Shown one piece after another: positions 1 to 64,000 of a DNA stretch of 64,000 nt. Position numbers and translations under genes: made by a program. Within the stretch, counting starts at the first letter, position 1; the number at the start of each line of letters is the position of its first letter. The stretch comes from an uncultured Ruminiclostridium sp. (GTDB lineage Bacteria > Bacillota > Clostridia > Oscillospirales > Ruminococcaceae). Where the stretch lies: NCBI GenBank assembly GCA_944386545.1, contig CALXBK010000006.1:1-64000 (forward strand). The letters run 5' to 3'. The notes beneath the pieces were generated by a model that worked only from the letters and a program-made list of their open reading frames with translations, did not search any database and was not told the origin of the DNA.

Positions 1-66
1 GCATATTCGGTCCTCCGTTCGTGGTTAGTTCACAATTCCGTTATAACGGATTTTCACCAAATATGC
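1..66 (+). other. Candidate structured RNA or 3' UTR element, copy A
   Basis: The first seven bases (GCATATT) pair exactly with 60-66 (AATATGC). A short CGG/CCG hairpin (8-17) follows the 5' side of the stem, then the motif TTCGTGGTTAGTTCA (18-32), then a perfect palindrome TCCGTTATAACGGA (37-50). Runs of T follow at 72-87, as expected if it is transcribed on this strand. The same motif, inside a different closing stem, occurs at 60116-60176. I do not recognise a known RNA family. The window edge may cut off a longer transcript. Confidence 0.35.
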
Positions 67-101
67 TCTACTTTTTTTACTTTTTTAAAATTAAATTCTT
101 A

Positions 102-138
102 GGCTCTATTTGGCTACCCCAATATTTATTATAGAGCC
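102..138 (-). terminator. Weak hairpin downstream of gpmI
   Basis: GGCTCTAT (102-109) pairs with ATAGAGCC (131-138) across a long loop. It lies 27 bases past the gpmI stop. On the minus strand the tail is T-rich but interrupted, so this is a tentative terminator for the glycolytic operon. Confidence 0.35.
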
Positions 139-164
139 ATTTTATGTTATATTTAAAATATTGC

Positions 165-1736
165 TTATATCATGCTCTCCTGCCAGCAATCGGGTGCTGT
201 AAGGCCGAACATCTTTACTACCGTGGGGGCAACGTTTGCAAGACCGTAAGTGCCGTCCTTGATGGTATACTTGACATCCTTATCGTAAATGATGAAAGGA
301 ACTGCGTTGAGCGAATGGGCTGTTCTTACCTGAACCACGCCCTTCTTATTCTTCTCAAGCATTTCATCGGCGTTGCCGTGGTCCGCGGTAACGAGGAGAG
401 TTACGCCGTACTCGTCGCAAACCTTGATAAGACGTGCAAGTCCGAGATCGACAGCCTCAACTCCGACGATGGTTGCTTCAAGGCTGCCTGTATGGCCTAC
501 CATGTCGCCGTTGGGAAAGTTGCAGCGGATAAAGTCGTACTTCTTGCTCTTTATAGCTTCGATTATATCATCGGTAATCTCAGCGGACTTCATCCAGGGC
601 CTCTGGTCAAAGGAAACATTGTCGGAGGGGATTTCCTTGTAGGTTTCAAGCTCCTCGCTGAACTTGTCGCTCTTGTTGCCGTTCCAGAAATAAGTAACGT
701 GGCCGTACTTCTGTGTTTCGGAAACTGCGTATTCGTTGAGCCCTGCCGCAACAAGCACCTCTGTGAGGGTGTTTGTAATTTCGGGAGGATTTACAAGATA
801 ACGCTTAGGGAGCTTTAAGTCGCCGTCATACTGGAGCATACCTGCAAAGCAAACATCGGGCTTTGCGCCTCTGTCAAACTCGTTGAACTGTTCGTTGTCA
901 AACGCCATGGAAAGCTCGATAGCGCGGTCGCCTCTGAAGTTAAAGAGGATAACGCTGTCCTTGTCTTCAATCCTTCCGACAGGCTTGCCGTCCTTTGCGA
1001 TTACGAATGCGGGTAAATCCTGGTCGATAACGCCGTCAATCTCTGTGCGGTAGGTTTCGATAGCCTGCATTGCGCTGTCAAACTGTCTGCCCTCGCCCTT
1101 AACATGAGTGTTCCAGCCCAGCTCAACCATTTTCCAGTCAGCCTGGTAGCGGTCCATGGTTACCTTCATACGGCCGCCGCCGCTTGCAATCTTACCGTCA
1201 AAGCTGTCGTCGCTGAGCTCTGCGAGGTAATTTTCAAGCTGTTCAACATAGATGGGAGCAGAGGTTGCGGGTACATCTCTGCCGTCCAGCAGAATGTGTA
1301 TTCTTGCCTTTCTTACACCCTCCTTCTTAGCCTGTGCAAGCATCTTGAACAGGTGAGAAATGTTGGAGTGGACGTTGCCGTCCGATAAAAGTCCGATAAA
1401 GTGGAGCGTACTGCCGTTTATCTTGCAGTTGCCGATAAGCTCGCCCCATGCGGAGGAATCGTACATCTTGCCGCTTTCGATAGACTCGTTTACGAGCTTT
1501 GCGCCCTGTGAGTAAATCTGTCCGCAGCCGAGTGCGTTGTGTCCTACCTCGGAGTTACCCATATCATCGTCGCTGGGAAGTCCCACTGCGTCGCCGTGTG
1601 CCTTCAGGCGGGTATTGGGACATTCCTTGAGAAGCATATCAAGCGTGGGAGTATTGGCAAGGGAAACAGCGTCGCCGAGTCCCGTCTTTGAAAAGCCTAT
1701 ACCGTCCATTACAACAAGTAAAATAGGTTTTGGCAT
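165..1736 (-). CDS. gpmI: 2,3-bisphosphoglycerate-independent phosphoglycerate mutase
   Basis: Interconverts 3-phosphoglycerate and 2-phosphoglycerate in glycolysis, using manganese and a phosphoserine intermediate. The 523-residue length fits the family. Visible motifs are the N-terminal metal site (VMDGIG), the phosphoserine loop (MGNSEVGHNALG, around residues 60-70), HTGSLEAT, and the C-terminal metal-binding TADHGNADEM. An AGGA ribosome site precedes the ATG. It is the last gene of the minus-strand run pgk, pentapeptide gene, tpiA, gpmI, 62 bases after tpiA. It is unrelated in fold to the cofactor-dependent mutase. Identification is secure. Confidence 0.97.
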   Translation of the reverse strand: MPKPILLVVMDGIGFSKTGLGDAVSLANTPTLDMLLKECPNTRLKAHGDAVGLPSDDDMGNSEVGHNALGCGQIYSQGAKLVNESIESGKMYDSSAWGELIGNCKINGSTLHFIGLLSDGNVHSNISHLFKMLAQAKKEGVRKARIHILLDGRDVPATSAPIYVEQLENYLAELSDDSFDGKIASGGGRMKVTMDRYQADWKMVELGWNTHVKGEGRQFDSAMQAIETYRTEIDGVIDQDLPAFVIAKDGKPVGRIEDKDSVILFNFRGDRAIELSMAFDNEQFNEFDRGAKPDVCFAGMLQYDGDLKLPKRYLVNPPEITNTLTEVLVAAGLNEYAVSETQKYGHVTYFWNGNKSDKFSEELETYKEIPSDNVSFDQRPWMKSAEITDDIIEAIKSKKYDFIRCNFPNGDMVGHTGSLEATIVGVEAVDLGLARLIKVCDEYGVTLLVTADHGNADEMLEKNKKGVVQVRTAHSLNAVPFIIYDKDVKYTIKDGTYGLANVAPTVVKMFGLTAPDCWQESMI

Positions 1737-1798
1737 AATTTTAAGCGTCCTTTCTCATATTGCCTTAAAAGGCTTTCTTTTGTTATTCTTTAGTATAA

Positions 1799-2572
1799 TC
1801 AGCCGTTTGCCGCAGCCTTGATGATGGTTGTGAAGTCAGCCGCCTTGAGAGAAGCGCCGCCGATAAGACCGCCGTCAACATTGAGCTTGGAAACCAGCTC
1901 CTCTGCATTGCCTGCATTCATAGAGCCGCCGTACTGAATGGTTATCTTCTGTGCGGTATCCTCGTCATAAATCTTTGCAAGAGTAGCACGGATAAATGCA
2001 CAAACCTCTTCAGCCTGGTCTGCGGTTGCGGTCTTGCCTGTGCCGATTGCCCATACGGGCTCGTAAGCGATAACGCACTTCTTGAGGTCCTCAGCGGAAA
2101 TATCATAGAAGTCGAGCTTAATCTGACGTGCGATAACCTCCTCGGTGATGTTGCACTCACGCTCCCAGAGAAGCTCGCCTACGCATACGATAGGCTTTAA
2201 GCCTGCCGCTAAAGCCGCCTTTGTTCTCTTGTTTACGGTTTCGTCGGTTTCTGCGAAATACTGACGTCTTTCGCTGTGGCCGAGAACTACGTATTCAACG
2301 CCCATTTCAGCGAGCATATCAGCAGAGATTTCACCGGTGAATGCACCGCTCTTTTCAAAATGGCAGTTTTCCGCGCCGACCTTGATGTTAGTGCCTTCGG
2401 TTACCGCAAGTGCGGTTTCAAGATTTGTGAAGGGTACGCAAGCTACTATCTCAACGTCCTTGATGTCTGCTACCATGGGCTTTAACTCCTCTAAGAGAGC
2501 CTTTGCCTCAGGGCGCGTCTTGTTCATTTTCCAGTTACCTGCGATTATTGCTTTTCTGACCTGCTTGTTCAT
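1799..2572 (-). CDS. tpiA: Triosephosphate isomerase
   Basis: Interconverts dihydroxyacetone phosphate and glyceraldehyde 3-phosphate. The 257-residue protein shows the TIM-barrel landmarks: substrate-binding NWKMN near the start, catalytic His in LGHSERR, catalytic Glu in AYEPVWAIGTG, and the phosphate-binding GGS and GGAS segments near the end. The reading frame is open 54 bases further upstream, but the ATG at 2572 has an AAAGGAA site at proper spacing and gives the normal N-terminus (MNKQVRKAIIAGNWKMN). It follows the pentapeptide-repeat gene by 25 bases, so the two are almost certainly cotranscribed. Confidence 0.97.
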   Translation of the reverse strand: MNKQVRKAIIAGNWKMNKTRPEAKALLEELKPMVADIKDVEIVACVPFTNLETALAVTEGTNIKVGAENCHFEKSGAFTGEISADMLAEMGVEYVVLGHSERRQYFAETDETVNKRTKAALAAGLKPIVCVGELLWERECNITEEVIARQIKLDFYDISAEDLKKCVIAYEPVWAIGTGKTATADQAEEVCAFIRATLAKIYDEDTAQKITIQYGGSMNAGNAEELVSKLNVDGGLIGGASLKAADFTTIIKAAANG

Positions 2573-2597
2573 TTTTATCGTTCCTTTCAAATACAAT

Positions 2598-2996
2598 TTA
2601 TTGTTTGTTCTGCTTATAAAATTCAATCATTTCGGCAATACCGATACCGTCAATCTGTGCGTCTGCAAAATTACAGCCTGTGAAATCGGCGTCTGTAAGA
2701 TCACAGCCGTGAAAATCTGCACGTGCAAGATTACAGCCGGAAAAGGTTACATCTGTGAGGTTACAGCCCGAAAAATCCGGATTTGACAGATTACAGCCCG
2801 AAAAATCCGCATTTGAAATATCGCTTGCTTTAAAGTCAGCGTAAGAAATATTTACTCTTTCAAGCTCACAGCCTGTCATATTGCTTTCGGAAATAACGAT
2901 GTTTTCCATTCCCGTCTGCTTTATTGAAGCATTGTTAAAATCACATTCGGCAACACTCTCAACCGTTTTGCCGTATAATTTCAGCTTTTCGCTCAT
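2598..2996 (-). CDS. Small pentapeptide-repeat-like protein inside the glycolytic operon
   Basis: This 132-residue protein is built mostly from five-residue repeats of the form (A/S)(D/N)(F/L)xG-C, such as ADFSGCNL, PDFSGCNL and ADFHGCDL, from about residue 45 to 110. Such repeats fold as a right-handed quadrilateral beta-helix. Many coils have cysteine in the same position, so the helix would carry a cysteine ladder. An AAGGAG site precedes the ATG. It lies between pgk and tpiA with short gaps, so it is expressed with glycolysis. Known pentapeptide proteins include DNA-gyrase mimics and scaffolds. Nothing here fixes its function. Confidence 0.85.
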   Translation of the reverse strand: MSEKLKLYGKTVESVAECDFNNASIKQTGMENIVISESNMTGCELERVNISYADFKASDISNADFSGCNLSNPDFSGCNLTDVTFSGCNLARADFHGCDLTDADFTGCNFADAQIDGIGIAEMIEFYKQNKQ

Positions 2997-3037
2997 AATA
3001 ACTCCTTATCAGCTCTGCCCTTTTCCGTATACATATC

Positions 3038-3061
3038 AAAGGGCGGATAACTCCGCCCCTT
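3038..3061 (-). terminator. Hairpin after pgk, possible attenuator
   Basis: GGGCGGA pairs with TCCGCCC around a four-base loop, extended by A/T pairs, 13 bases past the pgk stop on the minus strand. The following minus-strand sequence (TTTGATATG) has only a short T run. It may be a partial terminator or an mRNA-stabilising hairpin that lowers downstream expression relative to pgk. Confidence 0.45.
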
Positions 3062-3073
3062 GCAGAAAATCAA

Positions 3074-4297
3074 TTACTTGTCCTGAATGCAAGCGATGCC
3101 GGGAAGAACCTTGCCCTCGAGGTATTCGAGAGAAGCGCCGCCGCCTGTGGAGATGTGGCTCATTTTATCGGCAAAGCCGAGCTGTACAACTGCCGCCGCG
3201 CTGTCGCCGCCGCCGATAACGGTGGTTGCGTCTGTTTCAGCGAGCGCCTTTGCAACAGCTATTGTACCCTTTGCGAGTACGGGGTTTTCAAACACGCCCA
3301 TAGGTCCGTTCCATACAACAGTCTTGGCTGATCTAACGGCGTCAGCGAAAAGCTCCGCCGTCTTTGCGCCGATGTCAAGTCCCATCATATCTGCGGGAAT
3401 GTTGTCGGAATCAACAACGCTTACTTCAACAGGACCGTCGATAGGATCGGGGAACGCCTTGGAAATTGTGGTATCAACAGGGAGCAGGAGCTGCTTGCCG
3501 AGAGATTCAGCCTTTGCTATCATTTCCTTGCAGTAGTCAAGCTTCTCGTTGTCAACAAGAGAAGTACCAACCTCACAGCCCTTAGCCTTAAGGAAGGTGT
3601 AAGCCATACCGCCGCCGATAATGAGTGTATCGCACTTTTCGAGCAGGTTCGAGATAACGTTGAGCTTGTCTGCAACCTTAGCGCCGCCGAGGATAGCAAC
3701 GAAAGGTCTTACGGGATTTTCAACGGCGTTGCCAAGGAACTCGATTTCCTTGTTCATAAGGTAGCCTACCGCGGTTTCCTTAACAAAGCTTGTAACGCCT
3801 GCGGTGGAAGCGTGAGCACGGTGAGCCGAGCCGAATGCGTCCATTACAAATACATCATCGTCAACGAGGTCTGCAAGCTCCTTAGCGAAGCCCTCGCCGT
3901 TCTTGGTTTCCTCTGCGCCTCTGAAACGGGTGTTCTCAAGAACAACGATTTCGCCCTCGCCCATCTCAGCTACTGCCTTCTTAGCGTTTTCGCCTACAAC
4001 AACGTCGTCCTTTGCAAAGGTTACCTTTGTGCCGCTCATAAGCTCTGCAAGTCTGTCAGCCGCCGCCTTGAGAGAGAACTTGTCCTCAGGACCGTTCTTG
4101 GGCTTGCCAAGGTGAGAGCAAAGAACAACCTTAGCTCCGTTTTCAACTAACTTCTTGATTGTGGGAAGTGCGGCGACGATTCTGTTGTCATTTGTAATCT
4201 TGCCTTCCTTCATAGGTACGTTGAAGTCAACGCGGACAAGAACCTTTCTGCCCTTAACCTGTAAATCTTCCACATTCTTCTTGTTTAACTTGCTCAT
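3074..4297 (-). CDS. pgk: Phosphoglycerate kinase
   Basis: Transfers phosphate from 1,3-bisphosphoglycerate to ADP in glycolysis. The 407-residue protein is slightly longer than the common ~395. It shows [15 protein letters not shown], the hinge [18 protein letters not shown] and the nucleotide-binding GGGDSAAAV near the C-terminus. The ATG is preceded by AAGGAA. It is the first gene of the glycolytic operon. A consensus promoter lies about 95 bases upstream. Glyceraldehyde-3-phosphate dehydrogenase and enolase, often next to it in Firmicutes, are not in this window. Confidence 0.97.
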
Positions 4298-4392
4298 GGT
4301 AATAATTCCTTTCGCTTTGTATAATTTCTATGAGGCTGCCCTCAAATTTTACTGCAATGCCGCAAAGCAAATCTGCTCTGCGCTCATATTTT

Positions 4393-4421
4393 ATTTTACC
4401 AAAAATAAATAAAAAAAGCAA
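4393..4421 (-). promoter_or_regulatory. Sigma-A promoter of the pgk operon
   Basis: Read on the minus strand: TTGCTT (4421-4416), a 17-base spacer, then TAAAAT (4398-4393). The region is strongly A/T-rich and lies about 95 bases before the pgk start. Confidence 0.6.
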
Positions 4422-4530
4422 GTGCTTTTTAAGGGAAAATTAAAAACGCCGGCAAGAATGATAAAAAAATTAACAAAAAATGCGGTTTTAAGAGTAAAAG
4501 CTTTTACAGCGGCGGCTTAAAGGCAAAAAT

Positions 4531-4561
4531 GCCGCCCCGAGGCTCAAAACTTCGGGGCGGC
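4531..4561 (-). terminator. Intrinsic terminator of the sigma/anti-sigma operon
   Basis: A G/C-rich stem, GCCGCCCCGA with TTCGGGGCGGC, followed on the minus strand by ATTTTTG. It separates the stress-sigma operon from the pgk promoter. Confidence 0.85.
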
Positions 4562-4646
4562 AGGCTTGTTTACAAATTATTTACGGCAAGCGGTGCAGAG
4601 GCAAAATCAACTTTGCCAAAGCGTTTTGTTTGTTGCGACAAAGGTA

Positions 4647-5225
4647 TTATGCCAAAATCAGATTATATTCATCAAAATCTATATTCTGATAACCGCACAT
4701 CGTTTGCTCTAAAGAATCCAGCAGAAGCTCCGAGTCGGTTTTATCATAATAAGCCTCTATCTCATTTGAGACGGTAAGATTTAAAACGAAGCGGTCGCCG
4801 GCCTCATATTGCGCAGTGCTTTCGTCTACGGTTGCTTTGCCGTTGTCTTGGATATTCACATCTATTAGCTCTACCTCATCGCCTATCCCGTTTTCCTCTC
4901 TCCAGACTGTGAAAACCCCTTCAGCCGAAAGCTGAAGATAATGCTTTTTTGCGGCAATTTTACCGTCCTGTACATAATAAACCGGGACATAGCCGTGTGC
5001 GGGCGCTAAGGTGTCTTTGCTTTCGTCTGCGGGAATTTGAGAAGCTACGCCCCATGTACCGAAATATCCCGATGCAAAGCCTACCGAGATTGCCACAGCC
5101 GCACAGGCTGCAAGCGAGCCTGCACAAATAAATATCCGCCTGCGGGATTTTCTTTTAACTTTTGCGTTTTTTACAGCGGTTTCATCTACATCGCCGATTG
5201 CATTTAAAATATCATACTCTTTCAT
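4647..5225 (-). CDS. Putative membrane anti-sigma factor
   Basis: A 192-residue protein with a short cytoplasmic N-terminus (about residues 1-30, ending in a basic KRKSRRR), one membrane segment (about 31-55) and an extracellular domain of about 135 residues. Its start codon overlaps the stop of the upstream ECF sigma gene by four bases. That arrangement is typical of a membrane anti-sigma factor cotranscribed with its sigma factor. No named anti-sigma domain is recognised, so the role is inferred from topology and context. Confidence 0.6.
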   Translation of the reverse strand: MKEYDILNAIGDVDETAVKNAKVKRKSRRRIFICAGSLAACAAVAISVGFASGYFGTWGVASQIPADESKDTLAPAHGYVPVYYVQDGKIAAKKHYLQLSAEGVFTVWREENGIGDEVELIDVNIQDNGKATVDESTAQYEAGDRFVLNLTVSNEIEAYYDKTDSELLLDSLEQTMCGYQNIDFDEYNLILA

Positions 5226-5779
5226 CTGAAACCCTCCTTTTCAAGTGTAAGCCTGAGCTTATTGCGTATCCTGAAAAGCATTGACTTTATCTTGCTTTCG
5301 GAAAAACCGAACTGCCTGCACACTGAGCTGATGGAATCCATATACCAATACCGACAGAGAAAAACCTTTTGCTCAATTTCGGGCAAAGCAAGCACGAAGG
5401 CATTTATTGTCTGTGACAGCCTCTTTTGTTCAAATTCCTGCTCCGTGCTGTTTTCACTCGGCACACATTCAAGAAGCTCGTCCAGCACAAGCGCCGCTTC
5501 TCCGCCGCCCCGCTTGCGGGCGTTTCGCTGTCTTAACCTGTCGATGCTTATGCGACGGGTTATTTTGCCGAGAAATACAGACAGCACAGCGGGCCTGTGA
5601 GGCGGTATACAGCTCCACGCTTCTTGATATGTATCGTTTACGCTTTCCTCTGTGTCCTCATTGTTACCGAGAATATTGCGGGCAATGCTGTAACAGTATT
5701 TGGCATACTTTGCCGAGGTCTCGGATATTGCCTGCTCAGAACGTCTCCAGTACAATTCAACAATCTTTTCATCCTCCAT
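5222..5779 (-). CDS. ECF-type RNA polymerase sigma factor
   Basis: A 185-residue sigma-70-family protein of extracytoplasmic-function type. Region 2 (about residues 20-90) has the ARNILGNNEDTEESVNDTY helix and a basic segment. Region 4 (about 125-180) has VFLCRYWYMDSISSVCRQFGFSESKIKSMLFRIRNKLR with a clear helix-turn-helix. A GGAGGTG site precedes the ATG. The next gene encodes a putative membrane anti-sigma factor, so activity is probably released by an envelope signal. Confidence 0.9.
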   Translation of the reverse strand: MEDEKIVELYWRRSEQAISETSAKYAKYCYSIARNILGNNEDTEESVNDTYQEAWSCIPPHRPAVLSVFLGKITRRISIDRLRQRNARKRGGGEAALVLDELLECVPSENSTEQEFEQKRLSQTINAFVLALPEIEQKVFLCRYWYMDSISSVCRQFGFSESKIKSMLFRIRNKLRLTLEKEGFR

Positions 5780-5820
5780 GTAAGCACCTCCTTTGTCTTA
5801 ACAAGAGCTCTTCACCCATC

Positions 5821-5848
5821 TACTCGGAAAATATTCCGTTTCGTTGCA
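5821..5848 (-). promoter_or_regulatory. Candidate ECF-type autoregulated promoter
   Basis: On the minus strand TGCAAC (5848-5843), 16 bases, CGAGTA (5826-5821), 41 bases before the sigma gene. The pattern resembles ECF promoters (an AAC-containing -35 and a CG-starting -10) and would allow positive autoregulation. It rests on a single site. Confidence 0.35.
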
Positions 5849-5917
5849 TAAAAAATATAAATTTCAGCCGCAGATTTAAAATAATTTATCAACGGCGATT
5901 TTCCTAAAACAGCCGAA

Positions 5918-5950
5918 GCTCCCCAAAGCTAAGGCTTAGCTTCGGGGAGC
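5918..5950 (-). terminator. Hairpin below the BspA-type pseudogene
   Basis: GCTCCCC pairs with GGGGAGC, with an inner AGCT/AGCT pairing. The minus-strand tail (TTCGGCTGTTTTAGG) has few consecutive Ts. It is probably the 3' end of the 6031-7197 locus transcript. Confidence 0.4.
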
Positions 5951-6030
5951 GGGATATTCGGTATGCTGTCATCGATTTTTTCGCAGCCGCAAAAAGCCTG
6001 CGGGAGATAATTTTGCAGGTAAAGAGGGTA

Positions 6031-7197
6031 TCAGGAAAACAGTGCGTACAAGTCGGACGTATTATCCTTTGTGTAGGTGTTGCCTTTATATGTAATCGTC
6101 AGATTGTTATTTTCGCCAAAGGCTTCTTCTCCTATGAAAACAACGCTGTCGGAAATAACAACGGACTTAAGCAAATCACAGGAAAAGAAGGCTTTCTTTC
6201 CTATTTCCGTTACCCCGTCGGGGATTGTAATTTCGGTAAGAGCGTCACAAGAAATGAAAGCGAAATCATCTATTTTGGTTACCCCCTGAGGAATTGTCAC
6301 AGATTCAAGATAGAAACAATTACAAAACGTACTGTCCTCAATGGCTGTTACACCCTCCGGGATTATTATCTCGGTGAGCTCACAAGTCAAAAATGCCGCA
6401 TCGCCGATTACCTTAAGGCTGCTCGGAAGCGTAAAAGGCATCAGGACTTATCTCAGTTACACCCTCGGCAACGGTAACGGTTTTTTCCTTTCCCGTAAGC
6501 ACGCAAATCACCTTGGTAAGCTCCTTATTATACAGCATACCGTCAACCACAGCGAAATTTTCATTATTATCAAAATCAATTTCTGCGTCACAGCCCCAGA
6601 AAGCAAAAAGCTCTATTTCCGAAACACTTGCAGGTAAAGTCACCTTTGTAAGCGATTTGCAGTTTTGGAAAGCGCCCTTGCCTATATGCGACACTCCCTC
6701 GGGTATTGTCAGCTCCGAAAGTGCGGTACAATGGGCAAAGGAAAAGCTGCCGATGGTTTTGACGCTTTCGGGGATAGTAACGCTCACAAGCGATTTGCAG
6801 TTTTGGAATGCGTATCGCTCAATAATTTCAACGCTGTCGGGAATAACAACGCTTGTGATATGCTCACAGTTTTCAAACGCGCCAATGCTTGCTACACGTG
6901 AAATAGCCGTAACCTTTTTTCCATCGGGACTGTAATGCGGAATTACCACTTAGGCTGAGCTTCCCGTATAACCTGAAACACGGCAGGTTTCCTCATCGTT
7001 AGAGTGAAATACAAGCCCCTCGGTTATTACCTCTCCCTGCCAAGACGCCTCAGAGGAAACAGTTTCGGACTGCAAGGCGTCACTGCTTTGGGACTGCTGT
7101 GAATAATCCGACGCATTACCATGATTGCCGCTGTCACTGCAACCGGCTGAGCTTAAAATCAACAAAGCGCTTAGAATTAAAACTGATATTTTTTCAT
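6031..7197 (-). pseudogene. Decayed BspA-type leucine-rich-repeat lipoprotein gene
   Basis: Three fragments of one reading frame. The natural start is the ATG at 7197 with a GGAGGA site. It runs into six A residues and reaches a stop after six codons. One more A would restore a lipoprotein signal (KISVLILSALLILSSAGC). The next fragment stops at an in-frame TAA (6950-6952) between YTGSSA and VVIPHYSPDGKKVTAI, where the family normally reads straight through. After about 170 more residues of LRR_5 repeats (SVTIPESVKTIGSFSFAHC and similar), the frame is lost near 6413-6441 and continues in another frame (LPSSLKVIGDAAF). Three independent lesions point to a pseudogene. An intact relative lies at 46724-49111. 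Confidence 0.8.
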
Positions 7198-7210
7198 TAT
7201 ACTTCCTCCT

Positions 7211-7244
7211 CAAAGCCTTAAGGCGGTCTTTATGCGGCGTTGCC
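7211..7244 (-). repeat. Fragment of the 32107-32278 repeat element
   Basis: This 34-base stretch differs at six positions from 32245-32278 in the same orientation. Shared cores are GGCAAC, AAAGACCGC and GGCTTTG. It sits just upstream of the pseudogene's ribosome site. No second terminal repeat was found near it, so it looks like a solo end. Confidence 0.5.
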
Positions 7245-7493
7245 TTAATATGCCAAAACGTGCTGTAGGACAGCCGTTTTTCTTCAAAATACTGCAGGAT
7301 CAATTGCAAAATTTAAAACAACATCAATAAAATATTCCGTATAAAGCGCTTTCACACATTTTGCCGATTTTGCATACCTTCCTATCTATACTATACGCCC
7401 TTATTTTATAAAAGTCAACAACACGCACTTGATTTGTCCGTGAGCAATGCCGCAGGTATGGAAATTAGGCGGGGAATTTTTCCCTGAAATGCG

Positions 7494-8303
7494 TCACTCC
7501 TGTTCGGGCTGTGAAGATGAGGTGCTTTCAGCGGGAGCGTCGGTTTCCTGCGGCTTTACGGTATAGTTTTCCTCGCTCCACTCCATAAGCCCGAAGCCGA
7601 ACAGCCATTTATAGCTCCAGGGACGGCGCTTGAGCTTGCAAACATCCTCGGCATTTCCCTCTACCGTGTAGAAATACGTTCCGTCCGTGCCTATGTAAAA
7701 TCCGACATGGTCTGCGCTTTCGTCCAGGTCCCAATCAAAGAAGATAAGGTCGCCCGGTGCAGGATCGGGATAATCTCTGTCGCCCCAGCTGTCATGCTCA
7801 ATAAACCAGGTTGCACCCTCCGACTGACACCTTGTGAAATAGGGCTCGTCCTTGCCCACCTGATTTAAGCACCAGGAGGTAAAACAGCCGCACCATTCTA
7901 TTCTTTCCTCAAAGCCGTACCAGCTCCAGTAAGGCTCGCCGCCGACATTGCCCACCTGCTTTAACGCAAGCTCAACAATTGCGGGATTGCCCTTGCGGTT
8001 GCCCTCAATAAAATTGACGGAATTTATATCAAAATCCGGCTTGTAATTCGAAGTATCCTCCGTTTGTGTTGTATCAACGGTTGTCGCCGGTGTTGTCACA
8101 GAGGTCTTGGGGGCAGAGGTTTCGGGGTCAGAGGTCTTGGGGGCAGAGGTTTCGGGGGCAGAGGTCTCGGGAGCAGGAGTTTCGGGAACAGACGGCTCCG
8201 GGGTTTGGGGTACAGATGACACAGTTGCGGTCACTTTAGTGCAGGATGTCGCCGCAAGAAGTATCACGGCGGCAGATAATGCGGCAAAAATTCTCCTTTT
8301 CAT
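7494..8303 (-). CDS. CHAP-domain lipoprotein (putative peptidoglycan amidase/peptidase)
   Basis: A 269-residue protein with a lipoprotein signal (LLAATSC, acylated Cys near residue 21), a low-complexity linker of ETSAPETSAPKTS-type units (about 32-85), and a CHAP fold (about 95-245). The CHAP nucleophile is in EWCGCFTSWCLNQVG and the histidine is in DHVGFYIG. Such proteins cleave peptidoglycan cross-bridges or stem peptides at the outer face of the membrane. The linker is encoded by a short DNA tandem repeat (about 8095-8190), which may vary in length. The C-terminal tail is acidic and Ser-rich. It is a single-gene unit with its own promoter. Confidence 0.85.
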   Translation of the reverse strand: MKRRIFAALSAAVILLAATSCTKVTATVSSVPQTPEPSVPETPAPETSAPETSAPKTSDPETSAPKTSVTTPATTVDTTQTEDTSNYKPDFDINSVNFIEGNRKGNPAIVELALKQVGNVGGEPYWSWYGFEERIEWCGCFTSWCLNQVGKDEPYFTRCQSEGATWFIEHDSWGDRDYPDPAPGDLIFFDWDLDESADHVGFYIGTDGTYFYTVEGNAEDVCKLKRRPWSYKWLFGFGLMEWSEENYTVKPQETDAPAESTSSSQPEQE

Positions 8304-8425
8304 AGTCGGTTTCTCCTTTTTGTTCCTGTATTTCTATGATAACAGCCGCGGGAAAAGGTCCTTTAGCGGCAGAAAAAGCAGCAATGCTCTTATTCAATTT
8401 GCGGGACAAGCCATGCTTTTAGTAC

Positions 8426-8453
8426 ATTATATCACATTATTCCAAAAAATCAA
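8426..8453 (-). promoter_or_regulatory. Promoter of the CHAP lipoprotein gene
   Basis: On the minus strand TTGATT (8453-8448), 16 bases, TATAAT (8431-8426), about 120 bases before the start codon. Confidence 0.6.
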
Positions 8454-8458
8454 TAAAA

Positions 8459-8474
8459 GTTACATAATTGTAAC
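8459..8474. promoter_or_regulatory. Inverted repeat next to the CHAP promoter
   Basis: GTTACATAATTGTAAC has perfect six-base arms. A related half-site pair (TTGTAAT and GTTACA) follows at about 8479-8497. The position just upstream of the -35 element fits an activator or dual regulator site. The binding protein is unknown. Confidence 0.35.
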
Positions 8475-8587
8475 TAAATTGTAATATTTTTGTTACATTT
8501 CTTGCTCTTATTTATATATTAAGACAAAATCTTTAGTAAATATTTATCGGGAGTAATTAGCTTCGAGAGATAATGAACAAAAAGAGG

Positions 8588-8623
8588 CTGTCGCAATTCA
8601 AAACAGCAATTTGCGACAGCCCC
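8588..8623 (-). terminator. Intrinsic terminator of the ABC transporter operon
   Basis: An 11-bp stem, GGCTGTCGCAA with TTGCGACAGCC, followed on the minus strand by TCTTTTTGTT. The 3' flank on the plus strand is also T-rich, so it could stop transcription in both directions. A copy of the 143-bp repeat lies between it and the permease stop codon. Confidence 0.8.
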
Positions 8624-8634
8624 GTCTTTTTATA

Positions 8635-8777
8635 TAACTTAGGCAAGATGTCCCCCGCCTCTAAGGCGGCGGGTTCCATATTCAGTTTCAGTTGGGGTTC
8701 AATCCGCAACTGAAACTGAATCGCAGCTTCGCTGCGGCTTGCCACGTTGAATGACGGGGCAAGCCCCTTATTGAAGG
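8635..8777 (+). repeat. 143-bp multi-hairpin repeat, copy 1
   Basis: It begins TATAACTTAGGCAAGATG and ends CCCCTTATTGAA. It contains four potential hairpins in order: CCGCCTCTAAGGCGG, a long CAGTTTCAGTTG/CAACTGAAACTG stem, CGCAGCTTCGCTGCG, and GGCTTGCC/GGCAAGCC. Other copies are at 16199, 26536, 27145, 46544 and 49169, with a degenerate one at 58919 and a fragment at 35440. There is no open reading frame. It may be a non-autonomous palindromic element. Confidence 0.9.
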
Positions 8778-8780
8778 ATA

Positions 8781-10973
8781 TTAATACTCATCCGAAGAAT
8801 AATCAATTATAGGACACACATTTCGCAAAATGCCGAAGAACTCCTCATAATCGGATTCAAGCACACCTGTAATCGTATTATCGTACATATTTATTGAATT
8901 CTCGTATAAACCCAGTTCAAAGGGATCAACCAGCTTAAGCATGGAACGCAGCTTATCCATCTCCTTGCTGTCGTAATTATCCTGAGACAGATATAATGTC
9001 AGCCAATCCGAATCATCCGGCGGTCCTACAATTCCAAGCTCAATTAAAGGGGTCGAATCAACCGTAAGTTCTATCAGCTCTTCTTCCGTAGCGCAGTAGT
9101 TGCTCTCATCGGACAGCAAACTTATAACCTCGTCGCAGCCTTCTCTTATTCTCAGGCGGTAACTGTCGGGATAACTGTAGCTACCGGGCAAACCGGGAAT
9201 TAATATCTCTGCATAAAGCTTGCCTGTGTTGTCATCCGAGAAATACTCGTTTTGCAGTGCCTGAAGGAGTTTCGGCGCAGTCTCGGCTTTAAGCCTATCG
9301 CCGAACAGCGTTCTGCCGTCCCTGTATACGGGTATACCCAATCTATTTCCATCTATTAGCACAAGGTATTCGGGATCAGTAAGAGCTTGTGAAATTTCCT
9401 CTCTGATATTCTCAGACGTTACAATTCTTTCGCCGTAACTTGTTATCTCGTTTATGAGCTCCGTATTGTCATTGCTTATCATGTAGCTCCATCGTTGATA
9501 ATTACCGTTTTTGAGCGTATAACCAAAAATAACCTCCATCCCCTCGGTAGAATTATTATTTACCCCGAACTCATTGCCTATGAGCTTTTTTTGCAGTTCA
9601 AGCAAAAGCTCTATTTCTTCTCTGTCATCAAGCTCAATATTATCATACGGCATTAAGTCATAGAAATAACCGTAGCTGCTCCTATTGCGAGCGGAAACTA
9701 TGTCATTGGCGGAAGGGATATCATGGTTGACGCCATAACCCTTTGTAGTGTGAGCCAACACCTGAAATACTACCGCAAACGCAATCACCGATACAAATCT
9801 CAATACGCTCAGAGCAGCTTGTCTGAGCTTCCTGCCAACGGCAAGCTCCATAAAGAAATAACCGGTGGCACAGAAAAGGCAGACAATTATAATAACGCTG
9901 ATATCGGATTCCGTAAACGCCATAATAATACCCGTGATAAAGCAGAGGGATATTACATGATACAGCATTCCGAACACAAAATGCACACCTGCCTTTTCCG
10001 CCTTTCTGTGCTTTGCAGCCGCAAAGGACAGAAAAAATAATCCGGCAAAGATAACAATAATTGCGGCGACAGTTGCAAAATCATAAATTACAAACAAATC
10101 ATTCATACTCTGCGTACTAAGCCGGAATAAAAAGATCTGCCCTGCCGAAATCAATGTGCCGAACGGGGCAATTGCCGTAAACGAGTAGCAGGCGGTGTTG
10201 CTGATACCGTTCACGGCGTAGCATTTGCTGAGCATAATGCCAAACAAAAGAGGAATTGCCGCTTCAAGCATAATTGAATATACAATCGCATCGCCCGTTC
10301 TGCCGCAGCAGTTGAACAAAAGCAGAGAAACAAGATACGCACCGAGCAACATTATAATTAACGTAATTCCGATAAATGCGGTGGTGCTCACCGTTTCAAA
10401 CAGATAGGCACGGCTGCTTGCAAAGCTGTAATCTACTTCGGACATTACACCGAATTCTCCAATGCTTTTGAGTACATCTAAATCCGCCACAGTCAGATTG
10501 ATATTGCAAAGCCAAAGTATAACACTGCCTATCAGCGTAAATATGACCGTCGGAAGCGCTAGTATAGTTGCGCCTGCCGAAAAATCAGCCATAAACCTCT
10601 GAGTTGAGGTAAGCGGCAGGCTTAAATACATATCAGCGTCGCTCTTGCTCGTGTTATAGGAAAACAGCTTTGCGCAAGCCGTAAAAATATTTACAAAAAG
10701 CACAATTGCAGAAATTATGATTACACTCACGCAGACAGGCTCGAAAGTATTCATCAGGAAAAACGAAGGGGTTTGTTCCGCAGCTGCCCTCATTGCGGCA
10801 GCCTTCATCTCATTTACCTCCACAATCTGGAGCAAAACCGCCACGGGTATGCAAAGCACACTAAAAATAATGCTGAGGATAAAGCTTACCTTGCAGCTTC
10901 TGAGCTTGTAAAAATAGTAGTCGGCAAAAAAGCTCTTTTTAACTCTTGCCTCAGTCAATTTTGCTGCTGTCAT
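8781..10973 (-). CDS. ABC-2-type transporter permease, large
   Basis: A membrane protein of about 730 residues. The first ~400 residues hold roughly ten hydrophobic segments of an ABC-2 exporter permease. The remaining ~330 form a mostly hydrophilic domain. The ATG at 10973 is preferred because GGAGG lies nine bases upstream, inside the end of the ATPase gene. An upstream ATG at 10994 lacks such a site. The gene overlaps the ATPase gene by 23 bases, indicating translational coupling. With the neighbouring GntR regulator it resembles the YtrA-controlled exporters of Firmicutes, which respond to cell-wall stress or export peptides. The substrate is unknown. Confidence 0.85.
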   Translation of the reverse strand: MTAAKLTEARVKKSFFADYYFYKLRSCKVSFILSIIFSVLCIPVAVLLQIVEVNEMKAAAMRAAAEQTPSFFLMNTFEPVCVSVIIISAIVLFVNIFTACAKLFSYNTSKSDADMYLSLPLTSTQRFMADFSAGATILALPTVIFTLIGSVILWLCNINLTVADLDVLKSIGEFGVMSEVDYSFASSRAYLFETVSTTAFIGITLIIMLLGAYLVSLLLFNCCGRTGDAIVYSIMLEAAIPLLFGIMLSKCYAVNGISNTACYSFTAIAPFGTLISAGQIFLFRLSTQSMNDLFVIYDFATVAAIIVIFAGLFFLSFAAAKHRKAEKAGVHFVFGMLYHVISLCFITGIIMAFTESDISVIIIVCLFCATGYFFMELAVGRKLRQAALSVLRFVSVIAFAVVFQVLAHTTKGYGVNHDIPSANDIVSARNRSSYGYFYDLMPYDNIELDDREEIELLLELQKKLIGNEFGVNNNSTEGMEVIFGYTLKNGNYQRWSYMISNDNTELINEITSYGERIVTSENIREEISQALTDPEYLVLIDGNRLGIPVYRDGRTLFGDRLKAETAPKLLQALQNEYFSDDNTGKLYAEILIPGLPGSYSYPDSYRLRIREGCDEVISLLSDESNYCATEEELIELTVDSTPLIELGIVGPPDDSDWLTLYLSQDNYDSKEMDKLRSMLKLVDPFELGLYENSINMYDNTITGVLESDYEEFFGILRNVCPIIDYSSDEY

Positions 10974-11844
10974 AGCCTTGTCCCTCCATTTCATATATGA
11001 ATATCTCCTCTAAGCTCAGAGGAATTATATCGCAGAATGCTGCGCCGCCGTCGATAAAGCGTCTGTGTATCTCATCGGCGTCGCCCTTTATTATAAGGGT
11101 AGAAACACTGCCGAGGACGGTTTCCTTGAGTATATCAAGTCCGAGTGCCTGACTGTCAAAGCCGTCGCCCACACAGGTCTGCACCTTGTGTATGTCGCCC
11201 TTCACGCTGTCAAGCTCTCTGCTGTAAATCAGCTTGCCCTTGTGAACTAGCCCCACGGTATCGCAAAAATCCTCTATTTCGTTCAGAGCGTGAGAGGACA
11301 TTACTACCGTCACACCGCTATCAGCCATCTCGTTTATAAGCATCTTTTTAACGATAAGACGCATTGTCGGGTCAAGGCCATCAAACGCCTCATCAAGCAG
11401 CAGATATTCCGTCGAGCAGGCAAGCGCACAGATAAATACCGCCTGCCGCTTCATGCCCTTTGAAAATTTTGAAAGCTCCTTATCCATCGGCAAGCCGATT
11501 GCAGAGTTCAGCTTTTCCAGCTTTTCCTGCGAAAAACCGGTATAGAAGGTTTTGCAGAAATCCGCCATGCCTTTCAGCGTCATGCGGTTATACTGCGAGG
11601 TATCGTCGCTTACGAAGAAAACTCTGCTTTTGAGCTTTACATTGTCGTAAACGCTCTCGCCGCCTATCGTTACATAGCCGCCGTCCTGCCTGTACACGCC
11701 GCTTAACAGTCTGAGCAATGTGGATTTGCCTGCACCGTTTGAGCCGAGAAGCCCGTATGCGCTCCCCTTTTCGATACTCAGTGTAAAATCGTCCAGCGCC
11801 TTAAAATCATTGAAGCTTTTGGTTACATTTACAAGCTTTATCAA
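10951..11844 (-). CDS. ABC transporter ATP-binding protein
   Basis: A 297-residue ABC ATPase with Walker A GSNGAGKST (about residue 35), signature SKGMKRQ, Walker B YLLLDEAFDGLD, and an H-loop in SSHALNEI. It is the energy subunit for the permease encoded immediately downstream. It follows the GntR regulator by 15 bases in one operon. The class (YtrB/BcrA-like) suggests export or membrane protection rather than nutrient uptake. Confidence 0.93.
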   Translation of the reverse strand: MIKLVNVTKSFNDFKALDDFTLSIEKGSAYGLLGSNGAGKSTLLRLLSGVYRQDGGYVTIGGESVYDNVKLKSRVFFVSDDTSQYNRMTLKGMADFCKTFYTGFSQEKLEKLNSAIGLPMDKELSKFSKGMKRQAVFICALACSTEYLLLDEAFDGLDPTMRLIVKKMLINEMADSGVTVVMSSHALNEIEDFCDTVGLVHKGKLIYSRELDSVKGDIHKVQTCVGDGFDSQALGLDILKETVLGSVSTLIIKGDADEIHRRFIDGGAAFCDIIPLSLEEIFIYEMEGQGYDSSKID

Positions 11845-11859
11845 GGTTATTCCCCCTTT

Positions 11860-12228
11860 TTATTCTTTGTCATTATCAAGAGTTTGTATTATGCCGTTTA
11901 GCTCGTCTGCGGTAAGTCCCGAGGACAGAGCCTTTTTTGCCGACTGCTTAAATTCTTCCCTTGCCTTTGCTAAAAGTGCGTCGTTATAATTGCCCCTTTC
12001 GCTGACATAACTGCCTTTTCCGGGCAAAGAATAGATAAGCCCCCGCTGTTCGAGATTTTGATAGGTCTTTTGCACCGTGTTGGGGTTTATCGTAAGCTGC
12101 CTTGCAACCTCACGCACCGCAGGCAGTTTTTCGTTTTCCTGCATTTCGCCGCTGATAATGAGCTGCGCTATGCAATCCTCAAGCTGTTGAGAAACAGGCG
12201 CGCCGCCCGTAAGTCTTAGCGAAAACAA
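11860..12228 (-). CDS. GntR-family (YtrA-type) transcriptional repressor
   Basis: A 122-residue regulator with an N-terminal GntR winged helix (about residues 10-75, with LPAVREVARQLTINPNTVQKTYQNLEQRGLIYSLPGKGSYV) and a short C-terminal helical dimerisation segment, as in the YtrA subfamily. The only plausible start is TTG at 12228 with GGGGG upstream. A nearby ATG is in another frame and stops at once. It heads the ABC transporter operon. A perfect 11-bp inverted repeat just downstream of the -10 box is the likely operator, so it probably represses its own operon until an inducer binds. Confidence 0.9.
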   Translation of the reverse strand: MFSLRLTGGAPVSQQLEDCIAQLIISGEMQENEKLPAVREVARQLTINPNTVQKTYQNLEQRGLIYSLPGKGSYVSERGNYNDALLAKAREEFKQSAKKALSSGLTADELNGIIQTLDNDKE

Positions 12229-12250
12229 TTCATCGCCCCCTTTTGTGTTT

Positions 12251-12279
12251 TAACTGTACTATTTATCTTAGTACAGTTA
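12251..12279. promoter_or_regulatory. GntR/YtrA-type operator
   Basis: TAACTGTACTA (12251-12261) and TAGTACAGTTA (12269-12279) are perfect 11-base inverted arms with a seven-base centre. The site begins directly after the -10 element, over the expected transcription start. The GTAC core fits operators of this regulator family. Confidence 0.8.
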
Positions 12280-12280
12280 G

Positions 12281-12309
12281 AGTATAGCATTATTTTACGC
12301 ATTTGTCAA
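12281..12309 (-). promoter_or_regulatory. Sigma-A promoter of the GntR-ABC operon
   Basis: On the minus strand TTGACA (12309-12304), 17 bases, TATACT (12286-12281). The -35 is perfect and the -10 matches at five of six bases. The operator lies immediately downstream. Confidence 0.8.
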
Positions 12310-12384
12310 TGCCTATTTTAAAAAATTTTCACTATCGGGGCAAATCGGCATATAATGGGGTATATTACATAAAGAGGTGATTAT

Positions 12385-14226
12385 ATGTGCGGAATTGCAG
12401 GCTGGACGGATTATTCGGGCTTCCGTCCCGAAACGGCGCAGGAGATAATGAAAGGCATGGCAAAGGAAATTACTCCGAGAGGACCTGACAGCGGGGGATA
12501 TTATTTTGCCGAGAACTGTGCGTTTGCCCACCGCAGGCTGTCGGTAATAGACCCCGCGGGCGGCGCACAGCCGATGAGCAGATTTGCGGGAGAGGAAAAG
12601 TACACCATAGTCTATAACGGCGAGCTTTATAACTCATCAGAGCTTAAAGAGGAGCTTTCGGCGCTCGGAATGAGATTTGAAACGGTGTGTGACACCGAGG
12701 TACTGCTTAACGCCTACATTGCGTGGGGGGACGGCTGTCTTGACAGGCTCAACGGAATTTACGCCTTTGCGGTATGGCAGGAAAAAGAAAAACGGCTTTT
12801 CTTAGCCCGTGACAGAATGGGCGTAAAGCCGCTGTTTTACTATGAATATACAGGAGGGATAATCTTTGCCTCGGAGATAAAGGCGCTGCTTGCCCACCCG
12901 AATATCCCTGCCGTTATTGACAGCGAGGGAATAGCGCAGATAATTCTGCTCGGTCCCGCAAGAAAGCCCGGAAGCGGAGTATTCAAGGGGATAAAGGAGT
13001 TAAAGCCCGCCGAGTGCGCTGTGTTTAATGAATACGGGCTTAAAAAGCGGAGCTACTGGGCGCTTAGGGCCATACCCCACAAGGAAACACCCGAAGAAAC
13101 CGAGGAGCATTTAAGCTATCTCATAAAGGACGCAATAAAGCGTCAGCTTGTCAGCGACGTGCCGCTGTGCACCTTTTTGTCGGGCGGTCTTGACAGCAGT
13201 ATAATCAGCGCCGTTGCCGCAAGAGAGTTTGAGCAAAACGGCAGACAGCTTACCACCTTTTCGGTGGATTATAAGGACAACGACAAGAATTTCAAGGCGG
13301 GAAAATTCCAGCCGGACGCAGACGCTCCGTGGATAAGGCAGATGTCGGCGTTTATCGGCTCGAAGCATATCAATACGGAGATTGACACCCCTGCGCTTAC
13401 CGAGGCACTGTACCCTGCCGTTGATGCGAGGGATTTACCGGGCATGGCTGATGTTGACAGCTCGCTGTACCTTTTTTGCAAGGAGGTAAGGCGGCATTTT
13501 ACCGTTGCGCTCAGCGGAGAATGTGCAGACGAGATTTTTGCGGGCTATCCGTGGTACCACGATGAGGAAATACTTTTCCGTCCCGGTTTTCCGTGGGCGC
13601 GCTCGACTTCCGAACGGGCGGCATTGATAAAAAGCGGCGTACTGGGATTTAATGCGGCGGATTATGTCAACGACTGCTGTAACGAAACCTTAAAGCTAAC
13701 GCAGTACCTCGACGCCGACGGCAAAAAGGACAGACGAATGAGGGAGATGTTTATGCTCAATGTCTACTGGTTCATGCAGTGTCTGCTTGACAGAAAGGAC
13801 AGAATGAGCATGGCGCACGGACTTGAGGTGAGAGTACCGTTCTGCGACCACCGTATTGCAAGCTATGCCTATAACATTCCCTGGAGCATGAAGTGTATCG
13901 GAGAGCGTGAAAAAGGACTTGTACGCAGAGCGATGACGGGACTGCTCCCGCATGACGTGCTGTGGCGCAAAAAATCCCCCTACCCCAAAACTCACAACCC
14001 CACCTATTTAAACGAGGTGCTTATGAGAGCGAGGGTAATGCTCCAAAGCACCGACTGCCGCATTACCGAAATACTGGATAAAAAGCGGCTTTGTGAGCTG
14101 TGCGAGGATTATGACAGCTTCAAAAACAACTGGTACGGTCAGCTTATGACAGCGCCGCAGATGTTCGCATATCTTCTCCAGACGGATTACTGGCTGAGAA
14201 AATACAATGTGAAAATTGAAAAATAG
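12385..14226 (+). CDS. asnB: Asparagine synthetase (glutamine-hydrolysing)
   Basis: Makes asparagine from aspartate, glutamine and ATP. The 613-residue protein begins MCGIAGW, so Cys2 is the class II glutaminase nucleophile after removal of the initiator. The N-terminal amidotransferase domain (about 2-200) includes RGPDSGGYY and the DRMGVKPL region. The synthetase domain has the ATP-binding SGGLDSS (about residue 267) and SGECADEIFAGYPWY. An AAAGAGGTG site precedes the ATG. It is divergent from the GntR operon and followed by a separately promoted membrane protein gene. The family also includes enzymes that amidate other substrates, but the motifs favour AsnB. Confidence 0.95.
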   Translation: MCGIAGWTDYSGFRPETAQEIMKGMAKEITPRGPDSGGYYFAENCAFAHRRLSVIDPAGGAQPMSRFAGEEKYTIVYNGELYNSSELKEELSALGMRFETVCDTEVLLNAYIAWGDGCLDRLNGIYAFAVWQEKEKRLFLARDRMGVKPLFYYEYTGGIIFASEIKALLAHPNIPAVIDSEGIAQIILLGPARKPGSGVFKGIKELKPAECAVFNEYGLKKRSYWALRAIPHKETPEETEEHLSYLIKDAIKRQLVSDVPLCTFLSGGLDSSIISAVAAREFEQNGRQLTTFSVDYKDNDKNFKAGKFQPDADAPWIRQMSAFIGSKHINTEIDTPALTEALYPAVDARDLPGMADVDSSLYLFCKEVRRHFTVALSGECADEIFAGYPWYHDEEILFRPGFPWARSTSERAALIKSGVLGFNAADYVNDCCNETLKLTQYLDADGKKDRRMREMFMLNVYWFMQCLLDRKDRMSMAHGLEVRVPFCDHRIASYAYNIPWSMKCIGEREKGLVRRAMTGLLPHDVLWRKKSPYPKTHNPTYLNEVLMRARVMLQSTDCRITEILDKKRLCELCEDYDSFKNNWYGQLMTAPQMFAYLLQTDYWLRKYNVKIEK

Positions 14227-14235
14227 GCGTATTTA

Positions 14236-14264
14236 TTGACATACAGCCGTAAAAATGCTACAAT
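14236..14264 (+). promoter_or_regulatory. Sigma-A promoter of the DUF2079 gene
   Basis: TTGACA (14236-14241), 17 bases, TACAAT (14259-14264), 34 bases before the start codon. Confidence 0.75.
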
Positions 14265-14297
14265 CATACAAGAAATAAACAAAGGGCAGGAATAACA

Positions 14298-16139
14298 ATG
14301 GCTGAAATTAAAACACAACTGAAAAATCTTGCCTTGCGCTTTAAAGCAGACAATCACGGTGCCGATTACCTTATGAGAGCTGTCAGCTCGTGGCTTGCCG
14401 CTGTGTGCGTGTGCTATCTTTTAAACGGCGGTATTTTTGACAAGAATTACGCTGTGCCGTTTACCCTTTTTATTACGGCTTTATTTGCGGCAGGAGCTTA
14501 TCTTGTTCTTTCTGCGCTGAGATTTATACCCAGAATAAAAGCCATGAGGACGGACGCCGCCGCATTGCTGTGCATTTCGGCGGCGTTCGCCATACTCTCC
14601 TGCCTTATGGGATTTTATAAAAACGGCAGTAACATAACCGTCTTTGCAGGCGTCGCTCCGTTTTTTGCGCTTGCGGTACGGTATACGACAGGAAAATACA
14701 GGCTTAAGCTGCCCGCCCTTGCGAAAAAGCTGTACATCGGCGTTATTATCCTGTCAGCCGTATTTATGCTGACGTTTACGGGAATAACGATGATTTACCG
14801 CTACTTTAACCTTTATACTCCCGCATTTGATTTCGGAATTTTTGCCCAAATGTTCGAGAATATGAAGGACGGCACGGGCGCAGTTACCACCCTTGAGCGA
14901 GGCTATACCCTGTCGCACTTTGCGGTGCATTTTTCTCCCGCATACTATCTGTTACTGCCCTTTTACATGATTTATCCGCACCCCGTTACCTTACAGCTTT
15001 TACAGGGAATTGTGGTCACAAGCGGAATTTTACCCGTATTCCTTATTGCAAGAAAATACGGCTTTTCAAAGCTTCACTGCTCGCTTATCTGCGCTGTATA
15101 CGCTTTATACCCCGCCATGACGGGCGCTTGCAGCTATGACATTCACGAAAACTGTATGCTCCCCGCACTGCTTTTGTGGACGATATACGGTATAGAAAAA
15201 GAAAAAACTGTTTTCGCCTGTATTTTCGCCTTTTTAACCCTCACGGTAAAGGAGGACGCGGCAGTATACATAGCGGTTATCGGACTGTATCTGCTGTTTT
15301 CGGACAGAAGCAAGAAAATCCGCATTACGGGTGCGGGTATGCTTTTAGGCGCGATAGCTTACTTTATCGGAGTCTGCGCTTATCTTGAGAGCTTCGGGCT
15401 TGGAGTTATGGACTGGCGGTATTCGCAGTATATCCCCGACGGCGGCGCAGGGCTGATGTCCGTAATAATGACATTCATTTCAAATCCCGCTTATGTGCTG
15501 TCAAACCTCTTTACGGGCGACAAGGCGGTGTTCGCCTTGCAGATGCTCGCTCCGCTCGGCTTTTTGCCGCTTGTAAGCAAAAAGATTTTCAGATATATTC
15601 TGCTTATTCCCTTTGTGCTTGTAAATCTCATGCCGGATTATCAGTATCAGCACTCATTATTCTTCCAGTATGTATTCGCAACAGGCACGCTTATGATATG
15701 GCTGTTCATAATGAATATGTCACAGCTTAAATACAACACGGCAAGAAGCATGACGGTCTTTTCGCTCGTTGCCTGCGGTATGATGTTCGTTTCAACCATG
15801 ACGGGGATGTTAAATAATTTTACCATACATGAAAGCGAAATTAAAGCCGCAACGATAGAATATCTTGAAGCTCTCCCCGAAAGCGAGGACGAAAGCATAA
15901 CGGCAAGCACATTCTTTACTCCCGCACTTTATAAGCAAAAGGAGCTGTACACGATAAGCGACAGTAAAACGCCAAACAGCGACAGCGCACCGCCTGCCGA
16001 TACGGTACTGCTTGACAGAAACAGCAGCTGCTTTGATATTAACTATGCTTATTATATCAATCTCGGAATGAAAGAAGTTCCGGTAGAGGGCGACGCTTCA
16101 AAGAGGATATGCAGACTGGAATTTGCAGACACTCAATAA
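14298..16139 (+). CDS. DUF2079 polytopic membrane protein (GT-C-like)
   Basis: A 613-residue protein with about twelve hydrophobic segments. It carries the DUF2079 pattern: FDFGIFAQMFENM followed by HFSPAYYLLLPFYMIYPHP, then DIHENCMLPALLL and KEDAAVY. The conserved acidic and His residues lie in extracytoplasmic loops, as in lipid-linked-sugar glycosyltransferases of the GT-C fold. The donor and acceptor are unknown. It has its own promoter and a GGGCAGGAATAACA ribosome site. Confidence 0.8.
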   Translation: MAEIKTQLKNLALRFKADNHGADYLMRAVSSWLAAVCVCYLLNGGIFDKNYAVPFTLFITALFAAGAYLVLSALRFIPRIKAMRTDAAALLCISAAFAILSCLMGFYKNGSNITVFAGVAPFFALAVRYTTGKYRLKLPALAKKLYIGVIILSAVFMLTFTGITMIYRYFNLYTPAFDFGIFAQMFENMKDGTGAVTTLERGYTLSHFAVHFSPAYYLLLPFYMIYPHPVTLQLLQGIVVTSGILPVFLIARKYGFSKLHCSLICAVYALYPAMTGACSYDIHENCMLPALLLWTIYGIEKEKTVFACIFAFLTLTVKEDAAVYIAVIGLYLLFSDRSKKIRITGAGMLLGAIAYFIGVCAYLESFGLGVMDWRYSQYIPDGGAGLMSVIMTFISNPAYVLSNLFTGDKAVFALQMLAPLGFLPLVSKKIFRYILLIPFVLVNLMPDYQYQHSLFFQYVFATGTLMIWLFIMNMSQLKYNTARSMTVFSLVACGMMFVSTMTGMLNNFTIHESEIKAATIEYLEALPESEDESITASTFFTPALYKQKELYTISDSKTPNSDSAPPADTVLLDRNSSCFDINYAYYINLGMKEVPVEGDASKRICRLEFADTQ

Positions 16140-16198
16140 AGCCGTTTATGCAAAGGTATGGCAGAAGGCTGTTTGCCTCTATGCCTCGGATTTAAAAA

Positions 16199-16338
16199 TA
16201 TAACTTAGGCAATATGTACCCCGCCTCTAAGGCGGGGGACATATTCAGTTTCAGTTGGGGTTCAATCCCCAACTGAAACTCAATCGCAGCTTCGCTGCGG
16301 CTTGCCGCGTTGAATGACGGGGCAAGCCCCTTATTGAA
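16199..16338 (+). repeat. 143-bp multi-hairpin repeat, copy 2
   Basis: A 140-base copy in the same orientation as copy 1, between the convergent ends of the DUF2079 and phenylacetate-CoA ligase genes. The first hairpin is CCCCGCCTCTAAGGCGGGG. It differs at scattered positions, with several hairpin arms preserved. Confidence 0.9.
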
Positions 16339-16372
16339 AGCCGCCGGGTTATTCTTGTTAATCCGACGGCTT
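16338..16372 (-). terminator. Hairpin after the phenylacetate-CoA ligase gene
   Basis: AAGCCGCCGG pairs with CCGACGGCTT (one mismatch), six bases past the stop codon on the minus strand. The T run after it is short (TTTCAAT). The repeat element begins directly beyond it. Confidence 0.55.
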
Positions 16373-16377
16373 GTAAT

Positions 16378-17682
16378 TTAGTTATTTTTATTTCTCAAAT
16401 CGACCACTCTCTTAGCCTTTCCGACAAAGCGTTCAAGCGATTTAGGCTCTACCAAAGTTACCTTGGTATCTATTCCAAGTACTGTCTTTAGGTTGTGATG
16501 TATGTGATTTTGCAAAGCGGAAAGGGAGGAAAGACTTTCAAGCACGGAAGCGTCCACCAACTCGCACTTTACCTCTAATCTGTCGCTGCTGCCCTCTCTT
16601 GTGACTACAAGCTGATAATGGGGAGCGACCTGAGGAACAGTCATAATTACGCTTTCAATCTGTGACGGGAATACATTTACGCCTCTTATTTTCAGCATAT
16701 CGTCGCTTCTGCCGGTGGGCTTGCTCATTCTTGCATGAGTTCTGCCGCACTCGCATTTTTCATAGGTGAGGGAGGTAATATCCTTTGTGCGGTAACGAAG
16801 CACAGGCAGAGCCTCCTTTGAAAGGGTGGTTATTACAAGCTCGCCGCTTTCGCCATTGGAGAGCACCTCTCCTGTCTCAGGGTTGATTATTTCGGGCAGG
16901 AAATGATCCTCGCTGAAGTGCATACCGCATCTTAAGTGACATTCTCCCGATACGCCGGGGCCTATAAGCTCGCTCATGCCGTAGTTGTCCGTTGCAAGCA
17001 GGTGCAGATAATCCTCAATCTGCACACGCATTTCGGGAGTACAGCCCTCAGAGCCGAAGAGTCCCAGACGCAGCTTAAGCTCATCTCTTGATATGCCCAT
17101 CTCTTCGGCAACCTCACCTATTCTGAGCGCATAAGAGGGGGTAGCCACAAGTGCGGTCGTGCCGAAATCCTTCATCAGCATTACCTGCTTTTCGGTGTTG
17201 CCCGATGAGCAGGGAATAACAGTTGCACCTATCTTTTCAAGCCCGTAATGAAGTCCGAGCGCACCCGTGAAAAGTCCGTATCCGAAAGAAATCTGAACAA
17301 TGTCATCGGCAGTTGCTCCTGCGGCGGTTACAAGTCTTGCAACACAGTCAGACCACATTTCAAGGTCGTTGTGTGTATATCCTACAACGGTGGGCTTGCC
17401 GGTTGTGCCGGAGGAAGCGTGAAGTCTTGTTATCTCCTTAAGCGGCTTTGCAAACATACCGAAGGGATAGTTGTCCCTGAAATCCGCCTTTGTAGTGTAA
17501 GGGATATAGCGTATATCGGAGAGAGTTCGGATTTTGGAGCAGTCAAAGCCCGCCTCATCGAATTTCTTTTTGTAAAGCGGAACATTGTCATAGCAATACT
17601 TTGTTATGTACTTGAGCTTTTCGAGCTGGAGCTTTTCAAGCTCTGCTCTGGGCATTGTTTCAATATCCTTCTGAAAAAACAT
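16378..17682 (-). CDS. paaK: Phenylacetate-CoA ligase family protein
   Basis: A 434-residue ANL-superfamily adenylate-forming enzyme. It shows the P-loop-like ASSGTTGKPTVVGYT (about residue 90), FGYGLFTGALGLHYG, DNYGMSELIGPG, YRTKDI and the C-terminal hinge GRSDDMLKIRGVNVFPSQIE. This matches PaaK throughout. PaaK activates phenylacetate to its CoA thioester. In gut anaerobes the homologue often handles aryl acids from amino-acid metabolism, so the exact acid is uncertain. It lies 25 bases after the GH43 gene, so it may be cotranscribed with it although the functions look unrelated. Confidence 0.88.
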   Translation of the reverse strand: MFFQKDIETMPRAELEKLQLEKLKYITKYCYDNVPLYKKKFDEAGFDCSKIRTLSDIRYIPYTTKADFRDNYPFGMFAKPLKEITRLHASSGTTGKPTVVGYTHNDLEMWSDCVARLVTAAGATADDIVQISFGYGLFTGALGLHYGLEKIGATVIPCSSGNTEKQVMLMKDFGTTALVATPSYALRIGEVAEEMGISRDELKLRLGLFGSEGCTPEMRVQIEDYLHLLATDNYGMSELIGPGVSGECHLRCGMHFSEDHFLPEIINPETGEVLSNGESGELVITTLSKEALPVLRYRTKDITSLTYEKCECGRTHARMSKPTGRSDDMLKIRGVNVFPSQIESVIMTVPQVAPHYQLVVTREGSSDRLEVKCELVDASVLESLSSLSALQNHIHHNLKTVLGIDTKVTLVEPKSLERFVGKAKRVVDLRNKNN

Positions 17683-17707
17683 CTTTGTTCATTCCCTTTC
17701 CTGAAAA

Positions 17708-19183
17708 TTATTCTTTATATGCACAGATAAAATCCGTAAATTCAGCCGTGCCGCCGATTGCGTAAAGTGCGGTCATTGTACCCGTAAAGCCGCCCGAAAC
17801 CTCTGAGGTGAGGTATTTGGACGCACCCTGTCCGAGGTAATACTCCCTGTCGCCTTGCTTGACGCAGAAGTTATAGCAGTAGTTGTCGGCTCTCACTATA
17901 AGCCGTGCGGTATCACCTTCAAGAGCTATGCTGTTTTCCTCGTGCTTTATGCCGCCGATATTGAGCTTCAGCACTGCCCGTACTTCATTGCCTGCCCTTT
18001 TAAGCGCGATGTCGTAATGCTCTGCTTCGCACATATACATTGATACGCCCGCTTCGCCGCCCGACAGCTTCAAGTCAACGGACAGCTCCATGTTAAACTC
18101 CCGCTGGCGCATTGCGATAAAGGTCGGAGAAGCGATGTCGTCAAGCGTTTTATCCGTGCCGTGCAGGATAAACCTCTCCTTTGACAGCTCGTAATTATTC
18201 ATATCGGGCTTTCTTAAAAAGCACCATTCCTTTTTAACGTCGGTATTTTCAAAGGTGAATACGGGCAGAGGCTTTTGCACAAGGTCGCCGGGTATTTCAT
18301 AGCTTTCATCCGTTGTGCCGTCCCTGCCGCCGAATATTCTGCCGATACTGTCAAAGCGCACGGGGGTAAGGAAAACCTCTCTGCCCAAATTATGATACGG
18401 CATCCATACGCCTATCTGTCTGAAGCCGAGACTGAGTATGTATCTGTTGCCCCGATTATCCTCAACAAGGTCGCCGTGGCCTATACCCTGTATGATGTAG
18501 GGAGCTTTGTTTCGGTTTGTAAGAATGGGGTTGTTGTCCGCCGTGCGGTATTCTCCCCAGATATTATCCGCCGTAGCGTAGGTTATCATGTGGCCGTATT
18601 CAGTGCCGCCCTCTGCCGCCATGAGATAGTATTTGCCGTTTATCTTGTAGGTGTGGGGGCTTTCAAGGTATCTGCCGCCGCTTCCTTTCCATATAACCTT
18701 GCTGTGGGAGAGCTTTTTGCCGCTTTCTATGTCAATTTCGCACTGGGTAACGCCGTTTTCGCCGTAGTCATCAGTGCCGTTGCTGAGAAAATAGGTTTTG
18801 CCGTCCTCAAAATAAAGCGACGGATCTATGCCGCCCTGGTCAACCTCAACGGGATCCGACCATTCGCCGTAAATATCATCGGTGTAGACATAAAAATTGC
18901 GATGAGTGGTATCGTTTGTCGTAACCATATAAAATCTGCCGTTGTTATAGCGGATTGTGGGCGCAAAAACGCCGCCCGACGAGGGTACGTTTTCAAGCTC
19001 GACCTGATTTTCCCTTGTCAGCACATAGCCTATCTGCTCCCAGTTTACAAGATCCTCGCTTTCAAACAGCGCAACACCGGGGAAATACTGAAATGTGCTT
19101 GTGACAAGATAATATCTTCCGTTTGCGAAGCAGGCGGACGGATCGGGATAAAAGCCCTTTATTACGGGATTTTTATATATCAT
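17708..19183 (-). CDS. Glycoside hydrolase family 43 (beta-xylosidase/arabinofuranosidase type)
   Basis: A protein of about 491 residues without a signal peptide, so probably cytoplasmic. The N-terminal five-bladed propeller (about 1-300) has the catalytic base in YPDPSACF, the pKa-modulating Asp in GGIDPSLYF, and the catalytic acid in ESPHTYKINGKYYLMAAEGG. A C-terminal beta-sandwich (about 310-490) follows, typical of GH43 xylosidases. ATG at 19183 is preferred over TTG at 19189 on ribosome-site spacing. It has its own consensus promoter. The neighbouring sodium/solute symporter may import its oligosaccharide substrates. Xylosidase versus arabinofuranosidase cannot be decided here. Confidence 0.9.
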   Translation of the reverse strand: MIYKNPVIKGFYPDPSACFANGRYYLVTSTFQYFPGVALFESEDLVNWEQIGYVLTRENQVELENVPSSGGVFAPTIRYNNGRFYMVTTNDTTHRNFYVYTDDIYGEWSDPVEVDQGGIDPSLYFEDGKTYFLSNGTDDYGENGVTQCEIDIESGKKLSHSKVIWKGSGGRYLESPHTYKINGKYYLMAAEGGTEYGHMITYATADNIWGEYRTADNNPILTNRNKAPYIIQGIGHGDLVEDNRGNRYILSLGFRQIGVWMPYHNLGREVFLTPVRFDSIGRIFGGRDGTTDESYEIPGDLVQKPLPVFTFENTDVKKEWCFLRKPDMNNYELSKERFILHGTDKTLDDIASPTFIAMRQREFNMELSVDLKLSGGEAGVSMYMCEAEHYDIALKRAGNEVRAVLKLNIGGIKHEENSIALEGDTARLIVRADNYCYNFCVKQGDREYYLGQGASKYLTSEVSGGFTGTMTALYAIGGTAEFTDFICAYKE

Positions 19184-19227
19184 AAGCAAATTTTCCTTTT
19201 TATAGTTTAAAGTGATATACTTTTACT

Positions 19228-19256
19228 ATTATAATCCAAATCCCGCTTTGTGTCAA
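19228..19256 (-). promoter_or_regulatory. Sigma-A promoter of the GH43 gene
   Basis: On the minus strand TTGACA (19256-19251), 17 bases, TATAAT (19233-19228): a perfect consensus, 45 bases before the start codon. Confidence 0.8.
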
Positions 19257-19280
19257 CTGTTTTTGAGCTTAACGGCAAAA

Positions 19281-19307
19281 ACCGTGCCGCAGTAATCACG
19301 GCACGGT
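19281..19307 (-). terminator. Intrinsic terminator of the symporter gene
   Basis: ACCGTGCCG pairs with CGGCACGGT, with minus-strand tail TTTTTGCC, directly below the symporter stop codon. Confidence 0.85.
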
Positions 19308-19317
19308 GTATTTACTT

Positions 19318-20868
19318 TTATTTCAGCTCCTCTGCGTCGCCTATCGCCTCGGTTACTTCAACCTTGGCAGTCTGGTCATAGCAGGAGAATATCTCGTCAA
19401 GCTCGACCTTCTTCATCTTGGGAGTTACAAGGCTTACAAGCGGTACTATGATAAGGCTTGCAATCATGGTGAACATACCGAGATTTACGGGAGAAGCTAT
19501 GTCAAGTCCGAATATCATTCCGGTAGGCTTGATAAGCATGTGAGCCAGCGTTACAAAAACTCCGAGGCCAAAGCTTACATATACGCTTATCTTGGTTACG
19601 CCCTTCCAGAACAAGCCGTACATGAACGGCGCTAAGAACGAGCCTGCAAGCGCACCCCATGAGTAGCCCATAAGGTCGGAGATAAGTGCATTTTTGTTGA
19701 GCGCAATTACTACCGAGAGCAGGATAAACACGCCTATAAGCACACGCATAATGAGAAGCGAGCTTTTTTCGCTCAGCTTGCCCTTGCGAAGCGGCTTTAT
19801 AAGGTCAAGCGTCAGAGTCGAGCTTGAAGTAAGCACGAGTGACGAAAGCGTTGACATTGAAGCGGAAAGCACAAGCACCACAACCACGCCGAGCAGTACC
19901 TCAGGCAGGTTTTCGAGCATTTTCGGGATAATTCCGTCAGAGCCTATCTGAGCAAACTCCTTGTTTGAAACGAATATTCTGCCGAAGCCGCCGAGGAAGT
20001 AACAGCCGCCTGCAACTACCACTGCAAAAATTGTGGATACTATCGTACCTGTCTTGATGGATTTTTCATCTCTTATCGTGTAGAACTTATGCACCATCTG
20101 AGGAAGTCCCCACGTACCGAGCGAGGTAAGGATTACAACGCCGAGCAGGTTCATCGGATCAGGTCCGAAGAACGAGGCAAAGCCGCCGTTAAGCTCGGGA
20201 GAAGGAGTACCCTCGGTGCTTACCTGTGACAGCTGTGCCATCGCTTCGCTGAAGCCGCCCTTTGAAAAAAGCGTCGCCAGTATTACCGCAACAATTCCGA
20301 CGAGCATTATGATGCCCTGCACAAAGTCATTTAAAGCGGTAGCCTTATAGCCGCCTATGATAACGTAAACGGCAGTTATTACCGCCATTCCTATTACGCA
20401 GTAGGAGTAATCCACATCAAACGCCATTCCGAACAGTCTGGAAAGACCGTTGTAAACGCTTGCCGTATAAGGAATAAGGAATACGAACACGATAATGGCG
20501 GAGATAATCTTTATGGGCTTGCTGTTATAGCGCCTTTCAAAGAACTGCGGACAGGTTGCGGAATCAAGATGCTTTGTCATTATTCTGGTTCTTCTTCCGA
20601 GGATAACCCAGGGCAGCAGCGAGCCTATAATGGCGTTTCCTATACCTATCCAGGTAGAAGCAACACCGAAGTTCCAGCCGAACTTGCCTGCATAGCCGAC
20701 GAAAATTACCGCCGAGAAGTAAGATGTACCGTAAGCAAATGCAGTAAGCCACGGGCCTACGCTTCTGCCGCCGAGTACAAAATCGTTGACTGTCGAGGAC
20801 TTTTTACGGCAGTAAATGCCTATGCCGACCACCAACAGTATGTATGAAATCAGTATTACGTACAACAT
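19318..20868 (-). CDS. Sodium/solute symporter (SSS family)
   Basis: A 516-residue membrane protein with about thirteen hydrophobic helices. Family landmarks are DFVLGGRSVGPWLTAFAYGTSYFSAVIFVGYAGKFG near the start, FFERRYNS, and GGYKATALNDFVQG in the middle. The SSS family moves sugars, proline, pantothenate or organic acids with sodium. The GH43 gene next door favours a sugar or oligosaccharide, but the two are separated by a terminator and each has its own promoter. A GAGGGTG site precedes the ATG. Confidence 0.88.
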   Translation of the reverse strand: MLYVILISYILLVVGIGIYCRKKSSTVNDFVLGGRSVGPWLTAFAYGTSYFSAVIFVGYAGKFGWNFGVASTWIGIGNAIIGSLLPWVILGRRTRIMTKHLDSATCPQFFERRYNSKPIKIISAIIVFVFLIPYTASVYNGLSRLFGMAFDVDYSYCVIGMAVITAVYVIIGGYKATALNDFVQGIIMLVGIVAVILATLFSKGGFSEAMAQLSQVSTEGTPSPELNGGFASFFGPDPMNLLGVVILTSLGTWGLPQMVHKFYTIRDEKSIKTGTIVSTIFAVVVAGGCYFLGGFGRIFVSNKEFAQIGSDGIIPKMLENLPEVLLGVVVVLVLSASMSTLSSLVLTSSSTLTLDLIKPLRKGKLSEKSSLLIMRVLIGVFILLSVVIALNKNALISDLMGYSWGALAGSFLAPFMYGLFWKGVTKISVYVSFGLGVFVTLAHMLIKPTGMIFGLDIASPVNLGMFTMIASLIIVPLVSLVTPKMKKVELDEIFSCYDQTAKVEVTEAIGDAEELK

Positions 20869-20976
20869 TCTAACACCCTCTTTTGTTTTGCCGCTGTTTT
20901 CACTTTCGCGGTTTTGTAATAAGTCAATTTAAACCGACATCGCTTTTTATTCACTTCGCTTTAAATGGCTAAAACG

Positions 20977-21005
20977 ATTATACACTCAAAAATCCCCTTT
21001 GTCAA
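20977..21005 (-). promoter_or_regulatory. Sigma-A promoter of the symporter, nested in a terminator
   Basis: On the minus strand TTGACA (21005-21000), 17 bases, TATAAT (20982-20977): a perfect consensus. The -35 element and much of the spacer lie inside the terminator hairpin of the preceding gene. Confidence 0.8.
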
Positions 21006-21024
21006 GAGGTGAACAAGGGGATTT
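20988..21024 (-). terminator. Terminator of the pyrB-proBA operon
   Basis: AAATCCCCTT pairs with AAGGGGATTT, with minus-strand tail TTTTTGAG. It stops transcription after the 21074-21877 gene. Its 3' arm doubles as promoter spacer for the symporter gene. Confidence 0.75.
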
Positions 21025-21073
21025 TCAATATTTGTGGATTGTCACAAATTACGCCGCCGCAATTTGTACATAT

Positions 21074-21877
21074 TTAGTGCTGACCTATTACCTCCTCAAG
21101 AGAGATTGAGGTTATGGTTTTCTTATCTCCGCTTTTTGTAATGACATAGGTCATTCGCTTACTTGCCTGATGTTCTCTTACAAGTCCCGGAATGGAAACG
21201 CTCGGAGTGTGGTACTCTACGCTTAGCGTATAGGTTTCACCGACATTTGAAAGCGAGGTAATAACGGGATAGTAGTTGGGCACACGCTCTGAGCTTGACA
21301 CCTCATAAGCCTTTTTCTCGGTTATGTAGGTAGCAAGGTCGTCAACGTGGCCTACCGTCTGATGGGTTATTGTTATACCTGAACCGAAAATACTCTTTGC
21401 CACCGTTTCAATATCAAATTCGGGGATATAGATAACTCCCGAATCCTCCTCATAGTTCGACATATCGCCCGTGAGCATTATCTTTGAAACTGCCGCCTTT
21501 ATAATTGTCGTATTAGGAAGCGTTGACACATCCTCAAAGCTCGGCGGATCTGTTGCGGTTACGGGATAGAGATACAGTGTAAACTCATTTTTAAGCGAGG
21601 TCTGATTTGCAATATCCGAAACAAGTCCCGCTACACCCGTTATTACGGTTATAAGTCCGACAACGGCAAATATAATTGTCAGCAGTCCCGCGGTAAAAGC
21701 AACCGCCTTGCGTCCCTTTTCGGAGGAACGTCTTTTGGGTACGTCAACGACTATGACATCGTCCTCGTTTATTTCGTTTATATCCTCGGAAAACGCCTCT
21801 TCAAGCGAGCCTGCAACGCCGCTTAAAACCTTGCCGTGCTCCTCGTCATGCTTTCTTTTATCCTTATGTTTTTTCAT
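21074..21877 (-). CDS. Single-pass membrane protein of unknown function
   Basis: A 267-residue protein. The N-terminus is highly charged (MKKHKDKRKHDEEHGK) and acidic to about residue 48. One hydrophobic helix spans about 58-90, and an extracellular domain of about 180 residues follows, with many Thr, Ser and Tyr. It matches no family I recognise. It is the last gene of the operon, 13 bases after proA. The topology resembles a membrane-anchored surface or anti-sigma-like protein, but no such domain is visible. Confidence 0.7.
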   Translation of the reverse strand: MKKHKDKRKHDEEHGKVLSGVAGSLEEAFSEDINEINEDDVIVVDVPKRRSSEKGRKAVAFTAGLLTIIFAVVGLITVITGVAGLVSDIANQTSLKNEFTLYLYPVTATDPPSFEDVSTLPNTTIIKAAVSKIMLTGDMSNYEEDSGVIYIPEFDIETVAKSIFGSGITITHQTVGHVDDLATYITEKKAYEVSSSERVPNYYPVITSLSNVGETYTLSVEYHTPSVSIPGLVREHQASKRMTYVITKSGDKKTITSISLEEVIGQH

Positions 21878-21890
21878 CTGCCGCTTTCTC

Positions 21891-23135
21891 CTATTCTCTT
21901 ATCTGACCGCTGCCGTTTATGAGATACTTAAAGGTAGTCAGGGCTTCAAGTCCCATAGGTCCTCTTGCATGGAGCTTCTGAGTGGATATTCCTATCTCTG
22001 CGCCCAGCCCAAATTCAAAGCCGTCCGTAAAGCGAGTGCTGGCGTTGACATATACCGCCGCCGCATCAACCTCACGCTGGAATTTTTCGGCGTTTTTAAG
22101 ATATTCGGTGACGATACATTCGCTGTGTCCCGTGCCGAATTTTGATATATGGGCAATGGCTTGGTCAATATCGTCAACTATTTTGACTGCAATTTTAAGT
22201 TCCAGAAATTCCTTGCGGTAATCCTCATCGTCCGCAAGCTTTTCAAGGGTAATGTATGCCGCACTGTATTTATCGCCGACAAATGCGACCTTGCCGTTCC
22301 ACTTTTCTGCGAGCTTTTTAAGGAACGCTTCCGCAATGTTCTTGTGGACAAGCACCGTTTCAACCGCATTGCAGACAGAGGGGCGCTGCGTCTTTGCATT
22401 GTCGGTAATCTCAACCGCCATATCAATATCCGCAAAACGGTCGACATAAATGTGACAGTTGCCCTCGCCCGTCTGAATAACAGGCACGGACGCATTCTTA
22501 ACCACCGCATTGATAAGTCCGCCGCCGCCTCTGGGGATAAGCACGTCAAGATACTCGTTTGCCTGCATTAGCTGTGTGGCGGTTTCTCTTGAGGTATCCT
22601 CGACAAGCTGAACTATGTCGGGATTTACGCCGTGGTTTTCCGCCGCCTTTCTCATTATGCCGACAAGGCACTTGTTTGAGTTTATCGCGTCGCTTCCGCC
22701 TCTGAGTATTACGGCATTGCCCGCTTTAAGGCAAAGACAGCCTGCGTCTACCGTAACGTTGGGGCGGGATTCAAAAATAATTCCGATAACGCCCAAAGGT
22801 ACGGTTTTCTTTACAATGGTAAGTCCGTTTTTAAGCGTGCCGCCGCCTGTTACTCTTCCGACAGGGTCTGCAAGCGCCGCTACCTGCTCAACTCCCTTTG
22901 CCATACCGGCAATGCGGTCGTGGGTAAGAGTCAGACGGTCAACCATAGCTGACGCCATACCGTTTTTCTGCGCCGCTTCAATGTCAAGGGTGTTCGCCTT
23001 TACTATTTCCTCCTCGCTTTTTAACAGCAGATCTGCTATTTCAAGGAGGATGTCATTCTTCTTGGTTTCACGAAGGACGGCGCTTTGCTTTGCCGCCTGC
23101 TTCGCCTTTGCTCCAAGCTCGTCTATATAGCTCAT
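21891..23135 (-). CDS. proA: Gamma-glutamyl phosphate reductase
   Basis: Second step of proline synthesis: NADPH-dependent reduction of glutamyl 5-phosphate to glutamate semialdehyde. The 414-residue protein has PLGVIGIIFESRPNVT, LRGGSDAINSNK, LIPRGGGGLI and the catalytic cysteine in QRPSVCNAVETVLVH. It is 14 bases downstream of proB in one operon. Confidence 0.97.
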   Translation of the reverse strand: MSYIDELGAKAKQAAKQSAVLRETKKNDILLEIADLLLKSEEEIVKANTLDIEAAQKNGMASAMVDRLTLTHDRIAGMAKGVEQVAALADPVGRVTGGGTLKNGLTIVKKTVPLGVIGIIFESRPNVTVDAGCLCLKAGNAVILRGGSDAINSNKCLVGIMRKAAENHGVNPDIVQLVEDTSRETATQLMQANEYLDVLIPRGGGGLINAVVKNASVPVIQTGEGNCHIYVDRFADIDMAVEITDNAKTQRPSVCNAVETVLVHKNIAEAFLKKLAEKWNGKVAFVGDKYSAAYITLEKLADDEDYRKEFLELKIAVKIVDDIDQAIAHISKFGTGHSECIVTEYLKNAEKFQREVDAAAVYVNASTRFTDGFEFGLGAEIGISTQKLHARGPMGLEALTTFKYLINGSGQIRE

Positions 23136-23149
23136 AACAGCTTCCTTTC

Positions 23150-23953
23150 CTATATCGTAATAATATCGTTCTCGTCTGCGCCGAATACCGTGCAGACAGC
23201 CCTGTTTTCAAACAAATCGTACAATATTTCGGGACGGCGGCCGTTTATTATAACGGTGGGTATGCCGTGCTCCTTTGCAATTGTCGCCGCTTCCAGCTTT
23301 GTTATCATGCCGCCGCTTGCAAACTCGCTTCCCTTTTCCTTTGCGGAATTTATCATCTGCGGAGTTACACGCTCAACATAAGGGATAAGCTTTGCGTCGG
23401 GCAGTGCGGGATTTTTATCGTACAGTCCGTCAACATCAGTGAGTATTACAAGCAGGTCTGCCTTACACAGTGCCGCACAGATTGCGGAAAGCGTATCGTT
23501 CTCATCAAAATCCAGCGCTTCAAGCGATACGGTGTCATTTGCGTTGATTATCGGCACTACGCCCATTTCAAGCAAGGTCCGAAAGGTGTTTGTAACGTTT
23601 TCCTTGCGGGTTTTGTTGCTTATTACATCTCTTGTCAGCAGTATCTGTGCAACGGTGTGGTTGTACTTGCCGAATTCCATATCGTAAATGTGCATAAGCT
23701 CGCATTGGCCTATCGCCGCACAAGCCTGCTTTTTGGGCATCTCCTTAGGCTTTGAGCGAAGCCCACTTTTTGACGCTCCCACACCCTGTGCACCGGAGGT
23801 GACAAACACTATATCCCTGCCGGAATTTTTAAGGTCGGACATTACTTCTATGAGCTTTGACACTCTGCGGATATTGAGATTTCCCGTAGCGTGTGCAAGC
23901 GTGCTTGTGCCGACTTTTATAACTATTCTCTTTTTATTCGATAAATCTGTCAT
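23150..23953 (-). CDS. proB: Glutamate 5-kinase, short form without PUA domain
   Basis: First step of proline synthesis: ATP-dependent phosphorylation of glutamate. The 267-residue protein is an amino-acid-kinase fold alone, with KVGTSTL, VTSGAQGVG, PIINANDTV, LTDVDGLYDKNP and GGMITKLEAA. The C-terminal PUA domain of E. coli ProB is absent, as in a number of bacterial homologues. Feedback inhibition by proline acts through the kinase domain, so it may persist. It is 18 bases after pyrB and just before proA. Confidence 0.96.
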   Translation of the reverse strand: MTDLSNKKRIVIKVGTSTLAHATGNLNIRRVSKLIEVMSDLKNSGRDIVFVTSGAQGVGASKSGLRSKPKEMPKKQACAAIGQCELMHIYDMEFGKYNHTVAQILLTRDVISNKTRKENVTNTFRTLLEMGVVPIINANDTVSLEALDFDENDTLSAICAALCKADLLVILTDVDGLYDKNPALPDAKLIPYVERVTPQMINSAKEKGSEFASGGMITKLEAATIAKEHGIPTVIINGRRPEILYDLFENRAVCTVFGADENDIITI

Positions 23954-23971
23954 AGCTGTCGCCTTTCGCTT

Positions 23972-25051
23972 TCAGTCGAGCAAAATTCTCTCGTCGCAGT
24001 ATTCGCACTCTAAAATATCTCCTCTTGTAATAAAGGTGTGGGGCAGATATTTTTCCGTGCGGGTAATGCACTTGGGATTTTTACAGCACACATCGGAGTG
24101 CAACTTGCCGCAAAGTCCCTTGCCCGTGCCGAGCCTGTTCTCAAGCACGCAGATAATCAGCGCCATTCTCACAAATACGCCGTATTTTGCCTGCTTAAAG
24201 TACATAGCTCTCGGATCGTCGTCCACCTCCATAGTTATTTCGTCCACTCTCGGAAGCGGGTGCATAACTATCATATCGGGGCGCGCCTTTTTCATCTTCT
24301 CCGCGTCAAGCAGGAATATGCTCTTTTGCTTTTCGTACTCCGCTTCACAGGAGAAACGCTCCTTTTGTATTCTTGTCATATACAGCACATCAAGCTCGCC
24401 GATAACTTCTTCAAGGGAATTAACCTCCTTGTAGGAGCAGCCCCTTGCGTTGAGTATATCCTTTATGTAGGACGGCAGGGCAAGCTGAGGCGTTGAGATA
24501 AGCACAAACTCATTGTTTTCGTATCTTGAAAGCGCTTTGAGCAGCGAATGTACCGTTCTGCCGTTGCGAAGGTCGCCGCAAAGTCCGATTTTAAGACCGC
24601 AAAGCCTTCCTTTTTCGCACTTTAATGTCAGCATATCCGTAAGCGTCTGCGTCGGGTGCAGATGGCCGCCGTCGCCCGCATTTATAACAGGGCAGTCCGC
24701 TGTCAGCGACGCCGCCCTTGCGCTTCCCTCCATGGGATTGCGTATTACGAGTATATCCGCATAGGAGCTTACAATCTTTGTGGTATCCTTGAGGTTTTCG
24801 CCCTTTGAAACAGAGGAAACCGAGGGATTGTCAAAGCCTATTATCGTGCCGCCGAGTCTGAGCATTGCAGTCTGAAAGCTCATCTGCGTGCGGGTGGACG
24901 GCTCGTAAAAAAGCGTCGCCATTACCTTGCCGCTGCACCTGCTGTGATAATAGGAGGGATTTTTCATAATCCTCTGTGCAAGCTCGGTAATCATGTTCCA
25001 TTCGTCTGTGGTGTAAGAATCCAAATCAATAATATGGCTTTGAGGCATCAT
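23972..25051 (-). CDS. pyrB: Aspartate carbamoyltransferase with C-terminal PyrI-type zinc domain
   Basis: Makes N-carbamoyl-aspartate in pyrimidine synthesis. The 359-residue protein has the carbamoyl-phosphate loop YEPSTRTQMSF, GDGGHLHPTQTLTDM and the aspartate-site HPLPRVDEI. After about residue 305 it carries an extra ~50 residues with four cysteines in the pattern C-x4-C-x20-C-x2-C (CKNPKC and CEYC). That matches the zinc domain at the C-terminus of the regulatory subunit PyrI. The allosteric nucleotide-binding half of PyrI is missing. The zinc tail may hold trimers together without nucleotide control. It starts two bases after the sugar phosphotransferase stop and is followed by proB and proA. 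Confidence 0.92.
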   Translation of the reverse strand: MMPQSHIIDLDSYTTDEWNMITELAQRIMKNPSYYHSRCSGKVMATLFYEPSTRTQMSFQTAMLRLGGTIIGFDNPSVSSVSKGENLKDTTKIVSSYADILVIRNPMEGSARAASLTADCPVINAGDGGHLHPTQTLTDMLTLKCEKGRLCGLKIGLCGDLRNGRTVHSLLKALSRYENNEFVLISTPQLALPSYIKDILNARGCSYKEVNSLEEVIGELDVLYMTRIQKERFSCEAEYEKQKSIFLLDAEKMKKARPDMIVMHPLPRVDEITMEVDDDPRAMYFKQAKYGVFVRMALIICVLENRLGTGKGLCGKLHSDVCCKNPKCITRTEKYLPHTFITRGDILECEYCDERILLD

Positions 25052-25053
25052 TA

Positions 25054-26460
25054 TCAGCCGTTCCTTTCGCTGTCGGAGTTATCAGTTTTTTCTTCTTTTT
25101 TTATAGGGGTAATATAGCCCTGCTTTATACCCTCGGTGCTTTCCTCGGGCATAAAGAGGATTTTTATTGTTTTGAGTATAATCAGTATATCCTGCGCTAT
25201 GGAATACTTTTCGATATACATAAGGTCAAGCTTGAGCTTGTCATACGGTGTAGTGTTGTACTTGCCGACCACCTGCGCATTGCCGGTAAGTCCCGCCTTT
25301 ACTTTAAGTCTGAAGCTAAATTCCGGCATTTGCTTTTCGTATTCTGCCGTTATTTCGGGGCGTTCGGGGCGCGGTCCTACAACTGACATATCGCCCTTGA
25401 AAATGTTGATAAGCTGAGGCAGCTCGTCAAGGCGCACCTTGCGTATAAATTTACCCACAGGGGTAATTCTTGAATCGTTACTGCTTGCAAGCCTTGCAAC
25501 TCCGTCGCTCTCGGCGTTTACCACCATACTGCGGAACTTAAGCAGCTTGAACACCTTTCTATCTATGGTATATCTATCCTGCTTGTAGAAAACAGGACCT
25601 CGGTCGCATATTTTTATTGCAACAGCCGTTATAAGCATAAAGGGTGACGTTATAACAAGTCCTATCGAGGAAAGAATTATGTCAAAAATTCGCTTTACAA
25701 AGCGCTGTTCAATACCAAGGCCATAGTTTTTAGAGGTAATCAGCGGCGTGTCGAAAAGCTCCATATTGTTTGAGCCTCTTATGATAATATCGCTGATTTT
25801 AGGGACAAGATATGTCTTGATTGACGTCTTGAAGCAAAATTTCAGAACGTCGTTGCGTATCTGATTAGGCACATCGCAGATAACCACCGCATCATAGTGC
25901 GGAATAGCGGTGATTATACTTTCGTAGCCGTCTGCCACGTCCATCATACAGGTGATGTTATACTTGTCCGAGCGCGAGCCCATCTTCTCTGCAAGCATGA
26001 GAGCAGATTCCTTCAGTCCGTATATGACTATGATGTTCTTTGCGGGGTACAGCCCTCTTATTATCACTCCGCTGACAATCGCCCATATCGCTATTATTGC
26101 CGTCTGGATAACCGTACAAATCAAAAGCGGAACGGGATCAAGCATTTTTCTTGCAATAAGTGATATTTCAAGATATGTCACCGCATTCGCACATATAGTC
26201 GCAAGCGTCTGCGAAACGATTATATCCGCCGTCTTATGAGAGCCTACCTTTAATCCCTTGTAGATTTTCGAGAAAACAAAAAGTATGGCAATGTAAAGTC
26301 CGAACAAAAGCCAGTTTCCTTTTTTGAAAAAGCTAACGGCTATCTGGCTGTTGTAGCAGGAAAGCCAAATCAGACCAAAGGTTGAGGTTTCCCATGTCAA
26401 CAGTACCAAAGCGTCAACAAACAGCGCAATTCGCTTGTATTTTTCCTTGTCCTTTTTCAA
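25054..26460 (-). CDS. Polyprenyl-phosphate sugar phosphotransferase (exopolysaccharide initiation)
   Basis: A protein of about 468 residues. Four to five N-terminal membrane helices (to about residue 135) precede a degenerate nucleotide-binding segment. The C-terminal bacterial sugar transferase domain (about 265-455) begins with KRIFDIILSSIGLVITSP and has KFRSM, KVRLDELPQLINIFKGDMSVVGPRPERPE and GLTGNAQV. Such enzymes put the first sugar phosphate on undecaprenyl phosphate at the inner membrane. TTG at 26460 has AAGGA eight bases upstream. GTG at 26466 is the alternative but sits too close. It leads the pyrB-proBA operon, an unexpected pairing. Confidence 0.88.
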   Translation of the reverse strand: MKKDKEKYKRIALFVDALVLLTWETSTFGLIWLSCYNSQIAVSFFKKGNWLLFGLYIAILFVFSKIYKGLKVGSHKTADIIVSQTLATICANAVTYLEISLIARKMLDPVPLLICTVIQTAIIAIWAIVSGVIIRGLYPAKNIIVIYGLKESALMLAEKMGSRSDKYNITCMMDVADGYESIITAIPHYDAVVICDVPNQIRNDVLKFCFKTSIKTYLVPKISDIIIRGSNNMELFDTPLITSKNYGLGIEQRFVKRIFDIILSSIGLVITSPFMLITAVAIKICDRGPVFYKQDRYTIDRKVFKLLKFRSMVVNAESDGVARLASSNDSRITPVGKFIRKVRLDELPQLINIFKGDMSVVGPRPERPEITAEYEKQMPEFSFRLKVKAGLTGNAQVVGKYNTTPYDKLKLDLMYIEKYSIAQDILIILKTIKILFMPEESTEGIKQGYITPIKKEEKTDNSDSERNG

Positions 26461-26535
26461 ATTCACACATCCTTAACCATAAATACCTGCGAAGGTTATA
26501 TTCCCCGCAAATCACAAAGCCTTTAATTTTATCTT

Positions 26536-26678
26536 TATAACTTAGGCAAGATGTCCCCCTCCTCTAAGGCGGCGGATTCCATATTCAGCTTCAGTTGGGG
26601 TTCAATCCCCAACTGAAACTGAACCGCAGCTTCGCTGCGGCTTGCCACGTTGAATGACGGGGCAAGCCCCTTATTGAA
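26536..26678 (+). repeat. 143-bp multi-hairpin repeat, copy 3
   Basis: A full-length copy, upstream of the sugar phosphotransferase gene and opening the gene-free stretch 26467-27290. It could place hairpins in the 5' leader region or block transcription entering from the remnant gene upstream. Confidence 0.9.
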
Positions 26679-26780
26679 GCACCGCCGAACATAAGGTGCA
26701 ATAAATAAGCTGCATATTATATTCTTCTGAATTATTTTCTCATTGAGCTGACCATACGAATGTACGATGAATTTCATGCT

Positions 26781-27032
26781 TAACATTGCAATGTTCTTAA
26801 ATGGCTTGCGAAGCAAGCTGACCGTGCATTTGCACGGTGAATTTCATATTTAAGGTTATTACAACTTAATTTAAAGTGCCGTAAGGCACGGCGGCTGAAA
26901 GCCGCACTTTTGTGAGCAACGCTCACAAAAGAAATTAACGTTGCAATGTTCTTAAATGGCTTGCGAAGCAAGCCGACCGTGCATTTGCACGGTGAAATTC
27001 ACTTTATAGTGAATTTCATATTTAAGGTTATT
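26781..27032. repeat. Hairpin-rich repeat block
   Basis: Two copies of an 80-97 base unit (26781-26860 and 26936-27032) share TTGCAATGTTCTTAAATGGC, then the hairpins GCTTGCGAAGCAAGC and CCGTGCATTTGCACGG, then ATTTCATATTTAAGGTTATT. A degenerate partial unit precedes them (about 26744-26780). Between the units lie three more hairpins: GTGCCGTAAGGCAC, CGGCTGAAAGCCG and CTTTTGTGAGC/GCTCACAAAAG. No open reading frame explains the block. With the flanking 143-bp copies it accounts for most of the 824 gene-free bases. Confidence 0.75.
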
Positions 27033-27144
27033 ATACCACAACAAAATCCAATAATCAAGTAGTATCTCCCCTCTTTCGCCGCTTTTCTAACAACGCCGGT
27101 ATACAGGAAAAGAAAACCGCACGGCTTTTTATCACCGTGCGACA

Positions 27145-27286
27145 TTCAATAAGGGGCTTGCCTCGTCATTCAACGTGGCAAGCCGCAGCGAAGCTGCGGT
27201 TCAGTTTCAGTTGGGGATTGAACCCCAACTGAAACTGAATATGGAACCCGCCGCCTTAGAGGCGGGGACATCTTGCCTAAGTTATA
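27145..27286 (-). repeat. 143-bp multi-hairpin repeat, copy 4 (inverted)
   Basis: A full-length copy in the opposite orientation to copy 3, ending five bases before the stop codon of the FN3 remnant. The arrangement, an inverted copy directly below an FN3 reading frame, also occurs below the intact cellulase gene (49169-49311). Confidence 0.9.
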
Positions 27287-27290
27287 TCAG

Positions 27291-27671
27291 TTATTTCGTC
27301 TTTGCGTTTACATAAGAGTAACCGCTGTAAAGCGCCGTGCTTCCGCTCATTTTATACGTCCCTATTCTGAATTTATAGGTCGTACCCGATTTAAATCCAC
27401 TCTTGCGGTACTGTACGGTAGAATTGCTTGTAAGCTTGGCTATCCTTACCCATTTGCCGCCCGAATACATCTCAACAATGCAGCCATCGGCGGAGGTGTT
27501 CTTTGTCCGGCTTATGCGAAGTGCGTCTGCGGCTCTGCCCTTTAATTTAAGACCTATTACCGCTGAGGGATTGGTTGATGCGCTGATTGTGGCATATCCG
27601 CCGTAAAGCGTCTCGTTGACTTTCGTTTTATACGCTCTTATTTTGAACTCATAGGCAGCGCCTGCTTTCAT
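27291..27671 (-). pseudogene. Remnant of a secreted FN3-domain hydrolase gene
   Basis: About 125 codons encode part of one fibronectin type III domain and a complete second one. They closely resemble the last FN3 domains of the GH5 cellulase at 49394-51952 (shared LKLKGRAADALR, EMYSGGKWVRIAKLTSNST, YRKSG). There is no signal peptide or catalytic domain. The frame is joined upstream to the terminator of the flotillin gene. A tryptophan conserved in the cellulase repeats (FGWTKN) is changed (ISRTKN), consistent with relaxed selection. It is probably the 3' end left after a deletion. Confidence 0.75.
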
Positions 27672-27680
27672 ATTAACAAT

Positions 27681-27710
27681 AAGGCGCAAGCTCAAATGAG
27701 CCTGCGCCTT
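27681..27710 (-). terminator. Terminator of the flotillin operon
   Basis: AAGGCGCA pairs with TGCGCCTT, extended by an inner GCTCA/TGAGC pairing. It lies just past the flotillin stop codon. The opposite strand has a better T tail (GTTTTGTGTTT), so it may act in both directions. Confidence 0.65.
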
Positions 27711-27719
27711 GTTTTGTGT

Positions 27720-29111
27720 TTATTTATCCAGCATTTTGGGAGAGTTTTCCGGTATTTTTTCACCTAAGAATTTCGGGAGCTCCATTCCCGCCTGGTTGAA
27801 CATATCGCCCAGCGGAGGAATTGACTTCATCATGCCGCTGATAAAATCTGCGGTTGCGGTCTTGCCGTCACCGTTTTTAGAACCTCCGTCCCAGACGGTA
27901 ACCTTATCAATCTTGATATTCTTGACTGCTTCAACCTGAATTTTAAGCAGCTCTTCCATATTGTTTGCGAGTATGAGTCTGATTGCGCTGTCTGCGTTTC
28001 CGCCTGCCGCGCTTACAAGCTCTCTCATACCTTCCGCCTGTCTTACGAGTATCTCCTGAGCGCCCTTTGCCTGCGCTTCCATCTTTGCATACAAAGCGTC
28101 TGCCTCGCCTCGTGCGGTACGGCGTGCAACCTCTGCCTGTGCTTCTGCCTCGATTTCAGCCTGTTCCTTGGCAATCTTCGCCTTAACGATGATGTCCGCC
28201 TGCTGAGTAGCCGTTTCAAGTGCGGCACGGGTTTGTTCTGCCTGTTGCTGTGCTATGTAGGCTTCTTCCTTTGCCTTTGCAGCCTGTACGGCTTCTGCCG
28301 CGGTTGCAATACGCATAGATTCCGCTTCCTTTTCACGTCTTAACGCCTCGGACTGAGCAACCTCAATTCGGGATTCGTTTTCACCCTTGATGGCAAGAGC
28401 GTTAGCAGCCGCTACCTGGATACGCTCGTCACGCTGTGCGTTAGCCTGACCGATTTCACCGTCTCTGTTCTTTTCCGCAACGGATTTCTTAGCGTCGTTG
28501 ATAGCCTTAGCCGCCGCCTCTTTACCGAGAGCGTCGATGTAACCCGACTCATCGTTGATGTCCGTTACGTTTACATTGATAAGTCTGAGACCTATCTTTT
28601 TAAGCTCGATTTCAACGTTGTTTGAAACCGCTACGAGGAACTTGTCACGATCTGTGTTGATTTCCTCGATTTCCATTGTTGCGATAACAAGACGGAGCTG
28701 ACCTACGATAATATCCTTTGCAAGCTCCTGGATTTCCTGAAGCTGAAGTCCCAAAAGACGCTCGGCGGCATTCTGCATTATACCTGTTTCGGTAGAAATG
28801 CCGACGGTAAATCTTGAAGGCACGTCAACACGGATGTTCTGCTTTGAAAGCGCGCTCTTTAAGTCAACATTTATCGACATGGGAGTGAGGTCCATGAACT
28901 GATAGGACTGAAGCAGAGGCACGATGAAAGCCGCACCGCCGTGAATACATTTTGCGCTTCTTGCCTGGCCGTTCTTGTCTGTTCCGACTTTACCGTAAAT
29001 TACGAGAATTTTGTCTGATGGGCATTTGCGGTAACGGGAAAGTATACCCGCGATAAGAGCGAACAGTACTACCGCCGCCACGCATATCACCACTAAAATT
29101 TCAATAGGCAT
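27720..29111 (-). CDS. floT: Flotillin-like SPFH-domain membrane protein
   Basis: A 463-residue protein with an N-terminal membrane anchor (about residues 3-25), an SPFH domain (about 30-200) and a long Ala/Glu-rich coiled coil (about 200-370) with the repeats typical of flotillins. The ATG at 29111 is chosen for its GGAGG at eight-base spacing. An ATG five codons upstream has none. Flotillins oligomerise at membranes and organise microdomains. The preceding NfeD gene is the classical partner (as in B. subtilis yuaF-floT), which supports the call. Confidence 0.9.
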   Translation of the reverse strand: MPIEILVVICVAAVVLFALIAGILSRYRKCPSDKILVIYGKVGTDKNGQARSAKCIHGGAAFIVPLLQSYQFMDLTPMSINVDLKSALSKQNIRVDVPSRFTVGISTETGIMQNAAERLLGLQLQEIQELAKDIIVGQLRLVIATMEIEEINTDRDKFLVAVSNNVEIELKKIGLRLINVNVTDINDESGYIDALGKEAAAKAINDAKKSVAEKNRDGEIGQANAQRDERIQVAAANALAIKGENESRIEVAQSEALRREKEAESMRIATAAEAVQAAKAKEEAYIAQQQAEQTRAALETATQQADIIVKAKIAKEQAEIEAEAQAEVARRTARGEADALYAKMEAQAKGAQEILVRQAEGMRELVSAAGGNADSAIRLILANNMEELLKIQVEAVKNIKIDKVTVWDGGSKNGDGKTATADFISGMMKSIPPLGDMFNQAGMELPKFLGEKIPENSPKMLDK

Positions 29112-29164
29112 TTGTGTTTCCTCCAAAATAATTTATCAATACCGCAAAATCTGCGGAAATTGCC

Positions 29165-29776
29165 TTAATCTTCTTTCTCGACTATCAGCACATCGCCTCT
29201 GATGTCAATAATGCGTACCTCTGCACCTGTGGGTATAAGCTCGCTGTCATCGGTCATTGCTTCAAGCTCTATAAAGCGCTCTCCCGTTGAAACCGTAACC
29301 TTGCCCTGTCCCGAAGCATCCGCAGGTATGGGAATGTACACCCTGCATTTTTCTCCGAGCAGCTTGACGAGCTCTATGTTTCCGCTTTGCGTGAGCTTTG
29401 CGCTGAGCTGTATCAGCTTTGCAACGCCTAACATCGCAAGAAATCCCAGTACAATTCCGACAACAACCGCAATTGCAACGTGAAGTCCGAGCGAAAGACA
29501 AATAACTCCCGTCCAGCCAAAAACGCACAAAAAGGTCATAATTCCTTGCAGTGTAAAAAGCTGCATAGTGCCGAAATCCGCAGCGTCGCCTGCCGTACCG
29601 TCATGTATGCCGCCGTCGGGAATATCCGTCACATCGGGCATTTCGGTTGAGGCAGAATCTCCGCCCGCTCCGATAAGAAGCAGGATCGTCTGTATTATAA
29701 TTACTATTGTTGAGGGTATTGCTATGCAGTAAAATACCTGCGCCGCAATTCCGAGTGACGCCCACCATTCAAACAT
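29165..29776 (-). CDS. NfeD-family membrane protein
   Basis: A 203-residue protein with an N-terminal helix (about 12-37), a variable Asp/Gly/Thr-rich loop, two more helices (about 75-120) and a C-terminal OB-fold domain (about 130-200; GEKCRVYIPIPADASGQGKV and EVRIIDIRGDVLIVEKED). It is the standard short NfeD partner of a flotillin, lying 53 bases upstream of that gene in the same operon. It is presumed to interact with the SPFH oligomer. Confidence 0.85.
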   Translation of the reverse strand: MFEWWASLGIAAQVFYCIAIPSTIVIIIQTILLLIGAGGDSASTEMPDVTDIPDGGIHDGTAGDAADFGTMQLFTLQGIMTFLCVFGWTGVICLSLGLHVAIAVVVGIVLGFLAMLGVAKLIQLSAKLTQSGNIELVKLLGEKCRVYIPIPADASGQGKVTVSTGERFIELEAMTDDSELIPTGAEVRIIDIRGDVLIVEKED

Positions 29777-29806
29777 ATTAAACTCCCCTTTCCAAAATGA
29801 CTTCTA

Positions 29807-30403
29807 TTATTCCGAATTGCTGTAATAGCCAAGAGTCAACAGCATAAGAAAGCTCTTATCGGATATAACCCACTCGCCGTCGGTGTAGCGAAATTCTATC
29901 TCAAGCTCAAACGGCTCGGATTTGAATTTGTCATCCCCGATAAGCGGCTCGATGTAGTCCATCTGAGCTTCAAAATCGTGCTTAAGTCCGGCATTGATGT
30001 CGGAATCGGTTTTTTCGCCAAATTTTTCTAAATCGAACGAGGTGAATTTTCCTTTGACTGAGCCTGTTCTTGTGTCCATGTTCATCGTTTCCGTAAGATT
30101 ATCATAGCTGACATAGCTTGTAAACAGCTTATACAGCACCTGCGAATATCGCTCCGTCCACGCCTGCTCGAACTCCATATCCGCATCGGTAAAATACAGC
30201 TCAACGCTGTAAGACGAAAAGCTCCTGCAATAGCCCGCAACCGCGTCGTAATCCTTTTTTTCGGTAAGCTCGAAAACGGTTTCTATTACTTCCTTTGGGG
30301 AAAGCGTTTCTTCGTTGCCGTCCGGCTGTTCCTCCTTTGAGGAACAGCCCGAAAGAAGTGTAACCGCCGCGAGCAAGGCCGCTATAATTCTTTTATATTT
30401 CAC
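29807..30403 (-). CDS. Lipoprotein heading the flotillin operon
   Basis: A 198-residue protein with a lipoprotein signal (LLAAVTLLSGC, acylated Cys at residue 20) and a soluble domain of about 175 residues rich in aromatic and acidic residues. The fold is unrecognised, possibly of the small NTF2/DUF5105-like lipoprotein kind. The start is GTG with GGAGAAGCG upstream. It is the first gene of the operon and lies behind the 15-bp palindrome shared with the divergent regulator, so it is probably controlled by that regulator. Confidence 0.8.
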   Translation of the reverse strand: MKYKRIIAALLAAVTLLSGCSSKEEQPDGNEETLSPKEVIETVFELTEKKDYDAVAGYCRSFSSYSVELYFTDADMEFEQAWTERYSQVLYKLFTSYVSYDNLTETMNMDTRTGSVKGKFTSFDLEKFGEKTDSDINAGLKHDFEAQMDYIEPLIGDDKFKSEPFELEIEFRYTDGEWVISDKSFLMLLTLGYYSNSE

Positions 30404-30430
30404 ACGCTTCTCCTTTTACGTCAGTTGAAT

Positions 30431-30445
30431 GTAAATTTAATTTAC
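30431..30445. promoter_or_regulatory. Palindromic operator, site 1
   Basis: GTAAATTTAATTTAC, a perfect 7-1-7 palindrome, four bases downstream of the -10 box of the lipoprotein-NfeD-flotillin promoter. An identical copy lies at 30642-30656. Confidence 0.75.
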
Positions 30446-30449
30446 CTTA

Positions 30450-30477
30450 ATTATATCACGTTTTTAGTAAATGTCAA
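30450..30477 (-). promoter_or_regulatory. Sigma-A promoter of the lipoprotein-NfeD-flotillin operon
   Basis: On the minus strand TTGACA (30477-30472), 16 bases, TATAAT (30455-30450). Operator site 1 covers the expected transcription start. Confidence 0.75.
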
Positions 30478-30598
30478 TACACTAACAGCCGCAAAATCGA
30501 AAATAGTCATACTGCACATTAAACGTTATATTCTTTTGTGCAAAAAAGAGAAATTGGCAAATTGCGCCCGTTTTTGTAAAAAAATTTACCGCTGACAC

Positions 30599-30627
30599 TT
30601 GATTTTTTTCAAGCTATCTGTTACACT
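30599..30627 (+). promoter_or_regulatory. Promoter of the XRE regulator gene
   Basis: TTGATT (30599-30604), 17 bases, TACACT (30622-30627), with operator site 2 just downstream. Confidence 0.6.
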
Positions 30628-30641
30628 AAAGTAAACAAAAA

Positions 30642-30656
30642 GTAAATTTAATTTAC
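30642..30656. promoter_or_regulatory. Palindromic operator, site 2
   Basis: GTAAATTTAATTTAC, identical to 30431-30445, 14 bases after the -10 box of the regulator's own promoter. Two copies at divergent promoters are the usual sign of an autoregulated repressor controlling its neighbour. Confidence 0.75.
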
Positions 30657-30693
30657 CATTCGGTAATTAATTGTAACCGAGGAAGGAGGACTT

Positions 30694-31218
30694 ATGAACT
30701 CTGCGGAGCTTGGAAAAAGGATAAAAGAAGCACGGCTCGCCAAAAAGATGACTCAGTCGGAGCTTGTAGGCACATTTATAACAAGGAATATGCTAAGCAG
30801 AATAGAAAGCGGAAACGCCTGCCCCTCGGTAAAGACGCTCGAATATCTTGCAGGCAGGCTTGATTTGCCTGCGGGAAGCCTTATATCGGATTACGGCGAG
30901 GTGCTGAAAACTCAGGAAACAAGCTGTGAAAGGCTGATAGAAGCAAAACGGCTGTATACGCAGGGCGACTTTGACAATGCGGGAAAAGCGGCGGAAGAGC
31001 TGACGGACGGAGATTTTTCGGACGAGGCGGCGGCAATTTTGGCGCGCTGTCGGTTAAATCAAGCGCAGGAGGCGATGAAAGGCGGAGATAACGCCAAAGC
31101 CGCAGGTCTTGCCAAAGAAGCGATAAAATATTCCGAAACGGGAATATACCGTTCCCGCGATACACAAACGCAGGCGGTGCTTTTACTTGACGAGGCGGCA
31201 AGAAAGATAATAGGATAG
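30694..31218 (+). CDS. XRE-family regulator with helical repeat domain
   Basis: A 174-residue protein. The N-terminal helix-turn-helix (about residues 6-65) has GKRIKEARLAKKMTQSELVGTFITRNMLSRIESGNACPSVKTLEYLA. An Ala-rich helical domain resembling TPR repeats (about 80-170) may sense a ligand or peptide. A GAAGGAGGA site precedes the ATG. It is divergent from the lipoprotein-NfeD-flotillin operon, with the same 15-bp palindrome at both promoters, and is therefore the likely repressor of both. The following acetyltransferase gene starts eight bases later and is probably cotranscribed. Confidence 0.88.
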   Translation: MNSAELGKRIKEARLAKKMTQSELVGTFITRNMLSRIESGNACPSVKTLEYLAGRLDLPAGSLISDYGEVLKTQETSCERLIEAKRLYTQGDFDNAGKAAEELTDGDFSDEAAAILARCRLNQAQEAMKGGDNAKAAGLAKEAIKYSETGIYRSRDTQTQAVLLLDEAARKIIG

Positions 31219-31225
31219 GTGTTTT

Positions 31226-32062
31226 ATGGAATACACAGAGCTTTACAAAATATACTGCGAACGCTTTGAAAATTACCCTCTTTCGTATGAAACGTTCTGT
31301 GACATGCTGAATTTCGGCGGCTCAGCTAAAATTTTTGAAGAATACAGGGACGGTGTGCCTGCGGGCTTTTGCGTTGCACAGGGCAGTGCCGTTACCCTTT
31401 TGTGCGTAAAAAAAGAGTACGAAAAAAACAAAATCGGCAGTAAGCTTTTAAGCCGCGCCGAGCAGTATCTTGCAGGCAGAGGGCAAAAGCGCATTTCCCT
31501 GGGGCTTGGCGGAAGTTATATTTTCCAGGGTGTGCCGACCGACTGCGAATGTGGGGATTTTTTTGAAAAGCACGGGTATAGGACGGATTACGAAACCGCC
31601 AACATGGAGCTGTCAAAGGAAAACTACCGCGGAAAGCTGACAGGCGAATTTCCTGCTCCGGGCGGCGTTACCTTCCGCTTTTCAAACGATGGAGATAAGG
31701 AAAAAATACTTAAGGCGGTTGACAGCGTTGATACGGGCTGGACGGGGATTTTCAGGGAGGCTGACGAAGCTGTACTGATAGCCGAGGTAAACGGAGAAAT
31801 CGCAGGCTTTGAGCTTGTGTCGGATACGGGCGGTCTGTTTATGAAGGAGGGTATAAAGCACGGCTGTATCGGCTGTGTCGGCGTTGTACCGAAATACCGC
31901 AGACAGGGTATCGGTCTTGCCATGACCGCATACGGCTCTGATTATCTTATTAGCCTTGGCTGCGAATTTATCCAGCTTTTGTTCCTCGTGAGAATAAACT
32001 GGTACGGCAAGCTCGGATATGAGGTGACAAGCACTCAGAAAATGATGTATAAAAATCTATAA
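31226..32062 (+). CDS. GNAT-family N-acetyltransferase, two-domain
   Basis: A 278-residue protein. The C-terminal half holds a clear GNAT fold (about 130-278), with the acetyl-CoA loop VGVVPKYRRQGIGLAM. The N-terminal half (about 1-120) contains a second, weaker GNAT-like domain (VKKEYEKNKIGSKLLSRAEQYL). The acceptor is unknown. It is cotranscribed with the XRE regulator and followed by a strong terminator. Confidence 0.85.
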   Translation: MEYTELYKIYCERFENYPLSYETFCDMLNFGGSAKIFEEYRDGVPAGFCVAQGSAVTLLCVKKEYEKNKIGSKLLSRAEQYLAGRGQKRISLGLGGSYIFQGVPTDCECGDFFEKHGYRTDYETANMELSKENYRGKLTGEFPAPGGVTFRFSNDGDKEKILKAVDSVDTGWTGIFREADEAVLIAEVNGEIAGFELVSDTGGLFMKEGIKHGCIGCVGVVPKYRRQGIGLAMTAYGSDYLISLGCEFIQLLFLVRINWYGKLGYEVTSTQKMMYKNL

Positions 32063-32077
32063 GAATATATAAAAATA

Positions 32078-32104
32078 TCGCCGACTTCCGTCGGCGAATT
32101 TTTT
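32078..32104 (+). terminator. Terminator of the XRE-acetyltransferase operon
   Basis: TCGCCGAC, loop TTCC, GTCGGCGA, then seven T residues. Confidence 0.9.
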
Positions 32105-32106
32105 AC

Positions 32107-32278
32107 GGCAGCACCGCACAAAAATTTTGCGCCGGATGTGCTGTCAATTTTTTCGTCCAACGAAACAAAAAACGCAGTGAATACTTTGTGTATTCACGAG
32201 TATTTTTGTAAAGTGTGACGGAAAAAGTGCAAACAGATGGTGTGCAAAGCCGTCAAGCGGTCTTTGTGCAGTGTTGCC
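32107..32278. mobile_element. Short MITE-like element with imperfect terminal inverted repeats
   Basis: A 172-base segment bounded by GGCAGCACCGCACAA (32107-32121) and TTGTGCAGTGTTGCC (32264-32278), 15-base inverted ends with two mismatches. It holds no reading frame. It contains a TGAATAC/GTATTCA hairpin, and a terminal stretch is shared with 7211-7244. It sits between an operon terminator and the copZ stop codon. A target-site duplication is not evident, so the boundaries are tentative. Confidence 0.5.
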
Positions 32279-32503
32279 TTATACATTTTCGGTTGTAATT
32301 CCTTTAAGCTCATAGCCCGCAGTCTGAACAGCTTCCGCTAATTTTTCTCCGGACAGCGGCTCTCTGCTGATTATTACGGTTTCTCCCCTTTCGTGGGAGG
32401 ACTCCGCGTTTTTCACCTTAAAGGTGTCCTTTATTGCCTTTGTCATGTGTGCTTCGCACATAGGACACATCATTCCCTCAATTTTAAGTGTTGTTTTTAT
32501 CAT
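32279..32503 (-). CDS. copZ: Copper chaperone / heavy-metal-associated domain protein
   Basis: A 74-residue single HMA domain with the metal motif GMMCPMC (residues 10-16) and a ferredoxin-like beta-alpha-beta pattern. It is expected to bind Cu(I) and hand it to the ATPase encoded just upstream. It is the last gene of the csoR-copA-copZ operon. The stop codon abuts the repeat element ending at 32278. Confidence 0.88.
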   Translation of the reverse strand: MIKTTLKIEGMMCPMCEAHMTKAIKDTFKVKNAESSHERGETVIISREPLSGEKLAEAVQTAGYELKGITTENV

Positions 32504-32525
32504 TTTATTTATTCCTTTCTGCGGT

Positions 32526-35018
32526 TTACTGCCGCTTTATTGATTTAACCCTATAACCCTGCTTTTCCACCGCCTTTGTAAGCAGCTTTTCACTCACCGG
32601 CTTTGAAAGCTCAAGCTCTGCCGTTCCTCTTTTATAATCCGGCTTTGCGGATATTACCTGCGGCAATGCTTCAAGAGCCTTTTTTACATGGCTCTCGCAA
32701 TGCCCGCACATCATTCCATCTATCTCCATTATTACACAGCCGTCTGTATCGACGTTCCGTGCCTTGACGTCTTTTGCTTCATGCCCGAAACGGTACGGCT
32801 TGAAGAAATTAAGCCTCAGCGCATTAAGCACCACGCACACGCTTGACAGGCTCATTGCCGCCGCCGCAAACATGGGGCTGAGAGTAATTCCGAGAGAGGC
32901 GAAAACTCCTGCCGCAAGCGGTATTCCGATAATGTTGTAGATAAACGCCCAGAAAAGGTTTTCCTTGATTATTGTGAGAGTTCTGCGGCTCAGACGTATC
33001 GCCGCCGCAACTCCCGACAGCCCGCTTTTCATAACCACCACATCAGCCGAGTCTATGGCAACGTCCGTGCCTGTGCCGATTGCTATTCCCGTATCGGCGC
33101 TTGCAAGGGCGGGAGCGTCGTTTATACCGTCGCCCACCATTGCTGTACCTGCTGCTGTTTTCAGCCTTGCTACCTGCGCCGCCTTTTCTTGGGGAAGCAC
33201 CTCGGAAATAACCTCGTCCACTCCCGCAATTTTTGCGGTTGCATTTGCGGTGCGGGCATTGTCGCCCGTCAGCATTACGGTTTTTATGCCCATTCGTTTA
33301 AGCTCGGATATGGCTTTGGGGCTGTCCTCCTTTACCGTATCCGCAACGGAAATCATACCGAGCAGTTTTTTGTTTCTCGCAAACAAAAGCGGAGTTTTTC
33401 CCTGTTCGCAGAGGAGCTCGGCGTTGCTTTGCGTTTGCTTGTCAAGCTCGCAGAGGGTGCTTATATATTTTACGCTTCCTCCGACAAGCTCGTTGTTACC
33501 CAAAACAGCTTTAAGACCGTTTCCCGCAAATACGGCAAAATCCGTAACATCAACTGCTTTTATACCGTTTTCGCTTGCGTATTCGGTTATTGCCCTGCCC
33601 AGAGGGTGCTCGCTCTTTGCTTCAAGAGACGCCGCCGCAGTAAGCAGTTCTTCACTCGTTATGCCGCTTATGGGGATTATATCCGTCACCTTAGGCTCGC
33701 CCTTTGTTATAGTACCTGTCTTGTCAAGCGCCGCTATGCGGGTTTTGCCCGCCTGTTCAAGTGCGGCGGCGGTTTTGAAGAGTATGCCGTTTTTAGCACC
33801 CACGCCGCTTCCTGCCATTATTGCCACAGGCGTTGCAAGTCCGAGCGAGCAGGGACAGCTTATCACAAGTACCGCTATCGCCCTTGACAAAGCAAAGGAA
33901 AATTCTGCTCCGAGTATCAGCCAGACAATTGCGGTAACAAGGGCTATCGTCAGCACCACGGGTACAAAAACCCCCGCTACCCTGTCAGCAATTCTTGAAA
34001 TGGGCGCTTTTTGTGCCGTTGCGTCGCTTACAAGCTTTATAATGCGTGAAAGCGAGGTTTCCTCTCCTACCCTCGTCGCCTCGCACTTTAAAAAGCCGGA
34101 GGTGTTTATGCAAGCCGCCGCAACGCTGTCGCCCGCCGCCTTGTCAACAGGTATGCTCTCGCCTGTCAGTGCGGATTCATTTACTGCGCTCACTCCCTCA
34201 AGCACAACCCCGTCGGCGGGTATGCTTTCACCCGGCCGCACGGTAAAAATATCTCCCTTGCGAAGGGTATCGGCAGAAACGGTCAGCTCCTCGCCGTTTC
34301 TTATTACAGTAGCGGTTTTCGGAGCGAGCTTTATAAGGCTGTTCAGCGCATCGGCGGTTTTTCCCTTTGAACGCGCTTCAAGCAGCTTTCCTACTGTTAT
34401 CAGAGTCAGTATCATTGCGGCGGATTCAAAATAAAGCTCGTGCGTATATCCTGCCGCCCGCGCGGTATCGCCGACAAGCTGTGCGTCTGTAATCAAAAAC
34501 AGCACATACACGCTCCAGCCAAAGGAAGCCGCAGAGCCGAGTGACACCAGCGTGTCCATATTCGGCGACAGGTGAATTGCCCCCTTAAAGCCGTTTATAA
34601 AGAATTTTTGATTTATTACCATGACAATGCCGCTGAGCAGCAGCTGAACAAGCCCTGTCGCCGCATAGTTTTCGTGAAAGAACGCGGGGAGCGGAAGTCC
34701 CAGCATACTTTGCCCCATCGAAAAGTACATCAGCGCCGCAAGGAAAACGATTGACGAAATCAGCCGTATCAGAATATTGCCGCTTTCGTGATTTACCTCA
34801 GGCTCGCTTCGTGTTTTTTCTCCCGAAGCCACAGCACCGTACCCCGCCTTTTTTACAGCGGAGATAACAGCGGAGCTTTTTACGTTGCCCTCAACAGTCA
34901 TGGAGTTTGTCAGCAGATTTACCGAGCAGGCGCTGACTCCCTGCACAGCCGAAACCGCTTTTTCGACTCTTGCACTGCAAGCGGCGCAGGTCATTCCCGT
35001 AACATCGTATTTTTGCAT
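32526..35018 (-). CDS. copA: Copper-exporting P1B-type ATPase with HMA domains at both ends
   Basis: An 830-residue protein that pumps Cu(I) across the membrane. The N-terminal HMA domain (about 1-68) has GMTCAACS. The core has TGES, the metal-site SCPCSLGLATP in helix 6, phosphorylation site DKTGT, the HP dipeptide in SEHPLG, and GDGINDAP. After the last membrane helices it has a second HMA domain (about 760-830) with GMMCGHCES. Most CopA proteins carry HMA domains only at the N-terminus, so the C-terminal one is notable. It lies nine bases after csoR. Confidence 0.95.
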   Translation of the reverse strand: MQKYDVTGMTCAACSARVEKAVSAVQGVSACSVNLLTNSMTVEGNVKSSAVISAVKKAGYGAVASGEKTRSEPEVNHESGNILIRLISSIVFLAALMYFSMGQSMLGLPLPAFFHENYAATGLVQLLLSGIVMVINQKFFINGFKGAIHLSPNMDTLVSLGSAASFGWSVYVLFLITDAQLVGDTARAAGYTHELYFESAAMILTLITVGKLLEARSKGKTADALNSLIKLAPKTATVIRNGEELTVSADTLRKGDIFTVRPGESIPADGVVLEGVSAVNESALTGESIPVDKAAGDSVAAACINTSGFLKCEATRVGEETSLSRIIKLVSDATAQKAPISRIADRVAGVFVPVVLTIALVTAIVWLILGAEFSFALSRAIAVLVISCPCSLGLATPVAIMAGSGVGAKNGILFKTAAALEQAGKTRIAALDKTGTITKGEPKVTDIIPISGITSEELLTAAASLEAKSEHPLGRAITEYASENGIKAVDVTDFAVFAGNGLKAVLGNNELVGGSVKYISTLCELDKQTQSNAELLCEQGKTPLLFARNKKLLGMISVADTVKEDSPKAISELKRMGIKTVMLTGDNARTANATAKIAGVDEVISEVLPQEKAAQVARLKTAAGTAMVGDGINDAPALASADTGIAIGTGTDVAIDSADVVVMKSGLSGVAAAIRLSRRTLTIIKENLFWAFIYNIIGIPLAAGVFASLGITLSPMFAAAAMSLSSVCVVLNALRLNFFKPYRFGHEAKDVKARNVDTDGCVIMEIDGMMCGHCESHVKKALEALPQVISAKPDYKRGTAELELSKPVSEKLLTKAVEKQGYRVKSIKRQ

Positions 35019-35026
35019 AATACCTC

Positions 35027-35329
35027 CTACTTCATAAGCTTTTGAAGAGTAGCCGCAAGCTCGTCTATAACCTCGTCCCTGCCCTGCCTTATATCCCTTG
35101 CGACACAGCTGCGGATATGGCTTGTGAGAAGCTCTCTGTTAAAGGAATTCATCGCCGCATTGACTGCCGCCGACTGAATAAGCACATCATTGCAATAAGC
35201 GTCGTTTTCAATCATTGCCTGTATTCCTCTGACTTGCCCTTCAATTCTTCTAAGTCTGTTGAGCAAAGCCTTTTTCTGCTCGGGCGGGCGAACGGTGGTT
35301 TTGCCTGAGCAGCAGCATTTCTTTTCCAT
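35027..35329 (-). CDS. csoR: CsoR-family copper-sensing repressor
   Basis: A 100-residue all-helical repressor. The Cu(I)-binding Cys-His-Cys set is present: the first Cys in AYCNDVLIQ and the His and Cys in LLTSHIRSC. The N-terminus has an additional CCC motif (MEKKCCCSGK). The operator overlaps the promoter at 35371-35399. Copper binding should release the DNA and induce csoR, copA and copZ. Confidence 0.93.
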   Translation of the reverse strand: MEKKCCCSGKTTVRPPEQKKALLNRLRRIEGQVRGIQAMIENDAYCNDVLIQSAAVNAAMNSFNRELLTSHIRSCVARDIRQGRDEVIDELAATLQKLMK

Positions 35330-35370
35330 ATATAAAGCTCCTTTCGGGATAGTATTTCCTTTCTGATTAC

Positions 35371-35399
35371 ATTATATACCCCCTACGGGTATTTGTCAA
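35371..35399 (-). promoter_or_regulatory. Copper-responsive promoter with CsoR operator in the spacer
   Basis: On the minus strand TTGACA (35399-35394), 17 bases, TATAAT (35376-35371), a perfect consensus. The palindrome ATACCC-CCTAC-GGGTAT (35376-35392) fills the spacer, and its C/G-tract arms match known CsoR sites. A bound repressor would block RNA polymerase directly. Confidence 0.85.
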
Positions 35400-35411
35400 G
35401 TGTAAAAATAA

Positions 35412-35432
35412 GCCGTGGAATAAATCCACGGC
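35412..35432 (-). terminator. Terminator of groES-groEL
   Basis: GCCGTGGA pairs with TCCACGGC. The minus-strand tail is TTATTTTTAC. Confidence 0.8.
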
Positions 35433-35439
35433 GTATTTG

Positions 35440-35466
35440 TTCAATAAAGGGCTTGCCCCGTCATTA
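35440..35466 (-). repeat. Terminal fragment of the 143-bp repeat (copy 8)
   Basis: TTCAATAAAGGGCTTGCCCC and the following GTCATT match the outer end of the inverted copies at 27145 and 49169. The remainder is missing. It lies between the groEL stop codon and its terminator. Confidence 0.65.
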
Positions 35467-35488
35467 TACTCTGTTCTTGTACGGCTGA

Positions 35489-37448
<1,960 letters not shown>

Positions 37449-37490
37449 TTATATTTGTTGCCCGTGGGGCAGCCTTTTCGTTTTACGGGT

Positions 37491-37517
37491 TTAGCACTCC
37501 TTGGCTTTGAGTGCTAA
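37491..37517. promoter_or_regulatory. CIRCE element (HrcA operator)
   Basis: TTAGCACTC, nine bases, GAGTGCTAA: a perfect match to the 27-bp consensus. It lies between the promoter and groES, indicating heat-shock control by HrcA, whose gene is outside the window. Confidence 0.97.
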
Positions 37518-37529
37518 CCGACATTTATT

Positions 37530-37558
37530 ATTGTAATCACTTTACATACAAAAATCAA
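37530..37558 (-). promoter_or_regulatory. Sigma-A promoter of groES-groEL
   Basis: On the minus strand TTGATT (37558-37553), 17 bases, TACAAT (37535-37530), immediately upstream of CIRCE. Confidence 0.75.
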
Positions 37559-37690
37559 GAGAAAAAACAGGTATTTTTTCATTTTCGGTACAATAATATA
37601 AATTTCCACATAAGAGCAAAAGCTCATTTGTGCATATTGCATAATAAAACGACCGGTTTTAAGCTAATATGCGGAATTTTTAAAAAAATG

Positions 37691-37719
37691 TTGAAAAGCG
37701 GCGGGATTGTATGTATAAT
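37691..37719 (+). promoter_or_regulatory. Promoter of the winged-helix regulator gene
   Basis: TTGAAA (37691-37696), 17 bases, TATAAT (37714-37719), 57 bases before the start codon. Confidence 0.7.
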
Positions 37720-37776
37720 ATAGTTGGAGCAGATAGGCTTTATTCCGCATAAGCGGGAAAAGAAAGGGTTGCAAAG

Positions 37777-38406
37777 ATGTCAAAGAAGATACTTATTGCC
37801 TGTGAGAGCGAACAGGTTTCCGATTTTATAGCAAACTATGCCGCAAAGGAGGGCTTTTCCGTCCGTGTAATATGCGGCGTGGACTGCGAAGAACAGCACA
37901 TTATCAGAGAATGCTGTACGGAGCACCCGGATATAATCATACTCGGCGGCGGCTGTGTACAGCTTGAGCAGGCCTGCCGCCACAGCTCGCTTGACGCAGA
38001 TATTTATTTGCTTAAGGAAAATGCCGAGGGGAAGAACGAAATTGCCGTACCCATTGAGATGAAAAGGCTTGACACGATTTTTTCAAAGTATGCCGAGAAG
38101 AAAAACAACGGCTGTGGAGAGCTTGAGCTTGACGCCGCCGCATGCATGGCAAAAGTGGGCGACAGGGAATTTTACCTCACAACGGACGAGGTGCAGATGC
38201 TGCGTTGCTTTATAGCAAATCCCAACCGAGTTTTCAGCAAGGAACAGCTTGCGTTTGAAGTGTTCGGCGCAGATGCGGCAAACGGTCCTGAGCTTGCAGA
38301 GCTTGCGGTAAACGAGCTTAAAACAAAGCTGGACGGTCTTTCCTCCGTGTGGAGCATACGCTTTTTATGGGGCGTAGGATATAAGTTTGAAGTAAACGAG
38401 AGGTAA
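37777..38406 (+). CDS. OmpR-type winged-helix protein with degenerate receiver domain
   Basis: A 209-residue protein. Residues 1-110 are receiver-like (KKILIACESEQVSDFIANYA, then HPDIIILGGG), but the phospho-acceptor Asp and the partner acidic pair are not in their usual places. Residues 115-205 form an OmpR/PhoB winged helix (FYLTTDEVQMLRCFIANPNRVFSKEQLAFEVFG, then IRFLWGVGYKFE). There is no kinase gene nearby. It may regulate transcription without phosphorylation, or bind a ligand through the altered receiver. It is a single-gene unit with its own promoter and terminator. Confidence 0.8.
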   Translation: MSKKILIACESEQVSDFIANYAAKEGFSVRVICGVDCEEQHIIRECCTEHPDIIILGGGCVQLEQACRHSSLDADIYLLKENAEGKNEIAVPIEMKRLDTIFSKYAEKKNNGCGELELDAAACMAKVGDREFYLTTDEVQMLRCFIANPNRVFSKEQLAFEVFGADAANGPELAELAVNELKTKLDGLSSVWSIRFLWGVGYKFEVNER

Positions 38407-38410
38407 AAAT

Positions 38411-38438
38411 ATCGGCTCTGTGTTTGCACAGAGCCGAT
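38411..38438. terminator. Bidirectional terminator
   Basis: ATCGGCTCTGTG, loop TTTG, CACAGAGCCGAT, with T runs on the plus side (TTTAATTATTTTTT) and A-rich sequence on the other. It serves the convergent regulator and polysaccharide-export genes. Confidence 0.85.
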
Positions 38439-38443
38439 TTTAA

Positions 38444-39259
38444 TTATTTTTTGGTTGTCTTTTTCTTTTTCGCAGGTTTTTCAGCCTGCGGCTTTTTTTC
38501 GTTTGCGCTGTCGTCTGACGTTTTCTCCATCTCCGCAATATATTCGTCGCAGACCTCTTTTGCCGTACCCGTCATTATCTGTCTGCCCTTGTCAAGCCAG
38601 AGCGCGTGGGTGCAGAGCTTTTTGACAGAATTCATGTTATGCGAAACATACAGCAGGGTTGTGCCGTTGTCCAGCATCTTTTTCATTCGCTCGGAGCATT
38701 TTTTCTTAAAGCGCATATCGCCGACGGAAAGAATTTCGTCCGCAATGAGTATATCCGGCTGAACCGAGGTAGCTATTGAAAAGCCGAGCCTTGCCTTCAT
38801 TCCCGACGAGAAATTCTTTACAGGAGAGTCAAGAAATTCCGAAAGCTCCGAAAATTCCACTATCTCGTCAAATTTTTCTTCTATAAAGCTCTTTTTATAG
38901 CCGAGCAGAGTGCCGTTGAGGTAGATATTCTCCCTTGCGGAAAGCTGAGGATCGATACCCGCGCCAAGCTCGATAAGCGCTGCCACAGAGCCGCTTATCT
39001 TTACCTCACCCTTGTAGGGCTTTAATATCTTGCTTATGACTTTAAGCAGGGTGGATTTACCTGCGCCGTTTGTGCCGACAAGTCCCCATGCCTCGCCCTT
39101 TTTTATTTGCAGGTTAATATGCTGAAGCGCGATATATTCCTGGAAAATCAGCTCACGGCGAAGCAGTCTGACAACGTATTCCTTGATATTGTCAACCTTC
39201 ATATTTGCTTTATTAAAGCGGACGGTCACGTCGCTTAATTCTATAATGTTGTTATCCAA
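38444..39259 (-). CDS. Polysaccharide/teichoic acid ABC exporter, ATP-binding subunit
   Basis: A 271-residue ABC ATPase of the TagH/Wzt type. It shows Walker A GTNGAGKST, signature FSSGMKARLGFS, Walker B ILIADEILSVGD and an H-loop in YVSHNMNSVK. The ~25-residue tail is Lys/Ala/Pro-rich and lacks the sugar-binding domain of Wzt. It works with the permease encoded just upstream to move a lipid-linked polymer outward. It is the last of four genes with two glycosyltransferases. Confidence 0.9.
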   Translation of the reverse strand: MDNNIIELSDVTVRFNKANMKVDNIKEYVVRLLRRELIFQEYIALQHINLQIKKGEAWGLVGTNGAGKSTLLKVISKILKPYKGEVKISGSVAALIELGAGIDPQLSARENIYLNGTLLGYKKSFIEEKFDEIVEFSELSEFLDSPVKNFSSGMKARLGFSIATSVQPDILIADEILSVGDMRFKKKCSERMKKMLDNGTTLLYVSHNMNSVKKLCTHALWLDKGRQIMTGTAKEVCDEYIAEMEKTSDDSANEKKPQAEKPAKKKKTTKK

Positions 39260-39273
39260 AGTGCTCCCTCCGA

Positions 39274-40077
39274 TTAAATGTAAAGAATGAAATTATCCTG
39301 CTTGTCCCTGAATATATACACGCCAAGTGCAAAAACCAGCGCCGCATAGCCGACGCCGAGTATTGTCGAATCTATGCTCGGCAGACATCCCGAATAGGCA
39401 ATATCCCTGAACTGCTTGATATAGATGTAAAGCGGATTGAAATATTCAACAAGTGCCCTCATCCAGTCGGGCAGAATGTCTACGGGGTAGAATATCGCCG
39501 AGGCGTACATCCACATTGTGGTAACGGCATGGTATATATACCTTGTATCTCTGAAAAATACATGAAGCTGTGCTAAGAAAAATCCCAGACCGCAGGCAAA
39601 GACATACGCTTCTATCGTAATAAGCGGGAATAACAGCATGGTCGGATAAAAGGGCGAGCCTGTAAAAATAAGCACAAGCAAAAGCGCTCCCAGCGACAGC
39701 ACATAGTCCACCATACAGCTTGTAACCTTTGCAAGCGGGAACATGAATTTTGAAACATAGGTTTTCTTTAAAAGCGAGGCGTTTGAGGTTATGCCGTCCA
39801 TTGCCTTGTTGGTTGCGCCCACGACAAAATCGTACAGGGTGCGCCCTACAAGCAGATACACGGGGAAGTTTTCAATATTGCGGTCAAACAGCTTTGAAAA
39901 CACCACATACATTACTATCATTATAAGAAGCGGGTTAAGCACGCTCCAGACATAGCCTAAAACGCTTCTTCTGTATTTAAGCTTCAAATCCCTTGCGACA
40001 AGCTGAATGAGCAAATCCTTGTAATTCAGCACCTCAAGGAAGCCGCCTGTTTTGTCCTTGCGAACAAGTGTCATCAA
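39274..40077 (-). CDS. Polysaccharide/teichoic acid ABC exporter, permease
   Basis: A 267-residue ABC-2 permease of the TagG/Wzm type with six membrane helices. It shows the amphipathic N-terminal LIQLVARDLKLKYRRSVLGYVWSVLNPLL and AQLHVFFRDTRYIYHAVTTMWMYASAIFYPVDILP. It lies 14 bases upstream of its ATPase gene. The substrate is probably a wall or surface glycan made by the cotranscribed glycosyltransferases. Confidence 0.9.
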   Translation of the reverse strand: MMTLVRKDKTGGFLEVLNYKDLLIQLVARDLKLKYRRSVLGYVWSVLNPLLIMIVMYVVFSKLFDRNIENFPVYLLVGRTLYDFVVGATNKAMDGITSNASLLKKTYVSKFMFPLAKVTSCMVDYVLSLGALLLVLIFTGSPFYPTMLLFPLITIEAYVFACGLGFFLAQLHVFFRDTRYIYHAVTTMWMYASAIFYPVDILPDWMRALVEYFNPLYIYIKQFRDIAYSGCLPSIDSTILGVGYAALVFALGVYIFRDKQDNFILYI

Positions 40078-40086
40078 TTACCTCCG

Positions 40087-41109
40087 TCAGTCAAAGCTTT
40101 TGTTCTTTCTTACCTTATTGTATATCTTAGAGCCGAGTATGTCATTATAGCTCTTAAGCCCTATGTGAAGCCTGTTGAGCGTTTTCAGTATTTTACAATG
40201 CTTTACGGTCGAGAGATATACTGCATTGTACTCGTTTTTCATATACTCCATCATCTTGTCGGCTCTTTGTCTGCCCGCTTTTCTGTTTTTATCACAAAGC
40301 AGTGAAGTTACGAGAAAGCTGAGCAGTAAAAGGTGCGTTTTTTTGACACAGTAATCCGCCGCCGCACCCGAAAGTTCCCTGCTCTCCTTTGTTAGCCGCT
40401 TTATAACCGTTTCGGTGTGAGAAATTCGCTTAAGCTGATTTTCTGCCGATACGCTCTGAGAAACATCGCCTATACGGTACTCGTATATGAATAAATCCAG
40501 CGGCAGTACGGTTTTTGCCTTACAGCACGGGTATGTCGCATATTCGTGGTCCTCATAGAATACCTTTTCGGAAAGCTGTATGCCCTGCTCCCTGTAAAAA
40601 TCGGTGCGGTAGGTTATTCCGTGGAAGGTGAGCGAACGGTCGAAATTCTTCCACTCAGTCATAATCTCGTCCATGGTGTATTCCCTGCCGAAGCGGTGGG
40701 GATAGCAACGCCAGCTTTTTATTTCGCCCGTTGTGATATTTATGGTATGATGGCAGGTCAGCACAACGTCTGCGCTTGCCTTTTCAAGCTGTGCTATAAA
40801 GGCGGGGAGATTTTCGGTAAGAAACCAGTCGTCCGCATCCAGCACCTTGAAATATTTTCCTCTTGCTGCTTTCGCTCCCGCATTAATTGCAGAGCCATGA
40901 CCGCCGTTTTCCTTATTTATAAGGCTTATGCTGTCGGGATAAAAGCCTTGATATTCCTCCGCTATCCTTTGACAGCCGTCTGTCGAGCCGTCGTTTACCA
41001 CTATTATATCCAGCTTGTCCGTACACTCGCAGATAAGAGAATTCAGACACTTTTTCAAAAACGGCAGACTGTTGTAGGAGGGAATTGCGATACTCAGTAT
41101 TTTTTCCAT
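40087..41109 (-). CDS. Family 2 glycosyltransferase
   Basis: A 340-residue GT-A enzyme. It shows SIAIPSYNSLPFLKKCLNSL at the N-terminus, VNDGSTDG (nucleotide-sugar site), GGHGSAINAGAKAARGKYFKVLDADDW (DxD metal site) and a C-terminal domain with a possible membrane-associated helix. It starts directly after the upstream transferase's stop codon and precedes the exporter permease, so it probably elongates the exported glycan. Donor and linkage are unknown. Confidence 0.88.
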   Translation of the reverse strand: MEKILSIAIPSYNSLPFLKKCLNSLICECTDKLDIIVVNDGSTDGCQRIAEEYQGFYPDSISLINKENGGHGSAINAGAKAARGKYFKVLDADDWFLTENLPAFIAQLEKASADVVLTCHHTINITTGEIKSWRCYPHRFGREYTMDEIMTEWKNFDRSLTFHGITYRTDFYREQGIQLSEKVFYEDHEYATYPCCKAKTVLPLDLFIYEYRIGDVSQSVSAENQLKRISHTETVIKRLTKESRELSGAAADYCVKKTHLLLLSFLVTSLLCDKNRKAGRQRADKMMEYMKNEYNAVYLSTVKHCKILKTLNRLHIGLKSYNDILGSKIYNKVRKNKSFD

Positions 41110-41913
41110 TTACTTTCCTTTTTTCAGTTTTGAAAGGCGGTTTTCCCTTATTCCGTCAAGCATATAGGAAAAAGCCTTAAAAGCGGTTATATCCTTAAAC
41201 TGCCTTTTCTTTGCAAAGGCATAATACATTGCATAAAGCACGGCGGGGAAAAAGCCCATGATATACCTTGTGGTATTTCCGCGATTGACAAAAAACGTTT
41301 TATCAAAGCCCGAAAACCAGGTGGACTGCTCCTGCGCTACGCTCGCAAGCTTGAACGGGTAGTAATATATTGTCAGCTTAGCTTTGCGGCAGTCCGTGAG
41401 AAATTTAAATTCTTCCTCCGCACCGTTGCCGCTTCCTGCACCCATATTCTCATCAAAGCGCACGCCCGATGATATAAGCGAGCTTCTCTTAAAGCTTATC
41501 TGCCAGGAGCTTACTCTCATAAGGTCAAAATAGCCCAGCTTTTTTATTTTATCACCCCATCCGCACGGTCTGTTCACCATGTCAAATATGATAATATCCG
41601 CATCGGCAAGCTCCTCATAGGCTTTAAGCACTCTTTGCTCGTAATTCTCGCTGAAAACCTCGTCGTCATCGCACAGCACGCATATATCCGCCTGCGCCTT
41701 TTCTATGGCAAGGTTACGGCTTTTGGTAAGTCCCTTGTCATTCACACGGTAAACTCGTATTCTCTGCTTGCCGTACTGTCTTTCATAATAATAGTCAAGC
41801 TCACTTTGATCCTGGTTGATTACAACAGCGTCCGAAGTTACCGCACTGCGACTTACAATGTTATCGTCATGTCTTAAATTCATGCAGGAAATCAGAACCT
41901 CAAGGTCCGCCAC
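41110..41913 (-). CDS. Family 2-like glycosyltransferase
   Basis: A 267-residue protein. It has GLTKSRNLAIEKAQADICVLCDDDE (metal site DDD) and the receptor-side GAGSGNGAEEEFKFL, matching a GT2 subgroup. GTG at 41913 is preferred as the start, because a strong GGAGGTGAT site precedes it at good spacing. The frame is open further upstream from an ATG lacking a site. It is first in the four-gene polysaccharide operon behind a consensus promoter. Confidence 0.82.
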   Translation of the reverse strand: MADLEVLISCMNLRHDDNIVSRSAVTSDAVVINQDQSELDYYYERQYGKQRIRVYRVNDKGLTKSRNLAIEKAQADICVLCDDDEVFSENYEQRVLKAYEELADADIIIFDMVNRPCGWGDKIKKLGYFDLMRVSSWQISFKRSSLISSGVRFDENMGAGSGNGAEEEFKFLTDCRKAKLTIYYYPFKLASVAQEQSTWFSGFDKTFFVNRGNTTRYIMGFFPAVLYAMYYAFAKKRQFKDITAFKAFSYMLDGIRENRLSKLKKGK

Positions 41914-41954
41914 CGTATCACCTCCGCCGCTTTGCTGTCGTTGCATATTGTATT

Positions 41955-41983
41955 ATTATACAGATATTGTCCGCAAAAGTCAA
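41955..41983 (-). promoter_or_regulatory. Sigma-A promoter of the polysaccharide operon
   Basis: On the minus strand TTGACT (41983-41978), 17 bases, TATAAT (41960-41955), 42 bases before the GTG start. Confidence 0.8.
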
Positions 41984-42157
41984 CCGTATTATTTTAAAAT
42001 TCGGCATTATATTCAAGTAAAAAGGCGGAAAAGCAAAACCGATATTTAAAATCCCATAAACAGGAGCAAAAATGGTTAAGCCAATCCGCCTAAAATGCTA
42101 TATAATGATCCTTTTAAATGAATATACTCTTGGTTTATTATTGCGATAAATTTACAA

Positions 42158-44026
42158 TTAGTAAATATCAGGCAATTCATCAAGCGTCAGTACATACTCG
42201 CTCGTGTACATCTTTTTCAGCATATATCGTTCGGTGTACTTTTCGCTGTATGAGCTTCCGTTTACCACGAACTCTCCCTCCCAGGTGCAGAACCACGCCC
42301 AGAGGCTGTTGGCTGCAACTGCCTGGTCTATGTCGAAAATACAGCCGTTTTCGGTGAGCGCCGTAATTTTACGGTTACTGCCGTATTCGGTCGCTTCAAG
42401 GAATTTGGAAATCTGAGGATTATACACCCTTTCTCCGGGATAAATATCCTCGCCCACAATGTCAACGTATTGGTCGCCGGGATACCAGTCCGCGCTCTGA
42501 CCGTTATAAACCCAGATAAGGTTGTTACAGCCGTAGGTGTAGGTAAGCTCTTCATAAAGGTATATCCACAGCTTTTTGTAGGCGTCCGCGCCTGCCGCGC
42601 CCCACCAGAACCAGCCGCCCGAAGCCTCGTGAAGAGGTCTCCACAGCACGGGAATACCCTTTTCTTCAAGAATGTTCAGCTGTCTTGCTATCTCCTTGAT
42701 GTCCTCGTCAAGCAGTTTTTTGCCTTCAGCGTCGCTTCCGTTCATAACCTTGGCTAAATCAAAGCCGCCGTTTTTAGTGTAGAATCCGCCCCACCAGCGG
42801 GGATTTCCGTTATCAGTGCCGCTGTAAAGATACTTCGTGGGCATATTCCAGTGCCAGCAGAAGGTAACGATGCCGCCCTTTTCCGCAAATTCTACCGCCT
42901 TATCCACCGCTACGGCTCTGCTTGCGCCCAGAGCCACTCTTGACGGAGTGTAATCCATCATGTCAAGTCCGAGCATAGCGGGATATTTTCCCGTTTCGTT
43001 GTAAATTGCCTTAAATTCGTTGCCTGTAAAGCCGCTTGAGCTTGTCTGCCCCGAAATAACATACTTGCCGTAATTATCCCGTAAGAATTGGTACAGCTTT
43101 TTGGTTTCCGCGGTGGAATTTATATTTACAAGATTAGACTTAGCGTTATATACGCTATCGGATATACTCTCTGTAACAGATACGGTTATTTTGTCCAGCC
43201 ATATCCAACCCCAGGATTTTTCTATCCTTACGGTATTTTTCCCTTTGTTGAATTGTACGGCGGCAACCTTATAATCGGTATACTTATCGCTTTGAGAAGT
43301 GAATGTTCCTATTCTCGTGCCGTTTACCGAAACGTAATTTTCCTTATAGCCTCCTATTCCGCTTGAACGTAGGGTAATATCGTACATTCCCGTTTCGGGT
43401 ACCGTTACTTCAAAGGTGATATATGAGCTTTCATTTTCAAATCTTCCTGCCGCAGTTGAGCCGCTGTCGCCGCTGACATACAAATCAGAGGAAAGAACGG
43501 CGTCCTCTGCCTCGTAAACCTCGTTAAACTCAGGCTTCGGAGTTTCCGTTTCCTGCTTTGCAGCAGTAGTGGTTACGGTTGTCTGCGAAGCGGGCTTTTT
43601 TGTAGTGGTTACACTCGGCTTCTTTGTTGTAGTATCGCTCGGCTTCTTTGTTGTAGTATCGCTCGGCTTCTTTGTTGTAGTATCGCTCGGCTTCTTTGTT
43701 GTAGTATCGCTTGATTTCTTTGTTTCGGTAGTGCCGGGCTTTTCGGTTTTACTGTTGCCGTCTGAGCTTTCCTCACTTTCGGACACGCTCTCGCTGTCTA
43801 AACTTTCCTCACTTTCGGGAACGTCAGATTCTTCCTTATCATCGGAGCTTTGCTTTTCTTCATCGCTTTCGTCCTCTGACTGCACGGGGCTGTTCACGCT
43901 TTCTTCGCTGTATGAACTTTCTGTGCCGCCGATCTGATTAGACACCTCGGACTGCGTGCTTGAGCAGGACGATGCAGAAAGGGCAACCGCTATGCACAGC
44001 AAAAACGACAAAATTCTTTTTTTCAC
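42158..44026 (-). CDS. Secreted lipoprotein beta-mannanase: linker, CBM35-like, GH26
   Basis: A 622-residue protein. GTG at 44026 (GGAGG ten bases upstream) gives a lipoprotein signal ending SASSC (Cys21). A long Ser/Glu/Asp-rich then KKPSDTTT-repeat linker runs to about residue 165. A CBM35-like sandwich (about 169-284) has EAEDAVLS and WGWIWLDKI. The GH26 domain (about 305-600) has the acid in RPLHEASGGWFWWG (Glu467) and the nucleophile in ALTENG (Glu559). It is likely an endo-mannanase at the cell surface. The reading frame is open upstream to 44083, but that extension would bury the signal. Confidence 0.9.
   Translation of the reverse strand: MKKRILSFLLCIAVALSASSCSSTQSEVSNQIGGTESSYSEESVNSPVQSEDESDEEKQSSDDKEESDVPESEESLDSESVSESEESSDGNSKTEKPGTTETKKSSDTTTKKPSDTTTKKPSDTTTKKPSDTTTKKPSVTTTKKPASQTTVTTTAAKQETETPKPEFNEVYEAEDAVLSSDLYVSGDSGSTAAGRFENESSYITFEVTVPETGMYDITLRSSGIGGYKENYVSVNGTRIGTFTSQSDKYTDYKVAAVQFNKGKNTVRIEKSWGWIWLDKITVSVTESISDSVYNAKSNLVNINSTAETKKLYQFLRDNYGKYVISGQTSSSGFTGNEFKAIYNETGKYPAMLGLDMMDYTPSRVALGASRAVAVDKAVEFAEKGGIVTFCWHWNMPTKYLYSGTDNGNPRWWGGFYTKNGGFDLAKVMNGSDAEGKKLLDEDIKEIARQLNILEEKGIPVLWRPLHEASGGWFWWGAAGADAYKKLWIYLYEELTYTYGCNNLIWVYNGQSADWYPGDQYVDIVGEDIYPGERVYNPQISKFLEATEYGSNRKITALTENGCIFDIDQAVAANSLWAWFCTWEGEFVVNGSSYSEKYTERYMLKKMYTSEYVLTLDELPDIY
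43615..43722 (-). repeat. 24-bp tandem repeat in the GH26 linker
   Basis: About four near-identical 24-base units encode KKPSDTTT. Slipped-strand change would lengthen or shorten the linker between the lipid anchor and the catalytic modules without changing the frame. Confidence 0.85.
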
Positions 44027-44088
44027 AGATAAATTTCCTCCTTGAAACGGTATTGATGTAACACACCGTATTTCCTCACACACAAAAA

Positions 44089-44117
44089 ATTATAGCATAT
44101 TTGTCGAATGTTGTCAC
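44089..44117 (-). promoter_or_regulatory. Promoter of the GH26 gene
   Basis: On the minus strand GTGACA (44117-44112), 17 bases, TATAAT (44094-44089), 62 bases before the start codon. Confidence 0.65.
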
Positions 44118-44208
44118 GGAAGTGTCAGAGCATAACCTAAAAATCGTGATATTGCACAATAGCAAAGATTTAAATTTATTTATAATTAACAAATTATTGA
44201 AACAGGTA

Positions 44209-44237
44209 TTGCAAAATTAAACTAAAAGTAGGATAAT
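44209..44237 (+). promoter_or_regulatory. Promoter of the GH74 gene
   Basis: TTGCAA (44209-44214), 17 bases, GATAAT (44232-44237), 45 bases before the start codon. Confidence 0.6.
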
Positions 44238-44282
44238 ACTCATGTAAACCTTTACACAACAATAAAAGCAGGAAAGGAATTA

Positions 44283-46532
44283 ATGATGAAGTACAGAAAA
44301 ATAGCATGTACGGCACTTGCTGCCGTAATGGCGATATGCGCCTGCGCCTGCGGCAGCACCGATACAAGCAGCTCTGCCCAGTCAGGCTCAGACACGGTAA
44401 GCTCCGACAGTCAGACAAGCTCGGATAATCAGGACGAGGATAACACAGGCGTAACTCCTCAGTCCGAATTTACCTTCGGACAGGTAGCTATGGGCGGCGG
44501 CGGCTTTGTGTCGGGCGTGTTCTCGACCTCGGAGGAGGGACTTTTCTATGCCCGTACCGATGTAGGCGGGGCGTACCGCTATAACAGCAAGGCTGAAAAA
44601 TGGGAATCCATGTCCTACGATATAAGCGAGGATGACAGAGGTTTGCTTGGCATAGACGGTCTTGCGTTTGGCGAAAGCGATCCCAACAGAGTTTACCTGC
44701 TTGCGGGCACGGAATATTTCAGCGGCGGCAAGACCTGTCTGCTGATTTCCGATGACTACGGCAAAACCTTTACCCGTACAGAGCTTACCGATATGATAAA
44801 GGCTCACGGCAACGGCATGGGCAGAGGCAACGGCGAACGAATTGCGGTTGATCCCAAGAACAGCGATATTATCTACATCGGCGGCAGAACGGGCGGCATG
44901 ATTAAATCCACCGACGGCGGCAAGACCTTTACGAGCCTTGATATGGGCACAAAGACGACCACCGCAAACGGCAACGGTATATGCAGTATACTCATTCTCC
45001 CCGAATCGGGCGACGAAAACGGCTGTACAACAATTTATGCCGCTATTTCAAGAGTTAAAGAGGATAACCTTTATAAATCCACCGACGGCGGCGCAACCTG
45101 GACGCCCGTTGCAGATGCTCCCAAGGGCTTAATGGTACAGCGCATGAAGTATGACGGCAACGGCAGGATTTACATTACCTACGCCAACACCGAGGGTCCA
45201 TGGAACAACAATCGCACATCGGGCGGCATAAGGATGCTTGATACCGCTACGGACAAAATGACAGATGTATCACCCGCCAAGAAGTGCTTCGGCGATATTG
45301 TAATAGATCCCGAAAATCCCGACAGAATGATGGCGTGCACAGAAAACATCTATATGCCTCAGCCCAACGGCGCATACGGCGACGAGTTCTATGTTACCAC
45401 CGACGGCGGCAAGAGCTGGAAATGTCTCAACAACGTCATGACAATGTCAGACGGCGGTATTGAGTGGATTTCCACAACCTCGATACACTGGTGCAGTTCA
45501 ATGTGTATCGATCGCTACAACCCGAACAGAATAATGGTTGTATCCGGCAACGGTATCTTTGCCTGCGACAATATCTGGGACGAAAAGCCCGAATTCTGCT
45601 TCTTCTCAAAGGGTATTGAGGAAACCGTTCCTTATGACATAATAAGCATACCCGGCGGCGAGCTGGTATCGGTAATAGGCGACTATGACGGCTTTGTGCA
45701 GAGCAGCGCAGAGGAATACGGCAAGGTACACAGCAGCGTTGCAGGCTCTATGACCTCTCTTGCGGTTGCGGCAAAGTCAGACGACGTATGGGTAAAGTGC
45801 GGCGGCAACGAAACCACCCCCGGCTTCTGGTATACGCTTGACGCAGGCGCAACCTGGCAGCAGGCGAGAAAATCCCCGCTTGAATCAGGCAAAATAGCCT
45901 ACGGCGGCTGTGTCGGCGTTTCGGCAGACGGCAAAACCTTCTACTGGGCACCCGGCAACGATACCTTCATATACTACACCACCGACAACGGCGACAGCTG
46001 GACAAAGAGCCAGGGTGGCGTCGGCATAAAGAAAATCACCGCAGACTCGGTAAATCCCGATTATGTGTACGCTTCAAGCTCAAGCGCATTCTTTTACAGC
46101 GGGGACGGCGGCAAGACCTTTTCGCAGAATATGACCGTTTCGGTATTCACATCTGCAAGACCTGTTGCAGTTCCCGATAAAGAGGGCGTGCTTTACTTCC
46201 CTGCTTTGGGACTTCAGTATTCAACCGACCACGGCAAGACCTTCACCCGCATTGACACGCTTGCGGCTTGTCTTGCGGCAGGACTCGGCAAGGGCAAGAC
46301 AGAAAATTCTCCCTACACCATATTTATATGGGGCAAGCCCACAAACGACGATGAAATCGGTCTGTACTGGTCGGAGGACGAGGGCGCAAGCTGGAAGCGT
46401 GTAAACGACAGCGCACATCAGTTCGGAGGTCCCGGCAACGGATATTTCGTAACGGGCGATATGAATGTATACGGCAGAGTTTACATGAGTACGGTAGGAC
46501 TTGGCGTTATCTACGGCGACCTTGTTCAGTAA
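44283..46532 (+). CDS. Lipoprotein xyloglucanase, GH74
   Basis: A 749-residue protein with a lipoprotein signal (AVMAICACAC), a Ser/Asp-rich linker to about residue 60, and two seven-bladed propellers typical of GH74. Repeated blade motifs are STDGGKTF, STDGGATW, TTDGGKSW, TTDNGDSW and YSGDGGKTF. The N-terminal GGGFVSGVFSTSEEGLFYARTDVGGAYRY is characteristic. GH74 enzymes cut the glucan backbone of xyloglucan. The start may be 44283 or the next codon, ATG at 44286. The site is AAAGGAA. It is divergent from the GH26 gene, so both are surface hemicellulases possibly induced together. Confidence 0.92.
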   Translation: MMKYRKIACTALAAVMAICACACGSTDTSSSAQSGSDTVSSDSQTSSDNQDEDNTGVTPQSEFTFGQVAMGGGGFVSGVFSTSEEGLFYARTDVGGAYRYNSKAEKWESMSYDISEDDRGLLGIDGLAFGESDPNRVYLLAGTEYFSGGKTCLLISDDYGKTFTRTELTDMIKAHGNGMGRGNGERIAVDPKNSDIIYIGGRTGGMIKSTDGGKTFTSLDMGTKTTTANGNGICSILILPESGDENGCTTIYAAISRVKEDNLYKSTDGGATWTPVADAPKGLMVQRMKYDGNGRIYITYANTEGPWNNNRTSGGIRMLDTATDKMTDVSPAKKCFGDIVIDPENPDRMMACTENIYMPQPNGAYGDEFYVTTDGGKSWKCLNNVMTMSDGGIEWISTTSIHWCSSMCIDRYNPNRIMVVSGNGIFACDNIWDEKPEFCFFSKGIEETVPYDIISIPGGELVSVIGDYDGFVQSSAEEYGKVHSSVAGSMTSLAVAAKSDDVWVKCGGNETTPGFWYTLDAGATWQQARKSPLESGKIAYGGCVGVSADGKTFYWAPGNDTFIYYTTDNGDSWTKSQGGVGIKKITADSVNPDYVYASSSSAFFYSGDGGKTFSQNMTVSVFTSARPVAVPDKEGVLYFPALGLQYSTDHGKTFTRIDTLAACLAAGLGKGKTENSPYTIFIWGKPTNDDEIGLYWSEDEGASWKRVNDSAHQFGGPGNGYFVTGDMNVYGRVYMSTVGLGVIYGDLVQ

Positions 46533-46543
46533 TCTCGCAACAA

Positions 46544-46685
46544 TATAACTTAGGCAAGATGTCCCCGCCTCTAAGGCGGCGGGTTCCATATTCGGTTTCA
46601 GTTGGAGTTCAATCCCCAGCTGAAACTGAATCGCAGCTTCGCTGCGGCTTGCCACGTTGAATGACGGGGCAAGCCCCTTATTGAA
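46544..46685 (+). repeat. 143-bp multi-hairpin repeat, copy 5
   Basis: A full-length copy between the GH74 stop codon and the terminator, in the same orientation as copies 1-3. Confidence 0.9.
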
Positions 46686-46686
46686 C

Positions 46687-46721
46687 AATACCCGACTTGC
46701 ACACAAAGTAAGTCGGGTATT
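46687..46721 (+). terminator. Terminator between GH74 and the BspA-type gene
   Basis: AATACCCGACTT pairs with AAGTCGGGTATT, followed by TTTTC on the plus strand. It lies at the junction of two convergent genes and may serve both. Confidence 0.8.
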
Positions 46722-46723
46722 TT

Positions 46724-49111
46724 CTATTCGTCTGTCTTTTTGGATCTCACAATAATAAGAGTAACAGCCGCACCGATAAACGCCGCAACGGATATTGCCG
46801 TTATGATGATAAGCGGTAAAGTACCGTCCTGCTCGTCTTGGTCAGTTTTCTCGCTTTCAGGTGAAGCCTCGCTTTGTGACAGCTTATCGGTCTGCAAAAT
46901 GCTGTCGGTGCTGTGGGGACTTTCGGTGTTTTCTAAGCTGTCGGGGCTTGTATCGGTGTCGGGGGCAGCCGTTTGCTGCGGTTCTTTGAAATGAACGGTT
47001 ACCCCTTCGGGTATGAGCAAAAGAAGCTCCTCTTCGTCCAAATCGCCCATGGCAACCTTTTCATAATCTCCGGTAGAATCGTTATACCGCCACACCAGAA
47101 TTTTATTCCAATCCTCTTTTGCACCTAAGTAGTATATATCATTCAAAACAAAGTAAGTCGGAAAAGCCGATGCGCCTATCTCCGTAACGCTTGCGGGAAT
47201 TGTTATTGTTACTGCGCTGTCAGCGTTGGAAAAAGCGTTTTTGTTTATCTTTATTGTTCCGTCCTTTATAACAATATCGGTTTCCGCACCAGTTGTATAA
47301 TTATAGCCTATAACCCGGCTTCCCGCATATTTTATCTCTTCGCTCTGATTATCATAAAAGGGCGTTGAATGAAAAGCGTCAATCTCCAAAGCTTCAAGCC
47401 CGTCGGGAATATTTACAGAGCTGAGATTAGTGCCGTAAAAAGCATAGGCGTCTATATTTTTTATGCTCTGCGGCAGGTTTATTTCGCTCAAATTTCCGCA
47501 ATAGGCAAACGCAGAAATGCCTATTTGGACAAGAGAGTCGGACAGCGTGACTTCAAACAGCGAGTCACAATAAGCAAACGCATAAGAGCCTATGCTTACA
47601 ACGCTGTCGGGCATTGTAACAGAGGTTATCTCCGAGCAGTTTACAAAAGCCTCATCCGCAATATAGGTTGTCCCCTCTTTTACCGTAATATCGCCGCTGA
47701 CAAGCCTTCCTGCGCTTATCAGCACATTCCCGTCATAAAGTATTTCATTCTCTGCGGCCTTGCGCAAATAAGGAGTGGTGGCAAAAGCTTCTGCCCCTAC
47801 GACGGCTTTGGCGGGAATATTCACCTTTTCAAGATTATTACAGCCATCGAACGCACGCTTACCTATTTTTACAACGCTGTCGGGAAGAGATAATGAGGTC
47901 AGCGCTCTGCAATAGCTGAAAGCATTGTCGTCTATAACTTCAAGCGTATCGGGAAGGCTCACCGTACCCAGCTTATTACAGCCCTTGAATGCGCTCTTGC
48001 CTATTCGGGTAAGACCTTGCGGCAAAATAACATTTTCTAATTTTTCACATTCCGAGAAAGCGGAATTGGGAATTGTCGTAACCGAGCCCAAAATAGTAAT
48101 TTCCTCCAGAGATATACAGTCCTTGAATACTTCCTTTCCCAAGCTTGCAACGGATTTTCCGAGAGTTGCCTCCTTAAGCGCCTCACAGGAAAAAAAAGCG
48201 CTATCTCCTATCGCAGTCACGCTGCCAGGCAAGCTGAAGCTTTTGAGCATCCAACACTCGCTGAACGCCGAGGCGCCTATTATTTTAAGCGAGCTTCCGA
48301 AATTTATCGTTTCAAGATAATAACAGCCGGAGAAGCAACCGTCGTCTATTTCGGTAACGCTGTCGGGAAGCGTTACGGATACAAGAGCTATGTTGTAAGA
48401 AAATGCGCTTTTGCCTATTTTCGCAACACTTTCACCGATTGTAAGGCTTGTAAGAGAATTGCAGTCGAAAAACGCACCTGCCGGTACAGATGTAAGATTA
48501 TCGCCTATTACAAGCGAAGCTATCCCCGTACACCTTTTGAAGGCGTCCTCTCCCAGTTCTATTGTGCTGTCGGGAATTACCGCCTTAGTAAGCGACACGC
48601 AATTTTCAAAAGCGTCAGCGCCTATTTTCTTTACGCTTTTCGGAATATCAAAGGATACAAGAGCGCTGCAATCTTTAAATGCGCTTTCTCCGATAATGTC
48701 AAGTCCCTCGTCGGATATATTTACGACAGCAAGCTGACGGCAGGAGTAAAACGCCTCGCTGTCTATCTTTTTCACGCTTTTCGGAACAGTCATCAATTCA
48801 AGCGCTTCACATTTGTAAAACGCCTTTTTTCCTATAACCGAAACGCTGTTAGGAATTGTCACCGAGGTAATAAAGGAATTTCCCTTGAAAGCATTGTAGC
48901 CTATTCCGCTCACACTTTTTCCGTCAAGCACAGACGGTAAAACGAGGCTTTTCTCATCTCCGTTGTAGCCCGTTATCTGCACCGTACCGTCAAGCATAAG
49001 CTTGTATTCATATTCGCTTGCAGGGGACTGCTGAGCCGCACCGATAATCGGAAAGGCAAGCAAAATAATTGTAAAGACAAAAATTGCGGTAAAAAAGTTT
49101 CTGAGCTTCAT
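46724..49111 (-). CDS. Large BspA-type leucine-rich-repeat surface protein
   Basis: A 795-residue protein with a signal peptide (about 1-25) and roughly twenty LRR_5/BspA repeats of about 23 residues, of the form IGxxAFxxCxxLxxVTLPDSVxxIG (to about 690). A Thr/Ser/Glu-rich stalk, one membrane helix (about 760-785) and a short basic end (RSKKTDE) follow. ATG at 49111 has CGAGGGAAAT upstream. Such proteins are common on host- and rumen-associated bacteria and often act in adhesion. It is an intact relative of the decayed gene at 6031-7197. A non-LRR segment near residues 440-470 and 570-640 breaks the array, as in many family members. Confidence 0.9.
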   Translation of the reverse strand: MKLRNFFTAIFVFTIILLAFPIIGAAQQSPASEYEYKLMLDGTVQITGYNGDEKSLVLPSVLDGKSVSGIGYNAFKGNSFITSVTIPNSVSVIGKKAFYKCEALELMTVPKSVKKIDSEAFYSCRQLAVVNISDEGLDIIGESAFKDCSALVSFDIPKSVKKIGADAFENCVSLTKAVIPDSTIELGEDAFKRCTGIASLVIGDNLTSVPAGAFFDCNSLTSLTIGESVAKIGKSAFSYNIALVSVTLPDSVTEIDDGCFSGCYYLETINFGSSLKIIGASAFSECWMLKSFSLPGSVTAIGDSAFFSCEALKEATLGKSVASLGKEVFKDCISLEEITILGSVTTIPNSAFSECEKLENVILPQGLTRIGKSAFKGCNKLGTVSLPDTLEVIDDNAFSYCRALTSLSLPDSVVKIGKRAFDGCNNLEKVNIPAKAVVGAEAFATTPYLRKAAENEILYDGNVLISAGRLVSGDITVKEGTTYIADEAFVNCSEITSVTMPDSVVSIGSYAFAYCDSLFEVTLSDSLVQIGISAFAYCGNLSEINLPQSIKNIDAYAFYGTNLSSVNIPDGLEALEIDAFHSTPFYDNQSEEIKYAGSRVIGYNYTTGAETDIVIKDGTIKINKNAFSNADSAVTITIPASVTEIGASAFPTYFVLNDIYYLGAKEDWNKILVWRYNDSTGDYEKVAMGDLDEEELLLLIPEGVTVHFKEPQQTAAPDTDTSPDSLENTESPHSTDSILQTDKLSQSEASPESEKTDQDEQDGTLPLIIITAISVAAFIGAAVTLIIVRSKKTDE

Positions 49112-49144
49112 ATTTCCCTCGGTTACAGCTAAAATGAGCAATGC

Positions 49145-49311
49145 TTCAATAATTGACTTGCTCCGTCATTCAATAAGGGGCTTGCTCCGTCATTCAACGT
49201 GGCAAGCCGCAGCGAAGCTGCGATTCAGTTTCAGTTGGGGATTAAACCCCAACTGAAACTGAATATGGAACCCGCCGCCTTAGAGGCGTGGGACATCTTG
49301 CCTAAGTTATA
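49145..49311 (-). repeat. 143-bp multi-hairpin repeat, copy 6 (inverted, with duplicated end)
   Basis: A full copy lies at 49169-49311. Directly before it, 49145-49168 repeats the outer 24 bases (TTCAATAATTGACTTGCTCC and CGTC), as if two insertions or a slippage duplicated the end. It sits between the cellulase stop codon and the BspA-type gene start. Confidence 0.88.
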
Positions 49312-49393
49312 TCATGTTCAATTTTACCACAGAGTTAATTTTTTGTCAATGAAAAAGCGCCGGTTATTACCGACGCATTTTCCGATTAATTGC

Positions 49394-51952
49394 TTATTTT
49401 GTCATTGCGATTACATAATTATAGCCGCTGTAAAGAGGCACTTTACCGCTCATTTTGTAGGTCTTTGCTCTAAACTTGTAGGTTGTACCCGATTTCAGTC
49501 CCGTCTTGCGGTACTGAACGGTAGCGTTATCTGAAATTCTTGCAGTGCGCACCCACTCGCCGCCATCATACATTTCTAAAATGTAGCCATCGGCTGATGT
49601 ATTCTTTGTCCATGCAAGGCGGATTGCATTGGTTGCGGTGGCTTTAACCTTTAATCCGCTTACCTTGGAGGGATTGGTTCTTGCCTCTGCCTCGGAATAT
49701 CTGCTGTAAAGAGCAATCTTGCCGTGCATTTTGTAGGAACGGACTCTGAACTTGTAGAGTGTACCTGCCGCAAGTCCCGATTTACGGTATTCGGTTGTGC
49801 CGTTGCTTGTTATTTTGGAAACACGTACCCACTTGCCGTTCTTGTACATTTCAACAATGTAGCCGTCTGCCGTGGTGTTCTTTGTCCAGCCGAAGCGCAG
49901 AGCGTCAGCTGCTCTGCCCTTTAATTTAAGATTGCTTACCATTGAAGGATTGGTTGTGGCTGAGATTGCAACGTAACCGCTGTAAGCGACTGTGCTTCCT
50001 TCTATTACATAAGCCTTGATTCTGAACTTGTACTTTGTGCTTGGCATAAGTCCCGATTTGCGGTATTCGGTCGTGCTGTTGCTTGTTATCTTTGCAATAC
50101 GCGTCCACTTAGTACCGCTGTACATTTCAACAATGTAGCCGTCTGATGTGGTATTCTTTGCCCAGCCGAAGCGCAGAGCGTCAGCCGCTCTGCCCTTTAA
50201 TTTAAGATTGCTTACCGCTGAAGGATTGGTTGTTGCGGAGATATAGCCGTAACCGCTGTAAAGCGCCTTGCTGCCGTCCATATTATAGGAACGAATTCTG
50301 AATTTGTAGGTTGTAACCGCTTCAAGACCTGTCACGCGGTACTCGGTCGTGCTGTTGCTTGTGAGCTTTGCTATTCTTGTCCACTTGCCGTCCGAATACA
50401 TTTCTATAATATAACCGTCAGCCGTGGTGTTATTTATCCACGCAAGACGGACAACGCTTGACGAAACAGCCTTTACTCTGAAGTCTTCTACCTCAGAAGG
50501 CAGTGTCACGGCAGAAATCACAGACGCCGCGCCATATACCTTTGTACCGTCAACAGTCTTGTACGCCTTAATTCTGAACTGCGCCGCTTCCGAAGGAGCA
50601 TAACCGGTAACCTTCATTGTAACAACGGATGCGCCGAGCTCTTTTTGCTTCCATTGTCCGTTTACGGAATATTCAAAAAGATAACCGTCTACAGAAGCGA
50701 GCTTATCCCACTTAACCGTTATGGAATTTTCCGTTCTTGCGCTTACGCTGAGCCCTTCAACCGATGGAACAGAAACGGCAGGCTCATCATCTGCGGGATA
50801 ATACTTTATCATGGTATCCACAAAGTTCTTGTCATACCACTGTAAGGTACTGCGGTCGAGGTGTCCGTGCTGTTCGCCCGTATTGCCTGAGCCTGAGTAA
50901 ACATTGTTATCCCACAGTACACAGGGTATACCTGCGGCAGACATCTTGCCGAAATAATAATTCGCCCACTTTATGCGCTCTGAGGCGTTATACTTGTTAG
51001 ACGCACCTGTTTCGCCGATTATTACGGGAATACCGTTATCAATAAACTTGCTCTTTGCAGTGTCGGCTACATAATCCACCTGACTCTTGAGGTCGTCGGA
51101 AAATGTGGTTGTTCCGCTTGCATTGAGTGCAAAATCATAGGGCGTATATGCGTGCAGGGACACCATAAGTCTGTTGCTTGCGGTATCTGTCGGGAGCTTG
51201 AAGGAGGATACCGAACAGCCGTCAATGGAAGCACAGTAGCCCGGCACCATTATGCATCTCTCGGCATTGTTGCCGCCTGAGCTTCTTATTACATCAACCG
51301 CCGCCTGATTAAGCTCGTTTATTATGTTTATCGAGCTTGTAACCTCTGCGTTCGGACTGTTCACAGGGAACCACCATTCATCGCTTGTGCCGACAAGACG
51401 GGGCTCGTTGAGGGTTTCAAAAATGAGCCTCTGGTCATAGTCCTTGAACTCTGCCGCAATCTGCGTCCATATCGACTTAACGAAATTCAGCGACTGAGTT
51501 TTGTAGGTTTCGCTCGGATAGTAATATGTAGTGCTGTTGTCATGATGAATGTTGAGGATAACGTACATATCGTTGTCAATGCAGTAATCCACTACTTCCT
51601 TGACCCTTGCCATCCACCGGGCATCAATGGTATAGCTGTTTTGCGAGGTGTGATTGCCCCACGATACGGGAACACGCACGGTGTTGAAGCCCTGCGCCTT
51701 AACTGCGTCAATCATCGCCTTTGTTGTTACGGGATTACCCCATGAGGTTTCCGCGCTCAGGCTGTTTCCGCCGCCCGTCGCGTCAAGGGTATTGCCCAAA
51801 TTCCAGCCTGCGCCCATATCAGCCGCAATCTGTACAGCGGTCTTTCCGCTGACCTGTGCAGACGCCGTCAGATTGAAATTCATCATAAGCGCAACGGCGA
51901 AAACGGTGATTACCGCCGATAAAACGGCGGCGGTTTTCTTTGCAATTGCCAT
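49394..51952 (-). CDS. Secreted endoglucanase: GH5 plus five FN3 domains
   Basis: An 852-residue protein with a signal peptide (about 1-32) and a GH5 TIM barrel (about 35-385). The acid is in LIFETLNEPR (Glu183), the nucleophile in VIIGETGA (Glu314), and the substrate-site pattern in NIHHDN. Five fibronectin type III domains of about 92 residues follow (about 396-852). Domains 3 and 4 are nearly the same over their first half, suggesting recent duplication. There is no dockerin or carbohydrate-binding module, so the enzyme is probably free or loosely attached. A truncated paralogue lies at 27291. Confidence 0.92.
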   Translation of the reverse strand: MAIAKKTAAVLSAVITVFAVALMMNFNLTASAQVSGKTAVQIAADMGAGWNLGNTLDATGGGNSLSAETSWGNPVTTKAMIDAVKAQGFNTVRVPVSWGNHTSQNSYTIDARWMARVKEVVDYCIDNDMYVILNIHHDNSTTYYYPSETYKTQSLNFVKSIWTQIAAEFKDYDQRLIFETLNEPRLVGTSDEWWFPVNSPNAEVTSSINIINELNQAAVDVIRSSGGNNAERCIMVPGYCASIDGCSVSSFKLPTDTASNRLMVSLHAYTPYDFALNASGTTTFSDDLKSQVDYVADTAKSKFIDNGIPVIIGETGASNKYNASERIKWANYYFGKMSAAGIPCVLWDNNVYSGSGNTGEQHGHLDRSTLQWYDKNFVDTMIKYYPADDEPAVSVPSVEGLSVSARTENSITVKWDKLASVDGYLFEYSVNGQWKQKELGASVVTMKVTGYAPSEAAQFRIKAYKTVDGTKVYGAASVISAVTLPSEVEDFRVKAVSSSVVRLAWINNTTADGYIIEMYSDGKWTRIAKLTSNSTTEYRVTGLEAVTTYKFRIRSYNMDGSKALYSGYGYISATTNPSAVSNLKLKGRAADALRFGWAKNTTSDGYIVEMYSGTKWTRIAKITSNSTTEYRKSGLMPSTKYKFRIKAYVIEGSTVAYSGYVAISATTNPSMVSNLKLKGRAADALRFGWTKNTTADGYIVEMYKNGKWVRVSKITSNGTTEYRKSGLAAGTLYKFRVRSYKMHGKIALYSRYSEAEARTNPSKVSGLKVKATATNAIRLAWTKNTSADGYILEMYDGGEWVRTARISDNATVQYRKTGLKSGTTYKFRAKTYKMSGKVPLYSGYNYVIAMTK

Positions 51953-51983
51953 AACTGTAACCGTCCTTTACTATAATATCAAC

Positions 51984-52016
51984 AGGCGTCAAAACAGTAA
52001 GCTGTAACTGACGCCT
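51984..52016 (-). terminator. Hairpin at the end of cheB
   Basis: AGGCGTCA pairs with TGACGCCT across a long loop and includes part of the cheB stop codon. The following minus-strand sequence (GTTGATATTATAG) is only moderately T-rich, so termination is uncertain. Confidence 0.4.
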
Positions 52017-53061
52017 AAAGATTTTCAAGTATTATTCCGCATATCTCCTGAAGCGGCGCCTGTCGTACCACTGCGCCCTCGTTGTAGGCAACGCAGGGCA
52101 TTCCGTAAACAACGCAGGTCGGCTCGTCCTGCCCGATTGTAAACGCTCCGCTTCTTCTCATCTCACCCAGTCCCGTTGCACCGTCACGTCCCATGCCGGT
52201 AAGCAGAACGCCTATTGCGGATTTTCCTGCGGCTTTTGCAACAGATGAGAACAGAACATCAACCGAAGGACAATGCCCCGATACCTTTGCGCCCGGTCTT
52301 GAGGTGACATAATAGCCTCTCGCGTCTTTGTGCACCTCAAGCTGTCTTGAGCCGTGGCCGAGGATAATAAGTCCGCTTTCCAGCCTGTCGCCGTCCTCCG
52401 CTTCCTTTGCCCTCATTTTGCAAATTCTGTCCAGTCTGTCGGCATACATTTTTGTAAATCCCTCGGGCATGTGCTGTACTATAACTATGGGCGGTATATC
52501 TGTGGGCAAATTCTGCACCACCTCGATAATTGCGTCTGTGCCGCCCGTGCTTGCGCCGATTGCAATAAGCTCAATTCCGTTTTTTGAAGCGGCGGGGTGA
52601 AGCGGCGTTCTGTGATAATCAATATTTATTTTTGCGAATGACTCCCGCTTCGGCTCGGAAAACGGCTTATTTTCACAGACTTTACCGCCTCTTTTTTCTG
52701 AAATCGTTTTCAGCACATTATACAGATTTTCTGAAAACACCGCCATACCCGCCGTACCGCCGCTTGAATTTCTGATAGCGGCAACAAGTCCGTAAGCACG
52801 GGGGTTTGAGAGTATTTTTTCGTTCGCCGTAATCAGCACGGCAGGAATACGGCTCGCAAAAAACGGAAGACTGTAATTATCTCCCGCCGTGAAATCATTC
52901 AGCACAACACAATCCGCGTTGATCGGCTGTGCGGAAAAGATAAGCCGATCCATATCAAGCACCTCACAGCTGTAATCGTCAGGGCTTCTGTCTATCACAG
53001 ACTTTACAACACGGCTAATTGCCACACTTGTGCCGGTAATCGCTATATTCAGTACGGGCAT
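52015..53061 (-). CDS. cheB: Chemotaxis glutamate methylesterase CheB with degenerate receiver
   Basis: A 348-residue protein. The C-terminal methylesterase domain (about 160-345) has Ser in GASTGG, His in QHMPEGFT and Asp in GMGRDGATG, so it should be active on methyl-accepting chemotaxis proteins. The N-terminal receiver-like domain (about 1-115) lacks the acidic pair, has no clear phospho-Asp and lacks the usual Lys. Control by CheA phosphorylation is therefore doubtful. ATG at 53061 has GGAGG eight bases upstream. It is last in the cheA-cheW-cheR-cheB operon. Confidence 0.9.
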   Translation of the reverse strand: MPVLNIAITGTSVAISRVVKSVIDRSPDDYSCEVLDMDRLIFSAQPINADCVVLNDFTAGDNYSLPFFASRIPAVLITANEKILSNPRAYGLVAAIRNSSGGTAGMAVFSENLYNVLKTISEKRGGKVCENKPFSEPKRESFAKINIDYHRTPLHPAASKNGIELIAIGASTGGTDAIIEVVQNLPTDIPPIVIVQHMPEGFTKMYADRLDRICKMRAKEAEDGDRLESGLIILGHGSRQLEVHKDARGYYVTSRPGAKVSGHCPSVDVLFSSVAKAAGKSAIGVLLTGMGRDGATGLGEMRRSGAFTIGQDEPTCVVYGMPCVAYNEGAVVRQAPLQEICGIILENL

Positions 53062-53090
53062 AGCCGTAACCTCCAATGTATCTCAATCGT

Positions 53091-53912
53091 TTATTTAACA
53101 GGCTTGCGGTAGATTGCGGGCTTTACATATTCAAGCCCCTTTACTTCTCTGGGCACACTCTCCGCATGGCCTATAAACAGATAGCCGCCCGGTCTTAACA
53201 CATCGCGGAAACGCTCAATAAGCTTTATTTTCGTTTCAAGTTCAAAATAAATCATAACATTGCGGCAGAATATCAAATCAAACGGACGCTTTTTATAGGG
53301 TATTTCCTCCATCAGATTGAATACTCTGAAAATAACCTCATTGCGAAGCACCGGCTTAATCTTGCAAAGCTCGTCGTCAAGCCTGTCAAAGTATTTGTCA
53401 AGCCAGCCTGCGGGCAAATCCTCCGTACCGCTGAGCTGATAAACCCCGTTTTGCGCACTCGCAAGCGTCTTTACGGAAATATCCGTCGCAAGCAGTCTTG
53501 TATCCCAGAGATTTTTTTCAGTGCCTAAAAATTCGTTTATGTGCATAGCCGCGGTATACACCTCTTCGCCGCTTGAACAGCCGGCACTCCATATTCTCAT
53601 TGACCTTGAAGCGCCGGCAGTTTCCTTTATAAAGGGCAAAACGGTGTCAGTCAGGAATTTGAAATGCTCCGGTTCACGCATAAAATAGGTGTGGTTTGTC
53701 GTGAGCTTTATAAGCAGACGGTCAATTGCCTTTCCTGTGCTGTCGGAAAAACAGCTGTCGAGATATTCGCCGTAGGAGCTGTAACCCTCCTCAGTCAGAG
53801 TATTGCTCAGTCTGCCCTCTATAAGAGAACGCTTGTTTGACAGATTTATACCGTAATTGTCACGTATGAAGCTGACAAGCCTGTTAAAATCCGCATCGGT
53901 TATTTTAATCAC
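53091..53912 (-). CDS. cheR: Chemotaxis receptor methyltransferase CheR
   Basis: A 273-residue S-adenosylmethionine-dependent enzyme that methylates glutamates on chemoreceptors. It has an N-terminal helical domain (about 1-75), HTYFMREPEHFKFL, SAM-binding IWSAGCSSGEEVYTAAM, and FDLIFCRNVMIYF. It follows cheW by 14 bases and precedes cheB by 29 bases. Confidence 0.96.
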   Translation of the reverse strand: MIKITDADFNRLVSFIRDNYGINLSNKRSLIEGRLSNTLTEEGYSSYGEYLDSCFSDSTGKAIDRLLIKLTTNHTYFMREPEHFKFLTDTVLPFIKETAGASRSMRIWSAGCSSGEEVYTAAMHINEFLGTEKNLWDTRLLATDISVKTLASAQNGVYQLSGTEDLPAGWLDKYFDRLDDELCKIKPVLRNEVIFRVFNLMEEIPYKKRPFDLIFCRNVMIYFELETKIKLIERFRDVLRPGGYLFIGHAESVPREVKGLEYVKPAIYRKPVK

Positions 53913-53926
53913 GACAGCTCACCGTC

Positions 53927-54454
53927 CTATCTTATCTCCTCGGAAGCGTGTTCGTCAATCAGCTTTGAAACGTCCAAAACAAGCTTAATGCCGTCGTTCA
54001 TTTCAAGTATTGACTTTATGAATTTGTTGGAGTTTACCTCCGTCACGTCGGGAGTTCTTGATACGTGCTTTTCGGTGACGGAAATAACGTCTGCAACGCT
54101 GTCAACAATAAGACCTACCGAGACATCTCCCGTAGATACGATTATTATGCAGGTGCGGTCGGTGTAGGCTATTTCCTCCTTGCCGAAGCGTATACGTATA
54201 TCCACAACCGGCACTATCTTGCTTCTTACATTTATAATTCCCTTGATATAAGAAGGTACGCCGGGCACTCCGGTTATGGGCGGCACCTCGATAATCTCAA
54301 TTACATAAGGTATCTCGATGCCGTAAACCTGTTCTCCGATATAGAATGTAAGAACCTTTGTAAGCTCAGCGTCAGAAGCTTCCTTCTTTTTCTTTTCCAT
54401 AGCCTTCTGCGTGTCGAGCAGTTCTTTAAGCCTGTCGTTAAGATTTTCTGCCAA
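53927..54454 (-). CDS. cheW: Chemotaxis coupling protein CheW
   Basis: A 175-residue protein with a charged N-terminal helix (about 1-25) followed by the CheW SH3-like fold (about 28-165; YIGEQVYGIEIPYVIEIIEVPPITGVPGVPSYIKGIINVRSKIVPVVDIR is the family core). It links chemoreceptors to CheA. It lies between cheA and cheR. Confidence 0.95.
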   Translation of the reverse strand: MAENLNDRLKELLDTQKAMEKKKKEASDAELTKVLTFYIGEQVYGIEIPYVIEIIEVPPITGVPGVPSYIKGIINVRSKIVPVVDIRIRFGKEEIAYTDRTCIIIVSTGDVSVGLIVDSVADVISVTEKHVSRTPDVTEVNSNKFIKSILEMNDGIKLVLDVSKLIDEHASEEIR

Positions 54455-54475
54455 TGCCTTATTCCTCCCTTTTCA

Positions 54476-56608
54476 TCAGCTTGTGCTGATAAGATTGTTT
54501 ACATCAATAATAAGCGAGATTGTGCCGTCGCCCATTACGGTACAGCCCGAAAGTCCCTCGCCCTTGATATTGTACTGGCTGAGATACTTCGGAAAGGGCT
54601 TTACTACAACGGGCTGTTCGCCTATCAGCCTGTCCGCAAACAGGCAGACATTCTTTCCGCCTACGTCTACAAGCAGGAGTATGCCCTCCTCAAGATTTGT
54701 AACCTCTGTTTCTATCTTGAACTTCTCGTGCAGACGGAGTATGGGATAGCATACGCCTCTTATCATTATCATCTCGCCCTGCTTTGTATCATTGAGAAGC
54801 TGGTTGTTTGCAACCATAAGGCTCTCCTTGATGGAGGAAATCGGTACGGTGAAGATGGTAGGACCTACTCTGAGCTTCATGCCTTCAACGATAGCAAGCG
54901 TGAGCGGTATTCTTATAATGAAGCGTGTGCCCTTGCCCTGCTCGCTTTCAACCGAAAGCGTGCCGCCGCACTGCTCTATATTGCTCTTTACAACGTCCAT
55001 TCCCACGCCTCTTCCGCTGTACTCGGTAACCACATCGTTTGTTGAGAAGCCGGGCAGGAGTATCATGTTCTGAATTTCCTTTTCGGTGTATTCGCTTTCG
55101 GGCTTTGTAAGCAAGCCGTTCTTAGCCGCCTTTGCAAGCACCTTGTTGCAGTCAATTCCCGCACCGTCATCGGAAACGGTGATTATAACCTCGCCGGCTG
55201 AATGTCTTGCGGAGAGCTTTACGGTCGCCTTTTCGGGCTTGTCTGCCGCTATTCTCTGCTGTACATCGCTTTCTATGCCGTGGTCCATACAGTTTCTTAC
55301 CAGGTGCATAAGCGGATCGTTAAGGTTGTCTACAATGCTCTTGTCAACCTCGGTGTTCTCGCCCTCAAGCACAAGCTCTGCGTCCTTGTTGAGCTTTATC
55401 TTCATATCACGCACAATTCTGCCCATCTTCTGGAATACGCCTGCAAGCGGTACCATTCTGATTGACATTACCGTGTCCTGAAGCTCGTCGGTGAGCTTTC
55501 TGAGCTGTCTTGCCGCCTTTGAGAAGCTCTCCAGCTCCAGTCCGTCCAAATCGGGATTTGCAATAACCATCGATTCGGTGGTAATGATTTCGCCGACAAT
55601 ATCGTGAAGCGTATCTAACTTTGCAAGGTTTACGCTGATAAGGCTCTGCTTTTGTCCGCCGTTTGCCTTTTTGATGTCCTCCTGCGCCTTTGTAACGGCG
55701 TTGCTCTCCGCCGTCTTTGCGGGTGCGGAAGCCGCCTTTGCAGGAGCGGGAGCAGGCGCCGCTTCACTCTGTACAGGCTGCTGCTGTACCGCTTCGGCGG
55801 GTGCTTCGGCCTTTTCGGCAGGGGGTGCGGGGGCAACTGCCGCTTCGTCTATAATTTCATAGGACTGAACGTTTACCGCACCCTCTATTGTCTTTAATAC
55901 TGCGTCGTTGTTTCCGTCAAAGCCCCTAAAGGTAACAAAGAAGCCGTTTTCCACTATATCCCTTGCGCTGTCTGCGTTGGATTCCACGTCGTGAGGCTCG
56001 CAGAAAATCACGTCAGCCTCTTCCTTTATCTTGGTAAGCAGCAGGAAGGCTCGCAGATTTTCCATCTTACAGCCGTCCTCAAAGAACACTCTTACAGTCA
56101 TTGTTCCACTCTGAGTACCTGTTGCCGGTGCTGTCGGGGCGCTTGCCGCCTCGGGCGCAATCTGTGCGGGCGCTTCTCCGCCCTCCATTGCCTTAAGCCG
56201 CTCGGTAGCGTCCATTAGCTTTTTGAAGGTTTTGGAAAAATCTGTCGGGGTAAACTCATCGTCGCTTGAGGTCTGGATATATTCAATCTCCGCCTTGTAT
56301 AGGTCGGATACCTCGAATATAAGCTCATACACGAAATGTGCGTCCTTTGCAATTTCGGGCTTTTCCCTTATTACAAAGAACATGTCCTCGCCCTTGTGTG
56401 CCAGCTGCTGAAGATTTTCAAAGCCCATCATCGCAGAAGAACCCTTGATAGTGTGCATAATGCGGAAGATTTCATTTATATCCTCTGTTGAGAATACGTT
56501 TGCGTCCTCCGTTCTGAGCAGAATTTCGTCAAGCTGTTCAAGCAGAGTATTGGTTTCAAAAATGTACATTTCAAGCATGGACTCCATGCCCGCTTCAACC
56601 TTTGCCAT
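54476..56608 (-). CDS. cheA: Chemotaxis histidine kinase CheA
   Basis: A 710-residue sensor kinase. The HPt domain (about 5-115) has phospho-accepting His52 in MHTIKGSSAMM. A P2-like region and an Ala/Pro/Glu-rich linker follow (about 255-310), then the dimerisation helices (about 320-385). The ATPase domain (about 390-560) has HLVRNCMDHGIES, DDGAGID, LLPGFSTNDVVTEYSGRGVGMDVV and a G-rich loop. The CheW-like domain (about 565-705) ends the protein. It is first in the chemotaxis operon. No cheY is adjacent, so the response regulator gene must lie elsewhere. Confidence 0.96.
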   Translation of the reverse strand: MAKVEAGMESMLEMYIFETNTLLEQLDEILLRTEDANVFSTEDINEIFRIMHTIKGSSAMMGFENLQQLAHKGEDMFFVIREKPEIAKDAHFVYELIFEVSDLYKAEIEYIQTSSDDEFTPTDFSKTFKKLMDATERLKAMEGGEAPAQIAPEAASAPTAPATGTQSGTMTVRVFFEDGCKMENLRAFLLLTKIKEEADVIFCEPHDVESNADSARDIVENGFFVTFRGFDGNNDAVLKTIEGAVNVQSYEIIDEAAVAPAPPAEKAEAPAEAVQQQPVQSEAAPAPAPAKAASAPAKTAESNAVTKAQEDIKKANGGQKQSLISVNLAKLDTLHDIVGEIITTESMVIANPDLDGLELESFSKAARQLRKLTDELQDTVMSIRMVPLAGVFQKMGRIVRDMKIKLNKDAELVLEGENTEVDKSIVDNLNDPLMHLVRNCMDHGIESDVQQRIAADKPEKATVKLSARHSAGEVIITVSDDGAGIDCNKVLAKAAKNGLLTKPESEYTEKEIQNMILLPGFSTNDVVTEYSGRGVGMDVVKSNIEQCGGTLSVESEQGKGTRFIIRIPLTLAIVEGMKLRVGPTIFTVPISSIKESLMVANNQLLNDTKQGEMIMIRGVCYPILRLHEKFKIETEVTNLEEGILLLVDVGGKNVCLFADRLIGEQPVVVKPFPKYLSQYNIKGEGLSGCTVMGDGTISLIIDVNNLISTS

Positions 56609-56662
56609 AAACTAACCCGCCTTTCACTGAAAAATTAAATTTGTACAAAGTTAAGAATGATA

Positions 56663-56691
56663 TTGATTAATCGAAAAATATGTGTTAAAAT
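56663..56691 (+). promoter_or_regulatory. Promoter of the fliK-like gene
   Basis: TTGATT (56663-56668), 17 bases, TAAAAT (56686-56691). A sigma-D-type promoter was looked for here and not convincingly found. Confidence 0.55.
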
Positions 56692-56720
56692 GAGCTAAAA
56701 GCCAGATGGCTGAAAATCTT

Positions 56721-56737
56721 GTCCGATATATTCGGAC
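56721..56737 (+). promoter_or_regulatory. Leader hairpin beside the ribosome binding site
   Basis: GTCCGATATATTCGGAC folds into a six-base stem with a five-base loop, ending three bases before the AAGGAG site of the fliK-like gene. It may tune translation start. Confidence 0.4.
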
Positions 56738-56752
56738 GGGAAGGAGAAACAG

Positions 56753-58618
56753 ATGCCGAACATTCCTCAGCTTACCACTCCGGTTACCAATAATAAAAGC
56801 TACTCATTCACAAACCGTCAGTATGACGGAAATATCGAGCCGTTCGATATGGTGGAGCTTACACAGCCGCTGAAAGCCTCAAGCTCATCCGACGGAGAAT
56901 CCGCCGCCGCGATGACAATGGGCAGAAAAAACCTTGCTCCGCTGACCGTACAGATTAAAGATCCCACCATGGCGGTCGAAACCTTAAAAAATCTGCTAAG
57001 CTCGGATATTCTCGAACAAACCATGATAAACGGCTACGATGAGCTGTACAACGATATGGACGAGCTTATCAAGAGCTTTTACCTTAATCCCGAAAAATTA
57101 GTACGCGAAATCCAGAACCAGGAAAAGCAAAACACCATGTTCAGCGGAGACGAGTTCTATAAGCTGCTTCACGGCATACTCAAAACCACCACCAGCCCCG
57201 AAATAAGGGAAAGCATGGGCACATTGCTCAAGGCGCTGAATTTTTCCACTAACAAGCAGGAAATTCTGAATGCGCTGTCTGCAAATCTGAAATTTTTGTC
57301 GGAATATTTTTCCCCAAATGCTGCGCTCTCCAAAAGGCTGTCTGTGTTGTCCGCAGGCTGGGCTGACAAAAACGCCGCCAATCTGTTTGAAACACTCAAG
57401 GGAGAAACCCTTGCGCTTTTGAAAGAGCTGTCGGGCAGTCTGCTCAACGACGAGAGAACTCAGACCTTCATACCTCTTATAGTGCATAATCTTTCAAGAT
57501 ACAACACAAACAGGTATATGCTAAAGGAAGCGTTCGCAAACTTTCTCGCCTACATACCGTCGAACGAAATGAGAAAGGAGCTTTCCGCTTCGTTCAACGA
57601 GTTGCTCCAGAAACTGTTCAGCCAAAAACAGCTGGACGAAATGAACAGCGAACCCGATATATATAATAATACACTAAATCAAAAAGAAAATCAAGAGCAA
57701 TTGAGCTTTTTTGACAATAGAAATGAAAAACTAACCATTTCTTTGTTTATAAAGACCAAAATGAGCGACGAGGATTACGTTTCACAGCTGAATCTTACTC
57801 AGGAAAAGCTGGAATTTTTAACCTCAAGCTTCTTTGAGGGGAAGCAAAGCGGTATCCAGACACTGAAAAACATATTCCTCTCCCTGCTTTCGGGAAATGA
57901 CGGCAGACAGATGATACCCGCCGTACACAAGGAATTTTCGAGCATAAAGGATATGACCGGACTTGTGGAGTATTTAAACGAGGTGCTCAGGCAAATGCCG
58001 GACATCTCGCAGAGAGAACAGCTTTTCAAGGCGTTTACCGATATTGTGAATACTATGGCTCAGAGAAAGGAGCTTCCCGCCTCGAGCAACGTTCCCTCTG
58101 CGCCCTCTACGCTTGACAAGCTGACGGATTTTATAGGCAAAAACATAAACCACGAGGCTATCCGCTCGCTGGATAACTTCAATGCGTCAAATCTACTGCA
58201 AAGCCTCCTCAACGCACCGGGCGTGTTCACTCCGCTGGCGCACTATGTACTGCCGCTGAGATTTGAGGATACCAAGGCGTTCGGAGAGCTGTGGGTGGAC
58301 AACGATGAAAACAACCCCAACAACACTCCCGCAGGACAGAAAAACTACCATTTGTTCTTAACCTTTGACGTTGAATCAATAGGCCGCTTTGAAGTGGATA
58401 TGTACGCTCTGGGCGAGAATATAAGCCTCTCCCTGCTGTACCCCGAAAGCTACGGCTTCAGGGTAAAGCGTCTTACCGAAAAAATTGATCTTGTTATAAG
58501 AAATATAGGCTACAAGCCTGTTAAATTCGAGACGTCCGTGCTTAAAAGACCTCACGTTCTGACGGAGGTTTTCCCGAAATTGGTGGAAAGGAGAAAAGGT
58601 CTTAATGTCCAAGCGTAA
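56753..58618 (+). CDS. FliK-like (flagellar hook-length) family protein
   Basis: A 621-residue protein. Most of it is helical, low-complexity and unlike anything I recognise (about 1-490). The last ~110 residues resemble the Flg_hook C-terminal domain of FliK: HYVLPLRFEDTKAFGELWV, then YHLFLTFDVESIGRFEVDMYALGENISLSLLYPES. FliK switches export from hook to filament proteins by contacting FlhB. The next gene encodes an FlhB-like fragment, which supports the call. It is divergent from cheA. Confidence 0.6.
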   Translation: MPNIPQLTTPVTNNKSYSFTNRQYDGNIEPFDMVELTQPLKASSSSDGESAAAMTMGRKNLAPLTVQIKDPTMAVETLKNLLSSDILEQTMINGYDELYNDMDELIKSFYLNPEKLVREIQNQEKQNTMFSGDEFYKLLHGILKTTTSPEIRESMGTLLKALNFSTNKQEILNALSANLKFLSEYFSPNAALSKRLSVLSAGWADKNAANLFETLKGETLALLKELSGSLLNDERTQTFIPLIVHNLSRYNTNRYMLKEAFANFLAYIPSNEMRKELSASFNELLQKLFSQKQLDEMNSEPDIYNNTLNQKENQEQLSFFDNRNEKLTISLFIKTKMSDEDYVSQLNLTQEKLEFLTSSFFEGKQSGIQTLKNIFLSLLSGNDGRQMIPAVHKEFSSIKDMTGLVEYLNEVLRQMPDISQREQLFKAFTDIVNTMAQRKELPASSNVPSAPSTLDKLTDFIGKNINHEAIRSLDNFNASNLLQSLLNAPGVFTPLAHYVLPLRFEDTKAFGELWVDNDENNPNNTPAGQKNYHLFLTFDVESIGRFEVDMYALGENISLSLLYPESYGFRVKRLTEKIDLVIRNIGYKPVKFETSVLKRPHVLTEVFPKLVERRKGLNVQA

Positions 58619-58892
58619 TTTAGGTCAGCAGGCCGCCGCCGCACTCAAATACAACCCCGATTTGAATTACGCACCCGTGGTGGTTGCGTCGGGACTGGGC
58701 GAGCTTGCAAAGAAAATTATCAACATTGCCGATGAAAACGGCGTTCCCGTCTACCGAGACGACAGCACGGCGGCGCTTCTTGTCATGCTCAACAGCGGCG
58801 AAACCATACCCGTTGAGCTTTACAGAATAATTGCGGCAATTTATGCCGAGGTGGTGTACTCCGCAAACGACATGAAAAAAGGCAAGCTCTGA
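58605..58892 (+). CDS. FlhB C-terminal-domain homologue (FhlB/YlqH type)
   Basis: A 95-residue protein matching the cytoplasmic domain of FlhB/EscU without the membrane part: AAALKYNPDLNYAPVVVASGLGELAKKIINIADENGVPVYRDDS and LYRIIAAIYAEVV. The NPTH self-cleavage site of FlhB is replaced (YAPVVVA), so autocleavage is not expected. Its start overlaps the end of the fliK-like gene by 14 bases, so the two are translationally coupled. Its role in export is unproven, but orthologues can partly replace the FlhB domain. Confidence 0.85.
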   Translation: MSKRNLGQQAAAALKYNPDLNYAPVVVASGLGELAKKIINIADENGVPVYRDDSTAALLVMLNSGETIPVELYRIIAAIYAEVVYSANDMKKGKL

Positions 58893-58918
58893 TATTATTT
58901 TTGATTGTACCGTGCCGC

Positions 58919-59049
58919 TTTAATAAAAGGCTTGCCCGCCGTTCAACGAAGCAAGTCACTGTAAAGCTTCAGGCGGCGATTGAAGCTCAAATGAAACCGA
59001 AGGTGAAATTTGCCGCCTTAAAGTCAAGGGGCATCTTGCCTGACTAATA
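58919..59049 (-). repeat. Degenerate copy of the 143-bp repeat (copy 7)
   Basis: TAATAAAAGGCTTGCCCG, GTTCAACG and GGGGCATCTTGCCT match both ends and parts of the middle, in the inverted orientation. Most hairpin arms have diverged. It is an older insertion than the others and fills much of the 58893-59196 gap. Confidence 0.7.
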
Positions 59050-59087
59050 AATTTCGTTGTGATTTTGTAAAAATATTTATTAAACTA

Positions 59088-59116
59088 TTGACAAAAATTG
59101 ATTATTGTGATACAAT
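59088..59116 (+). promoter_or_regulatory. Sigma-A promoter of the SigH-like gene
   Basis: TTGACA (59088-59093), 17 bases, TACAAT (59111-59116), 80 bases before the start codon. Confidence 0.75.
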
Positions 59117-59196
59117 ACCGACGTATATATTATTGAATAGCTGTCGGGACAATTGCCCGGCTCACAGCGCAGAAAGCAATCGGAGATTACTGAAGC

Positions 59197-59766
59197 ATGA
59201 ACGGTACCGACATAACTGACGAGCAGCTTGTAAGGCAGATAAGAAGCGAAAGTTGTCAAAATCGGACAAATCTGCTTATCAAGCGGTATATTCCAATGGT
59301 AAGCGCAAAGGCGGCAAAAACTGCGCTTCGTTGTCCGTCCGCTGAATGTGACGATTTGTTTTCCGAAGGACTGCTCGGTCTGCTCAAGGCAATACGGTGC
59401 TTTGACGAGGATAAGGGCGCGCCGTTCGGGGCGTTCGCTTCTCTGTGTGTGGACTGCGCGATGAAAAACTGTGTAGCGAAGGCTTTAAAGGCAAATCCCC
59501 TGTCAAGGACGGAGGATTTTGACTTTTCCGCCGTCAGTGACGATTCGCCGCTGACTGAGGATTATATTGTTGAAAAGGAAAACGAACAGCAGCTTATGAA
59601 AAAGCTCGCAGAGACGCTCAGCAAAAGGGAGCTTCGCATATTCGAGCTTTATATAAGACGCTTTTCATATCAGCAGATAGCACATGAGCTTGACATAAGC
59701 GAAAAATCGGTTGACAACGCTTTATGCCGTGCTAAAACAAAGCTCAGAAAGCTTTTGGGGAAATAA
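59197..59766 (+). CDS. RNA polymerase sigma factor, SigH-like
   Basis: A 189-residue sigma-70-family protein. Region 2 has DLFSEGLLGLLKAIRCFDEDKGAPFGAFASLCVDCAMKNCV, the pattern of the stationary-phase/sporulation factor SigH. Region 4 (about 135-187) has LSKRELRIFELYIRRFSYQQIAHELDISEKSVDNALCRAKTKLRKLL. It is shorter than typical SigH (~215). No anti-sigma gene is adjacent. A zinc-ribbon protein gene follows. Confidence 0.85.
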   Translation: MNGTDITDEQLVRQIRSESCQNRTNLLIKRYIPMVSAKAAKTALRCPSAECDDLFSEGLLGLLKAIRCFDEDKGAPFGAFASLCVDCAMKNCVAKALKANPLSRTEDFDFSAVSDDSPLTEDYIVEKENEQQLMKKLAETLSKRELRIFELYIRRFSYQQIAHELDISEKSVDNALCRAKTKLRKLLGK

Positions 59767-59831
59767 GACCTCGTGTCTTTTTCATATTACTACACGCTTA
59801 ACCGCGTGAGAAAAATTAAGAGGTATAAACT

Positions 59832-60104
59832 ATGTACGAAGACAAGACTCTCACATGCCGTGACTGCGGCGCTGAATTCGTATTCTCCGCAGGCGAGCAG
59901 GAATTCTACGCTCAGAACGGCTTCACCAACGAGCCTAAGAGATGCAAGGCCTGCCGTGACGCAAAGAAGAACGGCGGCGCTAAGCGCGAGCTGTTCACCG
60001 CTGTATGCGCAAGCTGCGGCGGCGAGGCAAAGGTTCCCTTCCAGCCTCGTGAGGACAAGCCCGTTTATTGCAGCGAGTGCTTCGCTAAAAGAAACGAGCA
60101 GTAA
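59832..60104 (+). CDS. Small zinc-ribbon protein with two CxxC pairs per domain
   Basis: A 90-residue protein with two zinc ribbons. One uses TCRDC and RCKAC (residues about 9-41). The other uses VCASC and YCSEC (about 59-83). Codons are strongly biased (GGC, AAG, CGT), suggesting high expression. Homologous small proteins are widespread in Firmicutes with unknown function, and nucleic-acid or ribosome binding is plausible. It is followed by the structured element at 60116 and a terminator. Confidence 0.85.
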   Translation: MYEDKTLTCRDCGAEFVFSAGEQEFYAQNGFTNEPKRCKACRDAKKNGGAKRELFTAVCASCGGEAKVPFQPREDKPVYCSECFAKRNEQ

Positions 60105-60115
60105 TTTTATCAAGG

Positions 60116-60176
60116 GTACTCGGAGCGCACGTTCCTTATTCGGGGTTAGTTCAGGCGATTCATAGGAGTTTCGTAC
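60116..60176 (+). other. Candidate structured RNA or 3' UTR element, copy B
   Basis: GTAC at both ends closes a stem. A GGAGCG/CGTTCC hairpin follows (one G-T pair), then TTCGGGGTTAGTTCA (60139-60153), identical to copy A at 14 of 15 positions. The element starts 12 bases after the zinc-ribbon stop codon and precedes a strong terminator, so it is probably the 3' part of that mRNA or a small RNA. Confidence 0.4.
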
Positions 60177-60232
60177 ATTTTCTATATTGCTGATACGATA
60201 ACGAGGGTATTACAAGGTAAAACACGCAACAG

Positions 60233-60261
60233 CCGTCTGACGGGTTATTCCCGACAGGCGG
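60233..60261 (+). terminator. Intrinsic terminator after the zinc-ribbon gene
   Basis: CCGTCTGACGGG, loop TTATT, CCCGACAGGCGG, then TTTCTCTT. It ends the transcript that includes element B. The rest of the 60105-60430 gap holds A/T-rich promoter DNA. Confidence 0.85.
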
Positions 60262-60332
60262 TTTCTCTTATTGTAAATCCACAAAAGTCGATAAAAAATT
60301 TTATTAAATTTGCATAAAATGCAAAAATTATA

Positions 60333-60361
60333 TTGTAAAAATCGCCGTAATGTATTATAAT
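60333..60361 (+). promoter_or_regulatory. Promoter of the SNF2-like/GHKL pair
   Basis: TTGTAA (60333-60338), 17 bases, TATAAT (60356-60361), 70 bases before the TTG start. Confidence 0.65.
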
Positions 60362-60430
60362 TAATATATTAAAAATTTTGTACGATTTTATTCATAATAT
60401 CGTTTACAATACAAGGCGGAGGGTGATATT

Positions 60431-62416
60431 TTGAAAACCGATGAGATTAAATGGATATCCTTCTACGGCAAGGACACCGGTGCGATAAACCGTTCCTTTT
60501 ACGAGAAGGTTAAGAAATTCGGATTTTGCCTGGTGCTTGACGAATACGGCTCGGATAAAGCGTCAAAGGTACATCTGAGTATTCTTGACACCGTGCTTGA
60601 AAAAGAAAAGCCGAATATCCTGCTTGTATGCCCCAGTCATCTTATGCACAGCTGGTACCGTTCCGTAATCACCAAAACGGGACTGGACATGAAGATGATT
60701 TCCGGCTCTTCCTGCGCTATTTCCTACTTCAGCAAGGATATGTCCAATATGTACATAATCTCAGAGGATGCCGTCAAAAACGACAATCCCCTTCTAAAAC
60801 AGTTCGAGGATGAGGGACTTACCTGGGACCTTATGATTCTCGACTCTACGCTGTTCATTTCTGGACTTGAAAGCAGTCTGTACACGGACAACATCAAAAC
60901 AAAGACTGAAAAGCTTATTATTTTCAGCCCTGTTCCTTACGGATACATGAAGGACGGCGAGGGAATAAAAAATCTCGTGAAATCGCTCCTTGCAGACGAG
61001 AACAAGGCAAAGGCGGCAGATGAGATTACATTCGGCACCCAGACGATATGCTTCAACCCCTACACGCCCGTAATGCGTTATTTTGACAAATCGGTATACA
61101 ACGGCGACACGGCAAGAAACACCGTTGTGCTTGAATATGAATTTTCAAACGAATTTATCCAGAATTCAAGAAAGCTCGTTGACTTAAAGACGGGACTTCC
61201 GCTTTACGCTTACGGCGGAAACGTATTTGAGGAATACGGGCTTGAAGCAAAAAAGATATACACAAAGCCCGCCTACAACATCGCAGATGTGGCAACGCTC
61301 AGAGAAGTGGACAAAAAGCTGGACTGCTTCCTTACAAAGCTTGACGAGGTGCTGGCTTCTCCGGATAACAAGGCTCTGATTTACTGCGTGACAGGCTCGA
61401 CCATATCTTATCTCAAAAAGGTAATATCCGCGCTTCATCCGAGCTCCTCGGGCTTGCTTAAGATTGACAAAGGCGATATATTCAATACGAGGTACGGCAA
61501 CTTCACACCCGGAAATCCCACTCCTCCGAGAATAACAATAACGGTTGACAAAATCGGCTCTATTTCACCCGAAATCAAGAATTACACCCATATTTTCAAC
61601 TATGAGCTTCCCGACGATCCCGTGACGCTGGAATACCGCGCCGCACGTCATTCAATACCGGACGAGCAGAGCAAGGAGTACATATTCTTCTGCGACAAGA
61701 ACGGTCTGTTTGACAGCCGTATGCTTTCAAAGGTACTTTTCGGAAAGATTTACAGAGCTTTGGTAACCAATCTTCCCGGCAGAAATATTCTTTTCGACCT
61801 GCCCTGTGCAGCACAGCTCATAACAGGCTGTATAAAGGATTTACAGTATGTATGCGGATATACCGGCGAGGTTGCAAACTGCCTTGACGTTATCACGCAT
61901 TTCAGAAGCGATTACAACATAGCCGCAAACATCGACCTTTCTTCGGCTTCAAGGACTCACGAATACACGGCTCTCAAGCTCGAAAAAATTTACAGGGCAT
62001 TCGGCATAGAGGGCAGAATAAAGGATAATTCAACCGATGAAAAGGCGCTTCGGACGATGATTAAGGAGACGCTTGACAGATACGCAGGCTCGTTGCTTTA
62101 CTTAGACGAGCAGCAGAAGATTATCGCACTCGGAGGCGATGAGCTGAAGGAGTGCCTTTACAGCGACAGATACGAGGAATACAAATCAGGCGTCCGCCAG
62201 TCGGAAATGACCGTCGGAATAAAGAGCGCGGAAGGATCGCTTGAAAATTTCATTCCGGAAAACAAATACAACGAGCTTCGCATTTGTGTTACGCAAATGC
62301 CCGACACCGTCAAGATGCCCGTCCTGCTCAACACATGGCGGTATCTTACCGAAAACGGTATGCTGCGTGACAGCTTCAAGCAGTTTATGAAAAATTACAA
62401 CGAGGGAGTGATGTAA
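60431..62416 (+). CDS. Degenerate SNF2/superfamily-2 helicase-like protein
   Basis: A 661-residue protein that I do not recognise as a named family. Its layout resembles an SNF2 ATPase with lost motifs. FGFCLVLDEYGSDKAS (about 31-45) sits where DEMGLGKT would be, keeping the Lys but not the GKT loop. ILLVCPSHLMHSWYRSV matches motif Ia. WDLMILDST replaces the DExH box. NKALIYCVTGSTISYLKKVI and later NYTHIFNYELPDDPVTLEYRAARHSIPDEQSKEYIFFC match the second RecA-like lobe, with RAARHSIP at the arginine-finger position. ATP hydrolysis is doubtful. The start is TTG with a strong GGAGGGTGAT site. The GHKL ATPase gene begins one base after its stop codon. Confidence 0.55.
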   Translation: MKTDEIKWISFYGKDTGAINRSFYEKVKKFGFCLVLDEYGSDKASKVHLSILDTVLEKEKPNILLVCPSHLMHSWYRSVITKTGLDMKMISGSSCAISYFSKDMSNMYIISEDAVKNDNPLLKQFEDEGLTWDLMILDSTLFISGLESSLYTDNIKTKTEKLIIFSPVPYGYMKDGEGIKNLVKSLLADENKAKAADEITFGTQTICFNPYTPVMRYFDKSVYNGDTARNTVVLEYEFSNEFIQNSRKLVDLKTGLPLYAYGGNVFEEYGLEAKKIYTKPAYNIADVATLREVDKKLDCFLTKLDEVLASPDNKALIYCVTGSTISYLKKVISALHPSSSGLLKIDKGDIFNTRYGNFTPGNPTPPRITITVDKIGSISPEIKNYTHIFNYELPDDPVTLEYRAARHSIPDEQSKEYIFFCDKNGLFDSRMLSKVLFGKIYRALVTNLPGRNILFDLPCAAQLITGCIKDLQYVCGYTGEVANCLDVITHFRSDYNIAANIDLSSASRTHEYTALKLEKIYRAFGIEGRIKDNSTDEKALRTMIKETLDRYAGSLLYLDEQQKIIALGGDELKECLYSDRYEEYKSGVRQSEMTVGIKSAEGSLENFIPENKYNELRICVTQMPDTVKMPVLLNTWRYLTENGMLRDSFKQFMKNYNEGVM

Positions 62417-62417
62417 G

Positions 62418-64000
62418 GTGGAAGCGTTCCGCAATGAAGAAATAGCCGGCCTTTTGGGAGATTTTTATCAGGCGCACGCTAAAGATGACCGTGAGCTGAT
62501 GGATCAATCTCTCATGAAAATGCAGAACCTGCTTTATACGGGAGAAGCCGACAGCACTCCGTTCAAGGAATATTTCAACTCCGTATTCAGCGGCAGAACG
62601 CCGTACAACGCTTCCCTCTCGGTAAGCGACTATCCCAAGGAGTCGATAATCCGCGAACTGCTGCAAAACACCTTCGGCTGTTACTACACAGAGCAGGATA
62701 TAAAGGTACTTTTCAACTTTGAAAATGACGGAGAAATAAAGCTGACCTACAACGAGGACGGTTTTACTCTGGAGCAAATTCTTTACTATCTCAGTATAGG
62801 AAGAAGCGACGGCGACAAGATGAGAGAAGGTCGCTTCGGCGTAGGCTCAAAGAGCGTATTTATGAACGTAGAGTGGCTTAAGCTCCGTTCCAACAACTTC
62901 TCCTTCAGAATAGCAAACGACGGCGGTATTCTCAAAATCAAAGAGCTTAACCTGACCGCACCCGTGTTCAAGGGTACTGAGATTGTATTCAAGGTAAGCC
63001 CCGAGGAGCATGCAAAAATCAAGGAAAACTTCGTCAATCTGACGCTCCACAAGGGAGAATATATCAATCTTGTCGAGTTCTGCTTCGCATTTATAAGAAA
63101 GAAGCGTCTGGGCAGGTTCGGAGATACCGAAAACACCGAGCGCACCTTCAATGTAGCGGTTATGGACGTAGGCAAGCCGCTTGCGGTATACAAGATAATC
63201 CGCTTCCAGAAATCTCCCGAGGACGATCCTACCGTTCGTTTCTTGCACAACGGAAAGAGCATAATCGAATTTATCTGGCATGAAAACGATGGCTTTGTAT
63301 ACCTTATTCCGTTTGCTGTTTCCGCTTCGCGCAGGGACGCTCTTGTAAGAGTGCTTTCGGATAAGTACAACTACTTCTCAACCTACGAGCTTACCGGACT
63401 TATAAAATCCACGGGCGAGGACTTTATAAAGGAAAAGCTCTCGGCATTCTTTATAAGCGTGCCCAACTCCTATATCACCTCTCACAGAACGGGTATCCGT
63501 CACGAGTGCGAGGAGGAGGTATCGGCGGCTATTTCCCGTGATATTTCTCTTATGATAGACAAGTATTCGGGTTACTTCATGCTTGAGCTTTTGCCGCGTA
63601 CAAATTCGGACAAATATTATCTGCGTCCCAAGCACTATGTGTTTGAGTTCTTCAGCAATTACCTCGCAAACAGCTCCATGACAAGCGGGCTTGATATAAA
63701 ATTCCACAACTGCATTTCGTTGCTGTTGCCGGGAAAATCATATCCGATACCCTACGCGGAGCTTAAGGAGCTCGGCTTCTTCGCCACCGAGGACAATGTT
63801 TCAAAGAAAGAGCATGAAAGCGGCTCGGCTTTCACCGAATACATAGAGGACCAGCTCAAAAAAATGCACGCCGATGTTGCGGAAATCCCCGAAAACATTA
63901 TAATGGCAAGCTACAACTGGTACGACGAGGAAACCGATGAAGGCGGCAGAGAGTTCTGCTACAACTTCAACTTTGACGGCAGGACCTATGTGCTTGACAG
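62418..64000 (+). CDS. HSP90/sacsin-type GHKL ATPase, truncated by window end
   Basis: The open frame starts at GTG 62418 and continues past the last base. The N-terminal ATPase motifs are visible: N-box RELLQNTFG (Glu80, Asn84), NEDGFTLEQI (residues 112-121) in the Bergerat G1 position, and IGRSDGDKMREGRFGVGSKSVF (127-148), which matches the ATP lid of HSP90 and sacsin proteins. About 380 further residues follow without a recognised domain. The stop of the SNF2-like gene and this start are separated by one base, so the two are coupled. No operon end is visible. Confidence 0.8.
   Translation, partial: MEAFRNEEIAGLLGDFYQAHAKDDRELMDQSLMKMQNLLYTGEADSTPFKEYFNSVFSGRTPYNASLSVSDYPKESIIRELLQNTFGCYYTEQDIKVLFNFENDGEIKLTYNEDGFTLEQILYYLSIGRSDGDKMREGRFGVGSKSVFMNVEWLKLRSNNFSFRIANDGGILKIKELNLTAPVFKGTEIVFKVSPEEHAKIKENFVNLTLHKGEYINLVEFCFAFIRKKRLGRFGDTENTERTFNVAVMDVGKPLAVYKIIRFQKSPEDDPTVRFLHNGKSIIEFIWHENDGFVYLIPFAVSASRRDALVRVLSDKYNYFSTYELTGLIKSTGEDFIKEKLSAFFISVPNSYITSHRTGIRHECEEEVSAAISRDISLMIDKYSGYFMLELLPRTNSDKYYLRPKHYVFEFFSNYLANSSMTSGLDIKFHNCISLLLPGKSYPIPYAELKELGFFATEDNVSKKEHESGSAFTEYIEDQLKKMHADVAEIPENIIMASYNWYDEETDEGGREFCYNFNFDGRTYVLD

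Follow-up and report, generated by a model that had tools for sequence, protein, structure and literature searches.

The last 3.6 kb of a 64,000-nucleotide stretch of DNA from an uncultured Ruminiclostridium sp. (the window) hold two adjacent genes, here called A and B, the second of which extends beyond the window. A sequence-only reading had described them as a degenerate SNF2-like protein coupled to an HSP90/sacsin-type ATPase and had left their function between a chaperone-like machine, a DNA-remodelling complex and an anti-phage system. The locus raises the question of which role a SNF2 protein lacking its catalytic residues may have beside such an ATPase.

Organization of the A-B unit

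Gene A (60431-62416, + strand) starts with TTG behind a GGAGG-type ribosome site and encodes a degenerate SNF2/RapA-DrmD-type protein of 661 amino acids. One base after its stop codon, gene B (62418-65513, + strand, with 62418-64000 inside the window) starts with GTG and encodes a sacsin-type GHKL ATPase of 1031 amino acids. A promoter-like TTGTAA-17-TATAAT site (60333-60361, + strand) was found by consensus scan 70 bases ahead of A; since the scan returned 13 sites in the region against 8.6 expected, this site is weak taken alone. Just past the window, an inverted repeat of 13 bp with a T tail comes after B, and then the gene of enolase (eno) in convergent orientation. Because the enolase gene next to B runs the opposite way, the unit consists of two genes; the further members that were to be sought past 64000 are absent, no third member being present in the window genome, where the terminator and the convergent eno close B.

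The GC content of A and B (0.46 each) is close to that of the window (0.47), and their third-position GC is 0.58-0.60, compared to 0.49-0.57 in neighbouring core genes. A recent horizontal gain of the pair was rejected, since both values lie near those of the neighbouring core genes. Upstream of the pair, a 621-aa protein (56753-58618) resembles a hook-length-control partner, and the gene immediately after it (58605-58892) encodes a free-standing FlhB C-terminal domain of 95 aa (Pfam 1.2e-15); together these two appear to be ordinary flagellar accessory genes.

Motif and fold analysis of the two proteins

Pfam searches with the lone window proteins gave nothing usable, and family alignments were required. 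Helicase_C was detected in 14 of 32 members of the A family, and the family profile of A aligned with both lobes of RapA (E 3.6e-8), its best match in the PDB. Among the NCBIfam models, DrmD, the SNF2 protein of DISARM, scored best (20/32 members, 2.7e-13), followed by RapA (6.4e-7). In PADLOC the best model was HmaA (27/32 members, 1.5e-16); PADLOC comprises defence models only and carries no weight against other roles, and the general NCBIfam collection also ranks DrmD first. The closest named relatives of A are DrmD, HmaA, DpdE and BrxHI. The AlphaFold model of A has a mean pLDDT of 68, and a PDB search with it returned SNF2 proteins only as top entries (RapA, E 2.5e-11); VIA gave Z values of about 13-14.6 for residues 5-449. 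Two RecA-like lobes and the SNF2 motif order are present. Judged by profiles and model, A is a two-lobed SNF2-type protein nearest to RapA and DrmD, and the unrelated fold that would have spoken against the sequence-only reading did not emerge. A shares both helicase lobes with DISARM DrmD, HmaA and RapA, but differs from them in that it lacks the catalytic residues, is not accompanied by other DISARM or Hma genes and carries an inter-lobe signature of its own. Neither DrmA-DrmB-DrmC nor HmaB-HmaC adjoins the pair at the window locus; the recurrent neighbours at the other loci are core genes.

The substitutions pointed out earlier, GSDKAS for GxGKT and ILDST for DExH, were confirmed. The remnant of motif I (Walker A), EYGSDKASK (residues 38-46; 60542-60568, + strand), retains Lys43 in 58 of 66 relatives, and the remnant of motif II, WDLMILDST (residues 132-140; 60824-60850, + strand), contains an Asp138 found in 66/66, while the catalytic Glu139 is found in 3/66. 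None of the 63 compared A proteins of the genus has this glutamate, the position being taken mostly by A, G, S, T or L; the only carriers of it are three proteins of two sister genera. Placed on the B tree, the pattern reads as a single loss of the glutamate, basal to the genus. The Walker A motif varies freely (GSDKAS, GNDKHG, ETGKLQ), with the lysine gone in eight proteins and GxGK[ST] retained in 14 members of the family. An intact Walker A GxGK[ST] together with a DExx motif II occurs in none of the 66 family members, the window protein having GSDKA and DST. Motif VI, LEYRAARHS (residues 400-408; 61628-61654, + strand), has Arg403 in 66/66 proteins and an arginine at the arginine-finger position 406 in 55/66. 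The inter-lobe signature YxxGGNxFE (residues 259-267; 61205-61231, + strand) is conserved in 63/66, and its GGN is missing from all four active SNF2 relatives checked. By these motifs A is a dead motor; nucleotide binding by it is possible, because Lys43, Asp138, Arg403 and Arg406 are mostly retained.

For B, motif comparison revealed an N-box, RELLQN (residues 79-84; 62652-62669, + strand), and a G2 box, EGRFGVGSKSVF (residues 137-148; 62826-62861, + strand). Each of the residues E80, N84, G138, G141, G143 and K145 is shared by 67 or all 68 of the proteins, and all features of a sacsin-type GHKL site (N-box E..xN, G1 (H/Y)(D/N) and the GxFGxGxKS loop) were found in B, invariant in 67-68 of 68. 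The NCBIfam model NF047352 (sacsin-type ATPase) matched all 30 B members compared (best 2.4e-9), with the window protein reaching 22.6 bits, under the curated 50. TmtA of PADLOC, which is probably Tiamat, matched 21/30 members (best E 1.7e-12). As with TmtA and the sacsin repeats, the sacsin-type ATP site of B is N-terminal; the match to them is confined to about 90-150 residues. Judged by these residues, the ATP site of B is of the sacsin-type GHKL class and intact, as had been proposed.

The other 850 residues of B gave no reliable Pfam match. Near the C-terminus, Cys889, Cys892 and Cys927 are conserved in 67-68 of 68 proteins and form a CxxC...C pattern (L002:6418-9513, residues 889-927) for which no family match was obtained; they are likely metal-binding and may hold zinc. 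No J domain, HEPN domain or HSP90 middle or C-terminal domain was recognised in B, nor was there a Pfam HSP90 match. The structure model of B is poor across the ATPase domain (pLDDT about 35). With this poor model, Foldseek placed Hsp90 first at a weak E of 3.7e-3 and MutL-type and GyrB entries lower, VIA gave nothing beyond Z under 5, and a PDB profile search with B returned zero matches.

Distribution, genomic position and selection

Of the 71 species of the genus, 69 have B and 66 have A; among the 41 good assemblies, all have B and 39 have A. In the family sample, B is present in 7 of 198 genomes, belonging to 3 of 107 genera, and the pair was found in none of the 104 other family genera sampled. 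In a sample of the class (219 genera), B occurs solely in the genus itself. The named contigs with the pair stem from metagenome-assembled genomes whose titles read uncultured Clostridia, Ruminiclostridium or Oscillospiraceae; gut samples are the source of several. Neither plasmids nor viral contigs were found to carry the pair. A phage origin was rejected, because the sole match in a phage collection (MT835670.1, 1-22331, from human faeces and listed as an unverified 'Bacteriophage sp.') is a piece of bacterial chromosome with the same neighbours, its A and B being flanked by the same genes as in the bacterial genome G001.

The coupling of the two genes, first noticed from their one-base spacing in the window, holds throughout: A precedes B on one strand in 67/67 loci with both genes, and the gap is -1 to 2 bases in 54 of them. 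This pairing is far beyond chance. The only loci in which homologues stand apart are those with a lost or truncated A or a contig end. B without detectable A was found in two diverged species (G043 and G044), whose B genes (L073:6882-9803 and L137:120-2924) are highly diverged; the contig of G043 stops 0.6 kb upstream. In two species A is shortened to 437 amino acids, and in one species B is reduced to its C-terminal half. Since B persists without A or with an A of 437 amino acids, B is the more indispensable partner, and A is not always needed.

In 24 loci, including the sister genus g84, mraZ follows B in the same orientation, nearly always as the next gene, usually followed by rsmH, an ftsL-like gene, ftsI, murF and mraY. 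The site upstream of mraZ looks like the ancestral position of the pair. In the window genome and in several whole subclades the pair has been relocated, always as a unit. As the distance between B and mraZ is 108-550 bases, mraZ probably has its own promoter. A scan for MraZ-box-like repeats was empty before A and equally empty before mraZ and is uninformative. In 19 other genera, no hidden equivalents of A or B were detected ahead of mraZ (best E 0.13). Core genes, often those of the dcw cluster, recur beside the pair, and the earlier view that no household pathway explains the pair still stands.

The dN/dS values of A (0.04-0.15) and B (0.02-0.11) are comparable to those of rsmH and ftsI; both genes are under strong purifying selection. 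The A and B trees have 46 of 60 splits in common, and pairwise distances correlate with r 0.94. Given rsmH, ftsI and murF, the partial correlation of A and B is 0.73 (permutation p 2e-4), compared to 0.58 for the control pair A-murF. A patchy and lateral occurrence, as in mobile islands, was not observed: B is present in 69 of 71 species, and the trees are largely congruent with those of rsmH, ftsI and murF. In this genus A-B is vertically inherited core genome. An enrichment near defence genes, considered in the sequence-only reading, was not found for the pair itself, which often lies upstream of mraZ-rsmH-ftsI-murF; only its sporadic cousins look defence-like.

Related tandem loci and possible roles of the pair

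The combination of the two protein types, which had been called unusual, recurs: same-strand tandems of a SNF2 gene and a following sacsin-type ATPase gene occur sporadically within the same family, with at least six such loci found. These were reached from two weak extra A matches and a survey of sacsin proteins. Like A-B, these loci have the SNF2 gene first and the sacsin-type GHKL gene second, with 0-6 bases between them in five (L165, 3; L166, 1; L167, 4; L171, 6; L174, 0), while in L175 the second gene is broken. They differ from A-B in their sporadic occurrence, in the length of the SNF2 protein (846-1200 aa) and in its motifs, which are intact in all four loci checked (DEVGTGKT/ADSVGVGKT; GVGKT with DEAHH or GTGKT with DEGH). 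Their ATPases resemble B in the ATPase domain only, over about 130 residues. The ATPase of L166 has the YNEVGF variant in common with B and is matched by the B profile over the ATPase modules (E 2.5e-29). The SNF2 protein of L171 aligns with profile residues 24-493 of A and appears, by length and full-length alignment, to be the closest active counterpart of A in this analysis.

Several of these loci are of interest in their own right. L165 belongs to a restriction locus of type III (MTase_III 1e-175), in which a type III methylase and a restriction-like helicase are followed by an intact DrmD-like SNF2 protein and a sacsin/TmtA-type ATPase (L165:2774-14763), a candidate defence module; SNF2 proteins of this type occur in only 4/71 species of the genus. 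At L167 (7830-11432) the SNF2 protein has an N-terminal Swt1-like HEPN domain (Pfam 7.2e-9), a possible RNase effector. L171 (945-6764), from another genus, combines an active-type SNF2 protein of 846 aa (DEVGTGKT, DEGH) with a GHKL partner of 1090 aa. L174 (6192-12419) and L175 (1716-5212) represent a second type of SNF2 and sacsin tandem with a small HTH regulator gene in front, the ATPase gene of L175 being broken after 142 aa. The label 'defence-type' for these cousins is a sequence-level assignment from family matches and one restriction-modification neighbourhood.

In the literature, a search retrieved no paper naming a pair of SNF2 and sacsin-type proteins, which does not prove that none exists. 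Prokaryotic MORC and paraMORC proteins are GHKL ATPases encoded, within restriction-modification systems, in operons with superfamily II helicases, including SWI2/SNF2 (PMC2292703). The arrangement of a GHKL ATPase and a SNF2-type helicase in one operon is common to them and A-B; in contrast, the MORC and paraMORC operons also include nuclease and methylase genes, spread laterally and encode a MORC-type GHKL protein, and a dead helicase is not described in them (PMC2292703). No nuclease or methylase accompanies A-B, its recurrent neighbours being core genes.

We see about even chances that A and B form one unit, a module of a SNF2 protein and a sacsin-type GHKL ATPase that became fixed before three related genera diverged and whose motor was lost afterwards. 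From sequence comparison we infer that the pair descends from a defence-type operon like the sporadic ones; because the similarity of B is limited to the ATPase domain, A and B may instead have been paired convergently and not inherited together from a single accessory operon. A would have given up translocation and kept DNA binding, perhaps nucleotide binding as well, and would serve as targeting and regulatory partner of the ATPase B. HSP90, MutL, MORC and other GHKL proteins close as dimers in an ATP-driven manner. B might close likewise by ATP-driven dimerisation and thereby clamp or remodel DNA or a protein complex marked by A. It is conceivable, although we hold it only tentatively, that a defence-type motor-plus-clamp operon was domesticated as part of the core of this clade: its SNF2 protein would have been switched off once, and the resulting pseudo-ATPase would control a sacsin-type ATPase, the two perhaps forming a bacterial DNA clamp akin to MORC or a machine for chromosome maintenance that the genus cannot do without.

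An unlikely alternative that deserves attention is that A-B, though core, is still anti-phage, with A sensing foreign DNA or intermediates and B acting as effector or signal amplifier. The nearest named relatives are defence proteins (DrmD, HmaA, DpdE and BrxHI for A, TmtA for B), and one accessory cousin lies in the type III restriction-modification locus. However, the pair is present in nearly all species under housekeeping-like selection and beside core genes, often the dcw cluster; it was found on no plasmid, the lone 'phage' record is a bacterial contig, and the unit is without nuclease, methylase or other effector.

The sacsin-type site of B, its Foldseek match to Hsp90 and the match of A to RapA would suit a protein-folding machine, with B as a chaperone of the HSP90/sacsin kind and A as its adaptor to a single client; that client might be RNA polymerase, in view of the RapA-like fold of A. 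We regard this as improbable, since none of the domains named above was recognised in B and the named tandem cousins mostly indicate DNA-directed systems. Slightly less probable again is a role in cell division or envelope growth, which the place of A-B ahead of the mraZ-rsmH-ftsL-ftsI-murF-mraY cluster in 24 loci would suggest: the wide gap and probable own promoter of mraZ speak against it, the pair was moved away in the window genome and whole subclades with no harm, and mraZ is also found in 19 other genera that do not have the pair. That A is alive and hydrolyses ATP with its changed motif II, in the way known from some P-loop proteins, is very improbable, because the catalytic glutamate is replaced in every genus member and the Walker A motif varies freely, despite the retained Lys43, Asp138, Arg403 and Arg406 and the GxGK[ST] of 14 relatives.

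The preferred reading of A-B, that of a fixed SNF2 and sacsin-type module with a lost motor, differs from the operons described before (PMC2292703) in its sacsin-type ATPase, its dead motor, the lack of nuclease and methylase and its vertical inheritance. If true, it would provide a traceable passage from a sporadic defence-type operon to a fixed core function, with a single bacterial family showing the dead form alongside live cousins and intermediates (A shortened, A lost, motif II kept in the sister genera). The role of a SNF2 protein that does without ATP hydrolysis and yet is strongly selected thereby becomes a testable question, with parallels in the pseudo-helicase partners and MORC and sacsin ATPases of eukaryotes.
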